Source: Azospirillaceae bacterium
GTDB taxonomy: Bacteria; Pseudomonadota; Alphaproteobacteria; Azospirillales; Azospirillaceae
Reading direction: 5' to 3'
Length of the DNA: 64,000 bases
NCBI GenBank assembly: GCA_035645145.1
Contig: DASQNC010000007.1
Location: 1 to 64,000, forward strand
Part shown: positions 1 to 64,000 of the stretch, one piece after another
How the letters are laid out: every line of letters starts with the position of its first letter
How positions within the stretch are numbered: the first letter of the stretch is position 1
The notes under the pieces: generated by a model
Database searches by the model: none
What the model saw: only the letters and a program-made list of their open reading frames with translations
Told to the model about the DNA's origin: nothing
Made by a program: the position numbers and the translations under genes

Positions 1-1
1 A

Positions 2-850
2 CAGCAGGCCCTCGCGCACCGGCGCCATCGCCGCCGCGACGGGCAGGCCGGCCTCCACCACCACCGGCCAGTCGCCCAGGCGGCGGAACGACAGGATCCG
101 CTCCACCCCGTCCGCCCCGGTGCCCCGGTACGTGCCGGCCATCTGCCCGGCATTCCCGCCGGCATCGCCCGGCCACTCCACCGCCACCGGGCTGTTGGCC
201 ACCGCATTCGCCTGCATGTTCGAATGGGCCAACAGTTTGCCCTGCGCGGTCGCGACCCGCAGCATCACCTCGTTGCCCAGGCTGCCCACCTGGGCCAGGT
301 GGTTCAGGACCGTCGGCCGGATGGCCACCTGCACGACGCCCTCGAACCGGTCCCGCGGCCCCTCCACCCGGCGGCTGTAGGTGAACAGCACCTCCTGGCT
401 CAGGCGGCTGAGCAGGGCCTCGCCGATGAACCGCTCGGTGCCGCCCGCATGGGCCCGGAACCAGGGCCGGTCCGCCAGTTCGACCGCCGCCGCCGGGTAT
501 GCGTCGGACTGCGCGAACACCCGGCCCTTGTCGTCCACGACGATCAGATAGTCGCCCACCGACGTCCGCCCCGCATAGTCGACCAGCAGCCTGTGGACCT
601 CCAGCGAACCCAAGGCGGCCAAGCCGCCGCGCCGCTCCAGTTCCTCGGTGATCTCGCGCGCGATCAGGTCGCCCGTCTCGAACACGCGGCGGGTGTACTC
701 CTCGACGATCAGCGCCATGTCGCGGGTGGCTTCCTCGGCCCTGGCCACGGCCTGCTCGTGGTCGAAGTACAGGAACGCGCCCCGCATGGCGACCAGGGCC
801 AGGGTGACGAACAGGGCCGTCGCGTAGATCGCCCGGCGCACCCGGCCCAT
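2..850 (-). CDS. Membrane sensor protein, N-terminal part (PDC/Cache-like extracellular domain)
   Basis: The gene runs off the left edge; only the first 283 codons are visible. The protein opens with a short basic stretch and one hydrophobic segment (about residues 6-28). A soluble region of roughly 250 residues follows, containing VVDDKGRVFAQSD-type and RPWFRAHAGG-type segments. That is the layout of PDC/dCache sensor domains of histidine kinases, diguanylate cyclases and chemoreceptors, with a periplasmic ligand-binding module after the first membrane helix. The output domain lies outside the window, so the signalling class is unknown. The ATG at 848-850 is chosen because it sits directly before the membrane segment. 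The frame stays open further upstream, so the start is not certain. The domain call is recognition by eye. Confidence 0.7.
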   Translation of the reverse strand, partial: MGRVRRAIYATALFVTLALVAMRGAFLYFDHEQAVARAEEATRDMALIVEEYTRRVFETGDLIAREITEELERRGGLAALGSLEVHRLLVDYAGRTSVGDYLIVVDDKGRVFAQSDAYPAAAVELADRPWFRAHAGGTERFIGEALLSRLSQEVLFTYSRRVEGPRDRFEGVVQVAIRPTVLNHLAQVGSLGNEVMLRVATAQGKLLAHSNMQANAVANSPVAVEWPGDAGGNAGQMAGTYRGTGADGVERILSFRRLGDWPVVVEAGLPVAAAMAPVREGLL

Positions 851-1287
851 GCGCGCGGTGCCTCCGGCGAGGCCGGCATCGCCGGCATTCCCGGCCGGTC
901 CGTCCGCCGGGCCCCCACCGACCGCCGTCCGCTCCCCGTCGCCGGACCGGACGAGCCCTTCGTTCGTCGGCCGATGCCGGGGGCCAGCCGGATTTGCGCG
1001 GCTTGCCGGCGTGCGGGCTTCAGTCGGTGCCTGGATTGGCATCATCGGGTTCCATGCGTCCCATGCCAAACGGATGCGGTCGTCGGCGACAGGAAGCCTA
1101 TCCGCCGCGACATCCTTCGCGCACCCACTACAAATGGTTGCGGCTATTCCAAAAGGATCTGTGGACGCCGGGCACCGTGGGGCAGGGATCGCCGCGGCGG
1201 AGACCGCCATCGGGTTGATGCGCCCGGCCGATGGTGTATGAGTGGACAGGCCGCCCCGGCGCGCCGTCCCAACCCGCCCGAAGACCG
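851..1287. other. Intergenic region between divergent genes
   Basis: About 440 bases separate the start of the sensor gene (minus strand) from the glycosylase gene (plus strand). Open frames cross it on both strands, but none has a recognisable protein or ribosome-binding site; they look like GC-driven shadows. A locally AT-richer stretch around 1125-1165 is the most likely place for promoters. No terminator or RNA gene seen. Confidence 0.5.
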
Positions 1288-2580
1288 ATGCCCGCCATTC
1301 CCGCCACCCCCCGTCCCAAGGACACGCTCCGCCTGGCCGAAGCACGGCGGATCGCGTTGGCGGCCCAGGGCTTCGCCGCACCCCGTCCCGATGGGCGGCG
1401 GACCGATGTCCGCCATGGCCGTCGGGTGCTGGACACGGTCGGGTTGATCCAGATCGACTCGGTCAACGTCCTGGTCCGGTCGCACTATCTGCCGCTGTTC
1501 TCGCGGCTGGGCGCCTATCCGCCCTCCGTCCTGGACAGTATGGCCCAGGGGCCGAAACGGGACCTGTTCGAATATTGGGGACACGAGGCCTCGCTGCTGC
1601 CCCTGTCGTTCCAGCCGTTGCTGCGGTGGCGCATGGCGCGCGCCGAGCGGGGCGAAGGCCTCTATTCCGGCCTCGCCCGCTTCGGGCGCGAGCGGCGCGC
1701 CTACATTGACGCCGTGCTGGCGGAGGTCGAGGCCCGCGGCCCGCTGGTCGCCTCGGAGCTGAGTTCCGGCGGCAAGGCCACGGGATCCTGGTGGGGATGG
1801 AGCGACGGCAAGCGGGCGCTGGAATGGCTGTTCTGGGCCGGCTTGGTCACCACCCGCACCCGCCGCGGGTTCGAGCGCGTGTACGACCTCACCGAACGGG
1901 CCCTGCCCGAGGCCGCCGCCCTGCCCACGCCGGACGAGGCCGATGCCCAGCGTGCGCTGGTGCGCACCGCCGCCCGGTCCCTCGGCGTGGCGACGGAACG
2001 GGACCTGCGCGACTATTTCCGCATGGAGCCGGCCGATACCCGCGCCCGCATCGCCGAGCTGGTCGAGGCGGGCGCACTGCACCCCGTGCGCGTCGAAGGC
2101 TGGAAGGCACCCGCCTATCTCGACGCATCCGCGCGGGTGCCGCGGCGGGTCGCCGCCCGGGCGCTGCTGTCGCCCTTCGACAGCCTGGTGTGGGAACGCG
2201 ACCGCACCGAGCGGCTGTTCGGTTTCCGCTACCGGCTGGAAATCTACACCCCCGCGCCCAAGCGCGTTTACGGCTACTACGTCCTGCCGTTCCTGCGGGG
2301 CGAGCACCTGGTCGCCCGTGTCGATCTGAAGGCCGACCGGGCCGCCGGCCGCCTGCTGGTGCGGGCCGCCCATGCCGAGCCCGGCGCCCCCCTGGCCGAC
2401 ACCGCCGACGCCCTGATGGCCGAACTGCGGGAGATGGCCGGTTGGTTGGGCCTGGGCGGGGTGGTGGTGTCCGGCCGGGGCGATCTGGCCGCCCATCTGG
2501 CCCCGCGCGCCGACGGGTCGGCCGACGCCGGGCCCGATCCCGAACCCGTCCCCGAGTCCCTGTTGCCCGCCGACGACTGA
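1288..2580 (+). CDS. Winged-helix DNA glycosylase of the YcaQ/AlkX (HTH_42) family
   Basis: The 430-residue protein matches the YcaQ family along its length: LRLAEARRIALAAQGF near the start, then LIQIDSVNVLVRSHYLPLFSRLG, EYWGHEASLLP and a C-terminal FDSLVWERDR segment. Family members are monofunctional DNA glycosylases. E. coli YcaQ opens interstrand crosslinks and alkylated bases, and Streptomyces AlkZ excises azinomycin adducts. The catalytic segment here reads Q-I-D (Gln55, Asp57), the QxD form reported for the YcaQ/AlkX branch, not the QxQ form of AlkZ. The ATG at 1288 fits the short N-terminus of relatives; an in-frame ATG at 1231 would add 19 residues. It stands alone, with a convergent Uup gene downstream. 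The substrate in this organism is unknown. Confidence 0.85.
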   Translation: MPAIPATPRPKDTLRLAEARRIALAAQGFAAPRPDGRRTDVRHGRRVLDTVGLIQIDSVNVLVRSHYLPLFSRLGAYPPSVLDSMAQGPKRDLFEYWGHEASLLPLSFQPLLRWRMARAERGEGLYSGLARFGRERRAYIDAVLAEVEARGPLVASELSSGGKATGSWWGWSDGKRALEWLFWAGLVTTRTRRGFERVYDLTERALPEAAALPTPDEADAQRALVRTAARSLGVATERDLRDYFRMEPADTRARIAELVEAGALHPVRVEGWKAPAYLDASARVPRRVAARALLSPFDSLVWERDRTERLFGFRYRLEIYTPAPKRVYGYYVLPFLRGEHLVARVDLKADRAAGRLLVRAAHAEPGAPLADTADALMAELREMAGWLGLGGVVVSGRGDLAAHLAPRADGSADAGPDPEPVPESLLPADD

Positions 2581-2639
2581 GCCGACGTGCGATGCGAGCC
2601 GCCGTGCGGTGGCTTCGACCTTCGCCCGCGCGGGAACGC

Positions 2640-4472
2640 TCAGCCGGTCAGATCCTCCCGCTGGGCCTCCAGCTCCAGCCAGCGGTCCTCGGCGGCGGCC
2701 AGTTCCTCCTGGGCGGTTGCCAGCTCGCGCGACAGCCGGTCGAATGCGTTGGGATCGCGGGCGTACAGGTCCGGGTCCTCCAGCCGCGCCCGCAGATCCG
2801 CCAGCTTGGCGGTCAGGGCCTCGATCCGCGCCGGCAACTGGTCCAGTTCGCGCTGGTCCTTGTAGCTGAGCTTGCCGCCGGTGCGGGCGGGCCGGGCATT
2901 GCCGGACGGGGTTGCCGCGCCGTCCGGCTTGGCAGGCGCGGCCGGCCGGCCACCCACTTGGCCACCCGCCTGTTCCTCCCGGGCCTGCTTCCAGCGCGCG
3001 TAGTCCGACCAGCCGCCCGCCACCTCGACGACGCGCCCGTCCCCTTCCACGGCGATGACCGAGGTCACCAGCCGGTCCAGGAAGTCGCGGTCGTGGCTGA
3101 CCATGATCAAGGTGCCCTGGTAGTCGGCCAGCACCTCCTCCAGCAGGTCCAGGGTGTCCATGTCCAGATCGTTGGTCGGCTCGTCCAGGACCAGCAGGTT
3201 GGACGGGCGGGCGAACAGGCGCGCCAGCAGCAGCCGGTTGCGCTCGCCGCCGGACAGCGCCTTCACCGGCTGGTCCATCTGCCGGCTTTCGAACAGGAAG
3301 TCCTGGAGGTATCCGGCGATGTGCTTGCGCCGGCCGCCCACCTCGACCCAGTCGCCGCCGTCCGGCAGCAGCGTCCGGCGCAAGGTCGCCTCGGGGTCCA
3401 GGCTGGCCCGCCGCTGGTCGAAAACCGCCAGCTCCAGGTTGGTGCCGTGGCGGATGGTGCCGGTGTCGGGCGGCAGCTCGCCGATCAGCATCTTCAAAAG
3501 CGTCGTCTTGCCGGCGCCGTTCGGGCCGATCACCCCGACCCGGTCGCCGCGCAGGATGCGGGTGGAGAAGCCCTTGACCACCGGGCGACCGTCGAAGGAC
3601 TTGCCCAGATCCTCGACCTCGACCACCAGCCGGCCGCTGGCGCCGGCCTCGGCCACCGCCATCTGCACCTGCCGGTCGCCGCGCAACTGTTCGGCCCGGA
3701 CCCGGCGCAGCTCGCCCAGGTTGCGCACGCGGCCCATGTTCCGCCGACGGCGGGCGGAAATGCCCTCGCGCGACCACCGCGTCTCCTCGGCGATCTTGCG
3801 GTCCAATTTGTGCGCGGCCTGCTCCTCCTGCTCGAACACCTCCTGCTGCCACACCTCGAACTCGGCGAAGCCGCGGTCGGTGGCGCGGATGCGCCCGCGG
3901 TCCAGCCACGCCACGCGGCGGCCCAGCCGGGTCAGGAAGCGGCGGTCGTGGCTGATCAGGACGAGCGCGCCGCGATAGGCGTCCAGCGTGTCCTCCAGCC
4001 AGGCGATCGTCGGCAGGTCCAGATGGTTCGTCGGCTCGTCCAGCAGCAGCACGTCCGGATCGGACACCAGCGCGTGCGCCAGCGCCGCCCGGCGCTGCTC
4101 GCCCCCCGACATCACCGACGGGTCGCGTCCGGGGTCCAGATCCAACCGGTCCAGCACGGCGCCGACGGCATGCCGGCCGCCGTCCGGCGGCAGGCCGGCG
4201 GCGACATAGTCCTCCACCGTCGCGTAACCGGCCACGTCGGGTTCCTGGGACAGGTAGGACACGCGCGTGCCGGGCTGCAGGAAGCGCGTGCCGCCGTCCA
4301 GCTCCTGGCGGCCGGCCAGGACCTTCAGCAGCGTGGACTTGCCGGCGCCGTTGCGGCCCAGCAGGCAGATGCGGTCGCCCCGGCCGACGGCGAGGTCGAC
4401 CCCGTCGAACAGGGGCCGGCCGCCGAAGCCGAGGATGGCGGATTGCAGGGCGAGGAGAGGGGCTTGAACCAT
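2640..4472 (-). CDS. uup: ABC-F family ATPase Uup
   Basis: This 610-residue protein has two ABC ATPase domains and no membrane segments. The first Walker A is GRNGAGKST (residues 39-47) and the second is GPNGAGKTT. Signatures are MSGGEQRRAALAHAL and LSGGERNRLLLARLF; Walker B segments are VLLLDEPTNHLD and LLVLDEPTNDLD. The linker between the domains is the ABC-F kind. A charged C-terminal coiled coil of about 70 residues begins at a KLSYKDQRELDQLP segment, typical of Uup. ABC-F proteins act on the ribosome or on nucleic-acid transactions; Uup affects transposon excision and branched DNA/ribosome function in E. coli. Both catalytic sites look intact. It is convergent with the glycosylase gene and probably monocistronic. 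Confidence 0.93.
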   Translation of the reverse strand: MVQAPLLALQSAILGFGGRPLFDGVDLAVGRGDRICLLGRNGAGKSTLLKVLAGRQELDGGTRFLQPGTRVSYLSQEPDVAGYATVEDYVAAGLPPDGGRHAVGAVLDRLDLDPGRDPSVMSGGEQRRAALAHALVSDPDVLLLDEPTNHLDLPTIAWLEDTLDAYRGALVLISHDRRFLTRLGRRVAWLDRGRIRATDRGFAEFEVWQQEVFEQEEQAAHKLDRKIAEETRWSREGISARRRRNMGRVRNLGELRRVRAEQLRGDRQVQMAVAEAGASGRLVVEVEDLGKSFDGRPVVKGFSTRILRGDRVGVIGPNGAGKTTLLKMLIGELPPDTGTIRHGTNLELAVFDQRRASLDPEATLRRTLLPDGGDWVEVGGRRKHIAGYLQDFLFESRQMDQPVKALSGGERNRLLLARLFARPSNLLVLDEPTNDLDMDTLDLLEEVLADYQGTLIMVSHDRDFLDRLVTSVIAVEGDGRVVEVAGGWSDYARWKQAREEQAGGQVGGRPAAPAKPDGAATPSGNARPARTGGKLSYKDQRELDQLPARIEALTAKLADLRARLEDPDLYARDPNAFDRLSRELATAQEELAAAEDRWLELEAQREDLTG

Positions 4473-4527
4473 GCCCCTCAGGTAGCGGTTCGGCCGGCGC
4501 GATGCCAGTCCGGCGGTGCTCCCAACC

Positions 4528-6228
4528 TCAGGCCGCGGCGACGATCAGGCGCCCCTCCACCGGCACGCCGGCCTCCCTGCGCAGGGTCACGGTCTCCATG
4601 AGCCGCACGGTCAGGCCGGCGCCGGCCAGCGTGCCGCGCAGATGGTCCTCGCCGTGGGCGTACCGGCCGTGGGCGTTCAGGACGTAGCCCTCGGCGGGCG
4701 GGTCGGCGGCGTGTTCCACGGTGAACGCCAGCAGGGCTCCGCCGGACCCCCCTCCGCCGGCGAGCGAGGCGCGTGCGGCGGCGAGCACATCGCCCAGGGC
4801 GCCGAAGTAGCAGAGCACGTCGGCGGCCACCACCAGGTCGAACGCGCCCGGCCGGCCCCGCAGGTATGCGGTCAATTCCGCCTCGTCCAGCTCGTCGTAA
4901 AGTCCGCGGGCCCGCGCCTGCGCCAGCATGCCGGGCGACAGGTCCACGCCGGACAGGTGCCGCGCATACGGCCGCAGCAGCGGTGCGCACAGGCCGGTTC
5001 CGCACCCGGCGTCCAGGACGGCCAGATCGCCGGACGCCGCCGGCAGGAACCGGCCGAGCGCATCGGCGATCCGTTGCGGCGCCTGGTAGCCGAGGCCGCC
5101 CAGGGTCCGCTCGAAGGTGGCGGCGAAGCCGTCGAAGGCGGCTTTCACGAACCCGTCCGAGGCGCGTTCGGGGGCCGGGCCGCCGCCGAGCGAGGCCAGC
5201 ATGTGCGCGGCCACCGGGTTGTCCGGATCGGCCGCCGCCCACGCGCGCAGAACCGCCGCCGCCTCGTCCGTCCGGCCGTGGTCGAGCAGGAGCCGGGCCA
5301 GGTTCCGGGACGCCTGCGGGTGGGCGGGGGCGTGCCGGACGGCGGCCCGGAACGCCGCTTCCGCGGCCTCCAACCGGCCCTGCGCGCGCAGGGCCGCGCC
5401 CAGGTTGTTGTGGGCCGCCGCGGCGTCGGGGGTCCGGGCGAGCACGGCCCGGAAGTCGGCCTCCGCGGCGGCGGCGTCGCCCGCGTCCAACAGGGCCGCG
5501 CCGCGCGTCAGGCGATGGCCGGCCTCGTGGGGGGCCAGCCGGGCCGCCCGTTCGTGGGCGGCGGCGGCCTCCGCCGGGCGGCCCAGCTCGTGCAGCGCCA
5601 AGCCGTGGGCGGCGTGCGCATCGGCCAGGTTCGGGGCCAGCCGGACGGCCCGCTCGGCGGCGGCGAGCCCCTCGTCCCAGCGGCCGGCGGCCATCAGCGT
5701 CCGGGCCAGTGCGAGATGCGCTTCGGCGTCGCCGGACTGCACCGCAACCGCCTGCCGCAGATGCGCGAGAGCCCCGTCCAGGTCGCCGCGGTCGGTGGCC
5801 AGCAGGCCGAGCTCCCGGTGGGCGGCCGATTGCCGGGGGTCGAGCGTGATCGCGTCCTCGAAGGCGCGCACCGCCTCCGCCGTCCGGCCCAGCGCGCGCA
5901 GCACCCGGCCCAGCATCACACGGACCGGCGCCACGCGCGGCAGCCGCGTCGCGGCCTCGCGCACGGGCGCCTCGGCCTCCGCGGCGCGACCGGCCGACAA
6001 CAACAATGCACCCAAATTGACCAGATAGCCCGGCTGGTCGGGGGCAAGCTGCGACGCGCGACGCACAAGTCGCAGCCCCTCGTCGGCCTTTCCGCGCTGG
6101 AACAGCACCAGGCCGAGCCCGCTCACCAGATCCGGATCCCGGGGTGTGCGGGCGAGCGCGCGACGGAACGCCGCTTCGGCCTCACCGAGTTGTCCGGCGG
6201 CGAAAAGGTCAAATGGGCTTATATTCAT
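4528..6228 (-). CDS. TPR-repeat protein with C-terminal SAM-dependent methyltransferase domain
   Basis: The protein has 566 residues. Roughly residues 1-330 are back-to-back tetratricopeptide repeats with the usual G-x-x-AEAxAxxRxAL pattern. The remainder is a class I methyltransferase with motif I VLDAGCGTGLCAPLL followed by SGVDLSPGMLAQAR and a FDLVVAADVLCYFG motif. Fusions of this type occur in alphaproteobacteria; the TPRs probably bind a protein partner and the C-terminal domain methylates a small molecule or that partner. No transmembrane segment or signal peptide is visible, so it should be cytosolic. The ATG at 6226-6228 is the natural start. The substrate cannot be deduced. The nearest gene in the same direction is uup, about 55 bp away, so read-through is possible. 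Confidence 0.85.
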   Translation of the reverse strand: MNISPFDLFAAGQLGEAEAAFRRALARTPRDPDLVSGLGLVLFQRGKADEGLRLVRRASQLAPDQPGYLVNLGALLLSAGRAAEAEAPVREAATRLPRVAPVRVMLGRVLRALGRTAEAVRAFEDAITLDPRQSAAHRELGLLATDRGDLDGALAHLRQAVAVQSGDAEAHLALARTLMAAGRWDEGLAAAERAVRLAPNLADAHAAHGLALHELGRPAEAAAAHERAARLAPHEAGHRLTRGAALLDAGDAAAAEADFRAVLARTPDAAAAHNNLGAALRAQGRLEAAEAAFRAAVRHAPAHPQASRNLARLLLDHGRTDEAAAVLRAWAAADPDNPVAAHMLASLGGGPAPERASDGFVKAAFDGFAATFERTLGGLGYQAPQRIADALGRFLPAASGDLAVLDAGCGTGLCAPLLRPYARHLSGVDLSPGMLAQARARGLYDELDEAELTAYLRGRPGAFDLVVAADVLCYFGALGDVLAAARASLAGGGGSGGALLAFTVEHAADPPAEGYVLNAHGRYAHGEDHLRGTLAGAGLTVRLMETVTLRREAGVPVEGRLIVAAA

Positions 6229-6367
6229 TTGTTGGCGCTTCCACCCGCTTTATCGGCGACGAGAATCAAGGTGTAGGCGGAGACTCTGTTCTGTTTCCGC
6301 TTTATGCAAGTGGCGGTAGAGTTTTGGCCGGAACGTCGGGGACGGGTGTGGTCCTACAGGAGGTCTC

Positions 6368-7000
6368 ATGCGTTTGCTGATCGCGGACGACCACGTTTTG
6401 GTGCGCGATGCGCTGAAATCACATATCGAACGCGTGGAACCTGGGGCGGAGGTGCTGACGGCCGGTTCGGCCACGGAAGCCGCCGATCTGCTGGACCGGG
6501 GCGTTGACGTCGACATGGTGGTCCTCGACCTTCTGATGCCCGGCATGAACGGCCTGGAAGGGCTGGACGAGATCAAGCGCCGATGGCCCGGCATGCCCGT
6601 GGCCATCATGTCGGGCAATGCCCGGACCCAGGACATCAGCGCCGCCGTATCGCGCGGGGCCAGCGGCTTCATCCCCAAGACGCTGAACGGCGGCGCGCTG
6701 GTGGGCGCCATCCGCCTGATGCTGGGGGGCGAAACCTTCCTTCCCGCCGCGACCGCCGTCCACGGCGCTCCGGCGAGCGGTGAAAAGGCGAGGACCGAGG
6801 CCGGTCCATCGCTGACCCGGCGCGAACGCCAGATCCTCGAATTCCTGCTCAAGGGCAGTTCCAACAAGGAAATCGCCCGTGCGCTGGAATTGGAGGAGGT
6901 CACCATCAAAATGCACGTGCGCGGGGTTTTCCGCAAACTGGGGGCCCGCAACCGGACCCAGGCCGCCATGCGCGCCGTGGAACTGGGCCTGGACGGCTGA
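6368..7000 (+). CDS. Two-component response regulator, NarL/FixJ type (REC + LuxR HTH)
   Basis: The 210-residue protein has a receiver domain (residues 1-120) with the acidic pocket IADDH, phospho-acceptor Asp54 in VVLDLLMPG, and Lys104 in GFIPKTL. A LuxR-type helix-turn-helix follows (about 145-205), with LTRRERQILEFLLKGSSNKEIARAL and VKMHVRGVFRKL-like elements. All signalling residues are present, so it should be a phosphorylation-controlled DNA-binding regulator. A strong AGGAGGT ribosome-binding site at 6358-6364 fixes the ATG at 6368. No histidine kinase lies beside it; the truncated sensor at the left edge is 5.5 kb away. It is therefore an orphan regulator and its targets are unknown. 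Confidence 0.9.
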   Translation: MRLLIADDHVLVRDALKSHIERVEPGAEVLTAGSATEAADLLDRGVDVDMVVLDLLMPGMNGLEGLDEIKRRWPGMPVAIMSGNARTQDISAAVSRGASGFIPKTLNGGALVGAIRLMLGGETFLPAATAVHGAPASGEKARTEAGPSLTRRERQILEFLLKGSSNKEIARALELEEVTIKMHVRGVFRKLGARNRTQAAMRAVELGLDG

Positions 7001-7029
7001 AACCGCCGGAGAGGCATGTGTCGAACGGC

Positions 7030-7087
7030 CGTCCGGCGGTCCCGCCGGACCGCGGGAGGTCGTCCGGCGGTCCCGCCGGACCGCGGG
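7030..7087. repeat. Tandemly duplicated hairpin (two 27-bp copies)
   Basis: Identical 27-bp units lie at 7030-7056 and 7061-7087. Each contains a perfect 8-bp inverted repeat (GTCCGGCG / CGCCGGAC) with a four-base loop. The element sits between the convergent ends of the response regulator and DUF378 genes, where it could act as a bidirectional, T-tract-free terminator or mRNA-stabilising structure. The repeats and stems are visible in the sequence; the function is inferred. Confidence 0.6.
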
Positions 7088-7109
7088 CGATCCCGGCCGG
7101 TCCGGCGTC

Positions 7110-7349
7110 TCAGATCCGGGTCGTCGCCGTGCCCCGGTTGGGGCCTCGGCTGTAGGTGGTGACGGGTTTGAACAGGGTCAGGCAATAGAGCGCCGCCAGA
7201 CCGACGAGCACGTAGACGGTCCGCGAGAGCACCGACCCGGGACCGCCGAACAGCACGGCGACCAGATCCACCCGGAACAGGCCGACCAGACCCCAGTTCA
7301 GGCCGCCCAAGATCACCAGCACCAGCGCAATGATGTTCACCGTGCGCAT
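7110..7349 (-). CDS. DUF378-family small membrane protein
   Basis: The 79-residue protein starts MRTVNIIALVLVILGGLNWG and contains GLVGLFRVDLVAVLFGG, the recognisable DUF378 (YuzA-like) pattern. Two hydrophobic segments cover most of the chain, so it should be a small inner-membrane protein. The function of the family is not established. The ATG at 7347-7349 is taken because the DUF378 homology begins exactly there; an upstream start at 7508 would add 53 low-quality residues. It is transcribed towards the response regulator and the duplicated hairpin lies between them. Confidence 0.8.
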   Translation of the reverse strand: MRTVNIIALVLVILGGLNWGLVGLFRVDLVAVLFGGPGSVLSRTVYVLVGLAALYCLTLFKPVTTYSRGPNRGTATTRI

Positions 7350-7681
7350 GGGGCGCCCCGCCTCCCTCTGGAAATCGTCCGGCGGGCGACCCTGGACGGG
7401 CGCCCCCGGTTTCGTCGATCGGCCCGCCGCATCGAACCGCCACGCGTCCCGGTGCGGTCCCGGTTCTGCCACAGGGCGGAAGCTTCGCCCAACACCCTGG
7501 CGGTGCACAGCCGCCCGTTCGGGGGCCTCCGCGTGAGCAGGTCCGGCCAGGGGTCTATCCGATCGAATGGGCTGTTCGGCCCGGGTGCGGAGGTCCGGCG
7601 CATTCGACCGTTTGCATGCAGGTTAAGGGAAATTTTTTCTTTCCTATGCTAAGGATATCCCCGTCCTAGCCGGAGGTTGGT
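7350..7681. other. Intergenic region with AT-rich promoter-like stretch
   Basis: No convincing gene is seen in these 332 bases. Bases 7612-7665 are far more AT-rich than the surroundings, with a T-tract at 7633-7638 and a TATGCT at 7645-7650. A Shine-Dalgarno-like GGAGG follows just before the ATG at 7682. This is probably the promoter of the small gene that follows; the left part would carry the DUF378 promoter on the minus strand. Confidence 0.4.
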
Positions 7682-7900
7682 ATGGATGACTGGGCCATCG
7701 TACGATTCTCCAGCGTTCCGGCGCTCCCCGTCCGGCAGGCCATGATCCGCTGGGCACAGCAGAGTGTCCCCGGCCGGTTCATCCCCTTCAGCCAGCACGA
7801 TGGCCCGGGGCGGCACATGTGGGGAGTGGAGTTCCAGCGGGCGGCCGACGCCGCCCTGTTCCGGCACCGCTGGCCGGACGATACGCGAGAAGCCCGGTGA
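7682..7900 (+). CDS. Small protein of unknown function
   Basis: The 72-codon ORF has a good ribosome-binding site (CGGAGG, about 6 bases before the ATG) and an AT-rich promoter-like region upstream, which makes it credible despite its size. The product begins MDDWAIVRFSS and has an aromatic, Arg/His-rich composition with a VEFQRAADAALFRHRW segment near the end. No signal peptide or membrane helix. I do not recognise the family. The next gene starts about 100 bp downstream on the same strand, so a two-gene transcript is possible. Confidence 0.6.
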   Translation: MDDWAIVRFSSVPALPVRQAMIRWAQQSVPGRFIPFSQHDGPGRHMWGVEFQRAADAALFRHRWPDDTREAR

Positions 7901-8002
7901 CCGGTCGACGCGGATAGGCCGGCGGTTGTGCTTGCGAGTTGACCTGCACGCGCGATTCCTCGAAAATTCAAATCTTGCGCAGTGTGCGCGAAGGAGAGTC
8001 CC

Positions 8003-8833
8003 ATGCGTGCGGCTGTGGTCGCAGCGGCGGCGGTACTGGGGATCGGTGGTCCAGCCCTCGGGGTCGGGGGCTTTGCGTGGGATGTGCTGGTGACGCCCGC
8101 GCCGGAGCTGCCGGCCACCTTGTCGCGCGAGACCTGCCACGTCCTGTTCGACGGGCATTGCCGTGTCGCGCCCGAGGAGCTGGTGTCCGTGCCGGACGAC
8201 GGCCAGCTGGACGCGGCCGCCGCGGAACCGGATTCGCCGTCCGACCAGCCGTTCGACCCCGGCACGCCGACCGCCAACCGTTTCGAGGGCGGGGAGCCCG
8301 GTCCGGGCGCCCCGGGGTTGATTCCCATCATTGCGACGCCGGCCAGCGTGAAGATCAAAATGGCCGAGCGGCCGAAGACGCCGCCGGCTCCGCCGTCCGC
8401 CGCCCGCGCGGACCGGGACGGCAGCCTGCGGCCGCGGGTCTCCGCCGGCGGCGGTCAGCCCGGTGCCGGGTCCGAGGGCGAGGTCCTGAACCCGTCCGCC
8501 CCCTCGACGCCGCCGATGGCGGGGCCGGTGGATGTCACCGGCCGTACCGGCGTCGAAGACATCGACAACCTCATGGACGCTTTGAGGTCGGCCGGTCTTA
8601 TCGGCACGTTGCGTCCGACGGTGGAACCGAACACGCCGGGGCTTGTGCTGGTGACATTGCCGGCAACCATGGCGCCCGTCGGCACACCGGCTCCCGCAAG
8701 GGATGCGCAGTCGGGCGGCGCCCGTCGGCGCGTCGCCCATGCCCCGGTCCGCACCGCGGCCGCCGTTCCGGGCAGGGTGGTGCCGGTCGCAGCGCCGGCC
8801 CGACCGCTGGCACCCGGCGCCCAAACGCCCTGA
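8003..8833 (+). CDS. Pro/Ala-rich secreted or membrane-anchored protein of unknown function
   Basis: The 276-residue protein starts with a hydrophobic leader (MRAAVVAAAAVLGIGGPALG) that looks like a signal peptide or anchor. A short folded-looking segment with two cysteines (ETCHVLFDGHC, about residues 43-53) follows. Most of the chain is low-complexity Pro/Ala/Gly-rich sequence, interrupted by a VEDIDNLMDALRSAGLIGTL segment that could form a helix. An AAGGAGAG ribosome-binding site just before the ATG at 8003 fixes the start. The composition suggests an envelope-spanning or disordered protein. No family recognised and no function assigned. Confidence 0.65.
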   Translation: MRAAVVAAAAVLGIGGPALGVGGFAWDVLVTPAPELPATLSRETCHVLFDGHCRVAPEELVSVPDDGQLDAAAAEPDSPSDQPFDPGTPTANRFEGGEPGPGAPGLIPIIATPASVKIKMAERPKTPPAPPSAARADRDGSLRPRVSAGGGQPGAGSEGEVLNPSAPSTPPMAGPVDVTGRTGVEDIDNLMDALRSAGLIGTLRPTVEPNTPGLVLVTLPATMAPVGTPAPARDAQSGGARRRVAHAPVRTAAAVPGRVVPVAAPARPLAPGAQTP

Positions 8834-9047
8834 CCGGCCGAAGGGGCGGCCACCCGAAGGCGTCCGGTGGGTGCCGGTTGATCGGGCCGTGACGAGAGTC
8901 GTCCCGGCCCATGGGGGCCGATTGCCCTCGGATGGGCCTTATGAACCGTCGATGGTCAAAGGGGGCGCTGGCGGGCACATTGCGAGGTTCGCCGCAGCCC
9001 TCCGGCCGGCCGTGGACCGACCGGGCGTCGCGCGGCCGTGGCCGGCG

Positions 9048-10328
9048 TCAGGCCTCGACGGCGCGGGCGCTTTCGATGGCGTCACGCAGCTTTAGCCCCT
9101 TGCGCAGGACGCTGTCGACCATCCGGCCCTGGACGCAGCGCAGGCCGAAGCGCTTGGCGAACACCAGACCCGCCACCGTGCCGCACCGCGCCAGGATGAA
9201 GCGGGTGGGGTGTGCTTCCTTCAGGCCCCTGGCGAAAGCGGCGCTTTCGGCCGGGTCCAGGTTGGCGGCATCCTCGGTCCAGAAGACCTTGGCGTAATCG
9301 GCCTGCAGAAGGGCAAGGTTGAAGTTCGCCACCGAGAACGGCGTCATGCCGTCGATGCAGATCTTGTAATTGCGGGCGCGGGCGAACTCGAGCACCTCGG
9401 GGTACATCGCCTCGTTCGCCAGCACGTCGCTGAGCTGCAGTTCCAGCACGATGTTGCCCCGGACGTCGGCGGTGATCCGCTCGTCGAACTTCACGAAGGT
9501 CGCCGACAGCACCGTGGGCAGGTTGATGTTGATGCCCACCTTCTTGCCGCGTGCCATCTCCAGCTGGTTGCCCAGCACACGCAGCATCGAGACGTCCAGG
9601 CTCGAGGTGAAGTACTGGAACAGCCACCGGTTTCCGGCGATGTCGAAATCCGGCGACAGCCGTTCCTCGATCTGCTTCACCGACATGTAGAGTTCGTAAT
9701 AGAGCGCCGGATCCGCTCCGTCGATGTCGGCGTCCATCACGGGCTGGTTCAGCAGGAACGGCGAGAAGTCCACCATCGAGATGGACTTTTCCAGACGCGC
9801 CATGGCCTCCAGCGTGATGGGGGGCTTCGTCTTCGCCAGCTCCGTGGGCATCGCATCGTCGACGATCTTCAGACCCTCGACGAACCGCAGCAGATCGTTG
9901 TAGCGGAGCGAAAGCTCCAGGATCGAGAAGAACGAGTCCTCTTTATAGGGATTCTGCGCCCCCATCCTTGTCTTGTTCAGAAGAAACCGTTCGATTTTCT
10001 GACAGACTTCGGAGATGGTCGAGAATTTCAGGCCCTTGTACAGCACGATCACGTCGGAATTCGACATGCTGAACTGCTGCATGAAGGCGGCGCTGGCCTG
10101 GATTTGGTGGAACGCCTCGCGGATCAGGTTCAGGTAGAAGGGGTCCTTGTCCTTCAACAAGGAGATGTGGAAGTGGATCGCCCGCAGGCCCTGCACCTCG
10201 CGCGAGGCCTGCTTCAAAAGGCCCAGCAGCCTGTCGTCGTCGTCCGCCGACCTTTCAGGCAGGGCGCCTTTGCGCTCCCCAGGGCGCACCCGCACATGGT
10301 CGCCCGACGGCCACTCCGGCTTGCGCAT
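9048..10328 (-). CDS. Degenerate EAL-domain protein, probably catalytically inactive
   Basis: The 426-residue protein has an N-terminal half with no clear enzyme motif and a C-terminal region (about 240-420) following the EAL phosphodiesterase fold. Residues 295-298 (LELQ) match the strand before the metal-binding Glu. Residues 324-329 (CIDGMT) occupy the position of the DDFGTG motif, and 344-348 (DYAKV) match the conserved Lys strand. The EAL signature itself and the second Asp of DDFG are missing, so c-di-GMP hydrolysis is unlikely; ligand binding or protein interaction is more likely. The ATG at 10326-10328 has GAGGAAG just before it; an ATG at 10361 would add 11 residues. It is divergent from acnA. 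Confidence 0.72.
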   Translation of the reverse strand: MRKPEWPSGDHVRVRPGERKGALPERSADDDDRLLGLLKQASREVQGLRAIHFHISLLKDKDPFYLNLIREAFHQIQASAAFMQQFSMSNSDVIVLYKGLKFSTISEVCQKIERFLLNKTRMGAQNPYKEDSFFSILELSLRYNDLLRFVEGLKIVDDAMPTELAKTKPPITLEAMARLEKSISMVDFSPFLLNQPVMDADIDGADPALYYELYMSVKQIEERLSPDFDIAGNRWLFQYFTSSLDVSMLRVLGNQLEMARGKKVGININLPTVLSATFVKFDERITADVRGNIVLELQLSDVLANEAMYPEVLEFARARNYKICIDGMTPFSVANFNLALLQADYAKVFWTEDAANLDPAESAAFARGLKEAHPTRFILARCGTVAGLVFAKRFGLRCVQGRMVDSVLRKGLKLRDAIESARAVEA

Positions 10329-10424
10329 GCTTCCTCGTTCCCCCGACGGTACTCCATGCACCGCCGCATTTCATACCAAAGATCAAGCTTATAGCACCGC
10401 CCGGGTGTAGGGGTCATCCGGTTT

Positions 10425-10454
10425 GCGCGGCGCGGCGCGGCGCGGCGCGGCGCC
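10425..10454. repeat. GCGCG pentanucleotide tandem repeat
   Basis: Five perfect copies of GCGCG followed by GCGCC lie in the divergent intergenic region between the EAL-like gene and acnA, about 150 bp upstream of acnA. Such short tandem repeats can change length by slippage. Any effect on promoter spacing is speculation. Confidence 0.7.
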
Positions 10455-10602
10455 GGTCCGGCTTGGTGCCGGCCCTTCGGACCGCCCGGCTTTCCGGGCG
10501 CACGGCCGGGGTTTCAACGGCATTTGCGCCTTTGCCGAAGGTGCGCTACATGACGCGGGCTCCCCCATTCCTTGGCCCGAACGCACGCATGGAGCCCGCC
10601 CG

Positions 10603-13305
<2,703 letters not shown>

Positions 13306-13330
13306 GGCACCGCCGGCACGGCGCGGAAAG

Positions 13331-13364
13331 GAAAGGGCCTTCCGGGAAACCGGAAGGCCCTTTC
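13331..13364 (+). terminator. Hairpin terminator of acnA
   Basis: A perfect 15-bp stem (13331-13345 with 13350-13364) closes a GAAA tetraloop about 25 bases after the acnA stop codon, and GGCTTT follows. The stem is exceptionally stable, although the U-tract is short. Confidence 0.85.
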
Positions 13365-13488
13365 GGCTTTGAGGGGGCCGAAAACCGGTCCCTTTGATTT
13401 TGATGAAACGGGAGGTGCAACAAAAGCGGCGCAAAGGAAAGCAATTGAATTATAGTCGCCCTGCTTTGCCGATGGCGTGAGAGTCCTT

Positions 13489-13896
13489 ATGACCGAAGAC
13501 GACATCGAATGGTTGCAGAAGACCTATGCTTCTCACAGTGATGGCGACAGCAGTCCAATCGTGGCCCGTCTGGCGGAGGATGTGGAATGGGTGTACGGGC
13601 CGCCCCATCCCGCGAACCCGCTGTCCGGCACGTGGCATGGCCTCGAAGGGGTGCTGCGCTTCTTCGACGTGGTCCGGCGTTATTGGATCATCGAGCACAT
13701 GACCAATGACGACATCGTGATCGACGGCGAGACGGCCATGGTGCGCGTTTTCGCCAGGATCCGCTTCAAACCCACCGGCCGCGCCGTCGACACCGTCATT
13801 CACCACCGCTTCGTCATCCGCGACGGCCTGATCCACCGGTTCGAGGAGGTGGTCAACCTGCCCGAGATCCTGACCGCGATCCAGGACGGGGATTGA
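13489..13896 (+). CDS. SnoaL/NTF2-like fold protein
   Basis: The 135-residue protein has the SnoaL/ketosteroid-isomerase-like layout. An N-terminal helix (MTEDDIEWLQKTYASHSDGD) is followed by a VARLAEDVEWVYGPP strand, then GLEGVLRFFDVV, and a four-stranded C-terminal sheet ending in HHRFVIRDGLIHRFEEVVN. These small proteins bind or isomerise hydrophobic ligands, or act as accessory domains; the ligand is unknown. The ATG at 13489 is preferred to a GTG four codons earlier. It lies alone between the acnA terminator and a convergent gene, and a short AT-rich stretch before it (13400-13460) probably holds its promoter. Confidence 0.75.
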   Translation: MTEDDIEWLQKTYASHSDGDSSPIVARLAEDVEWVYGPPHPANPLSGTWHGLEGVLRFFDVVRRYWIIEHMTNDDIVIDGETAMVRVFARIRFKPTGRAVDTVIHHRFVIRDGLIHRFEEVVNLPEILTAIQDGD

Positions 13897-14035
13897 TCCC
13901 GGACCGGTTCCCCGGCCCGGATTCCGGTTGCGGTCGGGGTGGAGCGGCCGGCGGTTGCGGCTTCCCGGTTTCCGGTGCCGACTTGATCCGGACACGGGGC
14001 ATGCCGCCCCGATCCGGGCGGGCGGGCACCGGCCC

Positions 14036-14599
14036 TTACCCCCGCCACGTGCGGAATTCCCCCACGTCCAAGTGGCAGAAGCGCTGGCCGGGGTAGATGC
14101 CGACGCCGCCTGCCTTCATCGAAACGAGCGTCCGGTAAAGCCGCTGCGTGGATACGCCGTCGACCCGGATGTCGGCGGCCATGCCCAGCATGTGGTAGCT
14201 GTTCTTCTCGCCCCCCACGAGCCGGTTGGTGGTCGGCGTGCGATAGCCGCACGTCACCTGGATCGGACGCCCGTCCAGCCGCCGTTGCAGCTCCGACAGG
14301 GCGTCGCACAGACGGGGGTCCAGCGGGCCCGGCTGCTCCTTGTGCCAATCGCGGAAGAAGTGGGCGAGCTGGCCCAAGGCGTCGGGATCGTACCGGCCGC
14401 GTCGGCGGTAGTTCACTTCCACGCGCTCGCCCGTGTACGGCGAAAACATGCGCAGGTGGCCGGTGCCGAATTGGGCGGCCGCCCCGACGTCCGCCATCAC
14501 GCCCGCCCTGGCTGCGCCAACCGGCGCCGTCAATGCCGCAAGGCCGGCCCCCAGCCCCGCGAGGAACGCCCTGCGTTGAAGTTCCGGTGTGCCCCTCAC
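14036..14599 (-). CDS. Tat-exported DUF882/YcbK-type (M15-like) peptidoglycan peptidase
   Basis: The 187-residue protein starts with a twin-arginine-like leader (QRRAFLAGLGAGLAALTAPVGAARA). The mature part carries YCBK-family landmarks: FFRDWHKEQPGPLDPRL, TCGYRTPTTNRLVGG, the metal-site segment SYHMLGMAADIRV and C-terminal FCHLDVGEFRTW. The relatives, E. coli MepK (YcbK) and the DUF882 family, are zinc-dependent endopeptidases cutting peptidoglycan crosslinks in the periplasm. The His and Asp ligands of the HxxxxxxD and HxD motifs are present, so it should be active. Length is typical. The gene stands alone with a long non-coding stretch before it. Confidence 0.87.
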   Translation of the reverse strand: MRGTPELQRRAFLAGLGAGLAALTAPVGAARAGVMADVGAAAQFGTGHLRMFSPYTGERVEVNYRRRGRYDPDALGQLAHFFRDWHKEQPGPLDPRLCDALSELQRRLDGRPIQVTCGYRTPTTNRLVGGEKNSYHMLGMAADIRVDGVSTQRLYRTLVSMKAGGVGIYPGQRFCHLDVGEFRTWRG

Positions 14600-14955
14600 C
14601 GCCCATCAGCCCCTTGTTATGGAAACGAGCCCGGGCTGTTAACCATCTCGGGCGGCCGAAGAACAAGACGAGGGGCTCCATCTACCCCCCTTTTCCCCCG
14701 TCCTGTTCTGTCGTTCGTGGAGGTCGCATGTCCGGCCGGTTGAGGAACGCTCCGACCGGGGCTGCGCCGTGCGTGCAGGGGCGATCCCCCATCCGGCGTT
14801 CCTCCCGGGACTCGACGATTGCCGGCCCGGGGCGGCCGGTGGCGTGACGGGTCCCGGACCGGGTGGCGAGAGGTCGGGCTTGCGTACCGCGGTGTGGCTC
14901 GCAATATCGGACCGCGGCCCGCCGCGGGCGGGACTGGAAGGATTGGGATGCGCCG
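14600..14955. other. Intergenic region between divergent peptidase and prfA genes
   Basis: About 355 bases with no supported gene. Open frames on both strands continue from neighbouring shadows and have no start context. It should hold promoters for the minus-strand peptidase and for prfA; a GTTAACC/TTGTTATGG AT-richer spot at 14615-14645 is the likeliest peptidase promoter area. Confidence 0.4.
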
Positions 14956-16010
<1,055 letters not shown>

Positions 16011-16014
<4 letters not shown>

Positions 16015-16940
16015 GCGGGTCCACCCCCCCGGCGCCCGCGGCCACCCGCGCCGGGGCGCTGGCCGCCGCGGTCCGGCGTTTGTCGGATGCGGGGGTTGCC
16101 GATCCGCGCCTGGACGCCCGCCTGCTGCTGGAGGCTGCCGCCGGGGTCGACCGCACCGCGCTGCTGCTGGAGCCGGACCGGGCCCTGGACGGGGATGCCG
16201 CCGCCCGATTCGAGGCCATGGTGACCCGCCGCGCCGCGCGGGAGCCGGTCCACCGCATCCTGGGCGAGCGGGAATTCTGGGGGCTGCCCTTCCGCCTGTC
16301 GCCCGCCACCCTGGAACCGCGCCCGGACACGGAAACGGTCGTCGCGGCCGCACTCGACCTGATCGCCGACCGGGAGCGTGCGTGGCGGATCCTGGATCTG
16401 GGCACGGGCAGCGGCTGCATCCTCCTGGCGCTCCTGTCCGAACGCCCGGCCGCCTTCGGGATCGGGGTGGACCGGTCCGCCGGGGCGGCGGCCACGGCGC
16501 GGGCCAACGCTGTCCGGCTGGGTCTGGACGGCCGCGCGGCGTTTCTGGTCGCGGATTGGGGCGACGGCCTGGCGGGTCGGTTCGACCTGGTGGTTTCCAA
16601 CCCGCCCTACATTCCGTCGGGCGATGTCGCCGGCCTGGAGCCGGAGGTCCGGGACCACGACCCGGCCACGGCGCTGGCGGCGGGCCCGGACGGGCTGTCC
16701 GCCTACCGCGCCCTGGCGGACCGCCTGCCCGGCCTGCTTGCGCCCGGCGGGGTGGCGGTGCTGGAACTGGGGGCGGGTCAGGCGGCTGCGGTACCGGATC
16801 TCATGTCGGCGGCCGGGTTGCAGATCCTGGGCGTGCGGGACGACCTGGGTGCGGTCCCGCGGGCGCTCATGCTCCGGAACGGCGGCGGCCGGGTGGTGGG
16901 ACCTAAAAAAAAGTTTGGAACCAGCGGGTCTGGTGATTAG
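16011..16940 (+). CDS. prmC: Release factor glutamine methyltransferase
   Basis: The 309-residue enzyme methylates the Gln of the release-factor GGQ motif. Visible motifs are the SAM-binding DLGTGSG (residues 129-135) and the catalytic NPPY (197-200); an N-terminal helical domain contains [15 protein letters not shown]. The GTG start overlaps the prfA stop (GTGA), so translation is coupled. The C-terminus reads through an A8 run (16905-16912) into a short unconserved tail [13 protein letters not shown], slightly longer than needed by the fold. About 195 bases separate it from the DUF4167 gene. Confidence 0.94.
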
Positions 16941-17135
16941 GTTTTGTGTACTGGCGTTGATTGGCGTTTCGGCCACGACGCAACTGCGCGCCCAACGTTG
17001 TCCAACGTTGTCCCGGAAGAAGGCCCGTCCTTCGGAACGGACAGCGATGTTGATGCGGCGAAGACGCCGTTCCGGTGGTAAGCCGGCGGTCGTGGGGCAG
17101 CGCCAAGCCAAGCCGAGGGGCTAGAGTCGATCCGA

Positions 17136-17582
<447 letters not shown>

Positions 17583-17613
17583 GCCGGCGGGGCGCCCGCC
17601 GGGGTGCCGCGTC

Positions 17614-18768
17614 GTGAGACTCCTGTTCTGGGTTCAGCATCTCCTGGGCATCGGGCATGTCCGCCGTGCCGCACGGATTGCCTCGGACCTGGCCGACGCC
17701 GGGTTCGAGGTCACCGTCGCCGAGGGCGGTTTCCCCGTGCCGGGTGTCGACTGGGGGCGTGCACGGGTGGCCCGCCTGCCGCCGGCCCGTGCCCTGGACG
17801 AGACCTTCAAGACGATTGTCGGCGAGGACGGCCGGCCCGTGGACGCGGCGTGGAAAAAGCGCCGCGCCGCCGCGACTCTGGCCCTGGCCGCCGAGCGGAA
17901 GCCCGAAATCCTGCTGGTGGAAACCTGGCCGTTCGGCCGGCGGGCGTTCCGGTTCGAGTTGCGGCCATTGGTCGAGATGGCCCGGCTGCGCCGGCCGAGG
18001 CCGCTGGTCCTCTGTTCGGTCCGCGACATCCTGGTGGCGAAGGACGATCCCGCGCGGTTGGCCGAGATGGCGGACTGGGCGGAACGCGGCTTCGACCGGG
18101 TGCTCGTCCACGGCGATCCCGACCTTGTGCCGTTCGGGGCCACCTTTCCCCTGGCCGACCGCATCGCGGACCGGATCGTCTACACCGGCTATGTGGCACC
18201 GCCGGCCCGCCCCGTGGCCGCAGGGGCGGGTGACGGGCAGGGCGAGGTGGTGGTTTCCGCCGGCGGCGGAGCCGTCGGCGGGCCGTTGCTGGAGGCCGCG
18301 CTCGCGGCCCGGCCCTTGACGCCGCTGGCCGAAGCGCCCTGGCGCCTGCTGTGCGGTCCGGACATGCCCGACGATGCCGTCCGTGCGCTGACCGCCAAGG
18401 CCCCGCCCGGCGTGGTCGTCGAACGGGCGCGGCCCGACTTTCCGGACCTGCTGGCCCGGTGCGCCGTGTCCGTAAGCCAAGCCGGCTACAACACGGTCAT
18501 GGACCTTCTGCGTGCCCGGTGCCGGGCCGTGGTGGTCCCCTTCGCCCGCGGGGCCGAAACCGAACAGGCGCTGCGGGCCGAACTGCTGGCACGGCGCGGC
18601 GTGCTCACGATCGTGCCCGAAGCCGGCCTGTCGCCGCGGACCCTGGCGGACGGTATCGCCGCCGCGTTGGCCGCGCCCGCGCCGTCCGCCCTGCCGGTGC
18701 CCCTGGACGGGGCGGCCCGCACCGCGGAACTGGTGCGACGGCTTGCCGGTCCGGAACGCGCGGACTGA
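17614..18768 (+). CDS. MurG-like glycosyltransferase (GT-B fold)
   Basis: The 384-residue protein begins MRLLFWVQHLLGIGHVRRA, the glycine loop and G-H-x-R-R motif of a GT-B transferase related to MurG/GT28. The C-terminal half has the nucleotide-sugar segment VVVSAGGGAVGG and a SQAGYNTVMDLL motif followed by VVPFARGAETEQALRAELL, typical of MurG-type acceptor/donor sites. No membrane helix is visible; peripheral attachment is likely. Donor and acceptor sugars cannot be read from the sequence. It is a paralogue of the protein at 31841-33076 (same GLGHLRR and GGYNT motifs). The start is GTG at 17614; no ATG fits. An intrinsic-type hairpin follows immediately. Confidence 0.82.
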   Translation: MRLLFWVQHLLGIGHVRRAARIASDLADAGFEVTVAEGGFPVPGVDWGRARVARLPPARALDETFKTIVGEDGRPVDAAWKKRRAAATLALAAERKPEILLVETWPFGRRAFRFELRPLVEMARLRRPRPLVLCSVRDILVAKDDPARLAEMADWAERGFDRVLVHGDPDLVPFGATFPLADRIADRIVYTGYVAPPARPVAAGAGDGQGEVVVSAGGGAVGGPLLEAALAARPLTPLAEAPWRLLCGPDMPDDAVRALTAKAPPGVVVERARPDFPDLLARCAVSVSQAGYNTVMDLLRARCRAVVVPFARGAETEQALRAELLARRGVLTIVPEAGLSPRTLADGIAAALAAPAPSALPVPLDGAARTAELVRRLAGPERAD

Positions 18769-18772
18769 TACC

Positions 18773-18800
18773 GCCGAGCGCATGTCCCCATGCGCTCGGC
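18773..18800 (+). terminator. Hairpin terminator after glycosyltransferase gene
   Basis: A perfect 11-bp stem (18773-18783 with 18790-18800) and a six-base loop lie five bases after the stop codon, followed by TTATTCC. It probably separates the glycosyltransferase transcript from polA. Confidence 0.75.
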
Positions 18801-18950
18801 TTATTCCTCAGGCGCCGGCGGTCCTGTGGACCCTGGCTTGCGCGCCATCCGGCGCGGGGCGCGGTCGCGCCCTCCGGCATGCGACGGTCGATACCTTTCG
18901 CATGCCGGCAGACCCTCGACACCCCCCGTCCGGTCCGCCATCTTGGCGCC

Positions 18951-21857
18951 ATGACCGACGTACCGACCGCCGAACCCCGCTCTCCCGGCACCCCCTCCGG
19001 CACCGGCAAGCCCGCCGGGCTGTACCTGGTGGACGGCTCCGGCTACATCTTCCGGGCCTTCCACGCCCTGCCGCCGATGAACCGGCCCGACGGGACGCCG
19101 GTGAATGCCGTCTATGGGTTCACGGGCATGCTCATGCGCCTGCTGGCGGATCTGCATGCCGAGGCGGTGGCCGTGGTGTTCGACGCCAACCGCAACAATT
19201 GGCGGAACGCGGTCTACGACCAGTACAAGGCCAACCGGAGCGAGACCCCGCCCGAACTGGTGCCCCAGTTCCCCCTGATCCGCGAGGCGGTGGACGCCTT
19301 CAACCTGCCCGCCCTGGAATTGGAGGGCTACGAGGCCGACGACCTGATCGCCACCTACGCCAAGGTCGCGGCGGCCGAAGGCATCCCGGTCACCATCGTC
19401 TCGTCCGACAAGGACCTGATGCAGTTGGTGGGCCCCGGCGTGCGCATGTGGGACCCCATCAAGCAGAAGCCGATCGAGGCCGCCGAGGTGGCCGAGAAGT
19501 TCGGCGTCCCCCCGGAAAAGGTCGTGGATGTCCAGGCGCTGGCCGGCGACAGCGTGGACAATGTGCCGGGCGTCCCCGGCATCGGGATCAAAACGGCCGC
19601 CCAGCTCATCGCCGAGTACGGCGATTTGGAGACGCTGCTGGCCCGGGCCGGCGAGATCAAGCAGCCCAAGCGCCGGGAATGCCTGATCCAGTATGCCGAC
19701 CAGGCCCGCATCTCCAAGCGGCTGGTCCAGCTCGACGCCAACGCGCCGATGCCGCTGCCGGTGACGGACCTGACGGTCCGCGCACCCGATCCCGTCCGCC
19801 TCGTCAGCTTCCTGCGCGCCCAGGGCTTCCGCAGCCTGGTGCAGCGGGTGGAGCAGGAGGCGGCCAAGCTTGGCGTGCGCACGCCCGTCGCCCCACCGGC
19901 CGTGTCCGGCGGCGCATCCTCCGCACCGGACGGGGCGGACGAAGCGCCATCCTCCGGCAACGGGGCATCCGATAACGGGGCCGTTGTCCCCAGCCGCCGG
20001 ACCGAACCCGACGGGCCCGCGAACTACGAGCTGGTGGATACCGTCGAGGCATTGGATCGTTGGATCGCAATGGCGGCCGAGGCCGGCGTGGTGGCGGTCG
20101 ACACCGAGACCGACAGCCTGCTGCCCTCGGCCGCCAAGCTGGTGGGCGTGTCCCTGTCGGTGACGCCCGGCCGGGCCTGCTACATCCCGCTGGGCCATGT
20201 GGCGGCGGAGGCGCCGGTGGGCGGCGAGTTGGATTTCTCCGACCAGGCCCCGCCCCGGCAGATCCCGCTGGCCGAGGCCGTCGCGCGCCTGAAGCCGCTG
20301 TTGGAAAACCCGTCCGTCCTCAAGGTCGGCCACAACCTGAAATTCGACTGGCAGGTGCTGCGCCGGCACGGCATCGAGATGGCGCCGTGGGACGACACCA
20401 TGCTGATTTCCTATGTGCTGGACTGCGGCCGGCACAACCACGGCATGGACGACTTGGCGGCCCGGCACTGCAACCACACAACCATCAGCTACGACAGCGT
20501 CACCGGGACCGGGCGCAACCGCATCACCTTCGACCGGGTGCCCCTGGACAAGGCCTGCACCTATGCGGCCGAGGATGCCGACATCACGCTGCGGCTGTGG
20601 CGGGTGCTGAAGCCCCGGTTGGTGCGCGAGCGGGCGACCGCACTGTACGAGACGATCGAGCGGCCGCTGGTCCGCGTCGTCGCCGAAATGGAAACCCGCG
20701 GCATCCGCGTGGATCCGCGCGTCCTGCAGGACCTGTCCCGACGGTTCGGCGAACGCCTCCAGCGGATCGAGGCCGAGATCCACGGGCTGGCCGGCCGGGT
20801 CTTCAACGTCGGCTCGACCAAGCAGCTCGGCGATGTGCTGTTCGGCGACCTGGGCCTGCCCGGCGGGCGCAAGCTGAAGACCGGCGGCTATTCCACCGAC
20901 AGCGCCGTGCTGGAACCCCTGGCCGAGCAGGGGCACGACATCGCGGCCAAGGTGCTGGCCTGGCGGCAGACGTCCAAGCTGCGCTCGACCTACACCGACG
21001 CCCTGCAGGAGCAGATCCAGAAGGACGGCCGGGTGCACACGTCCTTCTCCCTGGCGTTGACCAACACCGGGCGCCTGTCCTCGTCCGATCCGAACCTGCA
21101 GAACATCCCCATCCGCACCGAGGAGGGGCGCGAAATCCGCCGCGCCTTCGTCGCCGAACCGGGATGCAAGCTTCTGTCGGTGGACTATTCGCAGATCGAG
21201 CTGCGCCTGATCGCGGAGATCGCCGGCATCGACGCCATGAAGGAGGCGTTCAACGCCGGCATCGACATTCACGCCGCCACCGCCCACCAGGTGTTCGGCG
21301 TGCCGCTGGACCAGATCAACGGCGACCTGCGCCGGCGTGCCAAAACCATCAACTTCGGCATCATCTACGGCATTTCGGGCTTCGGCCTGGGCCAGCGCCT
21401 CGGCATTCCGCCCGGCGAAGCCAACCGCTTCATCCAGCAGTACCTGGACAAGTACTGGCAGCTCCGCGACTACATGGAGAAGACCAAGGAGGAATGCCGG
21501 GCGACGGGCTACGTCACCACCCTGTTCGGCCGGCGGTGCCACATCCAGGGCATCCGCGACCAGAACCCGAACCGCCGGGCTTCCGCCGAACGCCAAGCCA
21601 TCAATGCGCCCATCCAGGGCACCGCGGCCGACATCATCAAGCGCGCCATGGTGCGCATCCCCGGCGCGCTCGATGGGGCCGGGCTGAAGGCGCGGATGCT
21701 GTTGCAGGTGCACGACGAACTGCTGTTCGAAGTGCCCGAAGCCGAGGTCGAGGCGACGACGGCCGTGGTGCGGGCGGTCATGGAAGGGGCCGCCAACCTG
21801 TCGGTCCCGCTCCTGGCCGAGGCCGGCGCCGCCGACAATTGGGCCGACGCGCACTGA
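18951..21857 (+). CDS. polA: DNA polymerase I
   Basis: This 968-residue polymerase has all three classic domains. The N-terminal 5'-nuclease (about 1-310) carries YLVDGSGYIFRAFHALPP and VVSSDKDLMQL. The 3'-5' exonuclease (about 370-560) keeps Asp384/Glu386 in DTETDSLL, KVGHNLKFDW and YAAEDADITLRLW, so proofreading should be active. The polymerase has motif A VDYSQIELR (Asp745), motif B RRAKTINFGIIYG and motif C VHDE (Asp922). It serves in gap filling and RNA-primer removal. A Pro/Ala/Ser-rich linker near 310-360 separates the first two domains. The ATG at 18951 begins MTDVPTAEPR; the frame is open upstream but that lies behind a terminator. Confidence 0.97.
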   Translation: MTDVPTAEPRSPGTPSGTGKPAGLYLVDGSGYIFRAFHALPPMNRPDGTPVNAVYGFTGMLMRLLADLHAEAVAVVFDANRNNWRNAVYDQYKANRSETPPELVPQFPLIREAVDAFNLPALELEGYEADDLIATYAKVAAAEGIPVTIVSSDKDLMQLVGPGVRMWDPIKQKPIEAAEVAEKFGVPPEKVVDVQALAGDSVDNVPGVPGIGIKTAAQLIAEYGDLETLLARAGEIKQPKRRECLIQYADQARISKRLVQLDANAPMPLPVTDLTVRAPDPVRLVSFLRAQGFRSLVQRVEQEAAKLGVRTPVAPPAVSGGASSAPDGADEAPSSGNGASDNGAVVPSRRTEPDGPANYELVDTVEALDRWIAMAAEAGVVAVDTETDSLLPSAAKLVGVSLSVTPGRACYIPLGHVAAEAPVGGELDFSDQAPPRQIPLAEAVARLKPLLENPSVLKVGHNLKFDWQVLRRHGIEMAPWDDTMLISYVLDCGRHNHGMDDLAARHCNHTTISYDSVTGTGRNRITFDRVPLDKACTYAAEDADITLRLWRVLKPRLVRERATALYETIERPLVRVVAEMETRGIRVDPRVLQDLSRRFGERLQRIEAEIHGLAGRVFNVGSTKQLGDVLFGDLGLPGGRKLKTGGYSTDSAVLEPLAEQGHDIAAKVLAWRQTSKLRSTYTDALQEQIQKDGRVHTSFSLALTNTGRLSSSDPNLQNIPIRTEEGREIRRAFVAEPGCKLLSVDYSQIELRLIAEIAGIDAMKEAFNAGIDIHAATAHQVFGVPLDQINGDLRRRAKTINFGIIYGISGFGLGQRLGIPPGEANRFIQQYLDKYWQLRDYMEKTKEECRATGYVTTLFGRRCHIQGIRDQNPNRRASAERQAINAPIQGTAADIIKRAMVRIPGALDGAGLKARMLLQVHDELLFEVPEAEVEATTAVVRAVMEGAANLSVPLLAEAGAADNWADAH

Positions 21858-21875
21858 GGCGCCGGGGGACCGCCC

Positions 21876-22418
21876 TCAGACCGGTTTCAGCGGCCGGTGC
21901 GGCGGCGGGGGCGCTTCGACCGTCACCCCGTCGCCGGGGCGGACCACCCCGCCCGTCACGACAATGCCCATGATCCCCGCCTTGCGGACCAATCCACCGT
22001 CCGCGTCGCGGTCCAAGACCGCCGCCATCAGGCCCGGCCGGAACCGGTCCAGCTGGAAGCACGGGTTGCGCAGGCCCGTCACCTCGACCACGGCGGTGCC
22101 GCCCAGGTGGAGCCGGGCGCCGGTCGGCAGGCCCAGCAGATCGATGCCGCGGGTTGTGATGTTCTCGCCCATGTCCCCGGCCGACACGTCGAAGCCGGCG
22201 GCCCGCAGCGCGTCGTGCAGCTCGGCATGGATCAGGTGCACCTGGCGCAGGTTGGGCCGTGTGGGGTCCTTGGCCACCCGCGACCTGTGCCGCACGGTCC
22301 TGCCCATGTGGGCGTCATCCTCCACGCCCAGGCCGGCCAGAAGCCGGATCTCGTCCCGGTTCTCCTTGGAGAACGTGTGCTTCGCACCGCGGCTGACCGC
22401 CGTTACCGTCCCGTCCAT
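21876..22418 (-). CDS. MOSC-domain protein
   Basis: The 180-residue protein contains the MOSC (molybdenum cofactor sulfurase C-terminal) pattern: MDGTVTAVSRGAKHTFSK at the start, HAELHDALRAAGFDVSAGDMGENITTRGIDLLGLP, and the conserved cysteine in RNPCFQLDRF. MOSC proteins handle sulfur on molybdenum cofactor or cysteine-derived persulfide; stand-alone versions such as YiiM confer resistance to N-hydroxylated bases. Which applies here is unknown. The ATG at 22416-22418 matches the YiiM-like N-terminus; a start at 22580 would add unlike sequence. It is convergent with polA, only 18 bp apart, and divergent from the amidase gene. Confidence 0.87.
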   Translation of the reverse strand: MDGTVTAVSRGAKHTFSKENRDEIRLLAGLGVEDDAHMGRTVRHRSRVAKDPTRPNLRQVHLIHAELHDALRAAGFDVSAGDMGENITTRGIDLLGLPTGARLHLGGTAVVEVTGLRNPCFQLDRFRPGLMAAVLDRDADGGLVRKAGIMGIVVTGGVVRPGDGVTVEAPPPPHRPLKPV

Positions 22419-22582
22419 CGCCCGTCCGTCCCGGTGCTCTGGAAACCGTCGATGCAAGCGGTTCGGCGCCGGCGGGTCAACGGCCTGCACGTGATGCCTC
22501 CAAGGGGGCTGGCGCAGGGGACCCGGCCGGCTGCTATGATGCCGGGCATTTTCATCGCCGTCCCTCCGAAGGCCCGCCACCC

Positions 22583-23374
22583 ATGAGCCCGTCCGGTCCG
22601 ATCCCCCTTGTCGGTGTCCCCGCCTGCGCGCAGGAGGTCGGCGGCTACCCGTCCTACACGGCGGGCGAGAAGTACGTCCGCGCGGTGTCGGAAGGCGCCA
22701 AGGCGCTGCCCGTCATCATCCCGCCCCTGGGGTCGGGGATCGACGTCGATGATCTGGCCGCGCGGCTGGACGGGTTGCTGGTCACCGGAAGCCTGTCCAA
22801 CGTCGAGCCGCACCGGTACGGCGGCGGGCCGGACCTGTCGCTTCCGCCCCACGATCCGGCGCGCGACGCCACCACCTTGCCGCTGATCCAGGCCTGCCTG
22901 CGCCGCAGCGTTCCGATCCTGGCCATCTGCCGCGGTCTGCAGGAGCTGAACGTGGCGATGGGCGGGACCCTGCACGCCCGCGTCCACGACGTTCCGGGCC
23001 GGATGGACCACCGCGCCCGCGGGCAGACGCCCGAGGAGCGCTACGCGCCCGCGCACCCCGTCCGCATCCTGCCCGGCGGGCTGCTTGCCGGCATCGCCGG
23101 CACCGGGGAGGCCCCCGGGGAAGCGACGGTCAATTCGCTCCACTGGCAGGGCATCGACCGCTTGGCACCCGGCCTGCGGGTCGAGGCCGAAGCACCGGAC
23201 GGAACCATCGAGGCGGTGTCGGTGGAGATGGCGGGCGCCTTCGCACTGGCCGTGCAATGGCACCCGGAATGGCGGTTCGCCGAAAACCCGCTGTCGACCG
23301 GTCTGCTGGCCGCCTTCGGCGAGGCGGCACGGTCGCGCGCGCTGGCGCGGACGCGCCGGGTGGCAGCGGAGTAG
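22583..23374 (+). CDS. Gamma-glutamyl-gamma-aminobutyrate hydrolase-like class I amidotransferase (PuuD family)
   Basis: The 263-residue protein is a class I glutamine-amidotransferase-fold hydrolase of peptidase family C26. The nucleophile elbow is ILAICRGLQELNVAMGG (Cys116), and the catalytic His/Glu pair sits in QWHPEW. An early PLVGVPAC segment and a TGSLSNVEPHRYGG loop fit PuuD-like enzymes, which release GABA or other amines from gamma-glutamyl conjugates. No putrescine-pathway genes lie beside it, so the substrate is uncertain. The downstream TRAP operon is convergent, 14 bp away. Confidence 0.88.
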   Translation: MSPSGPIPLVGVPACAQEVGGYPSYTAGEKYVRAVSEGAKALPVIIPPLGSGIDVDDLAARLDGLLVTGSLSNVEPHRYGGGPDLSLPPHDPARDATTLPLIQACLRRSVPILAICRGLQELNVAMGGTLHARVHDVPGRMDHRARGQTPEERYAPAHPVRILPGGLLAGIAGTGEAPGEATVNSLHWQGIDRLAPGLRVEAEAPDGTIEAVSVEMAGAFALAVQWHPEWRFAENPLSTGLLAAFGEAARSRALARTRRVAAE

Positions 23375-23388
23375 AGGGGGCCGAACCC

Positions 23389-24726
23389 TCAGGACCCCGC
23401 GACCCAGACCACCCACAGCGACAGGGCCGGGAAGGCCGTCAGCAGGGCGATGCGGACCATGTCCGACGCCAGGAACGGCATCACGCCCCGGAACGTCTCG
23501 GACATGGGCACGTCGCGGGCCATGGAGTTGATGACGTAGACGTTCATCCCGACCGGCGGCGTGATCAGGCCGACCTCGGTCGTCACCAGCACCAGGATGC
23601 CGAACCAGATCGCCGTGTCGTCCCAGCCCATCCCGAAGTCCAACACCCGCATGGCCGGCAGGAACACCGGGATGGTCAGCAGGATCATGCTGAGGCTGTC
23701 CATCAGGCAGCCCAGCACGAAATAAAGCAGCAGGACGGCGATGACGACCGCCATGGGGTCGAACCCGCCGTCCGCGATCCACGCGGCCAGATCCGCCGGC
23801 ATCCGCGTGAACGCCAGGAAGGCGTTGAAGATGTCCGCACCCAGCAGGATCAGGAAGATCATAGCCGTCGTCTCGGCGGTGCCGGCGATGCAGTCCACCA
23901 GCCCGCGCCGGTCCAGTCCGCCCCGCACCCGGGCGAGCACACCCGTGGCGAACGCGCCGACCGCGGCGGCCTCGGTGGGGGTGAAGACGCCGCCGTAGAT
24001 GCCGCCGATCACCACGGTGAAGATGAGCACGACCGGCCAGACACCGCGAACCGCCGCCCATTTCTCCGCCGGCGTCGCACGCGCGCCGGCAGGGCCGTGC
24101 TCGGGGTGGAGGCGGACATAGACGGCGATGGCCAGCATGTACCCGGCGGTGGCGATCAGGCCGGGGACGATGGCCGCCAGGAACAGGGTGCCGATGTTCT
24201 GTTCGGCCAGGATGCCGTACACCGCGAGCACCACCGAGGGCGGAATCAGGATGCCCAGCGTCCCGCCCGCGGCGAGCGTCCCGGTGGCCAGCCGGCCGGA
24301 ATAGCCGTAGCGGCGCATCTCGGGCAGGGCCACCTGGCACATGGTGGCGGCGGTGGCGAGCGACGAGCCGCAGATGGCCCCGAACCCGGCACAGGCCCCG
24401 ATGGTCGCCATCGCCAGTCCGCCCCGGCGATGGCCGAGGAACACGTAGCCCGCGCGGTAGAGCGCGGCCGACACCCCGGCCTTGCCGGCGAAAGACCCCA
24501 TCAGCAGGAACAGCGGGATGATCGACAGGTCGTAGTTGGAAAAGCGGAAATAGGCCGCGGACTTCAGGTATGCCGCCAACGGCGCCCACCCGACCACCGA
24601 CACGTATCCCGTGGCCCCGGCCGCCATCATCGCCACCGCGATCGGCACGCGCAGCGCCAGCATCGCCATCAGCAGGGCGAACATGGCGAGGGCCAAGCCG
24701 ATGCCCTCGAACCCGAAGGCGCTCAT
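23389..24726 (-). CDS. TRAP transporter large permease (DctM family)
   Basis: The 445-residue, very hydrophobic protein has the DctM layout of about a dozen membrane segments, with landmarks RVPIAVAMMAAGATGY, SIIPLFLLMGSFAGKAG, GTLGILIPPSVVLAVYG, FTPTEAAAVGAFATG and TPPVGMNVYVINSMA. It is the channel subunit of a sodium-driven TRAP carboxylate-type transporter. The ATG at 24724-24726 overlaps the stop of the small permease by four bases (ATGA), so the two are translationally coupled. The gene is the last in the P-Q-M operon. Confidence 0.93.
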   Translation of the reverse strand: MSAFGFEGIGLALAMFALLMAMLALRVPIAVAMMAAGATGYVSVVGWAPLAAYLKSAAYFRFSNYDLSIIPLFLLMGSFAGKAGVSAALYRAGYVFLGHRRGGLAMATIGACAGFGAICGSSLATAATMCQVALPEMRRYGYSGRLATGTLAAGGTLGILIPPSVVLAVYGILAEQNIGTLFLAAIVPGLIATAGYMLAIAVYVRLHPEHGPAGARATPAEKWAAVRGVWPVVLIFTVVIGGIYGGVFTPTEAAAVGAFATGVLARVRGGLDRRGLVDCIAGTAETTAMIFLILLGADIFNAFLAFTRMPADLAAWIADGGFDPMAVVIAVLLLYFVLGCLMDSLSMILLTIPVFLPAMRVLDFGMGWDDTAIWFGILVLVTTEVGLITPPVGMNVYVINSMARDVPMSETFRGVMPFLASDMVRIALLTAFPALSLWVVWVAGS

Positions 24727-25247
24727 GCGCGCGCCTCCCGCAGGCCGCGGACGACCCCATGCGCGCACGTCGCGCACAGCACGGCCAGCGACACCAGGAT
24801 CGGCAGGAAGGCGGGCCACACCGGAACCCCGAGGACCATCGTCGTCTCGCCGTACCGGCCGGTTTCCGGATCGGGAATGCGGTCCACCATGCCGGCGTGC
24901 ATCTGGACCAGCAGCAGGACGGCGAAGCCCAGATAGACCAGGGCGCCCAGCGCGTCGAGAAGCCCCTTGGCCCAGGCCGGTGCGCGCTGGGTGAAAATGT
25001 CCACCGCCACGTTGCCGCGGCGCATCTGGCAGAGCGGCAGGAACGCGAAGACGGCCACGGCGCAGCCCATGGACACCAGCTCGTAGTCGCCCGGGATCGG
25101 ACGCCCGTACAGGTAGCGCAGGGTGACGCTGGCCACGGTCAGGAGCGTGATGGCGCCCAGGACGGTCCCGCCGAAGCCGGCGAGCCACAGCGAGACCCGC
25201 TCCAGGGCCCGTCCGACCGGGCCGGCCGCGGCACCGGCCTCAGGCAT
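24723..25247 (-). CDS. TRAP transporter small permease (DctQ family)
   Basis: The 174-residue protein has four hydrophobic segments and the DctQ hallmarks: an early TVLGAITLLTVASVTLRYLYGRPIPGDYELV stretch (described by its R-Y-x-x-G-R-P-I-P-G-D-x-E core), LPLCQMRRGNVAVDIFT, and a C-terminal MVLGVPVWPAFLPI. It anchors the large permease in the membrane. It overlaps the downstream DctM gene by four bases and the upstream DctP gene by eight, giving a tight P-Q-M operon. Confidence 0.92.
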   Translation of the reverse strand: MPEAGAAAGPVGRALERVSLWLAGFGGTVLGAITLLTVASVTLRYLYGRPIPGDYELVSMGCAVAVFAFLPLCQMRRGNVAVDIFTQRAPAWAKGLLDALGALVYLGFAVLLLVQMHAGMVDRIPDPETGRYGETTMVLGVPVWPAFLPILVSLAVLCATCAHGVVRGLREARA

Positions 25248-26283
25248 GCTTGGCGATCAGGGCGCGCGCCTCGTCCAGCAGCGCCTGACCGTCGACGCCG
25301 CGTTGCTGCATCGACATCACCCATGCCTCGACGACCGGGCGCGTCGCCTCGCGCCAGCGCGCGACCTCGTCCGCCGACAGTTCGTGGATCCGGTTGCCGC
25401 GTTGCGCCGCGGCGTCCCGTCCCTTGGCCGCCGCCGCGTCCCAGGCCTCCCCGGCCAGGCGCGAGAACGGCAGGCCGCGGTTCCGGTCCAGCACGTCGCG
25501 CAGGTCGGCGGGCAGGTTTTCGTAGGTCCGCCGGTTCATCGCCAGGATGAAGGTGGCGGTGTAGAGACCCGGTGTGCCCGGGATCACCGTGTGGGTCTTG
25601 CACAGTTCGTGCACGCGGATGGTGGGCACGACTTCCCACGGGATCACCGCGCCGTCGATGGTGCCGCGGGACAGGGCCTCGGGCACCGCGGGCACCGGCA
25701 TGCCCACCGTGTCCGCCCCCAGCGCCTTCAGCGTCTCGTTCGCCTGGCGGGTGGGGAAGCGCAGCTTCAGCCCCTTCAGGTCCTCCATGGTGCGGACCAA
25801 ACGGTCGCGCGTGTGGATGTGGCCCGGATCGTGGGCCCAGAACCCGACCGGCACCACCTCGCGGAACTCCTGGCGCAGGTGCTTGTCCGCGAACTCCGCC
25901 AGCGCCAGGCTGGTGGCCCGCGCCGACCCCGCCAGGAAGGGCAGTTCGAACACCTCGATCAGGGGGAAGCGGTTCGGGGTGTAGCCGGGCAGGGTCCACA
26001 CCATGTCGACGATCCCGTCGCGGGCCTGGTCGAACAGTTGCGGGGGCGCGCCGCCGAGCTGCATGGCGGGGAAGATCTGCACCCGGATGCGGTTCTGGCT
26101 TTCCTCCGCCAACCGCTTCGCCCACGGCTCGAACACGCCCGTCTGGCCGGTCGTCGTGGCCGGCAGGAAATGGTGCAGGCGCAATGTGACCTGGGCCTGC
26201 GCGTTGGCGCCGGAGTAGCGGGCGACGAGGGGGGCTGCCACCGCGCCGCCGAGGGTGGCCTTCACGAACTGACGCCGTCGCAT
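25240..26283 (-). CDS. TRAP transporter substrate-binding protein (DctP family)
   Basis: The 347-residue protein opens with a twin-arginine-like signal (MRRRQFVKATLGGAVAAPLVARYSG). The DctP fold follows: LRLHHFLPATTTGQTGVFEPWAKRL, RIRVQIFPAMQLGG, a MEDLKGLKLRFP loop, and VPEALSRGTIDGAVIPW near the ligand-binding Arg region. It should capture an organic acid in the periplasm and deliver it to the DctQM membrane unit encoded just behind it. The substrate is unknown; the divergently placed FAH-family hydrolase gene hints at an aromatic ring-cleavage or keto-acid product, but this is inference. Confidence 0.93.
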   Translation of the reverse strand: MRRRQFVKATLGGAVAAPLVARYSGANAQAQVTLRLHHFLPATTTGQTGVFEPWAKRLAEESQNRIRVQIFPAMQLGGAPPQLFDQARDGIVDMVWTLPGYTPNRFPLIEVFELPFLAGSARATSLALAEFADKHLRQEFREVVPVGFWAHDPGHIHTRDRLVRTMEDLKGLKLRFPTRQANETLKALGADTVGMPVPAVPEALSRGTIDGAVIPWEVVPTIRVHELCKTHTVIPGTPGLYTATFILAMNRRTYENLPADLRDVLDRNRGLPFSRLAGEAWDAAAAKGRDAAAQRGNRIHELSADEVARWREATRPVVEAWVMSMQQRGVDGQALLDEARALIAKHA

Positions 26284-26484
26284 GACGCGGACTCCTGTTG
26301 CACCCCGGCGGGGTGGCCGGGCGGTCGGCGCACTCTATAGACCGGGGTCCGGTGTCCCTCAACCCATGGCGGCCTCCCTCCATCCGCCCTGCCGTTCGGC
26401 GCTGGCCGCAGGGTGGCGCGGGGGGTAAGTTTCCATCCGGCGACGCCACGACGTCGCCGCGACCCGCCCCGAAGGGAGCCCGTC

Positions 26485-27171
26485 ATGACCTATGCCGTTC
26501 CGCTCTGGGCGCAGCCGGCCTTGCCCGTCCGGGGGGCCGATGCGCTGTTCCCGGTCCGACGCATCTACTGCGTCGGCCGCAACTACGCCGCCCACGCCCG
26601 CGAGATGGGCCACGACCCCGCCCGCGAACCCCCGTTCTTCTTCCAGAAGCCGGCGGACGCGCTGGTCCAGGACGGCGGCTTCATGCCTTACCCCCCGGCC
26701 ACCCGCGACCTGCACCACGAGATCGAACTGGTCGTGGCCCTGCACAAGGGTGGTGCGAACATCCCGGCGGACAAGGCGCTGGAGCATGTGTTCGGTTATG
26801 CGGTGGGACTGGACATGACCCGCCGCGACCTGCAGGGCGAAGCGAAGAAGGCCGGCCGGCCCTGGGACATGGGCAAGGGCTTCGACCACTCCGCCCCGTG
26901 CTCGGCCGTCGTGCCGGCCGCCGTCGCCGGGCACCCGTCGAGCGGGCGCATCTCGCTGAGCGTGAACGGGCAGACGCGCCAGGACGGCGATATCGCCGAT
27001 ATGATCTGGAGCGTGCCCGAAACCATCGTCTACCTGTCGGGCCTGGTCGAGCTGATGCCCGGCGACCTGATCTTCACCGGAACCCCGGAGGGCGTCGCCG
27101 CCTGTGCGCGGGGCGACGTGCTGGAAGGCCGGATCGACGGCATAGGCGATCTGCGCATCACCGTCGCCTGA
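26485..27171 (+). CDS. Fumarylacetoacetate hydrolase-family enzyme (fumarylpyruvate hydrolase-like)
   Basis: The 228-residue protein has the FAH C-terminal fold: [30 protein letters not shown], the metal-ligand segment [21 protein letters not shown], and [14 protein letters not shown]. Small enzymes of this type hydrolyse fumarylpyruvate or related acyl-pyruvates at the end of gentisate/aromatic catabolism, using a divalent metal. The Glu/Glu/Asp ligands appear intact. GAAGGGAG precedes the ATG at 26485. The divergent TRAP operon may import its precursor (inference). The exonuclease gene follows 38 bp downstream. Confidence 0.9.
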
Positions 27172-27209
27172 ACCATCGCCGCTTCCGCGGTTTTCGAAAG
27201 GCCCCGCAC

Positions 27210-28004
27210 GTGCGTGTCTGCACCTGGAACATCAACTCGGTCCGCTTACGGCTGGACCTGCTTTTGAAGCTGCTCGACGAGCACGCGCCCGACGTGGTCT
27301 GCCTGCAGGAGACCAAGGTGGTGAACGACCAGTTCCCCCTGGCGGCGGTGCGGGACCGCGGCTACGTCCACATCCACGTGTCCGGCATGAAGGCCTACAA
27401 CGGCGTTGCGATCCTTTCGCGCATCCCGTTCCGGCACACCGAAACGCCGCACTGGTGCGGCCGGACCGACTGCCGCCATGCCGCCGCGGTGCTGGAAAAC
27501 GGGGTGGAGGTGCACTCCCTCTACATCCCGTCCGGCGGCGACATCCCCGATCCCGCGGTCAACGACAAGTTCGCCCACAAGCTCCAATTCCTGGACGAGC
27601 TGACGGCGTGGTGGCCGACCGCCCGCTCGGCCGAGCGGCCGATGGTGCTGACCGGCGATCTGAACATCGCGCCTTTGGAACACGACGTCTGGTCCCACAA
27701 GGAGCTGCTGGACGTGGTCAGCCACACCCCCATCGAGGTGGAGAAGCTGACGGCGATGCAGGCGTCCATCGGTTGGGTGGACGCGGTGCGCCGCTTCGTG
27801 CCCGCCGACCGGAAACTCTACACGTGGTGGAGCTACCGGGCGCAGGACTGGAACGCGTCGGATCGCGGCCGGCGGCTCGACCACGTCTGGGTGACGCCCC
27901 CGTTGGCGGCCGGGCTCAAAGGCTACAAGGTCCTGCGCGAGGCCCGCGGCTGGGAACCGAAGCCGTCCGACCACGTGCCGGTGCTGGTCGATCTGGAGCC
28001 GTAG
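27210..28004 (+). CDS. xthA: Exodeoxyribonuclease III / AP endonuclease
   Basis: The 264-residue protein belongs to the EEP/AP-endonuclease superfamily. It has the start VRVCTWNINSVRLRL, the metal ligand in VVCLQETKV, NGVAILSR, the catalytic TGDLNIAPLEHDVW, then WWSYRAQDWN, RLDHVWVTPPL and the final SDHVPVLVDL. It incises abasic sites and degrades DNA from 3' ends during base-excision repair. The start codon is GTG at 27210, as the conserved N-terminus begins exactly there. The gene may be cotranscribed with the FAH gene and converges with a methyltransferase gene ten bases away. Confidence 0.95.
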   Translation: MRVCTWNINSVRLRLDLLLKLLDEHAPDVVCLQETKVVNDQFPLAAVRDRGYVHIHVSGMKAYNGVAILSRIPFRHTETPHWCGRTDCRHAAAVLENGVEVHSLYIPSGGDIPDPAVNDKFAHKLQFLDELTAWWPTARSAERPMVLTGDLNIAPLEHDVWSHKELLDVVSHTPIEVEKLTAMQASIGWVDAVRRFVPADRKLYTWWSYRAQDWNASDRGRRLDHVWVTPPLAAGLKGYKVLREARGWEPKPSDHVPVLVDLEP

Positions 28005-28014
28005 GAGTGGCCGC

Positions 28015-28506
28015 TCAGCCGGTCTTCGCGAACATGAAGTACCGGCCGGGCTCCACCGTTTCCGGCAGGGGCAGCGGGGCCAGGTCCGGGAGGTCCAGCG
28101 GCTGGTCGCCGACCACCACGGCCCCGTTCGCCAGCAACGGCACCAGGAGCCGGGCGGCTGCCGCGGCCAGCCATCGGCTGGCCGCCTCGTCGCCGTTGCC
28201 GACATCCATGTGGGCGAGCACGGCCGGCGCGCCGATCCGGGCGCCCGCCGTGGGCAGTGTTTCCAGGAAGTCGCCGAGGATCAGGCGGTCGGGCGGCGGC
28301 AGGGACCGCGGGTGCGCCATCACTTCGCGTTCGAACACGAAGACGTCCCGGCCGGGAAGCCGTTCGACCAGATGGGAATAGGTCCGGCCGTTGCCGAGGC
28401 CGAGTTCCAGCACCGGCCCGGACAGATCGGCCACCCGTGCGGCGGCCGCGTCCAGGCAGTCGCGTTGCGCGGTCAGCCGGCGGATGAAGCTGTCGAGCCG
28501 GCTCAA
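28015..28506 (-). CDS. Small class I SAM-dependent methyltransferase-like protein
   Basis: The 163-residue protein has motif I VLELGLGNGRTYSHL, then FVFEREVMAHP, an LILGDFLETLP acidic loop, and VLAHMDVGNGDEAA. This is a compact Rossmann methyltransferase without the usual C-terminal cap. The start fits MSRLDSFIRRLTAQRDCLDAA, a helix seen in relatives. It is the last gene of a three-gene set with the cyclic-nucleotide-binding protein (10 bp upstream) and the unusual ABC exporter, so it probably works with them. Its substrate is unknown. It could also be a SAM-binding protein without activity. Confidence 0.75.
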   Translation of the reverse strand: MSRLDSFIRRLTAQRDCLDAAAARVADLSGPVLELGLGNGRTYSHLVERLPGRDVFVFEREVMAHPRSLPPPDRLILGDFLETLPTAGARIGAPAVLAHMDVGNGDEAASRWLAAAAARLLVPLLANGAVVVGDQPLDLPDLAPLPLPETVEPGRYFMFAKTG

Positions 28507-28516
28507 CGCACCTCCC

Positions 28517-28975
28517 TCAGCCCTTCGTGGCCACGGCCTCGCGCAACTGCCGGGTGGTTTTTTCCAGGCGCTGGGCCAGGACGCGCATGATCTCCACCGC
28601 CATCTGCGGGAACTCGGTGATCAGGCGGAAGAACAGTTCCTTCGAGATGCACAGGGTATTGAGTTGGGTCGCCGCGCGGATGGTTGCCGTGCGCGGCACG
28701 TCGCACAGGATGGCGATTTCACCCACGAAGTCGTTCCGGCCCACGGTCGCCACCTTCAGCGGCCCGTTCGGCGTGTTCACGATGACCTCGGCCTCGCCAT
28801 CCATGATGATGTAGGCGGCGTTGCCCATCTCGTCCTGACGGAACAGGATGTCGCCGGCATTGAAGACGACCCGTTCGCTGGTGAAGGCCAGCAGCTTCAG
28901 CTTCGACTGCTCGACATTGGCGAACAGCGGGATCTTGCGCAGCAGTTCGACTTCTTCCGCCAGGCTCACAACCAT
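28517..28975 (-). CDS. Stand-alone cyclic-nucleotide-binding domain protein
   Basis: The 152-residue protein is almost entirely one cNMP-binding domain (Crp/Fnr-type beta roll) plus a C-terminal helix. It has LLRKIPLFANVEQSKLKLLAF, ILFRQDEMGNAAYIIMDGEAEVIV and the phosphate-binding cassette GEIAILCDVPRTATIRA with its conserved Glu and Arg, so binding of cAMP or cGMP is plausible. There is no DNA-binding helix-turn-helix, so it is not a classic CRP regulator. It lies 31 bp behind the ABC exporter gene and 10 bp before the methyltransferase gene, which suggests it regulates that exporter by protein contact (inference). Confidence 0.85.
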   Translation of the reverse strand: MVVSLAEEVELLRKIPLFANVEQSKLKLLAFTSERVVFNAGDILFRQDEMGNAAYIIMDGEAEVIVNTPNGPLKVATVGRNDFVGEIAILCDVPRTATIRAATQLNTLCISKELFFRLITEFPQMAVEIMRVLAQRLEKTTRQLREAVATKG

Positions 28976-29006
28976 CCTCCCTTTCGCGGCCGATCGTCAT
29001 CGGCCG

Positions 29007-31652
29007 TCACTCCTGCCCTATGACCTCGTCGACGGGCGTGCCGGGACGTGTGACTTCGTCGAACGTCCCGTTCGCGACCAGCTGGCCGTTCTGCAGGACC
29101 AGGACACGGTCGAAGTGGCGGGCCATGCTGGGCCGGTGGACGAACCAGACGAGGCCGCGCCCCTTGCGGGCTTGAAGCGCCATGGTGTGTACCACCGCCT
29201 GGCTCGCCCCGTCGAGGCCGGCCGTGGCCTCGTTCAGGACCAGAAAATCCGGATTCTTCAGGAGCGCCCGGGCCAGAAGGACTTTCTGCCGTTGCGCGGC
29301 GGACAGCCGCGATCCGCCGATGCCGACGGGCATGTCCAGGCCGACGGACACGATGATGAGGCGCAGGTGGAGCTGTTCGACCACCGCCGCCAGCAGGCCG
29401 CCGATGCGCGTCCCCACCTGCGGCTGGCCGTAGGCCACCTTGCCGAACAGGATGTTGTCCTGGAGTGTGGCGGCCGGGTTGTAGCGGTCGGGGCGGAAGA
29501 ACGCCACGGCGCCCTTCAGATGGTCGGGCAGGTCGCGGGCGAAGACCCGCCGGGCCTCCAGGATGCGGGCCTGCATGGCCGCGTCCAGCAATCCCAGGCG
29601 GTGGCGGGCGACCACCATCTTGAAGGGCAGGCGCAGGATCTGGTCGCGGCTTTCGCCGGTCAGGGCCCCCAACCCGTCGCGCGCGACACGTTGGATGATG
29701 GGCTGGAAGGCGGGCAGGTCCTCGGCGCTGATGAAGCTGAACCGCTCGAAGAACTCGTGGCCGGGCGGCAGGTCGGCGAACAGCTCGACCATGGTTTCCG
29801 CCATCTTGACGCCCATGCGCAGGAAGTCGTCCGTCAGGCCGGTGCGGTCCAGAACCTGCAGCGTGTAGGGGTGGGTCGCCAGATTGTCGTGGGCGAACTC
29901 GGCCCGGATGGGGGACCCGAACAACAGGTTCTCGGCCACCGAGGCGTTGGTGTTGTACCGGCCGGGGTCGAACCGCTCGACCAGTTGCGCCAGCGCCGGC
30001 TCCTCCAGATGGGCTTGGACGGCCGCCCGTGCCTCCAGAATGCGCTTGGCGGCGTCGGGGTGGCGGACGGGGTCGATCCGGCCATGCAGGCCCAGGGCAT
30101 AGACGTCCGCGGTCAGGTCCACCGTGTCGAGGACATCCAACAGGCGTTGCTCCAACTCGGCCGGCGAGGAGCAGCCGGCCGCCTTGTAGTCCACCCAGTC
30201 GGCGTTGATGTCGAAGTCCGCGTTGCCCGCGGCGGCGGCCTCCATGGCGCGCCGCCTGCGCCGGATCCTGCCCTGTGCGTCGTACCGGGCCGGTCGCAAC
30301 GGCCGGTGCCGCAGCCCGTAGATCAGGTTGTCGCGGACCGTGGCGGTCAGCAGGTACGCCGTGGGGCCGACATAGGCGATCCGGCGGCCGGTCACGGCGG
30401 CCGGCAGCCGGTACAGGTCGCGGTCGCCGATCTGGACCCGCCCGCCGGACGGCGGCAGAAGCCCGGCCAGCATCATAGCCAGTTCGGTTGCGCCGCCGCC
30501 GGTCGAAATGACGGCGACGTGCCGGCCGGCCGGGATTTCCAGGCTCAAATCCTCGACGACCCTGCGGCCGGTGTCCTCGGCGATGGAGACGTTCGCCAGG
30601 TTGATCGGGCCGTCGAGCGGCCGGTCGTCCTCCGGTTCGCCGTCGAGGTCGGGCGCCTCCCGGACGCCGGCGGGTTGGAACTGCTCGACGATCTGCTCGT
30701 ACTTGACCCGTACGTCCTCCTTCTGCTGGTACCAGTCCAGGAGCTCCTTCCACGGGCCGGCGAGGTCCTTGTACGCGGCCAGCACCGCCACCAGGGCACC
30801 GAAGGTGATGGTGCCCTTGATCACCAGATAACCGCCGATGGAATAGAAGAAGAAGGGCGTGAGCTGGTTGATGAAGTTGTTCAGGAATTTGATGAAGAAC
30901 TTGCGTTGATAGATTTCGAAGCGGACGTCGTAGATGTCGCCCAGCCGGTGGGACACGTCCGCCAAGTGCCATGCGGCGGCATCGTTCGACCGGATTTCCT
31001 GGATGCCGGCGATGGACTCGCCGACCCGGTCCGAAACACTGCGCATCAGGCGCACGCGGAGCTTGCCCAGCTGGTTCACCTTGCGTTGCAGCCGGGGAAT
31101 CAGCCAGCCCTGGAAGGGGTAAAGCGCGACCGCCGCCGTGCCCAGTACGGGGTCCTGCACGAAAATGAAGGACAAATAGACCAGCAGCATGCCGCCCTGC
31201 TGGGCGGGTTGGGCAATGGCCTCGCCGATGAAGTTGCCGACGGGTTCGGTTTCGGCCGTGATCATGGAGATGATCTCGCCCGTGCTGGTCCTGCGGAAAT
31301 GGGGCAGGGGGAAGCGCAGGATCTGCGCGTACAGCGAGTACCGCAGCCGGCGCAGCATCCGCTCGTTCAGGCGGCCCTTGAACGTGTTGATGACGTACTT
31401 GAAGGCTCCGTTGATGAGGACCAAACCCAGGAACCCGACGGACAGCGTCATCAGGTACGGGATCTGGTCCAGCTCGAACCCGAAGAGCCTCTTCGGGAAT
31501 CCGCCCTCGCCGGCGATCGCCATGTCGATGATCGTCTTCGGCAGGTCGAGCGAATAGTAGACGAACGGGTAGCTGGCGGCGATCAAGACCAGCAGGATGA
31601 TCTGCTGACGCCGGCTGTGTTTCAGCGCGAACCGGAAGAGGGTGGGTTCCAT
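29007..31652 (-). CDS. ABC exporter-like protein with degenerate, enlarged nucleotide-binding domain
   Basis: The 881-residue protein begins with a type IV ABC exporter membrane domain (about 1-320) with hydrophobic helices and the coupling-helix region RTSTGEIISMITAE. The ATPase part (about 350-881) is twice normal size and lacks key residues. The Walker A position reads STGGGATEL (383-391) without Lys. The signature is LSAAQRQ (783-789), and Walker B is FLVLNEAT, with Asn807 for Asp but Glu808 kept. His839 is kept. The T-x-x-D-N-I-x-F-G motif after the Q-loop occurs three times (437-446, 569-579, 727-737), suggesting internal duplication. ATP hydrolysis in the usual way is doubtful. It heads an operon with cNMP-binding and methyltransferase genes and is divergent from a glycosyltransferase operon. 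It could be a regulator or a hetero-partner of another ATPase. Confidence 0.85.
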   Translation of the reverse strand: MEPTLFRFALKHSRRQQIILLVLIAASYPFVYYSLDLPKTIIDMAIAGEGGFPKRLFGFELDQIPYLMTLSVGFLGLVLINGAFKYVINTFKGRLNERMLRRLRYSLYAQILRFPLPHFRRTSTGEIISMITAETEPVGNFIGEAIAQPAQQGGMLLVYLSFIFVQDPVLGTAAVALYPFQGWLIPRLQRKVNQLGKLRVRLMRSVSDRVGESIAGIQEIRSNDAAAWHLADVSHRLGDIYDVRFEIYQRKFFIKFLNNFINQLTPFFFYSIGGYLVIKGTITFGALVAVLAAYKDLAGPWKELLDWYQQKEDVRVKYEQIVEQFQPAGVREAPDLDGEPEDDRPLDGPINLANVSIAEDTGRRVVEDLSLEIPAGRHVAVISTGGGATELAMMLAGLLPPSGGRVQIGDRDLYRLPAAVTGRRIAYVGPTAYLLTATVRDNLIYGLRHRPLRPARYDAQGRIRRRRRAMEAAAAGNADFDINADWVDYKAAGCSSPAELEQRLLDVLDTVDLTADVYALGLHGRIDPVRHPDAAKRILEARAAVQAHLEEPALAQLVERFDPGRYNTNASVAENLLFGSPIRAEFAHDNLATHPYTLQVLDRTGLTDDFLRMGVKMAETMVELFADLPPGHEFFERFSFISAEDLPAFQPIIQRVARDGLGALTGESRDQILRLPFKMVVARHRLGLLDAAMQARILEARRVFARDLPDHLKGAVAFFRPDRYNPAATLQDNILFGKVAYGQPQVGTRIGGLLAAVVEQLHLRLIIVSVGLDMPVGIGGSRLSAAQRQKVLLARALLKNPDFLVLNEATAGLDGASQAVVHTMALQARKGRGLVWFVHRPSMARHFDRVLVLQNGQLVANGTFDEVTRPGTPVDEVIGQE

Positions 31653-31840
31653 GCCGGAAGCGTCCCAGGATGAGCGACGCCCGCGCCGTGCCCGGCAGCG
31701 CGCAGAAGTGGGAGGCTAGCCCAACCCCAATGCCCGCGCAAACATGCGGTCTTCCGCATGGCCTTCACACCGCGGCTTTGTTAAAAATCAAACAACCAAA
31801 ACTCGCGCCTTTGCAGCGCAGCCCGCCCATGTGAGGGTCC

Positions 31841-33076
31841 ATGCCCCTCCAGCGCCGAGATCAGGCCAGGGTCCTTATCTACAGCCATGACACGTTCGGG
31901 CTGGGCCACCTTCGCCGCTGCCGCGCCATCGCCCACGCGTTGGTGCAGAACAACAAGGGCTTGTCGGTTCTAATACTTTCAGGCTCACCCATCATCGGTA
32001 GCTTTGATTTTCCATCGCGCGTGGATTTCGTCCGCGTCCCCGGCGTCATCAAATTGCGGAACGGCGAATACACGTCCTTGAACCTGCATGTGGACACCGA
32101 GCAGACGCTCGCCATCCGGGCATCGATCATGCGGCACACTGCCGACATCTTCGATCCGGACCTGTTCATCGTGGACAAGGAGCCGCTTGGTCTGCGGGGC
32201 GAACTCGAGGACACGTTGACCCTTCTCAAGAACCGGGGCACCCCGATCGTACTCGGGCTGCGCGACGTCCTGGACGACCCGGACCTGCTGGCGCCGGAAT
32301 GGCAGCGCAAGAACGTGCTGCCGGCGCTGGAACGGTTCTACGACGAGCTGTGGGTCTACGGCCTTCCACAGGTCTGCGATCCGCTGGCGGGGATTGCACT
32401 GCCCCGGCCCGTGCGCCGGCGCATGGTGTACACCGGCTATCTCCGGCGCGAGATGCCCGCGAGCGTTCCCCCCCAGCCCGAGGGGACGGACGATCCCTAC
32501 ATCCTGGTCACGCCCGGCGGGGGCGGCGACGGCGAGGCCATGGTCGATTGGGTGCTGCGGGCCTACGAGTCGGACCGGGATCTGCCCTGCCGCGCGCTGA
32601 TCGTTTTGGGCCCGTTCATGCACACCGAGGCGCAGGCCGAATTCATCGCCCGGGCCGCCGGGCAGCCGAAGGTGGAGGTCGTCACCTTCGACGCCAAGAT
32701 GGAACGCCTGATGCGGGGTGCCGTGGGCGTGGTCGCCATGGGCGGCTACAACACGTTCTGCGAAATCCTGTCCTTCGACAAACCGGCGCTGATCGTCCCA
32801 CGGACCATGCCGCGCATGGAGCAGTTCATCCGCGCCAGCCGGGCCAGGGATCTCGGTCTGATGGACATGCTGGCCGACGACGGGGTACGGGCGCCCGAGG
32901 TCATGGCCGCCGCCCTGCGCCGCCTGCCGCATCGGGCGCCGCCGTCGCGCGTGGTGATGCCGGGCCTGCTGGCCGGGGTCGAGAACGTGCAGTGGTTGGC
33001 CGAGCGCTGGCTCCAACCGGGACTCGGGCGCCGGCCCTTGACCATCGCCGTGCGCCGCCAGGGCACCGTCGTCTGA
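31841..33076 (+). CDS. Glycosyltransferase, MurG-like GT-B family
   Basis: The 411-residue protein has the N-terminal VLIYSHDTFGLGHLRRCRAIAHAL loop (described by its GLGHLRR core), a middle LRDVLDDP segment, and the C-terminal donor-site elements YILVTPGGGGDGEAMVDW and VVAMGGYNTFCEILSFDKPALIVPR. These match the GT28/MurG type and the paralogue at 17614-18768. No signal or membrane helix; it should work at the cytoplasmic face of the inner membrane. ATG at 31841 opens the plus-strand operon of three glycosyltransferases and a phosphatase. About 190 bp with an AT-rich core separate it from the divergent ABC gene, likely a shared promoter region. Confidence 0.85.
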   Translation: MPLQRRDQARVLIYSHDTFGLGHLRRCRAIAHALVQNNKGLSVLILSGSPIIGSFDFPSRVDFVRVPGVIKLRNGEYTSLNLHVDTEQTLAIRASIMRHTADIFDPDLFIVDKEPLGLRGELEDTLTLLKNRGTPIVLGLRDVLDDPDLLAPEWQRKNVLPALERFYDELWVYGLPQVCDPLAGIALPRPVRRRMVYTGYLRREMPASVPPQPEGTDDPYILVTPGGGGDGEAMVDWVLRAYESDRDLPCRALIVLGPFMHTEAQAEFIARAAGQPKVEVVTFDAKMERLMRGAVGVVAMGGYNTFCEILSFDKPALIVPRTMPRMEQFIRASRARDLGLMDMLADDGVRAPEVMAAALRRLPHRAPPSRVVMPGLLAGVENVQWLAERWLQPGLGRRPLTIAVRRQGTVV

Positions 33077-33087
33077 CCGGCGTGCCC

Positions 33088-34374
33088 ATGCCACGGACCG
33101 CCGTCGTCGTGAAAGGCTATCCGCGCCTGTCGGAGACCTTCATCGCACAGGAGATCCTGGGGCTCGAGCGCCAGGGCCTCGACCAGGTGATCGTCTCGCT
33201 GCGGCATCCGACCGACAAGGCCGTGCATGCGATGCACCGCGAAATCCGGGCACCGGTCCTGTACCTGCCCGAATACCTGTACCGGGAACCGTTGCGGGTT
33301 CTGCGCGGCGTAATCCGTGCCACGCGCCTGGCCGGTTTCCGGCGGGCGGCCGTCCTGTGGCTGCGTGATCTCCTCCGCGACCGGACCGCCAACCGCAGCC
33401 GTCGCTTCGGCCAGGCCTGCGTGCTGGCGGCGGAACTGCCGGCGGATGTGGAGCGGCTGCACGCCCATTTCCTGCACACGCCGGCCAGCGTTGCCCGCTA
33501 TGCCGCCGTCATGCGCGGCCTGCCCTGGAGCTTTTCCGCCCACGCCAAGGACATCTGGACCACACCCGACTGGGAAAAGCGCGAAAAGCTGGCCGATGCC
33601 GCCTGGGGCGTGACCTGCACCGCGTCCGGTGCCGTCCACTTGAACGGCCTCGCCCCGGCCGGCGCCCCCGATCCCGTTCGGCTGGTCTATCACGGGCTGG
33701 ACCTGGGCCGGTTCCCGGTCCCGCCGGCCCGGTCCCCCCGCAACGGCCGCGATCCGGGCGATCCGGTGCGCATCCTGTCGGTCGGGCGCGGCGTGGAAAA
33801 GAAGGGGTTCGACACGGCGGTCGAGGCCCTGGCCGCACTCCCTCCGGACCTCGCCTGGCGCTGGACGCATGTGGGCGGGGGCGGGCTGATCCCGGCCCTG
33901 AAGGCGCTGGCCGCCGCGCGCGGGGTGGCCGACCGGATCGAGTGGCGCGGCGCCCGCGCGCAGGACGAGGTGATCGCCGCCTATGCCGAGGCCGACATCT
34001 TCGTCCTGCCCAGCCGGGTTGCCGCCGATGGTGACCGCGACGGGCTGCCCAATGTCCTGATGGAGGCCCAGGCCATGGGTGTCGCCTGCATCGCCACGCC
34101 GGTGTCCGGGATCCCCGAACTGATCCTGGACGGCGAGACCGGCGTGTTGGTCCCGCCGGGCGACCCGGCCGCCCTGGCCGGTGCCATCGCGGCCCTTGCC
34201 CGCGACCCGGTCCGCCGCGCGGCCCTGGCCGATGCCGGCCGCGCCCGCGTGCAGGCCCATTTCACGTTCGACGGCGGGCTCGCGCTTTTGGCGGCGCGGT
34301 TCGGGATCGGCGATCCCCCGGCGGTCGGTGCTCCGGCATTCGGGGCCCGCGTCCCGCGACATGCCCGCGGATAG
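33088..34374 (+). CDS. GT4-family glycosyltransferase
   Basis: The 428-residue GT-B protein begins MPRTAVVVKGYPRLSETFIAQEI, an N-terminus common in exopolysaccharide/capsule GT4 enzymes. The acceptor-side DVERLHAHFLHTPASVARYA and SFSAHAKDIW segments follow. The C-terminal retaining-transferase signature is EADIFVLPSRVAADGDRDGLPNVLMEAQAMGVACIAT (described by its E-x7-E core), then GIPELILDGETGVLVPPGD. It transfers a sugar from a nucleotide donor with retention of configuration; the sugar is unknown. ATG at 33088 is used; a GTG two codons earlier is possible. It lies 11 bp after the previous gene and overlaps the next by 14 bp. Confidence 0.9.
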   Translation: MPRTAVVVKGYPRLSETFIAQEILGLERQGLDQVIVSLRHPTDKAVHAMHREIRAPVLYLPEYLYREPLRVLRGVIRATRLAGFRRAAVLWLRDLLRDRTANRSRRFGQACVLAAELPADVERLHAHFLHTPASVARYAAVMRGLPWSFSAHAKDIWTTPDWEKREKLADAAWGVTCTASGAVHLNGLAPAGAPDPVRLVYHGLDLGRFPVPPARSPRNGRDPGDPVRILSVGRGVEKKGFDTAVEALAALPPDLAWRWTHVGGGGLIPALKALAAARGVADRIEWRGARAQDEVIAAYAEADIFVLPSRVAADGDRDGLPNVLMEAQAMGVACIATPVSGIPELILDGETGVLVPPGDPAALAGAIAALARDPVRRAALADAGRARVQAHFTFDGGLALLAARFGIGDPPAVGAPAFGARVPRHARG

Positions 34375-35512
34375 GTCCGGTTCCGTGCGGATCGCCTTCT
34401 ACGCACCGCTCAAGGCACCCACCCACCCCGTTCCGTCGGGCGACCGGCGGATGGCACAGATGCTGATGGCGGCCCTGCGGGCGGCCGGCCACCGGGTGGA
34501 TCCGGCCTGCGCGCTCCGGACGCTGGACCATGGCAAGGTCGCGGGCCGGCAGGCCCGGCTGCGCGATCTCGGCCGGCGGGCGGCCCGGCTGCTGGTCCGG
34601 CGCTGGCGGGATGCACCGCCCGACCTGTGGTTCACCTACCACCTCTACCACAAGGCGCCGGATTGGACGGGACCGGCGGTGGCCGACGCCCTCGGCATCC
34701 CCTATGTCGTGGCCGAGGCGTCGCACGCCCCCAAGCAGGCCCATGGCCCCTGGGCCGAGGGCCACGCGGCGGCGGAGGCCGCGATCCGCCGTGCCGACCG
34801 GGTGCTGGCGATCACGGCCGCCGACACCGGGTGCCTGGCCCGGATCGTGGCCCCGGACCGGCTGGTGCGGCTGGCGCCCTTCCTCGATCCCGCGCCCTTT
34901 TCCGCGGCCGCGGCCGAACGCCCCGCCCACCGGGCCGCCTTGGCCGCCCGCTTGGGTTTGCCGGCGGACGAGCCGTGGCTCGTGGCGGTCGGGATGATGC
35001 GCGACGGCGACAAATCGCGGAGCTGGCACCTGCTGGCCCGTGCCCTGGAACGCCTGCGGCCCATCCCCTGGCGCCTGCTGGCGGTGGGCGACGGGCCGCG
35101 GCGCGACGACATCGAGGCCGCCTTTGCTCATCTCGATCCCGGTCGCGTCCGCTTCCTCGGCGGGTTGGCGCCGCCGGACCTCGCCGCCTGCTGCGCCGCA
35201 TGCGACCTGATGGTGTGGCCTGCCGTGAACGAGGCGTACGGCATGGCGCTGCTGGAGGGCCAGGCGGCCGGGCTGCCGGTGGTGGCGGGCCGCACCGGCG
35301 GTGTGCCCGACGTGGTGGCCGACGGGGTGACCGGTCTGCTGCCGCCGGTGGGCGATGCCGATGCGTTCGCCGCGGCCATGGCGGAGTTGTTGCGCGATCC
35401 CGTCCGCCGTGCCGCCATGTCGGCCGCGGCCCGGACCAGGATCGCCGATGTGCACGGGTTCGGGCGCGCCGTTTCGGTCCTGGATGCGGTCGTGCGGGAG
35501 GTGTGTGGATGA
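34361..35512 (+). CDS. GT4-family glycosyltransferase
   Basis: The 383-residue protein begins VRIAFYAPLKAPTHPVPSGDRRMAQML after a short leader. It has a LWFTYHLYHKAPDWTGPAVA segment and the GT4 donor site LMVWPAVNEAYGMALLEGQAAGLPVVA, with GGVPDVVADGVTGLLPPVGD after it. Either ATG 34361 (overlapping the previous gene by 14 bp) or GTG 34385 could start it; the longer form is listed because the overlap fits the tight operon. It should add one residue to the same glycan as its neighbours. The sugar donor is unknown. Confidence 0.88.
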   Translation: MPADRSGSVRIAFYAPLKAPTHPVPSGDRRMAQMLMAALRAAGHRVDPACALRTLDHGKVAGRQARLRDLGRRAARLLVRRWRDAPPDLWFTYHLYHKAPDWTGPAVADALGIPYVVAEASHAPKQAHGPWAEGHAAAEAAIRRADRVLAITAADTGCLARIVAPDRLVRLAPFLDPAPFSAAAAERPAHRAALAARLGLPADEPWLVAVGMMRDGDKSRSWHLLARALERLRPIPWRLLAVGDGPRRDDIEAAFAHLDPGRVRFLGGLAPPDLAACCAACDLMVWPAVNEAYGMALLEGQAAGLPVVAGRTGGVPDVVADGVTGLLPPVGDADAFAAAMAELLRDPVRRAAMSAAARTRIADVHGFGRAVSVLDAVVREVCG

Positions 35513-36108
35513 TCGAACTGATCCTGGTTCGCCATGGACCGACCGCGTGGAACCGCGACGGCCTGGTCCAGGGGCGCACCGACGTGCCCCTGTCCGACGA
35601 GGGGCGGGCGGAGGTGTCGCGCTGGCGTTTGCGCGAAGCCTGGGGCGGTCACGTCTGGTGGTCGAGTCCCCTGTCCCGCGCGCGGGAGACGGCGGAAATC
35701 CTGGGCCTCTCGCCCGTCGTGGATCCGCGGCTGGCGGAGATGGACTGGGGCCCCTGGGAGGGGCGCCGGCTGGACGATCTGCGGGCGGAACTGGGCGACC
35801 TCATGCGCGCGTGGGAGGCCAAGGGCCTGGACTTCCGGGCGCCGGGGGGCGAGTCGCCCCGCGACGTGCAGGCCCGTCTCAAAGCGTTGTTCGCCGAGAT
35901 GGCGGCGGCCGGCCATCCGGCGGGGGCCGTGTGCCACCGCGGCGTGATCCGCGCCGCCTATGCGTGGGCGGTGGGTTGGGACATGACGGGCAAGCCGCCC
36001 CACAAGCTGAAGGACGGCTGCGCCCACCGCTTCGCCCTGGCACTGGATGGCCGGCCGGAAATCCTGGAATTGAACGTGGCGCTGGCGGAGGATCGGATCG
36101 CGGGGTGA
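35509..36108 (+). CDS. Histidine phosphatase-superfamily protein (phosphoglycerate mutase-like)
   Basis: The 199-residue protein has the catalytic LVRHGPTAWN motif, then GRTDVPLSDEGRAEV, SSPLSRARETAEIL, and the second catalytic His in GAVCHRGVIRAAY. This is the GpmB/CobC-like phosphatase group, not glycolytic mutase. The ATG overlaps the TGA of the preceding glycosyltransferase (ATGA). That coupling suggests a role in the same pathway, for instance dephosphorylating a sugar-phosphate or sugar-lipid intermediate. This is inference; the substrate is not recognisable. Confidence 0.88.
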   Translation: MIELILVRHGPTAWNRDGLVQGRTDVPLSDEGRAEVSRWRLREAWGGHVWWSSPLSRARETAEILGLSPVVDPRLAEMDWGPWEGRRLDDLRAELGDLMRAWEAKGLDFRAPGGESPRDVQARLKALFAEMAAAGHPAGAVCHRGVIRAAYAWAVGWDMTGKPPHKLKDGCAHRFALALDGRPEILELNVALAEDRIAG

Positions 36109-36112
36109 TGGC

Positions 36113-37558
36113 TCACCCCAACCGGCGCAGCAGGCGCACCAGCGCCCGCGTCCGCGGCCCGAACAGCTTCGGCGCATAGAACTGGCCGGCGGCACTTTTG
36201 GACGCCTCGCCCAGGGTGGGGTAGGGGGCGATCATCGTGGCCAGCGCACCGACCTTCAGGCCCGCGTGGATCGCCAGGGCCCAGGTCTGGATCAGCTCGC
36301 CCGCGTGCGGGCCGACGATGGTGGCGCCCAGGATGCGGCCGTTGCGGCGCACGACCGCCTTGACGAAGCCCCCCGTGGTCCCTTCGGTCCGGGCGCGGTC
36401 GTTGTCGGCGAACGGCCAGCGCAGCACCTCGACATCGCGGTGGCGCTCGCGCGCCTGCGCTTCGGTCAGGCCGACATTGGCCAGCTCCGGGTCGGTGTAG
36501 GTGACCCACGGCAGGGCGGTGTAGTCCACCTTCGACGGCAGGCGGAACAGGGCGTTGCGGAGGACGATGCCGGCGTGGTGGCCCGCGACATGGGTGAACT
36601 GCGGCCCGCCCGCGGCGTCGCCGATGGCGAAGACCCGTGGATTGGTGGTGCGCAGCCGGGCGTCCACCTTCACCCCGTGGGGACCCGCCTCGATTCCAGC
36701 GGCAGCCAGATCCAGGGTGTGGATGTCGGGCGTGCGCCCGACCGCAACCAGGATGTCGGTGCCGGTCACGACCTGCTCCACCCCGCCCGCGGACACGGTG
36801 ACGGCGACGCCCCCGCCCCCGCCACTGCCTCCCCGGCCGTCGCCGGCGGCCACGCGCACCACGTCCGTCCCCTCGCGCAGGTCCACGCCCTCGGCGCGCA
36901 GCCGGTCGCGCAGGAGGGCCACCGGCTCGGGGTCGTCCTTGGGCAGGATCGTGCCGCGTTCCAGCAGCGTCACGCGGCTGCCGAGGCGCCGGTGGGCCTG
37001 CGCCATCTCGCACCCGATGGGGCCGCCGCCGATGACGATCAGGTGGTCCGGCGCCGTGGTCCGGGCGAACACCGTCTCGTTGGTCAGATAGGGGACGGAG
37101 TCGAGTCCGGGGATGGGCGGCACGAAGGGGCGGGACCCGGTGGCGATCACGAACCGGCGGGCGGCCACCGCATGGCCGTCCGCGGTTTCCACCCGGTCGG
37201 GCCCGGTGAAGCGGGCGGCGCTGCGCAGCACCCGTACGCCCAGGCCCTCGAACCGCGCTTGGCTGTCATGGGGGGCGATGGCCGCGATGGCACCATGGAC
37301 ATGGCGGTGGACGGCCGCGAAGTCCACCGCACCGTCCCCGTCCGCGCGTACGCCGAAGCGTACGGCCTCGCGCACCGCCTGTGCGGCCCTGGCCGCCGCC
37401 AACAGCGCCTTGGACGGAACGCATCCGGTGTTCAGGCACTCCCCGCCCATCCGGCCACGTTCGATCAGCACGACGTCGGCGCCCATCTGCGCCGCACCCG
37501 CGGCGACCGACAGGCCCGCCGACCCGCCGCCGATCACGCACAGGTCAGCCCGGATCAA
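36113..37558 (-). CDS. FAD-dependent pyridine nucleotide-disulfide oxidoreductase (mercuric reductase/LpdA-like)
   Basis: The 481-residue flavoprotein carries DLCVIGGGSAGLSVAAGAAQ (FAD), the redox-active disulfide CLNTGCVPSKALL, VIGGGPIGCEMAQAHRRLGS (NAD(P)H), the second FAD contact RVFAIGDAAGGPQFTHVAG and a C-terminal dimerisation domain. No N-terminal heavy-metal-binding domain and no C-terminal Cys pair of true MerA are present. It is therefore more likely a dihydrolipoamide-dehydrogenase-like reductase of unknown acceptor. A loop of five glycines (GGSGGGGG) lies in the NADH domain. The start is a TTG at 37556-37558 overlapping the stop of the TVP38 gene (TTGA); no better start fits the conserved beginning. 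Confidence 0.88.
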   Translation of the reverse strand: MIRADLCVIGGGSAGLSVAAGAAQMGADVVLIERGRMGGECLNTGCVPSKALLAAARAAQAVREAVRFGVRADGDGAVDFAAVHRHVHGAIAAIAPHDSQARFEGLGVRVLRSAARFTGPDRVETADGHAVAARRFVIATGSRPFVPPIPGLDSVPYLTNETVFARTTAPDHLIVIGGGPIGCEMAQAHRRLGSRVTLLERGTILPKDDPEPVALLRDRLRAEGVDLREGTDVVRVAAGDGRGGSGGGGGVAVTVSAGGVEQVVTGTDILVAVGRTPDIHTLDLAAAGIEAGPHGVKVDARLRTTNPRVFAIGDAAGGPQFTHVAGHHAGIVLRNALFRLPSKVDYTALPWVTYTDPELANVGLTEAQARERHRDVEVLRWPFADNDRARTEGTTGGFVKAVVRRNGRILGATIVGPHAGELIQTWALAIHAGLKVGALATMIAPYPTLGEASKSAAGQFYAPKLFGPRTRALVRLLRRLG

Positions 37559-38325
37559 TGCCGATCCCCTTTCCAGTAGCGATAGGCGACCGGGAGCAGC
37601 GACAACGCGGCCAAGCCCAGCAGCGGCAGCAGGACCGACGGTTGCAGGATCAGGCCCAGATCCGGCTTGCGCCCCGCATCCAGGACCGCGCCCAACCCGT
37701 TGCCCACCGACGCGTACACCAGCGCCCCCGGAATGATGCCGAGGAAGGTGGCCACGACGTAGGTGCGCAACGGCACACCCAGCAGCGCCGGGATCAGGTT
37801 CACCAGCCAGAAGGGCAGGATCGGCAGCAGCCGCAGCACCAGCATGTAGCTGAACGCGTCCTTCCGGAATCCGTCCTCGAACTTCCGGACCCGTGGACCG
37901 GCCCAGCGGGCGAGCGTGTCGCGCAGCGCCGTCCGGGCCGCCAGGAAGAGGAGCATCGCCCCGATCGCGGCGCCGACGACGGCATAGGCGGCCCCTGCCA
38001 GCATGCCGAACAGGAAACCGCCGGTCAGGCTGGCGAACACGCCGACCGGCAGGCCGAGCGCCGCGACCGTGACATAGGCGGCGATGAAGGCCGCGGGCGC
38101 CAGCACGGGGTTGGCCTGGGTGAACGCCTGCAGCGCCTGCCGGTGCCGGGCGAGCGATTCGAGGTCCAGATGCCGGTGCAGGCCCAGCGCATAGGCCGTG
38201 ACCGCGGCCGCCACGATCAGGCCGAACGGAAGCAGGCGCACCCACAAGGGGCGCTCCTGCGCTGTGCCCGGTTCCGGACCCTCCGGCCGGCGGCCTGTGC
38301 GATTGCGCGACGAAGCCAAACTCAT
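37555..38325 (-). CDS. TVP38/TMEM64 (DedA-like) inner-membrane protein
   Basis: The 256-residue protein has about five hydrophobic segments and the VTT/SNARE-associated landmarks FASLTGGFLFGMLAGAAYAVVGAAIGA, a FRKDAFSYMLVLRLLPILPFWLVNLIPALLG core (F-x-x-L-R-L-x-P-x-x-P), and TFLGIIPGALVYAS. Homologues are membrane proteins linked to lipid transport or redox stress; in many proteobacteria they sit next to a mercuric-reductase-like flavoprotein, as here. The two genes overlap (TTGA), so they form an operon with this gene first. Confidence 0.9.
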   Translation of the reverse strand: MSLASSRNRTGRRPEGPEPGTAQERPLWVRLLPFGLIVAAAVTAYALGLHRHLDLESLARHRQALQAFTQANPVLAPAAFIAAYVTVAALGLPVGVFASLTGGFLFGMLAGAAYAVVGAAIGAMLLFLAARTALRDTLARWAGPRVRKFEDGFRKDAFSYMLVLRLLPILPFWLVNLIPALLGVPLRTYVVATFLGIIPGALVYASVGNGLGAVLDAGRKPDLGLILQPSVLLPLLGLAALSLLPVAYRYWKGDRH

Positions 38326-38471
38326 TCCCTATCCTTGCGATTCCGCCTCTCCCCCCGTATGAACGGATCGAAGCGGCGAACAGCTAAGGCCCGTTGCACG
38401 TCCGGCGCCAGTCACCACAGCGTGAGATGGCCCGTTTCGGCGCGTCGGCCACGGCGGACGTGCGAGTGGAA

Positions 38472-38501
38472 TTGACTCGCTCGCCGGCCGGCGGCTATAA
38501 G
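38472..38501 (+). promoter_or_regulatory. Sigma70-type promoter for rpmH
   Basis: TTGACT (38472-38477), an 18-base spacer and TATAAG (38496-38501) lie about 50 bp before the rpmH start. A 12-bp palindrome ACGTTCGAACGT (38522-38533) follows in the leader. The hexamers are visible; activity is inferred. Confidence 0.65.
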
Positions 38502-38547
38502 CCGCGGCTCGTTTTGCCAGCACGTTCGAACGTTCGGAGCACCTCCC

Positions 38548-38682
38548 GTGAAGCGCACCTATCAGCCGTCCAAGCTCGTCCGCAAGCGGCGCCATGGCTT
38601 TCGCGCCCGCATGGAGACGGTCAGCGGCCGCAAGGTCCTGGCGCGTCGCCGCGCCAAGGGCCGCAAGCGCCTGAGCGCCTAA
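38548..38682 (+). CDS. rpmH: 50S ribosomal protein L34
   Basis: This 44-residue, strongly basic protein reads [17 protein letters not shown] followed by [20 protein letters not shown], the unmistakable L34 sequence. The start is GTG at 38548. It heads the rpmH-rnpA-yidD-yidC block and has a recognisable promoter about 50 bp upstream. rnpA begins 13 bp after its stop. Confidence 0.97.
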
Positions 38683-38695
38683 GGACAGGACTCCC

Positions 38696-39112
38696 GTGGC
38701 GCGCGGCCGCACCAAGCATCTGGTGGGCCGACTGAAGCGCCGGGCCGAGTTCCTGGCCGTCGCCGGTACCCACCGCAAACATGCCGCCCCGGGCCTGATC
38801 GTGCAGGTCCGGCGGCATGACGCGCGTCAGCATCCGGAGGAGGGTGGGCCGCGCCTGCGCGTCGGCTTCACCGCATCGAAGAAGGTCGGCAATTCCGTCG
38901 CCCGCAGCCGCGCGAAGCGCCGTCTGCGGGAAGTGGCGGTGCAGGTCCTGGTGCCGCACGCGCTCGATGGGCACGACTTCGTGCTGATCGCGCGGACGGA
39001 AACCCTGGTCCGTGACTTCGACGACCTCAAGGCCGACCTGTCGGCCGCCCTGAAACGGCTGAAGGTCTGGCGCGAGTCGGACGCGGTGCCTGCGGGGGGG
39101 GCGGCGGCATGA
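38696..39112 (+). CDS. rnpA: Ribonuclease P protein component
   Basis: The 138-residue basic protein has the RnpA start LVGRLKRRAEFLAV and the RNR-type core RLRVGFTASKKVGNSVARSRAKRRLREV. GHDFVLIARTETLVRDFDDLKADL follows. It assists the RNA subunit in trimming tRNA 5' ends. Start GTG at 38696. The C-terminus overlaps yidD by four bases. Confidence 0.95.
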   Translation: MARGRTKHLVGRLKRRAEFLAVAGTHRKHAAPGLIVQVRRHDARQHPEEGGPRLRVGFTASKKVGNSVARSRAKRRLREVAVQVLVPHALDGHDFVLIARTETLVRDFDDLKADLSAALKRLKVWRESDAVPAGGAAA

Positions 39113-39405
39113 GCCCGCTGGCCCATGTCCTGCGGGCGCTGGTCGTCGCGTACCGCTGGACCCTGTCGCCGGTCCTGGGGCGCAACTGCCGTTTCCACCC
39201 GACCTGTTCCCAATACGCCCTCGACGCTCTATCTAAGCACGGTGCCCTGAAGGGCGGCGTCCTTGCGGCGTGGCGCATCGTGCGCTGCAACCCGTGGGGC
39301 GGCATGGGGTACGACCCGGTGCCCGAGCCATCCCGAAGGCATGGCTGCCGCACCGCCGGATGCGACCACGCGGCGGGCGACGGCGGGCGGCCTGGACTGC
39401 TATAG
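39109..39405 (+). CDS. yidD: Membrane protein insertion efficiency factor YidD
   Basis: The 98-residue protein shows the YidD signature YRWTLSPVLGRNCRFHPTCSQYALDAL and AAWRIVRCNPWGGMGYDPVP, with the conserved cysteines. It is a small amphipathic protein helping YidC-dependent insertion. ATG overlaps the rnpA stop (ATGA). The tail after VPEP is unconserved. Confidence 0.95.
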   Translation: MSPLAHVLRALVVAYRWTLSPVLGRNCRFHPTCSQYALDALSKHGALKGGVLAAWRIVRCNPWGGMGYDPVPEPSRRHGCRTAGCDHAAGDGGRPGLL

Positions 39406-39484
39406 GGCGCCCGTTCCGACACAGGGTCCGGTTTTCCTTGGACCTCATTTCCCCAGAGTGATTGGCAGGATCGACCCCGAAGCC

Positions 39485-41230
39485 ATGTCCGACCAACGCA
39501 ACCTGATCGCGGCGATCGCCCTGTCGATCCTGATCATCGTCGGCTTCCAGTACTTCTACGAGATCCCGCGGACGGAGGCGCTGCGCCAAGCCCAGCAGGC
39601 CCAGCGGGCCGAGGAGACCCTGAACCAGGTCCCCACGCCGGTTCCGGGCCAGGCCGCACCCGCGGCACCCGTGGCGGGGGGGGCCGGCGTGCCCGCCGCA
39701 CCCCGCGACCGGGACGCCGTGGTGGCCGAGGGCCAGCGCGTGAAGATCGACACGCCGAGCCTGCACGGCTCGATTGCGACCACGGGTGGCCGCATCGACG
39801 ATTTGACCCTGGCCCGCTATCACGTGACGCCCGAGCGGACGAGCCCCGAGGTCGTCGTGCTGTCGCCGCCGGGCACGGTGCAGCCCTACTTCGCCGAGTT
39901 CGGCTGGCAGCCGGCCGCCGGCAGCACCCAGCCGGTGCCGGGCGCGGATACGCCCTGGACCGTGCCGGCGGGGGCCACGCTGGCGCCGAACAGCCCGGTC
40001 ACCATGACCTGGGACAACGGCCAGGGCCTGCGGTTCGAAAGAACCATCGCCGTGGACGAGAACTACATGTTCACGGTCACCCAGCGCGTGACGAACACCA
40101 CGGGCCAACCGGTCACGCTGGTGCCGTACGGCCTGGTTTCGCGCCATGGCACGCCGGAGACGCTGGGGTACTACATCCTGCACGAAGGCCCGCTGGGCGT
40201 GTTCGACGGCCGCCTGCGCGAGGTGAAGTACGACGACCTCAAGAGCGCGCGGCAGCAGGAATACACCTCGACCGGCGGTTGGATCGGCATCACCGACAAG
40301 TACTGGCTGGTCAGCGTCGCCGCTCCGGTTGGCGAACAGATCACCGGCCGCTTCAACCACGTCCAGCGCAACGGCGGCGAGCGGTACCAGGTCGACCTGA
40401 CTTACCAGCCGGTGACGGTGGCGCCAGGGGCGACGGCCGAGAACACCCAGCGCCTGTTCGCCGGTGCCAAGGAGCTCGCCCTGCTGGACCGGTACGCCTC
40501 GCAGCTCGGCATCACCAACTTCGATCTGGCGATCGACTTCGGCTGGTTCTGGTTCCTGACCCGGCCGTTCTCGGAGGCCCTGACGTTCCTGGGCAAGCTG
40601 TTCGGCAACTTCGGCGTGGCCATCCTGGTGTTCACGGTTTTGATCAAGGCCGTGTTCTTCCCGCTGGCCAACCGCAGCTACCAGTCCATGTCCAAGATGA
40701 AAGCCCTGCAGCCGAAGATGCAGCAGCTGCAGGAGCGCTATAAGGACGATCGGACGAAGCTCCAGCAGGAGATGATGGAGCTGTACAAGAAGGAGAAGGT
40801 GAACCCCGTCTCCGGCTGTCTGCCGATCCTGATCCAGATCCCGGTGTTCTTCGCGCTCTACAAGGTGCTGTTCGTCACCATCGAGATGCGCCATGCGCCG
40901 TTCTTCGGCTGGATCCACGACCTGTCCGCGCCGGAACCGACCAGCTTCATCAACCTGTTCGGTGCGCTGCCCTTCGACGCGCCCTCGCTGTTCGCCCATG
41001 TCGGCGTGTGGCCGATCCTGATGGGCATCACGATGTTCCTCCAGCAGAAGCTGAACCCGCAGCCGCCGGACCCCGTGCAGGCCAAGGTGTTCATGTTCCT
41101 GCCGTTCATGTTCACCTTCATGCTGGCGTCGTTCCCGGTCGGCCTGGTCATCTACTGGGCCTGGAACAACCTGCTGTCGATCGCACAACAGTGGGCCATC
41201 ATGCGCCGCGCGGGCGTGAAGGTGACCTGA
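39485..41230 (+). CDS. yidC: Membrane protein insertase YidC
   Basis: The 581-residue insertase starts MSDQRNLIAAIALSILIIVGFQYFY (first membrane helix and anchor). A large periplasmic domain (about 60-350) follows, then the conserved five-helix core beginning near WFWFLTRPFSEAL. The core contains MKALQPKMQQLQERYKDD, NPVSGCLPILIQIPVFFALYKVLF and a C-terminal MLASFPVGLVIYWAWNNLLSI. It inserts and folds inner-membrane proteins with or without SecYEG. The ATG at 39485 fits all relatives; the open frame before it is non-coding. A perfect terminator follows. Confidence 0.97.
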   Translation: MSDQRNLIAAIALSILIIVGFQYFYEIPRTEALRQAQQAQRAEETLNQVPTPVPGQAAPAAPVAGGAGVPAAPRDRDAVVAEGQRVKIDTPSLHGSIATTGGRIDDLTLARYHVTPERTSPEVVVLSPPGTVQPYFAEFGWQPAAGSTQPVPGADTPWTVPAGATLAPNSPVTMTWDNGQGLRFERTIAVDENYMFTVTQRVTNTTGQPVTLVPYGLVSRHGTPETLGYYILHEGPLGVFDGRLREVKYDDLKSARQQEYTSTGGWIGITDKYWLVSVAAPVGEQITGRFNHVQRNGGERYQVDLTYQPVTVAPGATAENTQRLFAGAKELALLDRYASQLGITNFDLAIDFGWFWFLTRPFSEALTFLGKLFGNFGVAILVFTVLIKAVFFPLANRSYQSMSKMKALQPKMQQLQERYKDDRTKLQQEMMELYKKEKVNPVSGCLPILIQIPVFFALYKVLFVTIEMRHAPFFGWIHDLSAPEPTSFINLFGALPFDAPSLFAHVGVWPILMGITMFLQQKLNPQPPDPVQAKVFMFLPFMFTFMLASFPVGLVIYWAWNNLLSIAQQWAIMRRAGVKVT

Positions 41231-41259
41231 ACCGGGTTTGGACCGCGCGTCCACCCTGG

Positions 41260-41302
41260 AAAACCCCTCCCGGCAAAACCGCCGGGAGGGGTTTTTCTTT
41301 TC
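41260..41302 (+). terminator. Rho-independent terminator of the rpmH-yidC block
   Basis: A perfect 15-bp stem (41260-41274 with 41281-41295), a six-base loop and a TTTTTCTTTT tail lie about 30 bases after yidC. This is a textbook intrinsic terminator. Confidence 0.95.
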
Positions 41303-41378
41303 CCGTCCCGCCCGCCCCGCGCCGGCCTGCGGCGCCGGAGCGGTTGCTTTCCGCGGCGTCCTGCCGTAACCCCGGCCC

Positions 41379-42047
41379 ATGGTCGAGATCACACCCAAGC
41401 TTTTGCCCGAAGCGGACGACGCCGCAGCCCTGGAAGCCGGGCGCCTGCTGTTCGCCAAGGAATGCGAATTCATCTTCGGCACCGAGCAGTTGCACATGCT
41501 GCCCGAGGCGACACTGCCGGAGATCTGCTTCGTCGGCCGGTCGAACGTCGGCAAGTCGTCGCTGGTCAACGCCCTGACCGGGCGCAAGACCCTGGCGCGC
41601 ACGTCCAACACGCCCGGCCGCACCCAGCAGCTCAACTTCTTCGACCTCGGCGGCCGGCTGCGGCTGGTGGACATGCCGGGCTACGGCTACGCCGAGGTGC
41701 CGAAGGAAAAGCGCGAAGCCTGGACCGAGATGGTCAAGGGCTTCCTGCGCGGCCGCGTCACGGTCAAGCGCGCCCTGGTGCTGGTGGACGGGCGCCACGG
41801 GTTGAAACCCCCCGACCACGAGATGATGGACCTGCTGGACAAGTCGGGCGTCGCCTATCAGGTGGTCCTGACCAAGGCCGACAAGCCGAAGGCGGGCGAA
41901 CTGAAGCGGGTGCTGGAGGCGACCCGGACCGGCATCGTCAAGCATCCGGCCGCCCACCCGGAAATCGTCGTCACCAGCAGCCACGCCGGCCTGGGCATCC
42001 CCGAGCTGCGGGCCAGCCTGGCCCAGCTCGCCGACCCCCCGACCTAA
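41379..42047 (+). CDS. engB: Ribosome biogenesis GTP-binding protein EngB/YsxC
   Basis: The 222-residue GTPase has G1 GRSNVGKS (residues 53-60), G2/G3 RTSNTPGRTQQLNFF and VDMPGYGYAEV, and G4 TKADK, with the N-terminal extension usual in proteobacteria. It assists 50S subunit assembly. In many alphaproteobacteria engB follows yidC and precedes argB; here a terminator separates it from yidC, and argB is not present downstream. Its stop overlaps the end of the convergent LysR gene by four bases. Confidence 0.95.
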   Translation: MVEITPKLLPEADDAAALEAGRLLFAKECEFIFGTEQLHMLPEATLPEICFVGRSNVGKSSLVNALTGRKTLARTSNTPGRTQQLNFFDLGGRLRLVDMPGYGYAEVPKEKREAWTEMVKGFLRGRVTVKRALVLVDGRHGLKPPDHEMMDLLDKSGVAYQVVLTKADKPKAGELKRVLEATRTGIVKHPAAHPEIVVTSSHAGLGIPELRASLAQLADPPT

Positions 42048-43030
42048 GGGGACGGGTCGCGGGGATCGGGGCCGGCCGCGCCGGTCAGGTCCAGGTCGCG
42101 CAGGGCGGCCAGCAGTTCGCGTGCCGCACCGCCGACCGGGCGGTCGCGCGGCAGCACCCCTTCGAACCGGATGCCGGGCAACGGAGGGGTTGTGGCGACC
42201 TCCGCCAGGGCGCCGCGGCCGAGGTCGTCCGCGACCGCATGGGCCGGCAGGACCCCCAGCAGGCCGCCGGCCCCGAGGACCGCCTGCCGGACCCCGTCCA
42301 GGCTTCCCGCGGATTCCAGCCGCGGGGTCGGGGCGTCGGCCGCGCGGAACCAGCGCCGCAGCAGTTCGTGGAAGGTGCCGTCCACATCCGCAAGGATCAG
42401 CGTGCGCGCCGCCAAGTCGCGCGGCGTCCATCCGCGGCCTGCGACCGGCTCGGCCAGCGGCCCAGCCAGGGGGTCGGACGAGCCGGCGACCAGCACCATG
42501 CGCGCCGGTGCCAGCGGCACCACGTCGAAGGGTTCGACCCGGCCGGCATCCGCCGGTGCCAGGACCAGCGCGAGATCCAGCCGCCCGCGCGCGACTCCGT
42601 CCTTCAGATCGTCGCAGATCCCGGTGGTCACCTGGAACTCCGCCTCCGGGTGCTTTGCACGCAGGGCCCGCAGAGGCGCGGGCAGCACGCGCGAGCTGAT
42701 GGATTCGACCGCACCGATGGCGATCCGGGTCGTCGATCCGGCCGCCGCCGCGGTTGCCGCGGCCAGCGCCGCCTCCGCCGCCGCCAGCAGCCGGCGGGCG
42801 TGCGGCAGCAATGCTTGGCCGACGGGCGACAACCGTGCGGCGCCCGACCCGTCGCGGACCGTCACCGGTGCCCCCACGATCCGTTCCAGGGCGAGCAGCG
42901 CTTCGGACACGGTGGATTGCGCGACGCCCAGAATCCGGGCGGCCCGTGTGACGCCGCCGCCGTCCGCCACCGCGACCAGCACGCGGCAATGCCGAAGTTC
43001 CAGGTCCACCCGTGGGGATCCCGCCATCAT
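42044..43030 (-). CDS. LysR-family transcriptional regulator
   Basis: The 328-residue protein has an N-terminal winged helix-turn-helix (LELRHCRVLVAVADGGGVTRAARILGVAQSTVSEALLALER, recognised by its A-A-x-x-L-x-x-x-Q-x-x-x-S core). A substrate-binding domain from about residue 90 begins with TRIAIGAVESISSRVLP. It is divergent from an isochorismatase-family gene with under 90 bp between them, the classic LysR arrangement, so it probably controls that gene. The effector is unknown. The ATG at 43028-43030 is chosen near the HTH; ATGs at 43051 and 43084 are also in frame. Confidence 0.88.
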   Translation of the reverse strand: MMAGSPRVDLELRHCRVLVAVADGGGVTRAARILGVAQSTVSEALLALERIVGAPVTVRDGSGAARLSPVGQALLPHARRLLAAAEAALAAATAAAAGSTTRIAIGAVESISSRVLPAPLRALRAKHPEAEFQVTTGICDDLKDGVARGRLDLALVLAPADAGRVEPFDVVPLAPARMVLVAGSSDPLAGPLAEPVAGRGWTPRDLAARTLILADVDGTFHELLRRWFRAADAPTPRLESAGSLDGVRQAVLGAGGLLGVLPAHAVADDLGRGALAEVATTPPLPGIRFEGVLPRDRPVGGAARELLAALRDLDLTGAAGPDPRDPSP

Positions 43031-43116
43031 CGGCGCCACCGATGACGCCATCGCGATTTTGGCGCCCGCCGGGTGCCGCGGCAAGCTGTGGGCACAGGCC
43101 GAACCCGGAGCCCGGA

Positions 43117-43683
43117 ATGCTTCAACTGCCCGCCAACGCCGCCCTTCTGGTCATCGACGTCCAGCAGGGGTTCGACGATCCCAAATGGGGTCCGCGGAAC
43201 AATCCCGATGCCGAGGCGAACATCGCCCGTCTGCTGGCCGCTTGGCGGGCGTCGAACCGCCCCGTCGTCCATGTGCAGCACGCGTCGGTGACGCCCACCG
43301 GCGTGTTCCGGCCGGAGGCGCCGGGCCATGCGCTGAAGCCCGAGGCCACACCGCTGCCCGGTGAGCCGATCCACCGCAAGAACGTCAACAGCGCCTTCAT
43401 CGGGACGGATCTGGAAGGCAGCCTGCGCCGATCCGGCATCGGGACGCTGGTGGTGGTCGGGCTGACCACGAACCACTGCGTGTCCACCACGGTCCGCATG
43501 GCCGGCAATCTCGGCTTCGAGACCTATGTGGTGTCCGATGCCACCGCCACGTTCAACCGCGTGGGCCTGGACGGTCGCATCCGTCCCGCCGCCGAGGTGC
43601 ACGCGGCGGCCCTCAGCGACCTGCACGACGAATTCGCAACGGTCGTCGAGACCGACACGGTTCTGGCGGCGGTGTGGGCCTAG
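43117..43683 (+). CDS. Isochorismatase-family cysteine hydrolase
   Basis: The 188-residue protein has the catalytic triad of this family: Asp14 in LLVIDVQQGF, Lys88 in HRKNVNSAF and Cys121 in LTTNHCVSTTVRMA. Members hydrolyse amides such as nicotinamide, N-carbamoyl compounds or peroxyureidoacrylate, or isochorismate; this sequence does not tell which. There is no siderophore cluster nearby, so a true isochorismatase role is unlikely. A divergent LysR gene lies upstream. Confidence 0.88.
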   Translation: MLQLPANAALLVIDVQQGFDDPKWGPRNNPDAEANIARLLAAWRASNRPVVHVQHASVTPTGVFRPEAPGHALKPEATPLPGEPIHRKNVNSAFIGTDLEGSLRRSGIGTLVVVGLTTNHCVSTTVRMAGNLGFETYVVSDATATFNRVGLDGRIRPAAEVHAAALSDLHDEFATVVETDTVLAAVWA

Positions 43684-43754
43684 GCTTCGTCCCCGTTGCC
43701 GTTCCGCCCTGCTTGGTGGCACGCTGGCGGCCGGACCGGAAAGGGGGCGGCAAC

Positions 43755-45134
43755 ATGCGCAGGGATGCGCGCGGACTGCCGGTGACCACCGACAGTGCGG
43801 AGGCGGTGGCGGCCCTGGACGCCTTCGCCGACGCCTTTATCCGCTACGCCGACAATGCCGCCGTCCTGCTGGACGCGGTGAAGGCCGATCCCGGCTGTGC
43901 GCTGGCGCAGGCCTACGCCGCCATGCTGCACATGCTCCTGGAAAGCCGGGAGGCGCCGGACCTCGCCCGGCCCTACCGGGATGCGGCCCTCAAGGCCGTG
44001 CAGGCGCCCGCGGGGGTAACCGACCGCGAGCGGTTGCTGGTGGATGCCGCGCGCGCGTGGGTGGAGGGCGACCCGGCCACCGTGCTCGCCCGGCTGGAGG
44101 CCGTGGTCCGGGACCATCCGCGCGACCTTCTGGCGATGAAGCTGGCCCAGTACCACCACCTGAACTTCGGCAACTTCGCCGGCATGCTGCGGGTGGCGGA
44201 GATGGCGGCCGAACCGTACCGGGACGATCCGCACTGGCTCGGCATGGCCGCCTTCGCCTACGAGCAGCTCCACCTTCTGGAGGAAGCCGAGGCGGCGGCG
44301 TCGCGCGCCCTGGAACGGACCGAGGCCGAACCCTGGGCCCAGCACGCGCTCGCCCATGTGATGGAAACGCGGGGCCGGATGCGGGATGGGGTGGCCTTCC
44401 TGCGGTCGGTCAGCCATCACTGGGATGGCTGCAACTCGTTCCTGTACACCCACAACTGGTGGCATCTGGCGCTCTTCCACCTGGACCTGGACGAGCCGGG
44501 CGAGGTGCTGCGCATTCACGACGCCCATGTCTGGGGCCGTTGGAAGGCGTACAGCCAGGATCAGGCGGGCGCGGTCTCGCTGCTGGTGCGGCTGGAACTG
44601 CGGGGGGTGGACGTGGGCGACCGCTGGCGCGACGTGGCCGACCACGTGGCCGCGCGTGGGGACGACCATGTGCAGCCGTTCCTGGACCTGCACTACGTCT
44701 ATGCGCTTGCCCGCGATGGCCGGGCCGGGGCCGACCGCTACCTGGACAGCCTCGAAGCCCATGCGGCGACCGTGCCGGACATCGCGCGGCGCCAATGGCG
44801 GGACGTGGCGGTGCCGCTGGCCCGCGGCATGGCGGCCCATGCGCGGGGCGATTGGGACCACGCGGCGACGGCAATGGCGCCCGCCATGCCGAACCACATC
44901 CTGGTCGGCGGCAGCCATGCCCAGCGCGATTTGTTCGAGCAGGTCTATCTCGATGCGTTGGTCCGGTCGGGCCGCCACGAGGAGGCCCAGCAACGGCTGG
45001 AGCTGCGCCGGCTGGCCCGCCCGGATGTCCGCCACACCCACCGCCAACTGGCCGGTGTGTACGCGGCGTTGGGCCTGCCGCGCGAAGCGGCGCGGGCGGC
45101 CGGTCGGGGCGGACGGCCACCCCGGCCGGCCTGA
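43755..45134 (+). CDS. TTC38-type tetratricopeptide repeat protein
   Basis: The 459-residue protein is all helical. It shows landmarks of the tetratricopeptide-repeat-38 family: LAMKLAQYHHLNFGN, WAQHALAHVMETRGRMRDGVAFL, the Trp/His-rich THNWWHLALFHLD, then RWKAYSQDQAGAVSLLVRLEL. The function of bacterial TTC38 proteins is not established. No signal or membrane segment. GGGGGCGG lies before the ATG at 43755. It is convergent with the minus-strand island that follows. Confidence 0.82.
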   Translation: MRRDARGLPVTTDSAEAVAALDAFADAFIRYADNAAVLLDAVKADPGCALAQAYAAMLHMLLESREAPDLARPYRDAALKAVQAPAGVTDRERLLVDAARAWVEGDPATVLARLEAVVRDHPRDLLAMKLAQYHHLNFGNFAGMLRVAEMAAEPYRDDPHWLGMAAFAYEQLHLLEEAEAAASRALERTEAEPWAQHALAHVMETRGRMRDGVAFLRSVSHHWDGCNSFLYTHNWWHLALFHLDLDEPGEVLRIHDAHVWGRWKAYSQDQAGAVSLLVRLELRGVDVGDRWRDVADHVAARGDDHVQPFLDLHYVYALARDGRAGADRYLDSLEAHAATVPDIARRQWRDVAVPLARGMAAHARGDWDHAATAMAPAMPNHILVGGSHAQRDLFEQVYLDALVRSGRHEEAQQRLELRRLARPDVRHTHRQLAGVYAALGLPREAARAAGRGGRPPRPA

Positions 45135-45153
45135 GGCCGCCGCCCCGGCTGCG

Positions 45154-46735
45154 TCAGCCCATGCCGTTCCCGTCCCGGAACAGGTACTGGCCCAGCAGGC
45201 CCATCGGGGGCGCGCGGTCCGGCTCCTCCGGCGCGTGGGTTGAGAGGTGCGCGTCGAACAATCCCCGTGGCGAGGGCGGCGGGTTGTCCCAGCCGGGGGC
45301 GATCCGGTCGAGCAGCCCCGGCAGCCGGGGCGGTGGCACCGCCTGGGTCGGGACCCTCGGGCTGGCGAAGGGCCAGCCCAGGCCCGGCGGCGAATGGCTC
45401 GCCGCCATCGGCCAAGCCCCTGCGACCGGCCCGCCGTAGCCGTACCCCGGGCCGGGCAAGGGTGCGGCGGGGAACGGGAACCCGGCCGGTCCGCCGAACA
45501 AGGAGGCCTCCTGCCCGCCGACCGCGGGGTCGGTCTGCCGCACGGGGTTGGATGGCTGCACGGGCGCGGTCAGCGGCGCGGATCCGGCCGGCGGGAAGTG
45601 ACGTCCCCAGGGGTCCGGGGCCGGTCGGCCCACCCGGCGGGGCCAGGAGTGGCGGCATGGCGTCAGCCGGCCCGCCGGGCGGCGCGGGCGCCAGCGGCAC
45701 GGGGGCGGTCTGCGCCTCGGCCGGCGGCATGGTCGGCTTCCGCCGCAGCGCGTCCGGAATCCAGAGCTTCTCCGGTTCGGCGATCTCGACCGGGATGGGG
45801 AGCCCGAGCTTGGTCAGGATATTGCGGCCGGAACTACCCTCGGCCTTGAACTCCGGTATCTCCCAGAGCTCCCGGACGATGTCGTCGAGCGTTGGGCTCT
45901 GGGCCCGCCGGATCGCCGCAAAGGCATGGGACCAGTTGTAGCCATCGCCCCGGCCAGGCCGGTTGTTGGCGACTGCACCCAGCAGCTTCAGGGCCGTGAG
46001 GTGGTCGGGATGGCTGGGATCGAGCACTCCCCGGCCTCGCAAAGGATCGACGCCAATCGCGAACTTCGCAACGCGGTCAACGGCAGCGCGGCCATTCTCA
46101 TCGTCCCAGCGGTCGACCATCGCCCGGCCGTCGGGAGTGTTGAGAAAATGGTTGATTTTGAAGCCCAGATTGTCTTCGAAAATCACCCGCGGCTCGCCTT
46201 TCAGCTTGAGGGTCTCGGCCGCTTTGGATGCGTCGTCCGCGGATTGGAAGTACCCCGCTGCAAGCATGGCAGCCACCAGCTCATCCGCGTGGTCAGGGTG
46301 CTGACCGAAGTCGGTCTGGGTGGCGCCAACCGAGGGGCCGCTGCCCCCCTTTTTGTGCGTGGGTGTGGTCGGAAGCCGCGTCTCCATCCAGCCGGAATTG
46401 TCGATGTCGCGGTGGCGCAATGTTCTGTCTCGGATGGAGTAGGGCCGGTTGCCGGTGCTCCGGACGGCATCCTGCAGCTGGACCGGCCCGTTGCTCGGCC
46501 CTACACCGGCGTGGGCCACCCCGTAGGGGCCGAGGCCGTCGCCCAACTCGGTCTGGTGAATGCCGGACACGATGCCATCGGCCTGATACGACGCCAAGGG
46601 ATCGCCGCGCCCGGCGGCAAAGGTCCGGGTGGGGCGCCAGCCTTGATCCACCGGGGCTTTGCCAGCGGCGTTGCGGTTCTTGGGATCGTCCTGCCAGCGC
46701 CGGCCCGGCGGATCGTAGGGATTGTCGTAGCCCAT
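45154..46735 (-). CDS. Unknown protein with Pro-rich tail; reading frame broken by an apparent +1 frameshift
   Basis: From ATG 46733-46735 the frame gives about 370 residues with normal codon bias (start MGYDNPYDPPGRRWQDD). It includes a predicted-globular part with FKINHFLNTPDGRAMVDRWD and NWSHAFAAIRRAQSPTLDDI. Near 45610-45635 this frame turns into Arg-rich nonsense, while the overlapping frame continues a natural Pro/Gly-rich tail (PDPWGRHFPPAGSAPL...) to a stop at 45154 after LLGQYLFRDGNGMG. Removing one base, for example from the C4/G4 runs there, joins them into about 525 residues. GGAGAC precedes the start, directly behind the terminator of the upstream gene. I recognise no family. The break may be a sequencing error or a real mutation. 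Confidence 0.6.
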
Positions 46736-46746
46736 GGATGGTCTCC

Positions 46747-46777
46747 AAAAAAAAGCCGCCGGTGGAGGCCGGCGGCT
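46747..46777 (-). terminator. Intrinsic terminator after secreted paralogue A
   Basis: On the minus strand a 9-bp GC stem (46754-46762 with 46769-46777) is followed by eight T. The ribosome-binding site of the next gene starts at the very next base, which is unusual and suggests conditional read-through. Confidence 0.8.
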
Positions 46778-46824
46778 CTTGGGTGGGAACAGGATCCGCC
46801 CGGTGCGGGGCGGGGGTGGGGATC

Positions 46825-47829
46825 TCACGGGTGTCCGTCCGTCCCGCACGCCCGCTCCAGCACGTGCCGCGAGATCTTTTGGTCAGAGAGGGAGTTCCAA
46901 TCTTCCATGCCGTCCGGCAGGTTGCCGTGGGCACCCGCGATCTCGGCGACCACCGTCGTGGCGACCACCAGCACGCCGCCGTCCACGCGGATGTCACGGC
47001 CGTCCAGCCCGGCGTCGATAACCACCAGCGGGTGGTCGTAGACGAAAGTGAGCAGGCGGTCGTCCTCGGTCACCAGGTGCGAATAGAAGTAGGCGGGTCG
47101 GGCGAGCAGCGCTTCGGCGCCCTGGTCGCGGACGGCGGCGCAGGCATCGGGCACCACCCGCCCCTCCTGGTCGTGCACCAGCGCCAGGAAGAAGTCCTCG
47201 GTGGGTCCGCTGTCGACCGACCGGCAAATGTGGTGGGCCCAGTTCTGCTCGTTGTCGAACGTGCCGAGGCGCCCGTACTGGATGAGGTGCCGGTGGCTTG
47301 CCGTCTCCGCCAAGCCTTCCGATTGGATCCAGCCCCCTTCCACCGGGCGCAGCTCGGCCTTCAGACCGACGCGGTGTTCGACGCCGCGGGTGTGGCGGCT
47401 CAAGTCCTCCCGCGCCGGCCCGGGGAAGGCATTGCCCCTGTCCGAGCGGATCAGCTGCAGGTAGAAGCCGGTGTGCAGGTTGTGCAGCCCGAAGCGCTCG
47501 GCGCCATCGGGCGTGGTGACGGCGTAGCCCACGAACAGCTGCCGGGTTGCCGTGTCGACATACTCTCTGATGTGTCTATGGGTTTCGAAGTCCTCGCGGG
47601 CGAGGTGCAGGGCACGGAAGCCGGGGGCCAGCCCGCGCACCGGCACCGGCGGGGTGGTGGGAATTGGGGATGACCCCTCGCCACAGGCTTTCGGGCCGGC
47701 ACCCTCGGGGGGACGGGGGATGTACTCGACCTCCTCGTCCGCCGTGTCCTGAGCGCTCACGATGCCGGCCGTAAGCGCCAGCCAGACCGTGGCGACACCG
47801 GCCAAAACCCGTCTTGCCATGTTGGTCAT
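46825..47829 (-). CDS. Secreted protein of unknown function (paralogue A)
   Basis: The 334-residue protein begins with a Sec signal peptide (MARRVLAGVATVWLALTAGIVSAQ, cleavage likely after SAQ/AQD). The mature part has no motif I recognise. Landmarks are VPVRGLAPGFRALHLARED, FVGYAVTTPDGAERFGLHNLHTGFYLQ, TEDFFLALVHDQEGRVVPDAC and a C-terminal GLDGRDIRVDGGVLVV...ISRHVLERAC. It is clearly homologous along its length to the broken gene at 48055-49081. The ATG at 47827-47829 has GGAGGAG five bases before it and overlaps the stop of a 45-codon ORF. It is probably a periplasmic or outer-surface protein. The two cysteines (in PDAC and ERAC) are conserved between paralogues. Confidence 0.75.
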   Translation of the reverse strand: MTNMARRVLAGVATVWLALTAGIVSAQDTADEEVEYIPRPPEGAGPKACGEGSSPIPTTPPVPVRGLAPGFRALHLAREDFETHRHIREYVDTATRQLFVGYAVTTPDGAERFGLHNLHTGFYLQLIRSDRGNAFPGPAREDLSRHTRGVEHRVGLKAELRPVEGGWIQSEGLAETASHRHLIQYGRLGTFDNEQNWAHHICRSVDSGPTEDFFLALVHDQEGRVVPDACAAVRDQGAEALLARPAYFYSHLVTEDDRLLTFVYDHPLVVIDAGLDGRDIRVDGGVLVVATTVVAEIAGAHGNLPDGMEDWNSLSDQKISRHVLERACGTDGHP

Positions 47830-47963
47830 CGTCTCCTCCCCGCTGCGTGCGCCGGGCCGGTCACGGGGCGGGCGGGCGCCATCGTCCATGCAATCACCGA
47901 TAGCATGGTCGGGCAGGGCTCCCCAACCGGGTCCGCCCGTGGACTGGTGGGATCGTCGCTCAT
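47826..47963 (-). CDS. Possible 45-residue leader protein coupled to paralogue A
   Basis: ATG 47961-47963 has a strong GGAGG seven bases upstream. The frame (MSDDPTSPRADPVGEPCPTM...) ends in a TGA that overlaps the ATG of paralogue A (ATGA). The placement, directly behind the terminator of the previous gene, suggests a translated leader or small coupled gene. No homology recognised; coding is inferred from context only. Confidence 0.45.
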   Translation of the reverse strand: MSDDPTSPRADPVGEPCPTMLSVIAWTMAPARPVTGPAHAAGRRR

Positions 47964-47981
47964 GTGTCCTCCGGAAAAGAA

Positions 47982-48010
47982 AAGAGCCGCCGGTGGGGCC
48001 GGCGGCTCTT
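47982..48010 (-). terminator. Intrinsic terminator after paralogue B
   Basis: A perfect 12-bp stem (47982-47993 with 47999-48010) with a five-base loop is followed on the minus strand by a TTTTCTTTT tract (the first bases lie in the stem). It closely resembles the terminator at 46747-46777, and the preceding 70-80 bases of 3' untranslated sequence are also nearly the same. Confidence 0.85.
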
Positions 48011-48054
48011 GGGTGGGAACGGTGCCCGCCCGGTGCGGGGCGGGGGTGGGGATC

Positions 48055-49081
48055 TCAGGGACGGGACCCCGCCCGGCACGCCCGTTCCAGCACGTGCCGC
48101 GAGATCTCTTCGTCGGAGAGGCTGCTCCAGCCCTCCATGCCGGATGGCAGGTTGCCGTGGGTGCGTTCGATTTCGGCGACCACCGCCTTGGCGACCACCA
48201 GCACGCCGCCGTCCACGCGGATGTCCTGGCCGTCCAACCCGGCGTCGATCACCACCACCGGGTGGTCGTAGACGAAGCTGACCAGGCGGTTCTCTTCGGT
48301 CACCAGATGCCAGACATGGCGGACGGGCACGGCGAGCAGCGCGTCGGCGCCCTGGTCGCGGACGGTGGCGCAGGCATCGGGCACCACCCGCCCGGCTTGG
48401 TCATGCACCAGCGCCAGGAAGAAGTCCTCGGTGGGGCCGCCGTCGACCGACCGGCAGATGTAGCCGGTCCAGTTCTGGCCGTTGTCGAACGTGCCGAGGC
48501 GGCCGTGCTCGACGAGGTGCCGGTGGCCCGCCGTCTGCACCGTGCCCTCCAGGAAAATCCAGAAGGGCATTTCCAGTTTCCGCAAATCGGCCTTCAGGCC
48601 GATGTGGCGTTCGACGCCGCTGGTGCTTCGCTGCCACTCCCGCAGTTCCGGTCCGGGGAAAACGCCTGCCACGCCGGAGCGGACCAGTTGCAGGTAGAAG
48701 CCGGTGTGCAGGTTGTGCAGCCCGAAGCGCTCGCTGCCGTCGGACAGGGTGACCACGTAGCCCACGAACAACTGGCCGGTCGCGGCATCCACATAGGTTC
48801 CCGCTTCGCGGTGGGTCTCGGCGTCTTCGCGGGCAAGGTGCAGGGCGCGGAAGCCGGGCGCCAGCCCGCGCACCGGCACCGGGCGTGCCGTGCGGATTGG
48901 GGATGACACGTCGCCACAGATCACCGGGTCGGCCCCCCCCGCGGGGCCAGACCCGGTCGGTGTCCTCGACCTCCTCCTCTGTGTCCTGGGTGGTGTCCTG
49001 GGCGCGGACCGCGCCGGCCGCGAGCGCCAGCCAAACCGTGGCGACACCGGCCAGAACCCGTCTTGCCATGTTGATTGCCAT
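48055..49081 (-). pseudogene. Secreted protein paralogue B, frameshifted in a G8 run
   Basis: The ATG at 49079-49081 starts a signal peptide (MARRVLAGVATVWLALAAGAVRAQ) nearly the same as in paralogue A. The frame is lost at a run of eight G (minus strand; C8 at 48933-48940). The rest of the protein continues in the other frame from ADPVICGDVSSPI to the stop at 48055, closely matching paralogue A throughout (VPVRGLAPGFRALHLARED, TEDFFLALVHDQ, GLDGQDIRVDGGVLVV, ISRHVLERAC). With seven G the gene would be intact (about 340 residues). It may be a true null, a phase-variable gene, or a homopolymer sequencing error. Function unknown. Confidence 0.8.
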
Positions 49082-49392
49082 CCCCGCCCTCAGCCGTGAT
49101 CTGCCTGCTTGCACGCTTGGCCGGGCAGGAAAAGCCCGTGCGGTGTGATCGGTGGGCGTGCGGGGTGCGGGCGCGCAGTTCCTCGACGTTGGGTATTTTT
49201 AGCCAAAAAACGTGCGCTCATTAATTGTCGGTTGTCCCGGACTTACCGCCGGTCCGGTTCCCGGAACCGGCAGGCCAGGGCCGGAAGGGTCCATCCCCGG
49301 CCGGACCCCGCACCCGAATGGGATCCCGCGCCGATCCGGCCCTTCGCGTGTTTGCGGGGTGATGCTCGACCGTTGCGCGCACGAGGGCACCC
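49082..49392. other. Divergent intergenic region with AT-rich core
   Basis: No gene seen in these 311 bases. The stretch 49190-49238 (GGTATTTTTAGCC ... CATTAATTGTCGG) is strikingly AT-rich against a GC-rich background. It probably carries the promoters of the minus-strand island and of the protease gene. Confidence 0.45.
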
Positions 49393-50493
49393 ATGGGTTG
49401 GTCGATCCCCGTCGGCACCGTCAAAGGCACGGTGATCCGCGTCCACATCACCTTCCTGCTCTTCCTGATCTGGATCGGCGGCGCCCACTACGCCCAGGGC
49501 GGCGGACCGGCGGCGCTGGAAGGCGTGACGTTCATCGTGCTGGTGTTCGCGTGCGTGCTGCTGCACGAGTTCGGCCACGTCTTCGCCGCCCGGCGGTACG
49601 GCGTGCAGACGCCGGACATCACGCTGCTGCCCATCGGCGGCGTCGCCCGGCTGGAGCGCATTCCCGAACAGCCGTCGCAGGAACTGGTCGTGGCGCTGGC
49701 CGGGCCGGCCGTGAACGTGGTGATCGCGGCGGTGCTGTACCTGCTGCTGGGCGGGGTCCTGCCCAACGAGGCCGTGGACATCCAGAATGCCGGCGTCGGC
49801 ATGCTGGCCCGGTTGGCGTGGGTGAACGTGTACCTGGTGCTGTTCAACCTGATCCCGGCGTTCCCCATGGACGGCGGCCGGGTGCTTCGGGCGCTTCTGG
49901 CTCGGCCCATGGGGTACAGGCGGGCGACCCAGGTGGCCGCCTCGGTCGGGCAGGCGGTGGCGTTCCTGTTCGGCCTGTTGGGACTGTTCGGCAACCCGCT
50001 GCTGCTGTTCATCGCGCTGTTCGTCTATCTGGCGGCCACGTCCGAGGCCCACGCGGTCCAGCTCCGCGAGGCGTCGCGGGGCCTTCTCGTCGGCGATGCG
50101 ATGATCACCCAGTTCCAGACCCTGTCGCCGTCCAGCGTCGTCGAGGACGCCGTGCAGGGCCTGATCCGCACGACGCAGCACGAATTCCCGGTGGTGGACG
50201 GCGCCGGCCGGCTGCGGGGCGTCCTGACCCGCGACGACATGATCCGGGCGTTGCGGGACCGCGGCCCCGACACCCCCGTGCTGGAGGTGATGCGCACCGA
50301 CATCCCCGTCATCGGGCCGCGGCAGAGCCTGAACGACGCGCTGCGCCCGATGCAGGAGAGCCGCCTGCCCGCCATTGGCATCGTCGACGAGGTCGGGCGC
50401 CTCCTCGGCCTCGTCACGCCCGAAAACATCGGCGAGATGATGATGGTCGAGGCTGCGCGCGGCGGAACCGGGCCGGGAGCGCGCCGCCCGTAG
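49393..50493 (+). CDS. Site-2 protease-type M50 metallopeptidase with two CBS domains
   Basis: The 366-residue membrane protein has the zinc motif HEFGH (58-62) and the third ligand in FPMDGGRVLRALL (Asp160), with about six hydrophobic segments in the first 220 residues. Two CBS domains follow (about 235-350; MITQFQTLSPSSVVEDAV, GRLRGVLTRDDMIRAL, VMRTDIPVIGP). This is the SpoIVFB/group III S2P layout; CBS domains usually bind adenosyl nucleotides and control activity. Substrates are membrane-embedded regulators, unknown here. ATG at 49393 starts MGWSIPVGTVKGTVIRVH, as in relatives. Confidence 0.92.
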   Translation: MGWSIPVGTVKGTVIRVHITFLLFLIWIGGAHYAQGGGPAALEGVTFIVLVFACVLLHEFGHVFAARRYGVQTPDITLLPIGGVARLERIPEQPSQELVVALAGPAVNVVIAAVLYLLLGGVLPNEAVDIQNAGVGMLARLAWVNVYLVLFNLIPAFPMDGGRVLRALLARPMGYRRATQVAASVGQAVAFLFGLLGLFGNPLLLFIALFVYLAATSEAHAVQLREASRGLLVGDAMITQFQTLSPSSVVEDAVQGLIRTTQHEFPVVDGAGRLRGVLTRDDMIRALRDRGPDTPVLEVMRTDIPVIGPRQSLNDALRPMQESRLPAIGIVDEVGRLLGLVTPENIGEMMMVEAARGGTGPGARRP

Positions 50494-50599
50494 GCGCCGG
50501 GCCCACCGGACAGGTCGATGCCACACCAGGCGGGGTGCCCCGGGAACACGCGGGCGGGTGTCGCGTTCGTGGCGCGGCAAACCCTGCGACGAGAGTGAC

Positions 50600-50830
50600 A
50601 TGGCTTACGCAATCACACGCATGCCGAAACTGTCCCCCCATTGGGGCGTCCACGACCGCACGCGGGACCGCTGGTGCGAGGTGCCGTCCGGCGAAGGCAC
50701 GGCTGTCAAGGTGTGCGGCCTGCTGAATTCCGGACAGCTTGATCCGGCCCGGCTCCGCTGGCTGCCGATCCATCCCCGCGTCCTGGGCGACGACGCCGGA
50801 TTGCACGACATGGTGCAGGCGGCCGAGTAG
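50600..50830 (+). CDS. Small protein of unknown function
   Basis: The 76-codon ORF starts at ATG 50600, with a GAGAG seven bases before it. The product (MAYAITRMPKLSPHWGVHD...) is Trp/Arg/His-containing with a VCGLLNSGQLDPARLRWLPIHPRVLG segment. No signal peptide or membrane helix. I recognise no family. Its position between two functional genes on the same strand and its residue composition make it more credible than chance, but it remains unproven. Confidence 0.5.
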   Translation: MAYAITRMPKLSPHWGVHDRTRDRWCEVPSGEGTAVKVCGLLNSGQLDPARLRWLPIHPRVLGDDAGLHDMVQAAE

Positions 50831-50947
50831 CGGCCGGATCCTGTGGCCGCCCCTTGCAACGGGATTGCGGCCCGCTCATGCTCGCCACGGGAATAAGGCT
50901 GCACGGTTGGCCACAGAACCGACGAGCGAATTGGGGGAGCGCAATCC

Positions 50948-52780
50948 ATGTTCACCACCCGGCCCGAGCTGAAGGGGACCTTCGGCATGGTCGCCTCCAC
51001 CCATTGGCTGGCGTCGGCGGCCGGCATGGCGATGCTGGAGCGGGGTGGCAACGCATTCGACGCGGCCGTGTGCGCCGCCTTCGTCCTGCAGGTGGTGGAG
51101 CCGCACCTGAACGGTCCCGGCGGCGACATGCCGGCGATCCTGTGGGATGCCAAGGCGCAGAAGGCCACCGTGCTGTGCGCCCAGGGTCCCGCCCCGGCCG
51201 GCGCCACCATCGAGCACTACAAGGCGCAGGGCCTGGATCTGGTGCCGGGCACCGGCAACCTGGCCGCCGCGGTGCCGCAGGCGACCGATGGCTGGCTGAT
51301 GATGCTGCGCGACCACGGCACCCTGCGGCTGGCGGATGTGCTGGAACCGGCCATCGGCTATGCCGAGAACGGCCATCCGCTGCTGCCGCGGGTGGCGGGG
51401 ACCATCGGCACGGTCAAGGAGCTGTTCAAGACCGAATGGACCAGTTCGGCCGCCACCTGGCTCGTGAACGGCGAGCCGCCGGCGCCCTGGTCCCTGCACC
51501 GCAACCCCGCGCTGGCCGAAACCTGGAAGCGTCTTGTCCGCGAGGCCGAGGCCGCGGGCGGGCGTGAGGCCGGGATCGACGCCGCCCGCCGCGCCTGGTC
51601 GGAAGGCTTCGTGGCCGAGGCGATCGACGAATGGTGCCGGACGCAGGAGGTCATGGACGTGTCCGGCCGGCGGCACAAGGGCGTGCTGACCGCCGACGAC
51701 ATGGCCCGGTTCCGCCCGGGCTACGAGGCGCCGCTCACCTACGACTATGCCGGCGTCACGGTCGCCAAGTGTGGCCCGTGGAGCCAGGGGCCGATGCTCA
51801 TCCAGCAGTTGGCCCTGTTGAAGGGATTCGACATCGCGTCGATGGACCCGAACGGGCCCGAGTTCGTGCACGTGGTGACGGAATGCCTGAAGCTGGCCGC
51901 CGCGGACCGTGACGCGTGGTACGGCGACAGCGGGCCGGTGCCGCTGGAGGACCTGCTCTCCGACGCCTACACCGCCGAGCGCCGCAAGCTGGTGGGGGCG
52001 GAGGCGTCGATGGAGGTGCGGCCGGGCGCCCCCGGCGGACGCACGCCGAAGATGCCGCCCTTCACCCTCAAGGCCGAGCCCGGGAAGGGGCCCGCGGGGG
52101 CCGGGGCCGGCGAGCCCACGACCGCGCGCGATCCCGCCATGCAGACCCGGACGGGCGAACAGGGCGTGGCCCGGTCGGGGGCGACCGGCGGCGACACCTG
52201 CCACATCGACGTGGTGGACCGCTGGGGCAACGCCGTTTCGGCCACGCCGTCGGGCGGCTGGCTGCAATCGAACCCCACGATCCCGTCCCTCGGCTTCTGC
52301 CTGGGCACCCGGTTGCAGCAGACCTGGCTGGTGCCGGGCTTCAACTCCAGCCTGACGCCGGGCCGGCGGCCGCGCACCACGCTCACCCCGTCGATGGCGC
52401 TGAAGGACGGCCGGTTCTGGATGGCCTTCGGGACGCCGGGCGGCGACCAGCAGGACCAGTGGCAGGTTCCGATGCTGCTCCGCATCCTCCACCACAAGAT
52501 GGACATCCAGCAGGCCATCGACGCGCCCGGCTTCCACACCGAGCACCTCGTCAACTCGTTCTGGCCCCGCACGCTGGTGCCAGGGGCCCTGGTGGTGGAA
52601 AGCCGCTTCGACGCCGCCGCGGTCGCCGAGCTGAAACGCCGCGGGCACAAGGTGACCGTCGGCGATCCCTGGTCGGAAGGGCGCCTGTCGGCCGTGATCC
52701 GCGAGGAGCGGGCGGACGGCGTCATGCTGCGCGCCGGCGCCAACCCGCGCGGCATGCAGGGCTACGCCGTCGGCCGCTGA
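50948..52780 (+). CDS. Gamma-glutamyltransferase family protein
   Basis: The 610-residue Ntn-hydrolase precursor has GMVASTHWLASAAGMAMLERGGNAFDAAV and the nucleophile Thr417 in GGDTCHIDVVDRWGNAVS, where autocleavage would create the two subunits. Also present are FNSSLTPGRRPRTTLTPSMALKDG and GTPGGDQQDQWQVPMLL. No signal peptide is visible, so it is likely a cytosolic member of the family; such proteins include amidases and acylases as well as true glutathione transpeptidases. A Gly/Pro/Ala-rich insert (about 365-410) lies just before the nucleophile. The Arg/Asp residues that bind the gamma-glutamyl group cannot be confirmed by eye. Confidence 0.88.
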   Translation: MFTTRPELKGTFGMVASTHWLASAAGMAMLERGGNAFDAAVCAAFVLQVVEPHLNGPGGDMPAILWDAKAQKATVLCAQGPAPAGATIEHYKAQGLDLVPGTGNLAAAVPQATDGWLMMLRDHGTLRLADVLEPAIGYAENGHPLLPRVAGTIGTVKELFKTEWTSSAATWLVNGEPPAPWSLHRNPALAETWKRLVREAEAAGGREAGIDAARRAWSEGFVAEAIDEWCRTQEVMDVSGRRHKGVLTADDMARFRPGYEAPLTYDYAGVTVAKCGPWSQGPMLIQQLALLKGFDIASMDPNGPEFVHVVTECLKLAAADRDAWYGDSGPVPLEDLLSDAYTAERRKLVGAEASMEVRPGAPGGRTPKMPPFTLKAEPGKGPAGAGAGEPTTARDPAMQTRTGEQGVARSGATGGDTCHIDVVDRWGNAVSATPSGGWLQSNPTIPSLGFCLGTRLQQTWLVPGFNSSLTPGRRPRTTLTPSMALKDGRFWMAFGTPGGDQQDQWQVPMLLRILHHKMDIQQAIDAPGFHTEHLVNSFWPRTLVPGALVVESRFDAAAVAELKRRGHKVTVGDPWSEGRLSAVIREERADGVMLRAGANPRGMQGYAVGR

Positions 52781-52808
52781 GGCGGTTCACGGGAATGCCG
52801 GGGGAGCC

Positions 52809-53267
52809 ATGGGCAATCTGACGGTCCAAAGCCCCCTGGGGCGCCTTCGGCTGGAAAGCGCCGATGGCGCCCTGGTGCGGCTGGATTGGCAGGACGGGGA
52901 GCCGGGCGCCCCGGACGACCCGGATCCTGTCCTGGTTAATGCGGCGGCCGAACTGGCGGCCTATTTCCGGGACGGCGGCGCCCGTTTCTCGGTGCCCGTC
53001 CGCCCGGCCGGCACGCCGTTCCAGCACCGGGTCTGGGCCGTGCTGTGTGCTATTCCGCCGGGACGCACGCTGACCTATGGCGAGGTCGCGGCCCGTGCCG
53101 GCGGCGTGGCACGGGCGGTCGGGCAGGCCTGCGGGGCGAACCCGATCCCGATCGTCATCCCCTGCCATCGGGTGCTGTCCGGGACCGGATCGGGCGGCTT
53201 TTCGGCGCCGGGCGGCCTCGACACCAAGCGCTGGCTGCTGGACCATGAAACGCCGCGCCTGTTGTAG
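52809..53267 (+). CDS. ogt: Methylated-DNA--protein-cysteine methyltransferase
   Basis: The 152-residue protein has the acceptor motif PCHRVL with Cys119, the helix-turn-helix around TPFQHRVWAVLCAIPPGRTLTYGEVA, and GAVGQACGANPIP-like AVGQACGANPIPIVIPCH. It removes alkyl groups from O6-guanine in DNA by suicide transfer. There is no Ada regulatory domain, so the name ogt is used for this short form. Start ATG 52809; it lies about 30 bp after the transferase gene and just before a HAD gene. Confidence 0.92.
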   Translation: MGNLTVQSPLGRLRLESADGALVRLDWQDGEPGAPDDPDPVLVNAAAELAAYFRDGGARFSVPVRPAGTPFQHRVWAVLCAIPPGRTLTYGEVAARAGGVARAVGQACGANPIPIVIPCHRVLSGTGSGGFSAPGGLDTKRWLLDHETPRLL

Positions 53268-53273
53268 CGTCCC

Positions 53274-53903
53274 TTGGTCTACAGGCTCGCCATCTTCGAC
53301 TTCGACGGCACGCTCGCGGACAGCGCGGGATGGCTCCTGCGCAACGTGAACCCGGTGGCCGACCGCTACGGCTTCGAGCGGATCCCGCACGATGCGGTCG
53401 ACGAGCTGCGCGGGCTCGACGGTCGGGCGCTCCTGCGCCGCCTGAACATTCCGATGTGGAAGTTGCCCCTCATCGCGCGGCACATGCACGCCCTGATGAG
53501 CCGGGACGCGGACGAGATCGTCCTGTTCGATGGCGCGGCCGAACTGCTGGGCACCCTGCGCGCCGGCGGGATCGCGCTCGCCATCGTCAGTTCCAATTCC
53601 GAAGCGAACGTCCGGCGGGTGCTGGGGCCCGCCAACGCCGCCCTGATCGGGCACTACGGGTGCGGGGCCGGACTGTTCGGCAAGGGGGCCCGGTTCCGCC
53701 AAGCGGTGCGGCGGGCCGGTGTGCGGCCCGGCGAAGCCATCGGCATCGGCGACGAGCTGCGCGACATCGACGCCGCCGAGGCCGAGGGGCTGGCGTCCGG
53801 TGCGGTCACCTGGGGCTATGCCACCCCGACGGTGCTGCGCGCCCGCCGGCCGACCTTCGTGTTCGACAGCATGGCGGCCATCGCCGAGGCGCTGGTCCGG
53901 TGA
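53274..53903 (+). CDS. HAD-superfamily phosphatase (phosphoglycolate phosphatase-like)
   Basis: The 209-residue protein has HAD motif I DFDGTLADS (Asp9, Asp11), motif II IVSSNS, Lys in FGKGARFRQA and motif IV IGIGDELRDIDAAEAEGL. The small alpha-helical cap fits the Gph/PGP subgroup, but the substrate is not certain. The start is TTG at 53274: an in-frame stop lies three codons upstream, and motif I begins eight residues later. It follows ogt by six bases, so they are likely cotranscribed. Confidence 0.88.
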   Translation: MVYRLAIFDFDGTLADSAGWLLRNVNPVADRYGFERIPHDAVDELRGLDGRALLRRLNIPMWKLPLIARHMHALMSRDADEIVLFDGAAELLGTLRAGGIALAIVSSNSEANVRRVLGPANAALIGHYGCGAGLFGKGARFRQAVRRAGVRPGEAIGIGDELRDIDAAEAEGLASGAVTWGYATPTVLRARRPTFVFDSMAAIAEALVR

Positions 53904-54033
53904 CCGGGCCGGCGGGCCCGCATCCGCCCGCGGGAGCCCGTGCGGGGTAAGGTTTTCGACTTCCGCCGCGGTGACGGGCACCCGCCCGCCCGCTATCGTC
54001 CCCGCAACAAGATCGCGAAGAGGGGAGGGACCC

Positions 54034-54732
54034 ATGGCCAGCGTGCAGATCCAGGCGAAGGACGGCGGCAGCTTCAACGCCTATGTGGCCCGGCCGTCGG
54101 GCGGCGGGCCGGCACCCGGCGTCCTGGTCATCCAGGAGATCTTCGGCGTCAACAAGGTGATGCGCGACATCTGCGACGACCTGGCCGCGCAAGGCTACCT
54201 CGCCATCTGCCCCGATCTGTTCTGGCGGCAGGAACCCGGCGTGGACATCACCGACCGCTCGGAAGCGGAGTGGAAGAAGGCGTTCGAGCTGTTCAACGGC
54301 TTCGACGTGGACAAGGGCGTCGAGGACCTGAAGGCGACGCTGGCCCATCTGCGCACCCTGCCGGGCTGCACCGGCAAGGCGGGCACGGTCGGCTACTGCC
54401 TGGGCGGCCGGCTGGCGTACCTGATGGCCACCCGCTCGGACGCGGACTGCAACGTCAGCTTCTACGGCGTCGCCATCGACTCCGTCCTGGACGAGGCCGG
54501 GAACATCACCAAGCCGCTGCTGATGCACGTCGCGGAAAAGGACCGGTTCGTTCCGCCCGACGCCCAGGCCAAGATCAAGGCCGCCCTGTCCGGCAACCCG
54601 CGGGTGGAGCTGCACACCTACGCCGGACAGGACCACGCCTTCTGCCGCGAAGGCGGCGACCACTACGACAAGGCGTCGTGCGAGCTGGCCAAGGGCCGGA
54701 CCGCCGCCTTCTTCAAGGCGAACCTGGGATAG
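54034..54732 (+). CDS. Dienelactone hydrolase-family protein
   Basis: The 232-residue alpha/beta hydrolase has the oxyanion-strand PGVLVIQEIFGVN, the nucleophile Cys122 in GTVGYCLGGRLAYL, the Asp in AEKDRFVP and the His in YAGQDHAFCR. This Cys/Asp/His triad is the dienelactone hydrolase type, which opens lactones in aromatic degradation; many bacterial paralogues act on other esters. GGGAGG precedes the ATG at 54034. It is convergent with gltB. Confidence 0.92.
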   Translation: MASVQIQAKDGGSFNAYVARPSGGGPAPGVLVIQEIFGVNKVMRDICDDLAAQGYLAICPDLFWRQEPGVDITDRSEAEWKKAFELFNGFDVDKGVEDLKATLAHLRTLPGCTGKAGTVGYCLGGRLAYLMATRSDADCNVSFYGVAIDSVLDEAGNITKPLLMHVAEKDRFVPPDAQAKIKAALSGNPRVELHTYAGQDHAFCREGGDHYDKASCELAKGRTAAFFKANLG

Positions 54733-54770
54733 GGCCCCAGGGTGGGTGGGGAGTGGGCGGTGGGGGCCGC

Positions 54771-59318
<4,548 letters not shown>

Positions 59319-59451
59319 CGGGCGGGGCCTTCCTGGAACGGGTTGCTGTGCGGCAGGGCAGAAGGGGGCGGGCGGGTCGCCGGGCGTCGCCCGAAAGGTC
59401 AACGGCGGATGGGCGGGGATACGGGGACGGGCGACGGACCGGCCACGGTCG

Positions 59452-60903
59452 TCATTCCGCCGCCACCGCAAGCGGGGCGTCCGCCTGGGCCCGGAGATAG
59501 GCGTCCATGCTGGCGGCCGCGGCCCGCCCGTCGTGGATGGCCCACACCACCAGCGAGGCGCCGCGCACGATGTCGCCCGCGGCGAACACGCCCGGAACCG
59601 ACGTCATCGCGGTGCGGTGGTCGATCTTCAAGGTGCCCCAGCGGGTCGTCGCCAGTTCCGGCGCGCCGAACAGGACCGGCAGCTCTTCCGGGTCGAAGCC
59701 CAGCGCCTTGACCACCAGATCGGCGTCCAGGTCGAAGCGCGAGCCTTCGATCACCTGCGGCGTCTGGCGGCCGGTGGCATCGGGCACGCCGAGGTGGATG
59801 CGGCTGGCGATCACGCCCGCCACCCGGCCGGCCGCGTCCGTGCGGAAGCCATCGGGGGCGGCCTGCCAGACGAACTCCACGCCTTCCTCCTCGGCGTGGG
59901 CGACCTCGCGCAGGGATCCCGGCATGTTCGCGCGGTTCCGGCGGTAAAGGCAGCGCACCGACACCGCGCCCTGGCGCACGGCGGTGCGCACGCAGTCCAT
60001 GGCGGTGTCGCCGCCGCCGATCACCACCACGTGCTTGCCGGCCGCATTCAGCGTGCCGTCGGTAAAGGCCGTCACCGGGTCGCCCAGGCCGACGCGGTTG
60101 GACGCCGTCAGATAATCCAGTGCCTGGACGATCCCCGCGGCACCCGACCCGGGTGCTTCCAGGTCGCGCGCCTTGTAGACGCCGGTCGCGATCAGCACCG
60201 CGCCGTGCCGCGCACGCAGTTCGGCCAGGCTCACGTCGCGGCCGACCTCCACCCCCAGGTGGAAACGCACGCCACCCTCGGCCAGCAGCGTGGCGCGGCG
60301 TTGCACGACCGGCTTTTCCAGCTTGAAGCCGGGGATCCCGTACATGAGCAGGCCGCCGACCCGGTCGTACCGGTCGTAGACGTGGACCTGGTAGCCGGCC
60401 TTGCGCAACTGCTCCGCGGCCGCCAGGCCGGCGGGGCCGGAACCGACGATGCCCACGCTTTCGGTCCGCTCGGCCAGCGGCTTCACCGGCCGGACCCAGC
60501 CCATGTCGAAGGCGGTGTCGGTGATGTACCGCTCCACCGCGCCGATGGTGACCGCGCCATGGGTGGATTGCTCGATGACGCAGTTGCCTTCGCACAGCCG
60601 GTCCTGGGGGCAGATCCGGCCGCAGATCTCGGGCATGTTGTTGGTGGCCGAGGACAGCTCGTACGCCTCCTCCAGCCGTCCTTCGGCCGTCAGCTTCAGC
60701 CAGTCCGGAATGTGGTTCTGCAGGGGGCAGTGGATCTGGCAGAACGGCACGCCGCATTGCGAACAGCGGGCGGCCTGCTCCTCGGCGTGGTCCGGGGCGA
60801 AACGCGCGTAGATCTCGTCGAAATCCCGCTGGCGCAGCGCGGCCTCGCGCTTTTCGGGTAGCCGTTGTCCGGTGTGGACGAACCCGAGCAGTCTGCGCGC
60901 CAT
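59452..60903 (-). CDS. gltD: Glutamate synthase (NADPH) small subunit
   Basis: The 483-residue subunit delivers electrons from NADPH via FAD and iron-sulfur clusters to GltB. The N-terminal [4Fe-4S] ligands are seen in CSQCGVPFCQIHCPL and CGRICPQDRLCEGNC. The FAD motif is VGIVGSGPAGLAAAEQL and the NADPH motif VVVIGGGDTAMDCVRTA; the C-terminal GVFAAGDIVRGASLVVWAI closes the FAD site. GAGGTGGCGG lies before the ATG at 60901-60903. The order gltD-gltB and the common direction indicate one operon with the promoter in the 61-kb intergenic region. Confidence 0.96.
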   Translation of the reverse strand: MARRLLGFVHTGQRLPEKREAALRQRDFDEIYARFAPDHAEEQAARCSQCGVPFCQIHCPLQNHIPDWLKLTAEGRLEEAYELSSATNNMPEICGRICPQDRLCEGNCVIEQSTHGAVTIGAVERYITDTAFDMGWVRPVKPLAERTESVGIVGSGPAGLAAAEQLRKAGYQVHVYDRYDRVGGLLMYGIPGFKLEKPVVQRRATLLAEGGVRFHLGVEVGRDVSLAELRARHGAVLIATGVYKARDLEAPGSGAAGIVQALDYLTASNRVGLGDPVTAFTDGTLNAAGKHVVVIGGGDTAMDCVRTAVRQGAVSVRCLYRRNRANMPGSLREVAHAEEEGVEFVWQAAPDGFRTDAAGRVAGVIASRIHLGVPDATGRQTPQVIEGSRFDLDADLVVKALGFDPEELPVLFGAPELATTRWGTLKIDHRTAMTSVPGVFAAGDIVRGASLVVWAIHDGRAAAASMDAYLRAQADAPLAVAAE

Positions 60904-61004
60904 ACCGCCACCTCATTCCCTGGATCACCGGTCGCACAGGATCGGCGCACCTCTTCGCGCAAGTCCGTAACCAATGAGCGACCGATCGGGACATATAATT
61001 GGGG

Positions 61005-61030
61005 CTGCTCGGAAGTGCGAGCAGTTTTTT
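61005..61030 (+). terminator. Hairpin plus T6 with no plus-strand gene before it
   Basis: A perfect 7-bp stem CTGCTCG/CGAGCAG (61005-61011 with 61018-61024) is followed by six T. It lies in the divergent region between gltD and the exporter gene. A TATAAT sequence is just upstream (60994-60999). It could end a very short transcript or act within an RNA leader; its role is unclear. Confidence 0.5.
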
Positions 61031-61036
61031 CAATAT

Positions 61037-61055
61037 AGGTCAGTATAATTGACCT
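61037..61055 (+). promoter_or_regulatory. Palindromic operator (AGGTCA-N7-TGACCT) overlapping a perfect -10 box
   Basis: Perfect 6-bp arms (61037-61042 and 61050-61055) enclose the sequence TATAAT (61044-61049), a consensus sigma70 -10 hexamer on the plus strand. A dimeric regulator bound here would block promoter access. The exporter start codon lies about 80 bases downstream. No good -35 box is seen, which suggests activator dependence (inference). Confidence 0.6.
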
Positions 61056-61132
61056 TATGTCTCTACGGCCTTTGCCTCCGGCCGAATTTTGCGGTCCGCG
61101 GTGGATTCCGGAGTTGCCGGAAAGGTCAGGTT

Positions 61133-61834
61133 ATGGAACCAAATGGCTCTCCGGCCATGGCCTCGACGCCGATGTGGTGGCCGGGCCATTGTTTCCACGG
61201 ACTGTTCCGCGTGACCCTCTTGCCGTTCCTCCAAGGCGCCCTGTTGCAGGCGTCCCTGATCCTCGTCATCGGGCCCCAGAATGCGTATGTGCTGCGCGAA
61301 GGCCTGTCGCGCGGCCATGTCCTGGCGGTGGCCGGCGTGGCGAGCCTGTGCGACGGCACCCTGATCGCCCTGGGAGCGGCCGGTTTCGGCCGTCTGGTGG
61401 CGACGACACCATGGCTGCTGCCGGTGGCGACCTGGGGCGGGGTCGCGTTTCTGGCCGTCTATGGCGTCATGGCCCTGGGCCGGGCCCTCAGGCCCTCGGC
61501 GCTCGACCCGGCGCAGGCGCAGAGCCGTGAACGGACGGTGGGCGGCGCGGTGGCGGGGGTGCTCGCCATGAGCCTTCTGAACCCGCATGTCTATCTGGAC
61601 ACGGTGGTCCTTGTCGGCGGCTTGGCCGGTCGGCAGCCGGATCCGGGCGCGCGTGCCCTGTTCGCGGCGGGGGCCGCCGCCTTCTCCGTCATCTGGTTCT
61701 TCGGGCTGGGATACGGGGCGCGTCGGTTGGCCCCCCTTCTGGCACGGCCCGCCGCTTGGCGGTGGATCGACACGGGTGTGGCCCTCACCATGTGGGCAGG
61801 TGCGGTAACGCTGGCCTATGGGAAGGTTGGATGA
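61133..61834 (+). CDS. LysE/ArgO-family amino acid exporter
   Basis: The 233-residue membrane protein has the LysE core LPFLQGALLQASLILVIGPQNAYVLREGLSRG, recognised by its G-P-Q-N-A-x-V-L-R-x-G motif. Further features are SLCDGTLIALGAAGFG, SLLNPHVYLDTVVLVGG and six hydrophobic segments. It should export basic amino acids such as arginine or lysine. ATG 61133 is used; a GTG at 61211 would start right before the first helix and fits short family members equally well. Usually a LysR-type ArgP/LysG regulator gene is adjacent; here none is, but a palindromic operator lies upstream. Confidence 0.88.
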   Translation: MEPNGSPAMASTPMWWPGHCFHGLFRVTLLPFLQGALLQASLILVIGPQNAYVLREGLSRGHVLAVAGVASLCDGTLIALGAAGFGRLVATTPWLLPVATWGGVAFLAVYGVMALGRALRPSALDPAQAQSRERTVGGAVAGVLAMSLLNPHVYLDTVVLVGGLAGRQPDPGARALFAAGAAAFSVIWFFGLGYGARRLAPLLARPAAWRWIDTGVALTMWAGAVTLAYGKVG

Positions 61835-61893
61835 GATAAACCCGGCAGCACCGGCGAGAGCCGGCCGGAGGAAACGGACAAGGCGAGAGGGCC

Positions 61894-63180
61894 ATGACCA
61901 GCAGCAGCCGACCCATGAAGCGCAGCGTGACCGAAATCGACGGCCAAAAGCTGCATCCGCAGACATTGATGATGGGCTACGGCTACGACCCCGCCCTGTC
62001 GGAAGGATCGGTGAAGCCGCCGGTCTTCCTGACCTCGACCTACGTTTTCGAAAGCTCCGCCCACGGCAAACGCTTCTTCGAAGGGTTGACCGGCCGGCGG
62101 CCGGGCGGCGCCGAAGGGCTGGTCTACGGCCGGTTCAACGGGCCCGACCAGGAGATCCTGGAGGACCGGCTGGCCTTGTGGGACGGTGCCGAGGACGCGC
62201 TTGTGTTCTCCAGCGGCATGTCGGCCATCGCCACCGCGTTCCTGGCCCTGGTGCGGCCGGGCGACGTGGTCGTGCACTCCGCGCCGCTCTATGCCGCGAC
62301 CGAAAAACTGATCGGCCGCGTCCTGGGCCAGTTCGGTGTGCAGTGGATGGATTTCCCGGCCGGCGCCGACCAGGCGACCATCGAGGGCGTGATCCGCGCG
62401 GCCAAGGCCAAGGGACGCGTCGGCCTGATTTACGTGGAAAGCCCGGCGAACCCGACCAACGATCTGGTCGATATCGAGGCGGTGGCGGCCGCACGCCGGC
62501 TTTTGGACGACCAGCCGGGCGGCGCCCCGCGCATCATCGTGGACAACACCTTCCTCGGGCCCTTGTGGCAGCGCCCGCTTCAGCACGGCGCCGACCTGGT
62601 GGTCTATTCGCTGACCAAGTACGCGGGCGGCCACAGCGACCTGGTGGCCGGCGGGTGCCTCGGCTCGAAGGAGGCCATCCAGCCGATCCGCGCCATGCGC
62701 AACACCATCGGCACCATCACCGACCCGTACACCAGCTGGCTGCTGATGCGGTCGTTGGAAACCCTGGAACTGCGCATGAGCCGGGCCGAGCAGAACGCCC
62801 GCAAGGTCTGCGAATTCCTGACCAAGCACCCGAAGGTGGAGCGGGTGGCCTATCTGGGCTTCCTCGATCCGGACAGCCGCCAGGGCAAGATCTACGCCCG
62901 GCAGTGCACCGGGGCAGGCTCGACCTTCTCCGTCATGCTGAAGGGCGGCGAGGAGGAGGCCTTCCGCTTCCTGGACAATTTGAAGCTGGTGAAGCTGGCG
63001 GTCAGCCTGGGCGGGACGGAAAGCCTGGCGTCCCATCCCGCCGCCATGACCCACCTGGACGTGTCGGACGAGCGCAAGAAGGAACTGGGCATTTCGCCGA
63101 ACATGGTGCGCATCTCCATCGGCGTCGAACACGCCGACGACCTCATCGCCGATTTCCGGCAGGCGCTGAACCAGATCTAA
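61894..63180 (+). CDS. PLP-dependent trans-sulfuration enzyme (cystathionine gamma-synthase family)
   Basis: The 428-residue fold-type I enzyme has the PLP-lysine motif SLTKYAGGHSDLVAGG (Lys242), with LVYGRFNGPDQEILEDRLA near the N-terminus, VFSSGMSAIATAFLAL, YVESPANPTNDLVDI and the C-terminal VSLGGTESLASHPAAMTH. This is the CGS/CGL/methionine gamma-lyase family; which reaction it catalyses cannot be told by eye. It follows the exporter gene by 59 bp. No SAM-type riboswitch is apparent in that short gap. A UUCG hairpin follows the stop. Confidence 0.92.
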   Translation: MTSSSRPMKRSVTEIDGQKLHPQTLMMGYGYDPALSEGSVKPPVFLTSTYVFESSAHGKRFFEGLTGRRPGGAEGLVYGRFNGPDQEILEDRLALWDGAEDALVFSSGMSAIATAFLALVRPGDVVVHSAPLYAATEKLIGRVLGQFGVQWMDFPAGADQATIEGVIRAAKAKGRVGLIYVESPANPTNDLVDIEAVAAARRLLDDQPGGAPRIIVDNTFLGPLWQRPLQHGADLVVYSLTKYAGGHSDLVAGGCLGSKEAIQPIRAMRNTIGTITDPYTSWLLMRSLETLELRMSRAEQNARKVCEFLTKHPKVERVAYLGFLDPDSRQGKIYARQCTGAGSTFSVMLKGGEEEAFRFLDNLKLVKLAVSLGGTESLASHPAAMTHLDVSDERKKELGISPNMVRISIGVEHADDLIADFRQALNQI

Positions 63181-63195
63181 GCACCCGCGCGGCGG

Positions 63196-63223
63196 GGGCG
63201 GCACGGCTTCGGCCGTGCCGCCC
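63196..63223 (+). terminator. UUCG-loop hairpin after the trans-sulfuration gene
   Basis: A perfect 12-bp stem (63196-63207 with 63212-63223) encloses a TTCG tetraloop 15 bases after the stop. No T-tract follows, so it is either a weak intrinsic terminator or an mRNA 3'-end stabiliser. Confidence 0.7.
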
Positions 63224-63286
63224 GGCCGGAACCGCGCCGCCCGAGGCTTGTTCCCTTCTTCCGAACGGAACACGAGGCCAACTCCC

Positions 63287-64000
63287 TTGGGCGAGATCAA
63301 GCCCCCCCATGCCTTGAATGCGGCGCCTGCCGAGGGCACGGATGCGGATCGGCGCGCGGCGCCCGAACCTGCCAGGCCACCGGCCAAACCTGCGGCCAAG
63401 CCGTCCGGGCCGGCGATGCCCTTCATCGAGGCCACGGCCTGGACCGACCAGTCGTCCACGCCGGGGCCCTACGGTCCGGCCACGGCCCCGCCGGGATCGG
63501 ACACCTTCTACGCCGACGCGCTGGGCGAACTCGAAGCGCTGGGCCTGCCCTATCTGGTCAGCGGCACCTTCGCGGTGAACGCCTACACGGGCTTGAACCG
63601 CCCGACCAAGGACATGGACGTCTTCTGCCGGCCCGGCGACTACCCGGCGATCCTCGCCCATTTCCAGCGCCGGGGCTACGAAGCGGCCATCAAGGACGAA
63701 CGGTGGCTCGCCAAGGTGTGGAGCGGCGACCACTTCTTCGACCTGATCTTCTGTTGCACGGTGGTGATCTCGCCCATTACCGATGCCTGGTTCATCGAGC
63801 GGCACACGGCCGAGATCTACGGCCGGGTGGTGCCGATCATCGCGCCCACCGAACTGGTCTGGTCGAAGTCCTTCGTGCAGTCGCGCGAACGCTACGACGG
63901 CGCCGACGTCGCCCACGTGATCCTTTGCCAGCATGACAAGATCGACTGGAAGCGCCTGCTCGCCCACATGGATGCGTGGTGGGAGGTGCTGCTGATGCAC
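63287..64000 (+). CDS. Nucleotidyltransferase-like protein, truncated at the window edge
   Basis: 238 residues are visible; the gene continues beyond the window. After a Pro/Ala/Lys-rich head, the fold begins near residue 75 with DALGELEALGLPYLVSGTFAVNAYTGLNRPTKDMDVFCRPGDYPAIL (a G-T/S loop followed by D-x-D). This is the pattern of nucleotidyltransferase-superfamily proteins such as AbiEii-like or DUF6036 types. HFFDLIFC and ARRY-like RERYDGADVAHVIL segments follow. It could be a toxin-like enzyme, an aminoglycoside-type transferase or a housekeeping protein; no antitoxin partner is visible. The listed start is TTG 63287 with GAGG before it; an ATG at 63416 is the alternative. Confidence 0.7.
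   Translation, partial: MGEIKPPHALNAAPAEGTDADRRAAPEPARPPAKPAAKPSGPAMPFIEATAWTDQSSTPGPYGPATAPPGSDTFYADALGELEALGLPYLVSGTFAVNAYTGLNRPTKDMDVFCRPGDYPAILAHFQRRGYEAAIKDERWLAKVWSGDHFFDLIFCCTVVISPITDAWFIERHTAEIYGRVVPIIAPTELVWSKSFVQSRERYDGADVAHVILCQHDKIDWKRLLAHMDAWWEVLLMH

Follow-up and report, generated by a model that had tools for sequence, protein, structure and literature searches.

The window, a stretch of 64,000 nucleotides from an Azospirillaceae bacterium, encodes on its minus strand an 881-residue ABC protein that combines an exporter fold with degenerate ATPase motifs and a duplicated segment of the nucleotide-binding domain (NBD). The protein belongs to an old family that is widespread in the Alphaproteobacteria and is no decaying singleton, and its gene lies beside genes for a cyclic-nucleotide-binding protein and three glycosyltransferases. 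The family and the operon are solid, and the mechanism is what we infer from them: given the lost ATPase residues, the duplicated piece of the motor, and the cyclic-nucleotide-binding and sugar-transferase partners, the ABC protein probably has an unusual way of controlling or carrying out export, with a sugar polymer of the cell surface as the cargo.

Exporter fold and altered ATPase motifs

The gene and the motifs of its product were located as follows.

29007..31652, minus strand: ABC-exporter-like protein with an atypical NBD (open reading frame, Pfam, AlphaFold, VIA structural matches)
30663..31652, minus strand: transmembrane part, residues 1-330, where the family is most conserved (pairwise identity)
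30480..30506, minus strand: degenerate Walker A, STGGGATEL, residues 383-391 (alignment; family consensus GxxGSGK[D/E]EL)
29286..29306, minus strand: degenerate signature, LSAAQRQ, residues 783-789 (alignment)
29229..29246, minus strand: degenerate Walker B, FLVLNE, residues 803-808, with N807 and E808 (alignment)
29136..29138, minus strand: H-loop His839 (alignment)

Homologues aligned with the protein over its full length at 49-65% identity, and differences from one of them (L001) were most frequent at the third codon position (0.26/0.18/0.41 for the three positions); thus, 29007-31652 is a real, conserved coding gene. An antisense open frame of 941 residues (28848-31673, plus strand) covers it and is most likely a high-GC mirror ORF. 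Pfam placed ABC_membrane (PF00664; 1e-20, 74.8 bits against a cutoff of 28) at residues 66-291 and ABC_tran (PF00005; 7e-13, 49.8 bits against a cutoff of 25) C-terminal to the membrane domain. The NBD extended over approximately residues 348-881 (approximately 534 residues), in agreement with the first-pass annotation, which had put the ATPase part at about 530 residues, twice the usual size.

The AlphaFold model (pLDDT 85.7) gave its best VIA matches to ABC exporters, with Z of 29-30 for the whole chain (first row, rmsd 3.6 over 444 residues). The type I (type IV fold) exporters MsbA, PCAT1, and MsRv1273c/72c are alike in whole-chain fold at this Z and in the order of membrane domain and NBD; the query differs from them in the doubled size of its NBD, in an insert with an extra helical-subdomain unit, and in its noncanonical Walker A, signature, and Walker B. 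Superposition covered 239 of the 240 residues of the ComA NBD (rmsd 1.9 Å), and a confidently modeled helical insert lay within this otherwise standard domain. Neither the sequence nor the AlphaFold model contained a canonical P-loop elsewhere in the chain, which holds one standard NBD fold plus the insert.

All residues that the first-pass annotation had named were found in place. Motifs were counted in 146 distinct members, unthinned by identity. A full Walker A (GxxGxGK[ST]) was present in 5 members, an LSGGQ-type signature in 2, and the Walker B Asp-Glu pair in 6; the query has STGGGATEL, LSAAQ, and N807-E808 in their places. The H-loop His was present in 55. No member had all four motifs, one (L079) had three, and 81 had none, whereas 7 of 7 ordinary exporters of the query's own genome, placed in the same alignment, had all four. 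The Roseobacter-type members (L119-L124) lacked all four motifs and kept the repeat motifs described below. With no complete set among the 146 homologues and no P-loop elsewhere in the chain, the earlier proposal of a conserved family with noncanonical ATPase motifs was not refuted, and these counts bear it out.

The proposal that loss of the Walker A Lys characterizes the family was not upheld: position 388 was Lys in 78 members and Arg in 35 (113 of 146 together). Because a basic residue is kept more often than lost, Ala388 and the shortened loop of the query are a lineage-specific extreme. In most close relatives, Asp/Glu stood in place of the Ser/Thr that follows the Lys, and position 808 was Glu in 82 members. 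Throughout the family, Walker A, signature, Walker B, and H-loop have departed from consensus, which speaks against ATP turnover as its conserved function, and the ABC protein presumably does not hydrolyze ATP; residual nucleotide binding or slow hydrolysis may occur in the many members with Lys/Arg388 and Glu808.

The insert and its repeated helical-subdomain motif

The enlargement of the NBD comes with an insert and with three copies of one motif.

29487..30299, minus strand: insert, residues 452-722, without a Pfam match, holding the copy 2 unit (profile self-comparison, hhalign, structure)
30315..30344, minus strand: motif copy 1, ATVRDNLIYG, residues 437-446, in native position (hhalign to same-genome exporters, probability 96)
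29916..29948, minus strand: motif copy 2, NASVAENLLFG, residues 569-579, N575 invariant (profile self-comparison)
29442..29474, minus strand: motif copy 3, AATLQDNILFG, residues 727-737, N733 and G737 invariant, leading into the native helical subdomain

The insert is approximately 270 residues long and lies inside the NBD. R542, N575, R701, N733, and G737 were identical in all 146 members. The threefold occurrence of the motif, noted in the first-pass annotation, was above chance. Self-comparison of the family profile gave z of 9.5 for copies 2 and 3, 6.1 for copies 1 and 3, and 5.5 for copies 1 and 2, with further matches in register in the helices after each motif. With hhalign, copies 2 and 3 matched at a probability of 98.4 (E 5e-15) and a score of 82 over 80 columns, whereas none of 60 column shuffles scored above 17; the matches of copy 1 were weaker (copy 3, 31 against a shuffled maximum of 20; copy 2, 27 against 22). 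The insert profile independently rematched the copy 3 position in about a dozen genomes, and the tail of unit 1 also matched the tail of unit 2 in the profile comparison. The motif had been called Q-loop-like, and this part of the description was not sustained: the motif directly follows the Q-loop, whose Gln is mostly absent as well.

Unit 3 matched the whole stretch of ordinary exporters from the post-Q-loop motif to Walker B (probability 99.6). Because copy 1 and unit 3 both match native exporter segments, the insert splits the native NBD and unit 2 is the extra copy, with copy 1 as the native post-Q-loop segment. The partial NBD duplication suggested earlier is thus supported by the homology of copies 2 and 3, the native position of copy 1, and the structure predicted for the insert. 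Modeled in isolation, with copy 3 absent (pLDDT 90), the insert was matched best by VIA to ABC helical subdomains, namely, those of SUR1, CFTR NBD1, MRP1, ABCC6, PCAT1, and ComA, with a Z of 6.1 and an rmsd of 2.4 over 70 residues for the best of them. Foldseek returned no significant match of the isolated insert to the PDB (E above 1), so that these modest structural matches (Z about 6) are supportive rather than decisive. A reading of the RILEAR helices in units 1 and 2 as signature helices was hinted at by VIA only and was unsupported by profile comparison (t1-t3, t2-t3). It is through the alpha-helical subdomain that the motor is normally linked to the membrane domain.

Family, conservation, and gene neighborhood

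A scan of genome contigs yielded 364 relatives, and 80 loci were kept, including those of Azospirillum, Skermanella, Inquilinus, Nisaea, Thalassobaculum, SAR116, and many MAGs. All 80 aligned over the full or nearly full length, insert included, with predicted lengths mostly of 857-897 residues and one longer ORF. The insert profile (A3, residues 452-722), used as the family marker, was found in 131 of the 385 alphaproteobacterial genomes sampled and in 87 of 277 genera; among 398 sampled Pseudomonadota genomes, no member was found outside the Alphaproteobacteria, to which all 31 positives belonged. Further members were found in plasmid records of Rhizobium, Sinorhizobium, Ensifer, Ruegeria, Sulfitobacter, and Tritonibacter. 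Two copies under other names, L022 (titled Mycobacterium sp. KBS0706) and L014 (Anaerolineae), were close to Inquilinus-type or other alphaproteobacterial ones and probably represent mislabeled or mis-binned alphaproteobacterial DNA. We found no description of the family or the locus in the searchable literature; Pfam and NCBIfam gave no family-specific model, and PADLOC gave generic matches only.

Mean pairwise identity within the family was 63% in the membrane part, 45-52% in the NBD, and 50% in the insert. The pattern was reversed in a family of ordinary exporters from the same class (membrane part, 60%; NBD, 68%). Conservation is therefore inverted in this family relative to ordinary exporters, with the membrane part more conserved than the NBD, and the insert and transmembrane part are under strong constraint. 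This constraint speaks against the simple decay of catalysis that had been proposed and, together with the exporter fold, argues that the transmembrane part still does something specific.

Three genomes (G331, G154, and G042) carried two or three divergent family copies (L119, L120, L122-L124, L126, and L127), with the most degenerate ATPase motifs met in the family. The copy of S. meliloti 1021 (L139; NC_003078.1 841723-844372) appears to be split by a frameshift into frames of 243 and 805 residues, unlike that of strain R14 (L141), which is a single intact CDS.

The genes around the ABC gene in the window were the following.

28015..28506, minus strand: Methyltransf_17 family SAM methyltransferase (PF12692, 3e-52; 57/76 loci)
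28517..28975, minus strand: cyclic-nucleotide-binding-domain (cNMP) protein, 152 residues (PF00027, 5e-19)
31841..33076, plus strand: glycosyltransferase 1 (MJ1255/VC2487-like), divergent (family match; 56/60 loci)
33088..34374, plus strand: glycosyltransferase group 1 (a) (PF13692, 4e-33; 56/60 loci)
34385..35512, plus strand: glycosyltransferase group 1 (b) (PF13692, 2e-29; 56/60 loci)
35509..36108, plus strand: histidine-phosphatase-family protein (PF00300, 1e-43; 53/60 loci)

The cNMP protein was encoded on the strand of the ABC gene, almost always directly downstream, in all 76 loci whose sequence extended far enough; in one (L060), the domain lay within the open frame of the ABC gene. 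In Roseobacteraceae and in some Azospirillum plasmid copies, the ABC protein carried the cNMP domain as a C-terminal fusion. The cNMP protein has no DNA-binding domain, and its phosphate cassette (G-E...P-R-x-A) was intact (Gly, 151/152; Glu, 146/152; Arg, 152/152; Ala, 152/152). The ATP site thus seems to be gone, and the cyclic-nucleotide site is kept. Seven class III cyclase matches were found in the query's genome.

The three glycosyltransferases lay divergently upstream of the ABC gene in 56 of 60 loci. Genome-wide, glycosyltransferase 1 and the ABC family occurred together in 124 genomes, one without the other in 7 and 3, and neither in 251 (Fisher P = 7e-88, phylogenetic relatedness uncorrected), and the co-occurrence also held where the two genes were far apart or on different contigs. 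The ABC protein belongs together with the cNMP protein and the glycosyltransferases, as is evident from the conserved gene partners, the fusion, and the co-occurrence. To judge from the gene families, a shared surface-glycan pathway would be the simplest reading. Rhizobial clusters also held adenylate/guanylate cyclase genes, a dipeptide-type ABC importer, and a nucleotide-sugar dehydrogenase, and the Sulfitobacter cluster held a polysaccharide deacetylase. Elsewhere in the window, at 46825-48906, a minus-strand ORF (46825-47889) resembles the neighboring stretch under a plus-strand mirror ORF (47905-48906), which suggests tandem paralogues of an uncharacterized secreted protein.

An ABC exporter linked to a cNMP-type domain is also found in HetC and in NHLM-type exporters. 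In the exporter HetC of Nostoc, the cNMP-type domain is needed in vivo and was shown to bind ppGpp in vitro (PMC10986499). That domain is N-terminal, whereas the present family has it as a C-terminal fusion or as a protein of its own, encoded downstream; HetC further differs in possessing a C39 peptidase and in depending on an ATPase residue, whereas the present family has lost its ATPase motifs. MsbA2 (SMb21191) of Sinorhizobium meliloti pSymB is likewise an ABC exporter encoded beside glycosyltransferases, but its locus (about 938 kb) differs from that of the S. meliloti homologue (841.7-844.4 kb), which rules out that the two are the same.

Proposed function and alternatives

The cNMP partner and the glycosyltransferase locus, neither of them mentioned in the first-pass annotation, point to a function in surface-glycan biology under cyclic-nucleotide control. 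We rank first, at about an even chance, a pseudo-ATPase that cyclic nucleotides control and that serves a surface-glycan pathway as transporter or gate. Here, an exporter-fold ABC protein with a multiplied helical-subdomain segment would work without a canonical ATPase site. The cNMP protein would most likely dock on the enlarged NBD, and the binding of cyclic nucleotide, not ATP turnover, would switch the transmembrane part. The latter would gate or scaffold the flipping or export, at the membrane, of a surface glycan that the three neighboring glycosyltransferases synthesize. The glycan substrate, the gating by cyclic nucleotides, and the absence of ATP hydrolysis are inferred. A further reading we consider less likely than not: the whole exporter-fold family would have exchanged ATP hydrolysis for control by cyclic nucleotides, with its ATP site taken apart and its coupling subdomain multiplied, and a sensor of cAMP/cGMP would now switch the membrane domain in a surface-glycan pathway.

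Ranked second, and unlikely on balance, is a homodimeric glycan or glycolipid exporter that is still driven by ATP through a noncanonical site (Lys/Arg plus Asp/Glu in Walker A, an Asn-Glu Walker B, and a degenerate signature), with the cNMP protein as a mere regulator. The retained Lys or Arg388, Glu808, and the one member with three of four motifs count for it, and against the cyclic-nucleotide-controlled pseudo-ATPase, and it would also agree with the complete NBD fold that superposes on ComA. Against it stand Ala388 and the shortened loop of the query, the 81 members without any canonical motif, the Roseobacter-type members that lack all four, and the shift of conservation to the insert and the membrane part.

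We hold it quite improbable that the protein forms a heterodimeric exporter as its degenerate half, with the active half encoded elsewhere, as in TM287/288, TAP, and MsRv1273c/72c. One degenerate nucleotide-binding site is well documented in heterodimeric type I exporters (PMC7756269, PMC12038006), and the many ordinary exporters in the genome would allow for an unlinked partner. However, TM287/288, TAP, CFTR, and MsRv1273c/72c, in which exporter NBD residues are likewise degenerate, keep one canonical site, whereas the query has no evident canonical partner and nearly all of its motifs are altered; with Walker A, signature, and Walker B all changed, neither composite site of a dimer would be complete. 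Neither the window nor the annotated clusters examined had a half-exporter partner gene beside the ABC gene, and an NBD of about twice the normal size is not accounted for. A decaying remnant without dedicated function is highly implausible, for catalytic residues do drift among members, but ORFs are intact and full-length in more than 100 genomes across many families, insert residues are invariant, and the gene neighborhood is fixed; intact homologues also rule out a pseudogene or an isolated decay.

The family gene is present in about a third of the sampled alphaproteobacterial genomes, and the annotated plasmid copies (Rhizobium, a Sinorhizobium meliloti strain, and others) are labeled as generic ABC transporters only. 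If the ATP site is dead, the family would be a natural test of an exporter fold without hydrolysis and could also tell whether such a fold can be driven or gated by a cyclic nucleotide. The locus marks uncharacterized cyclic-nucleotide-linked glycan genes in genetically tractable plant symbionts.
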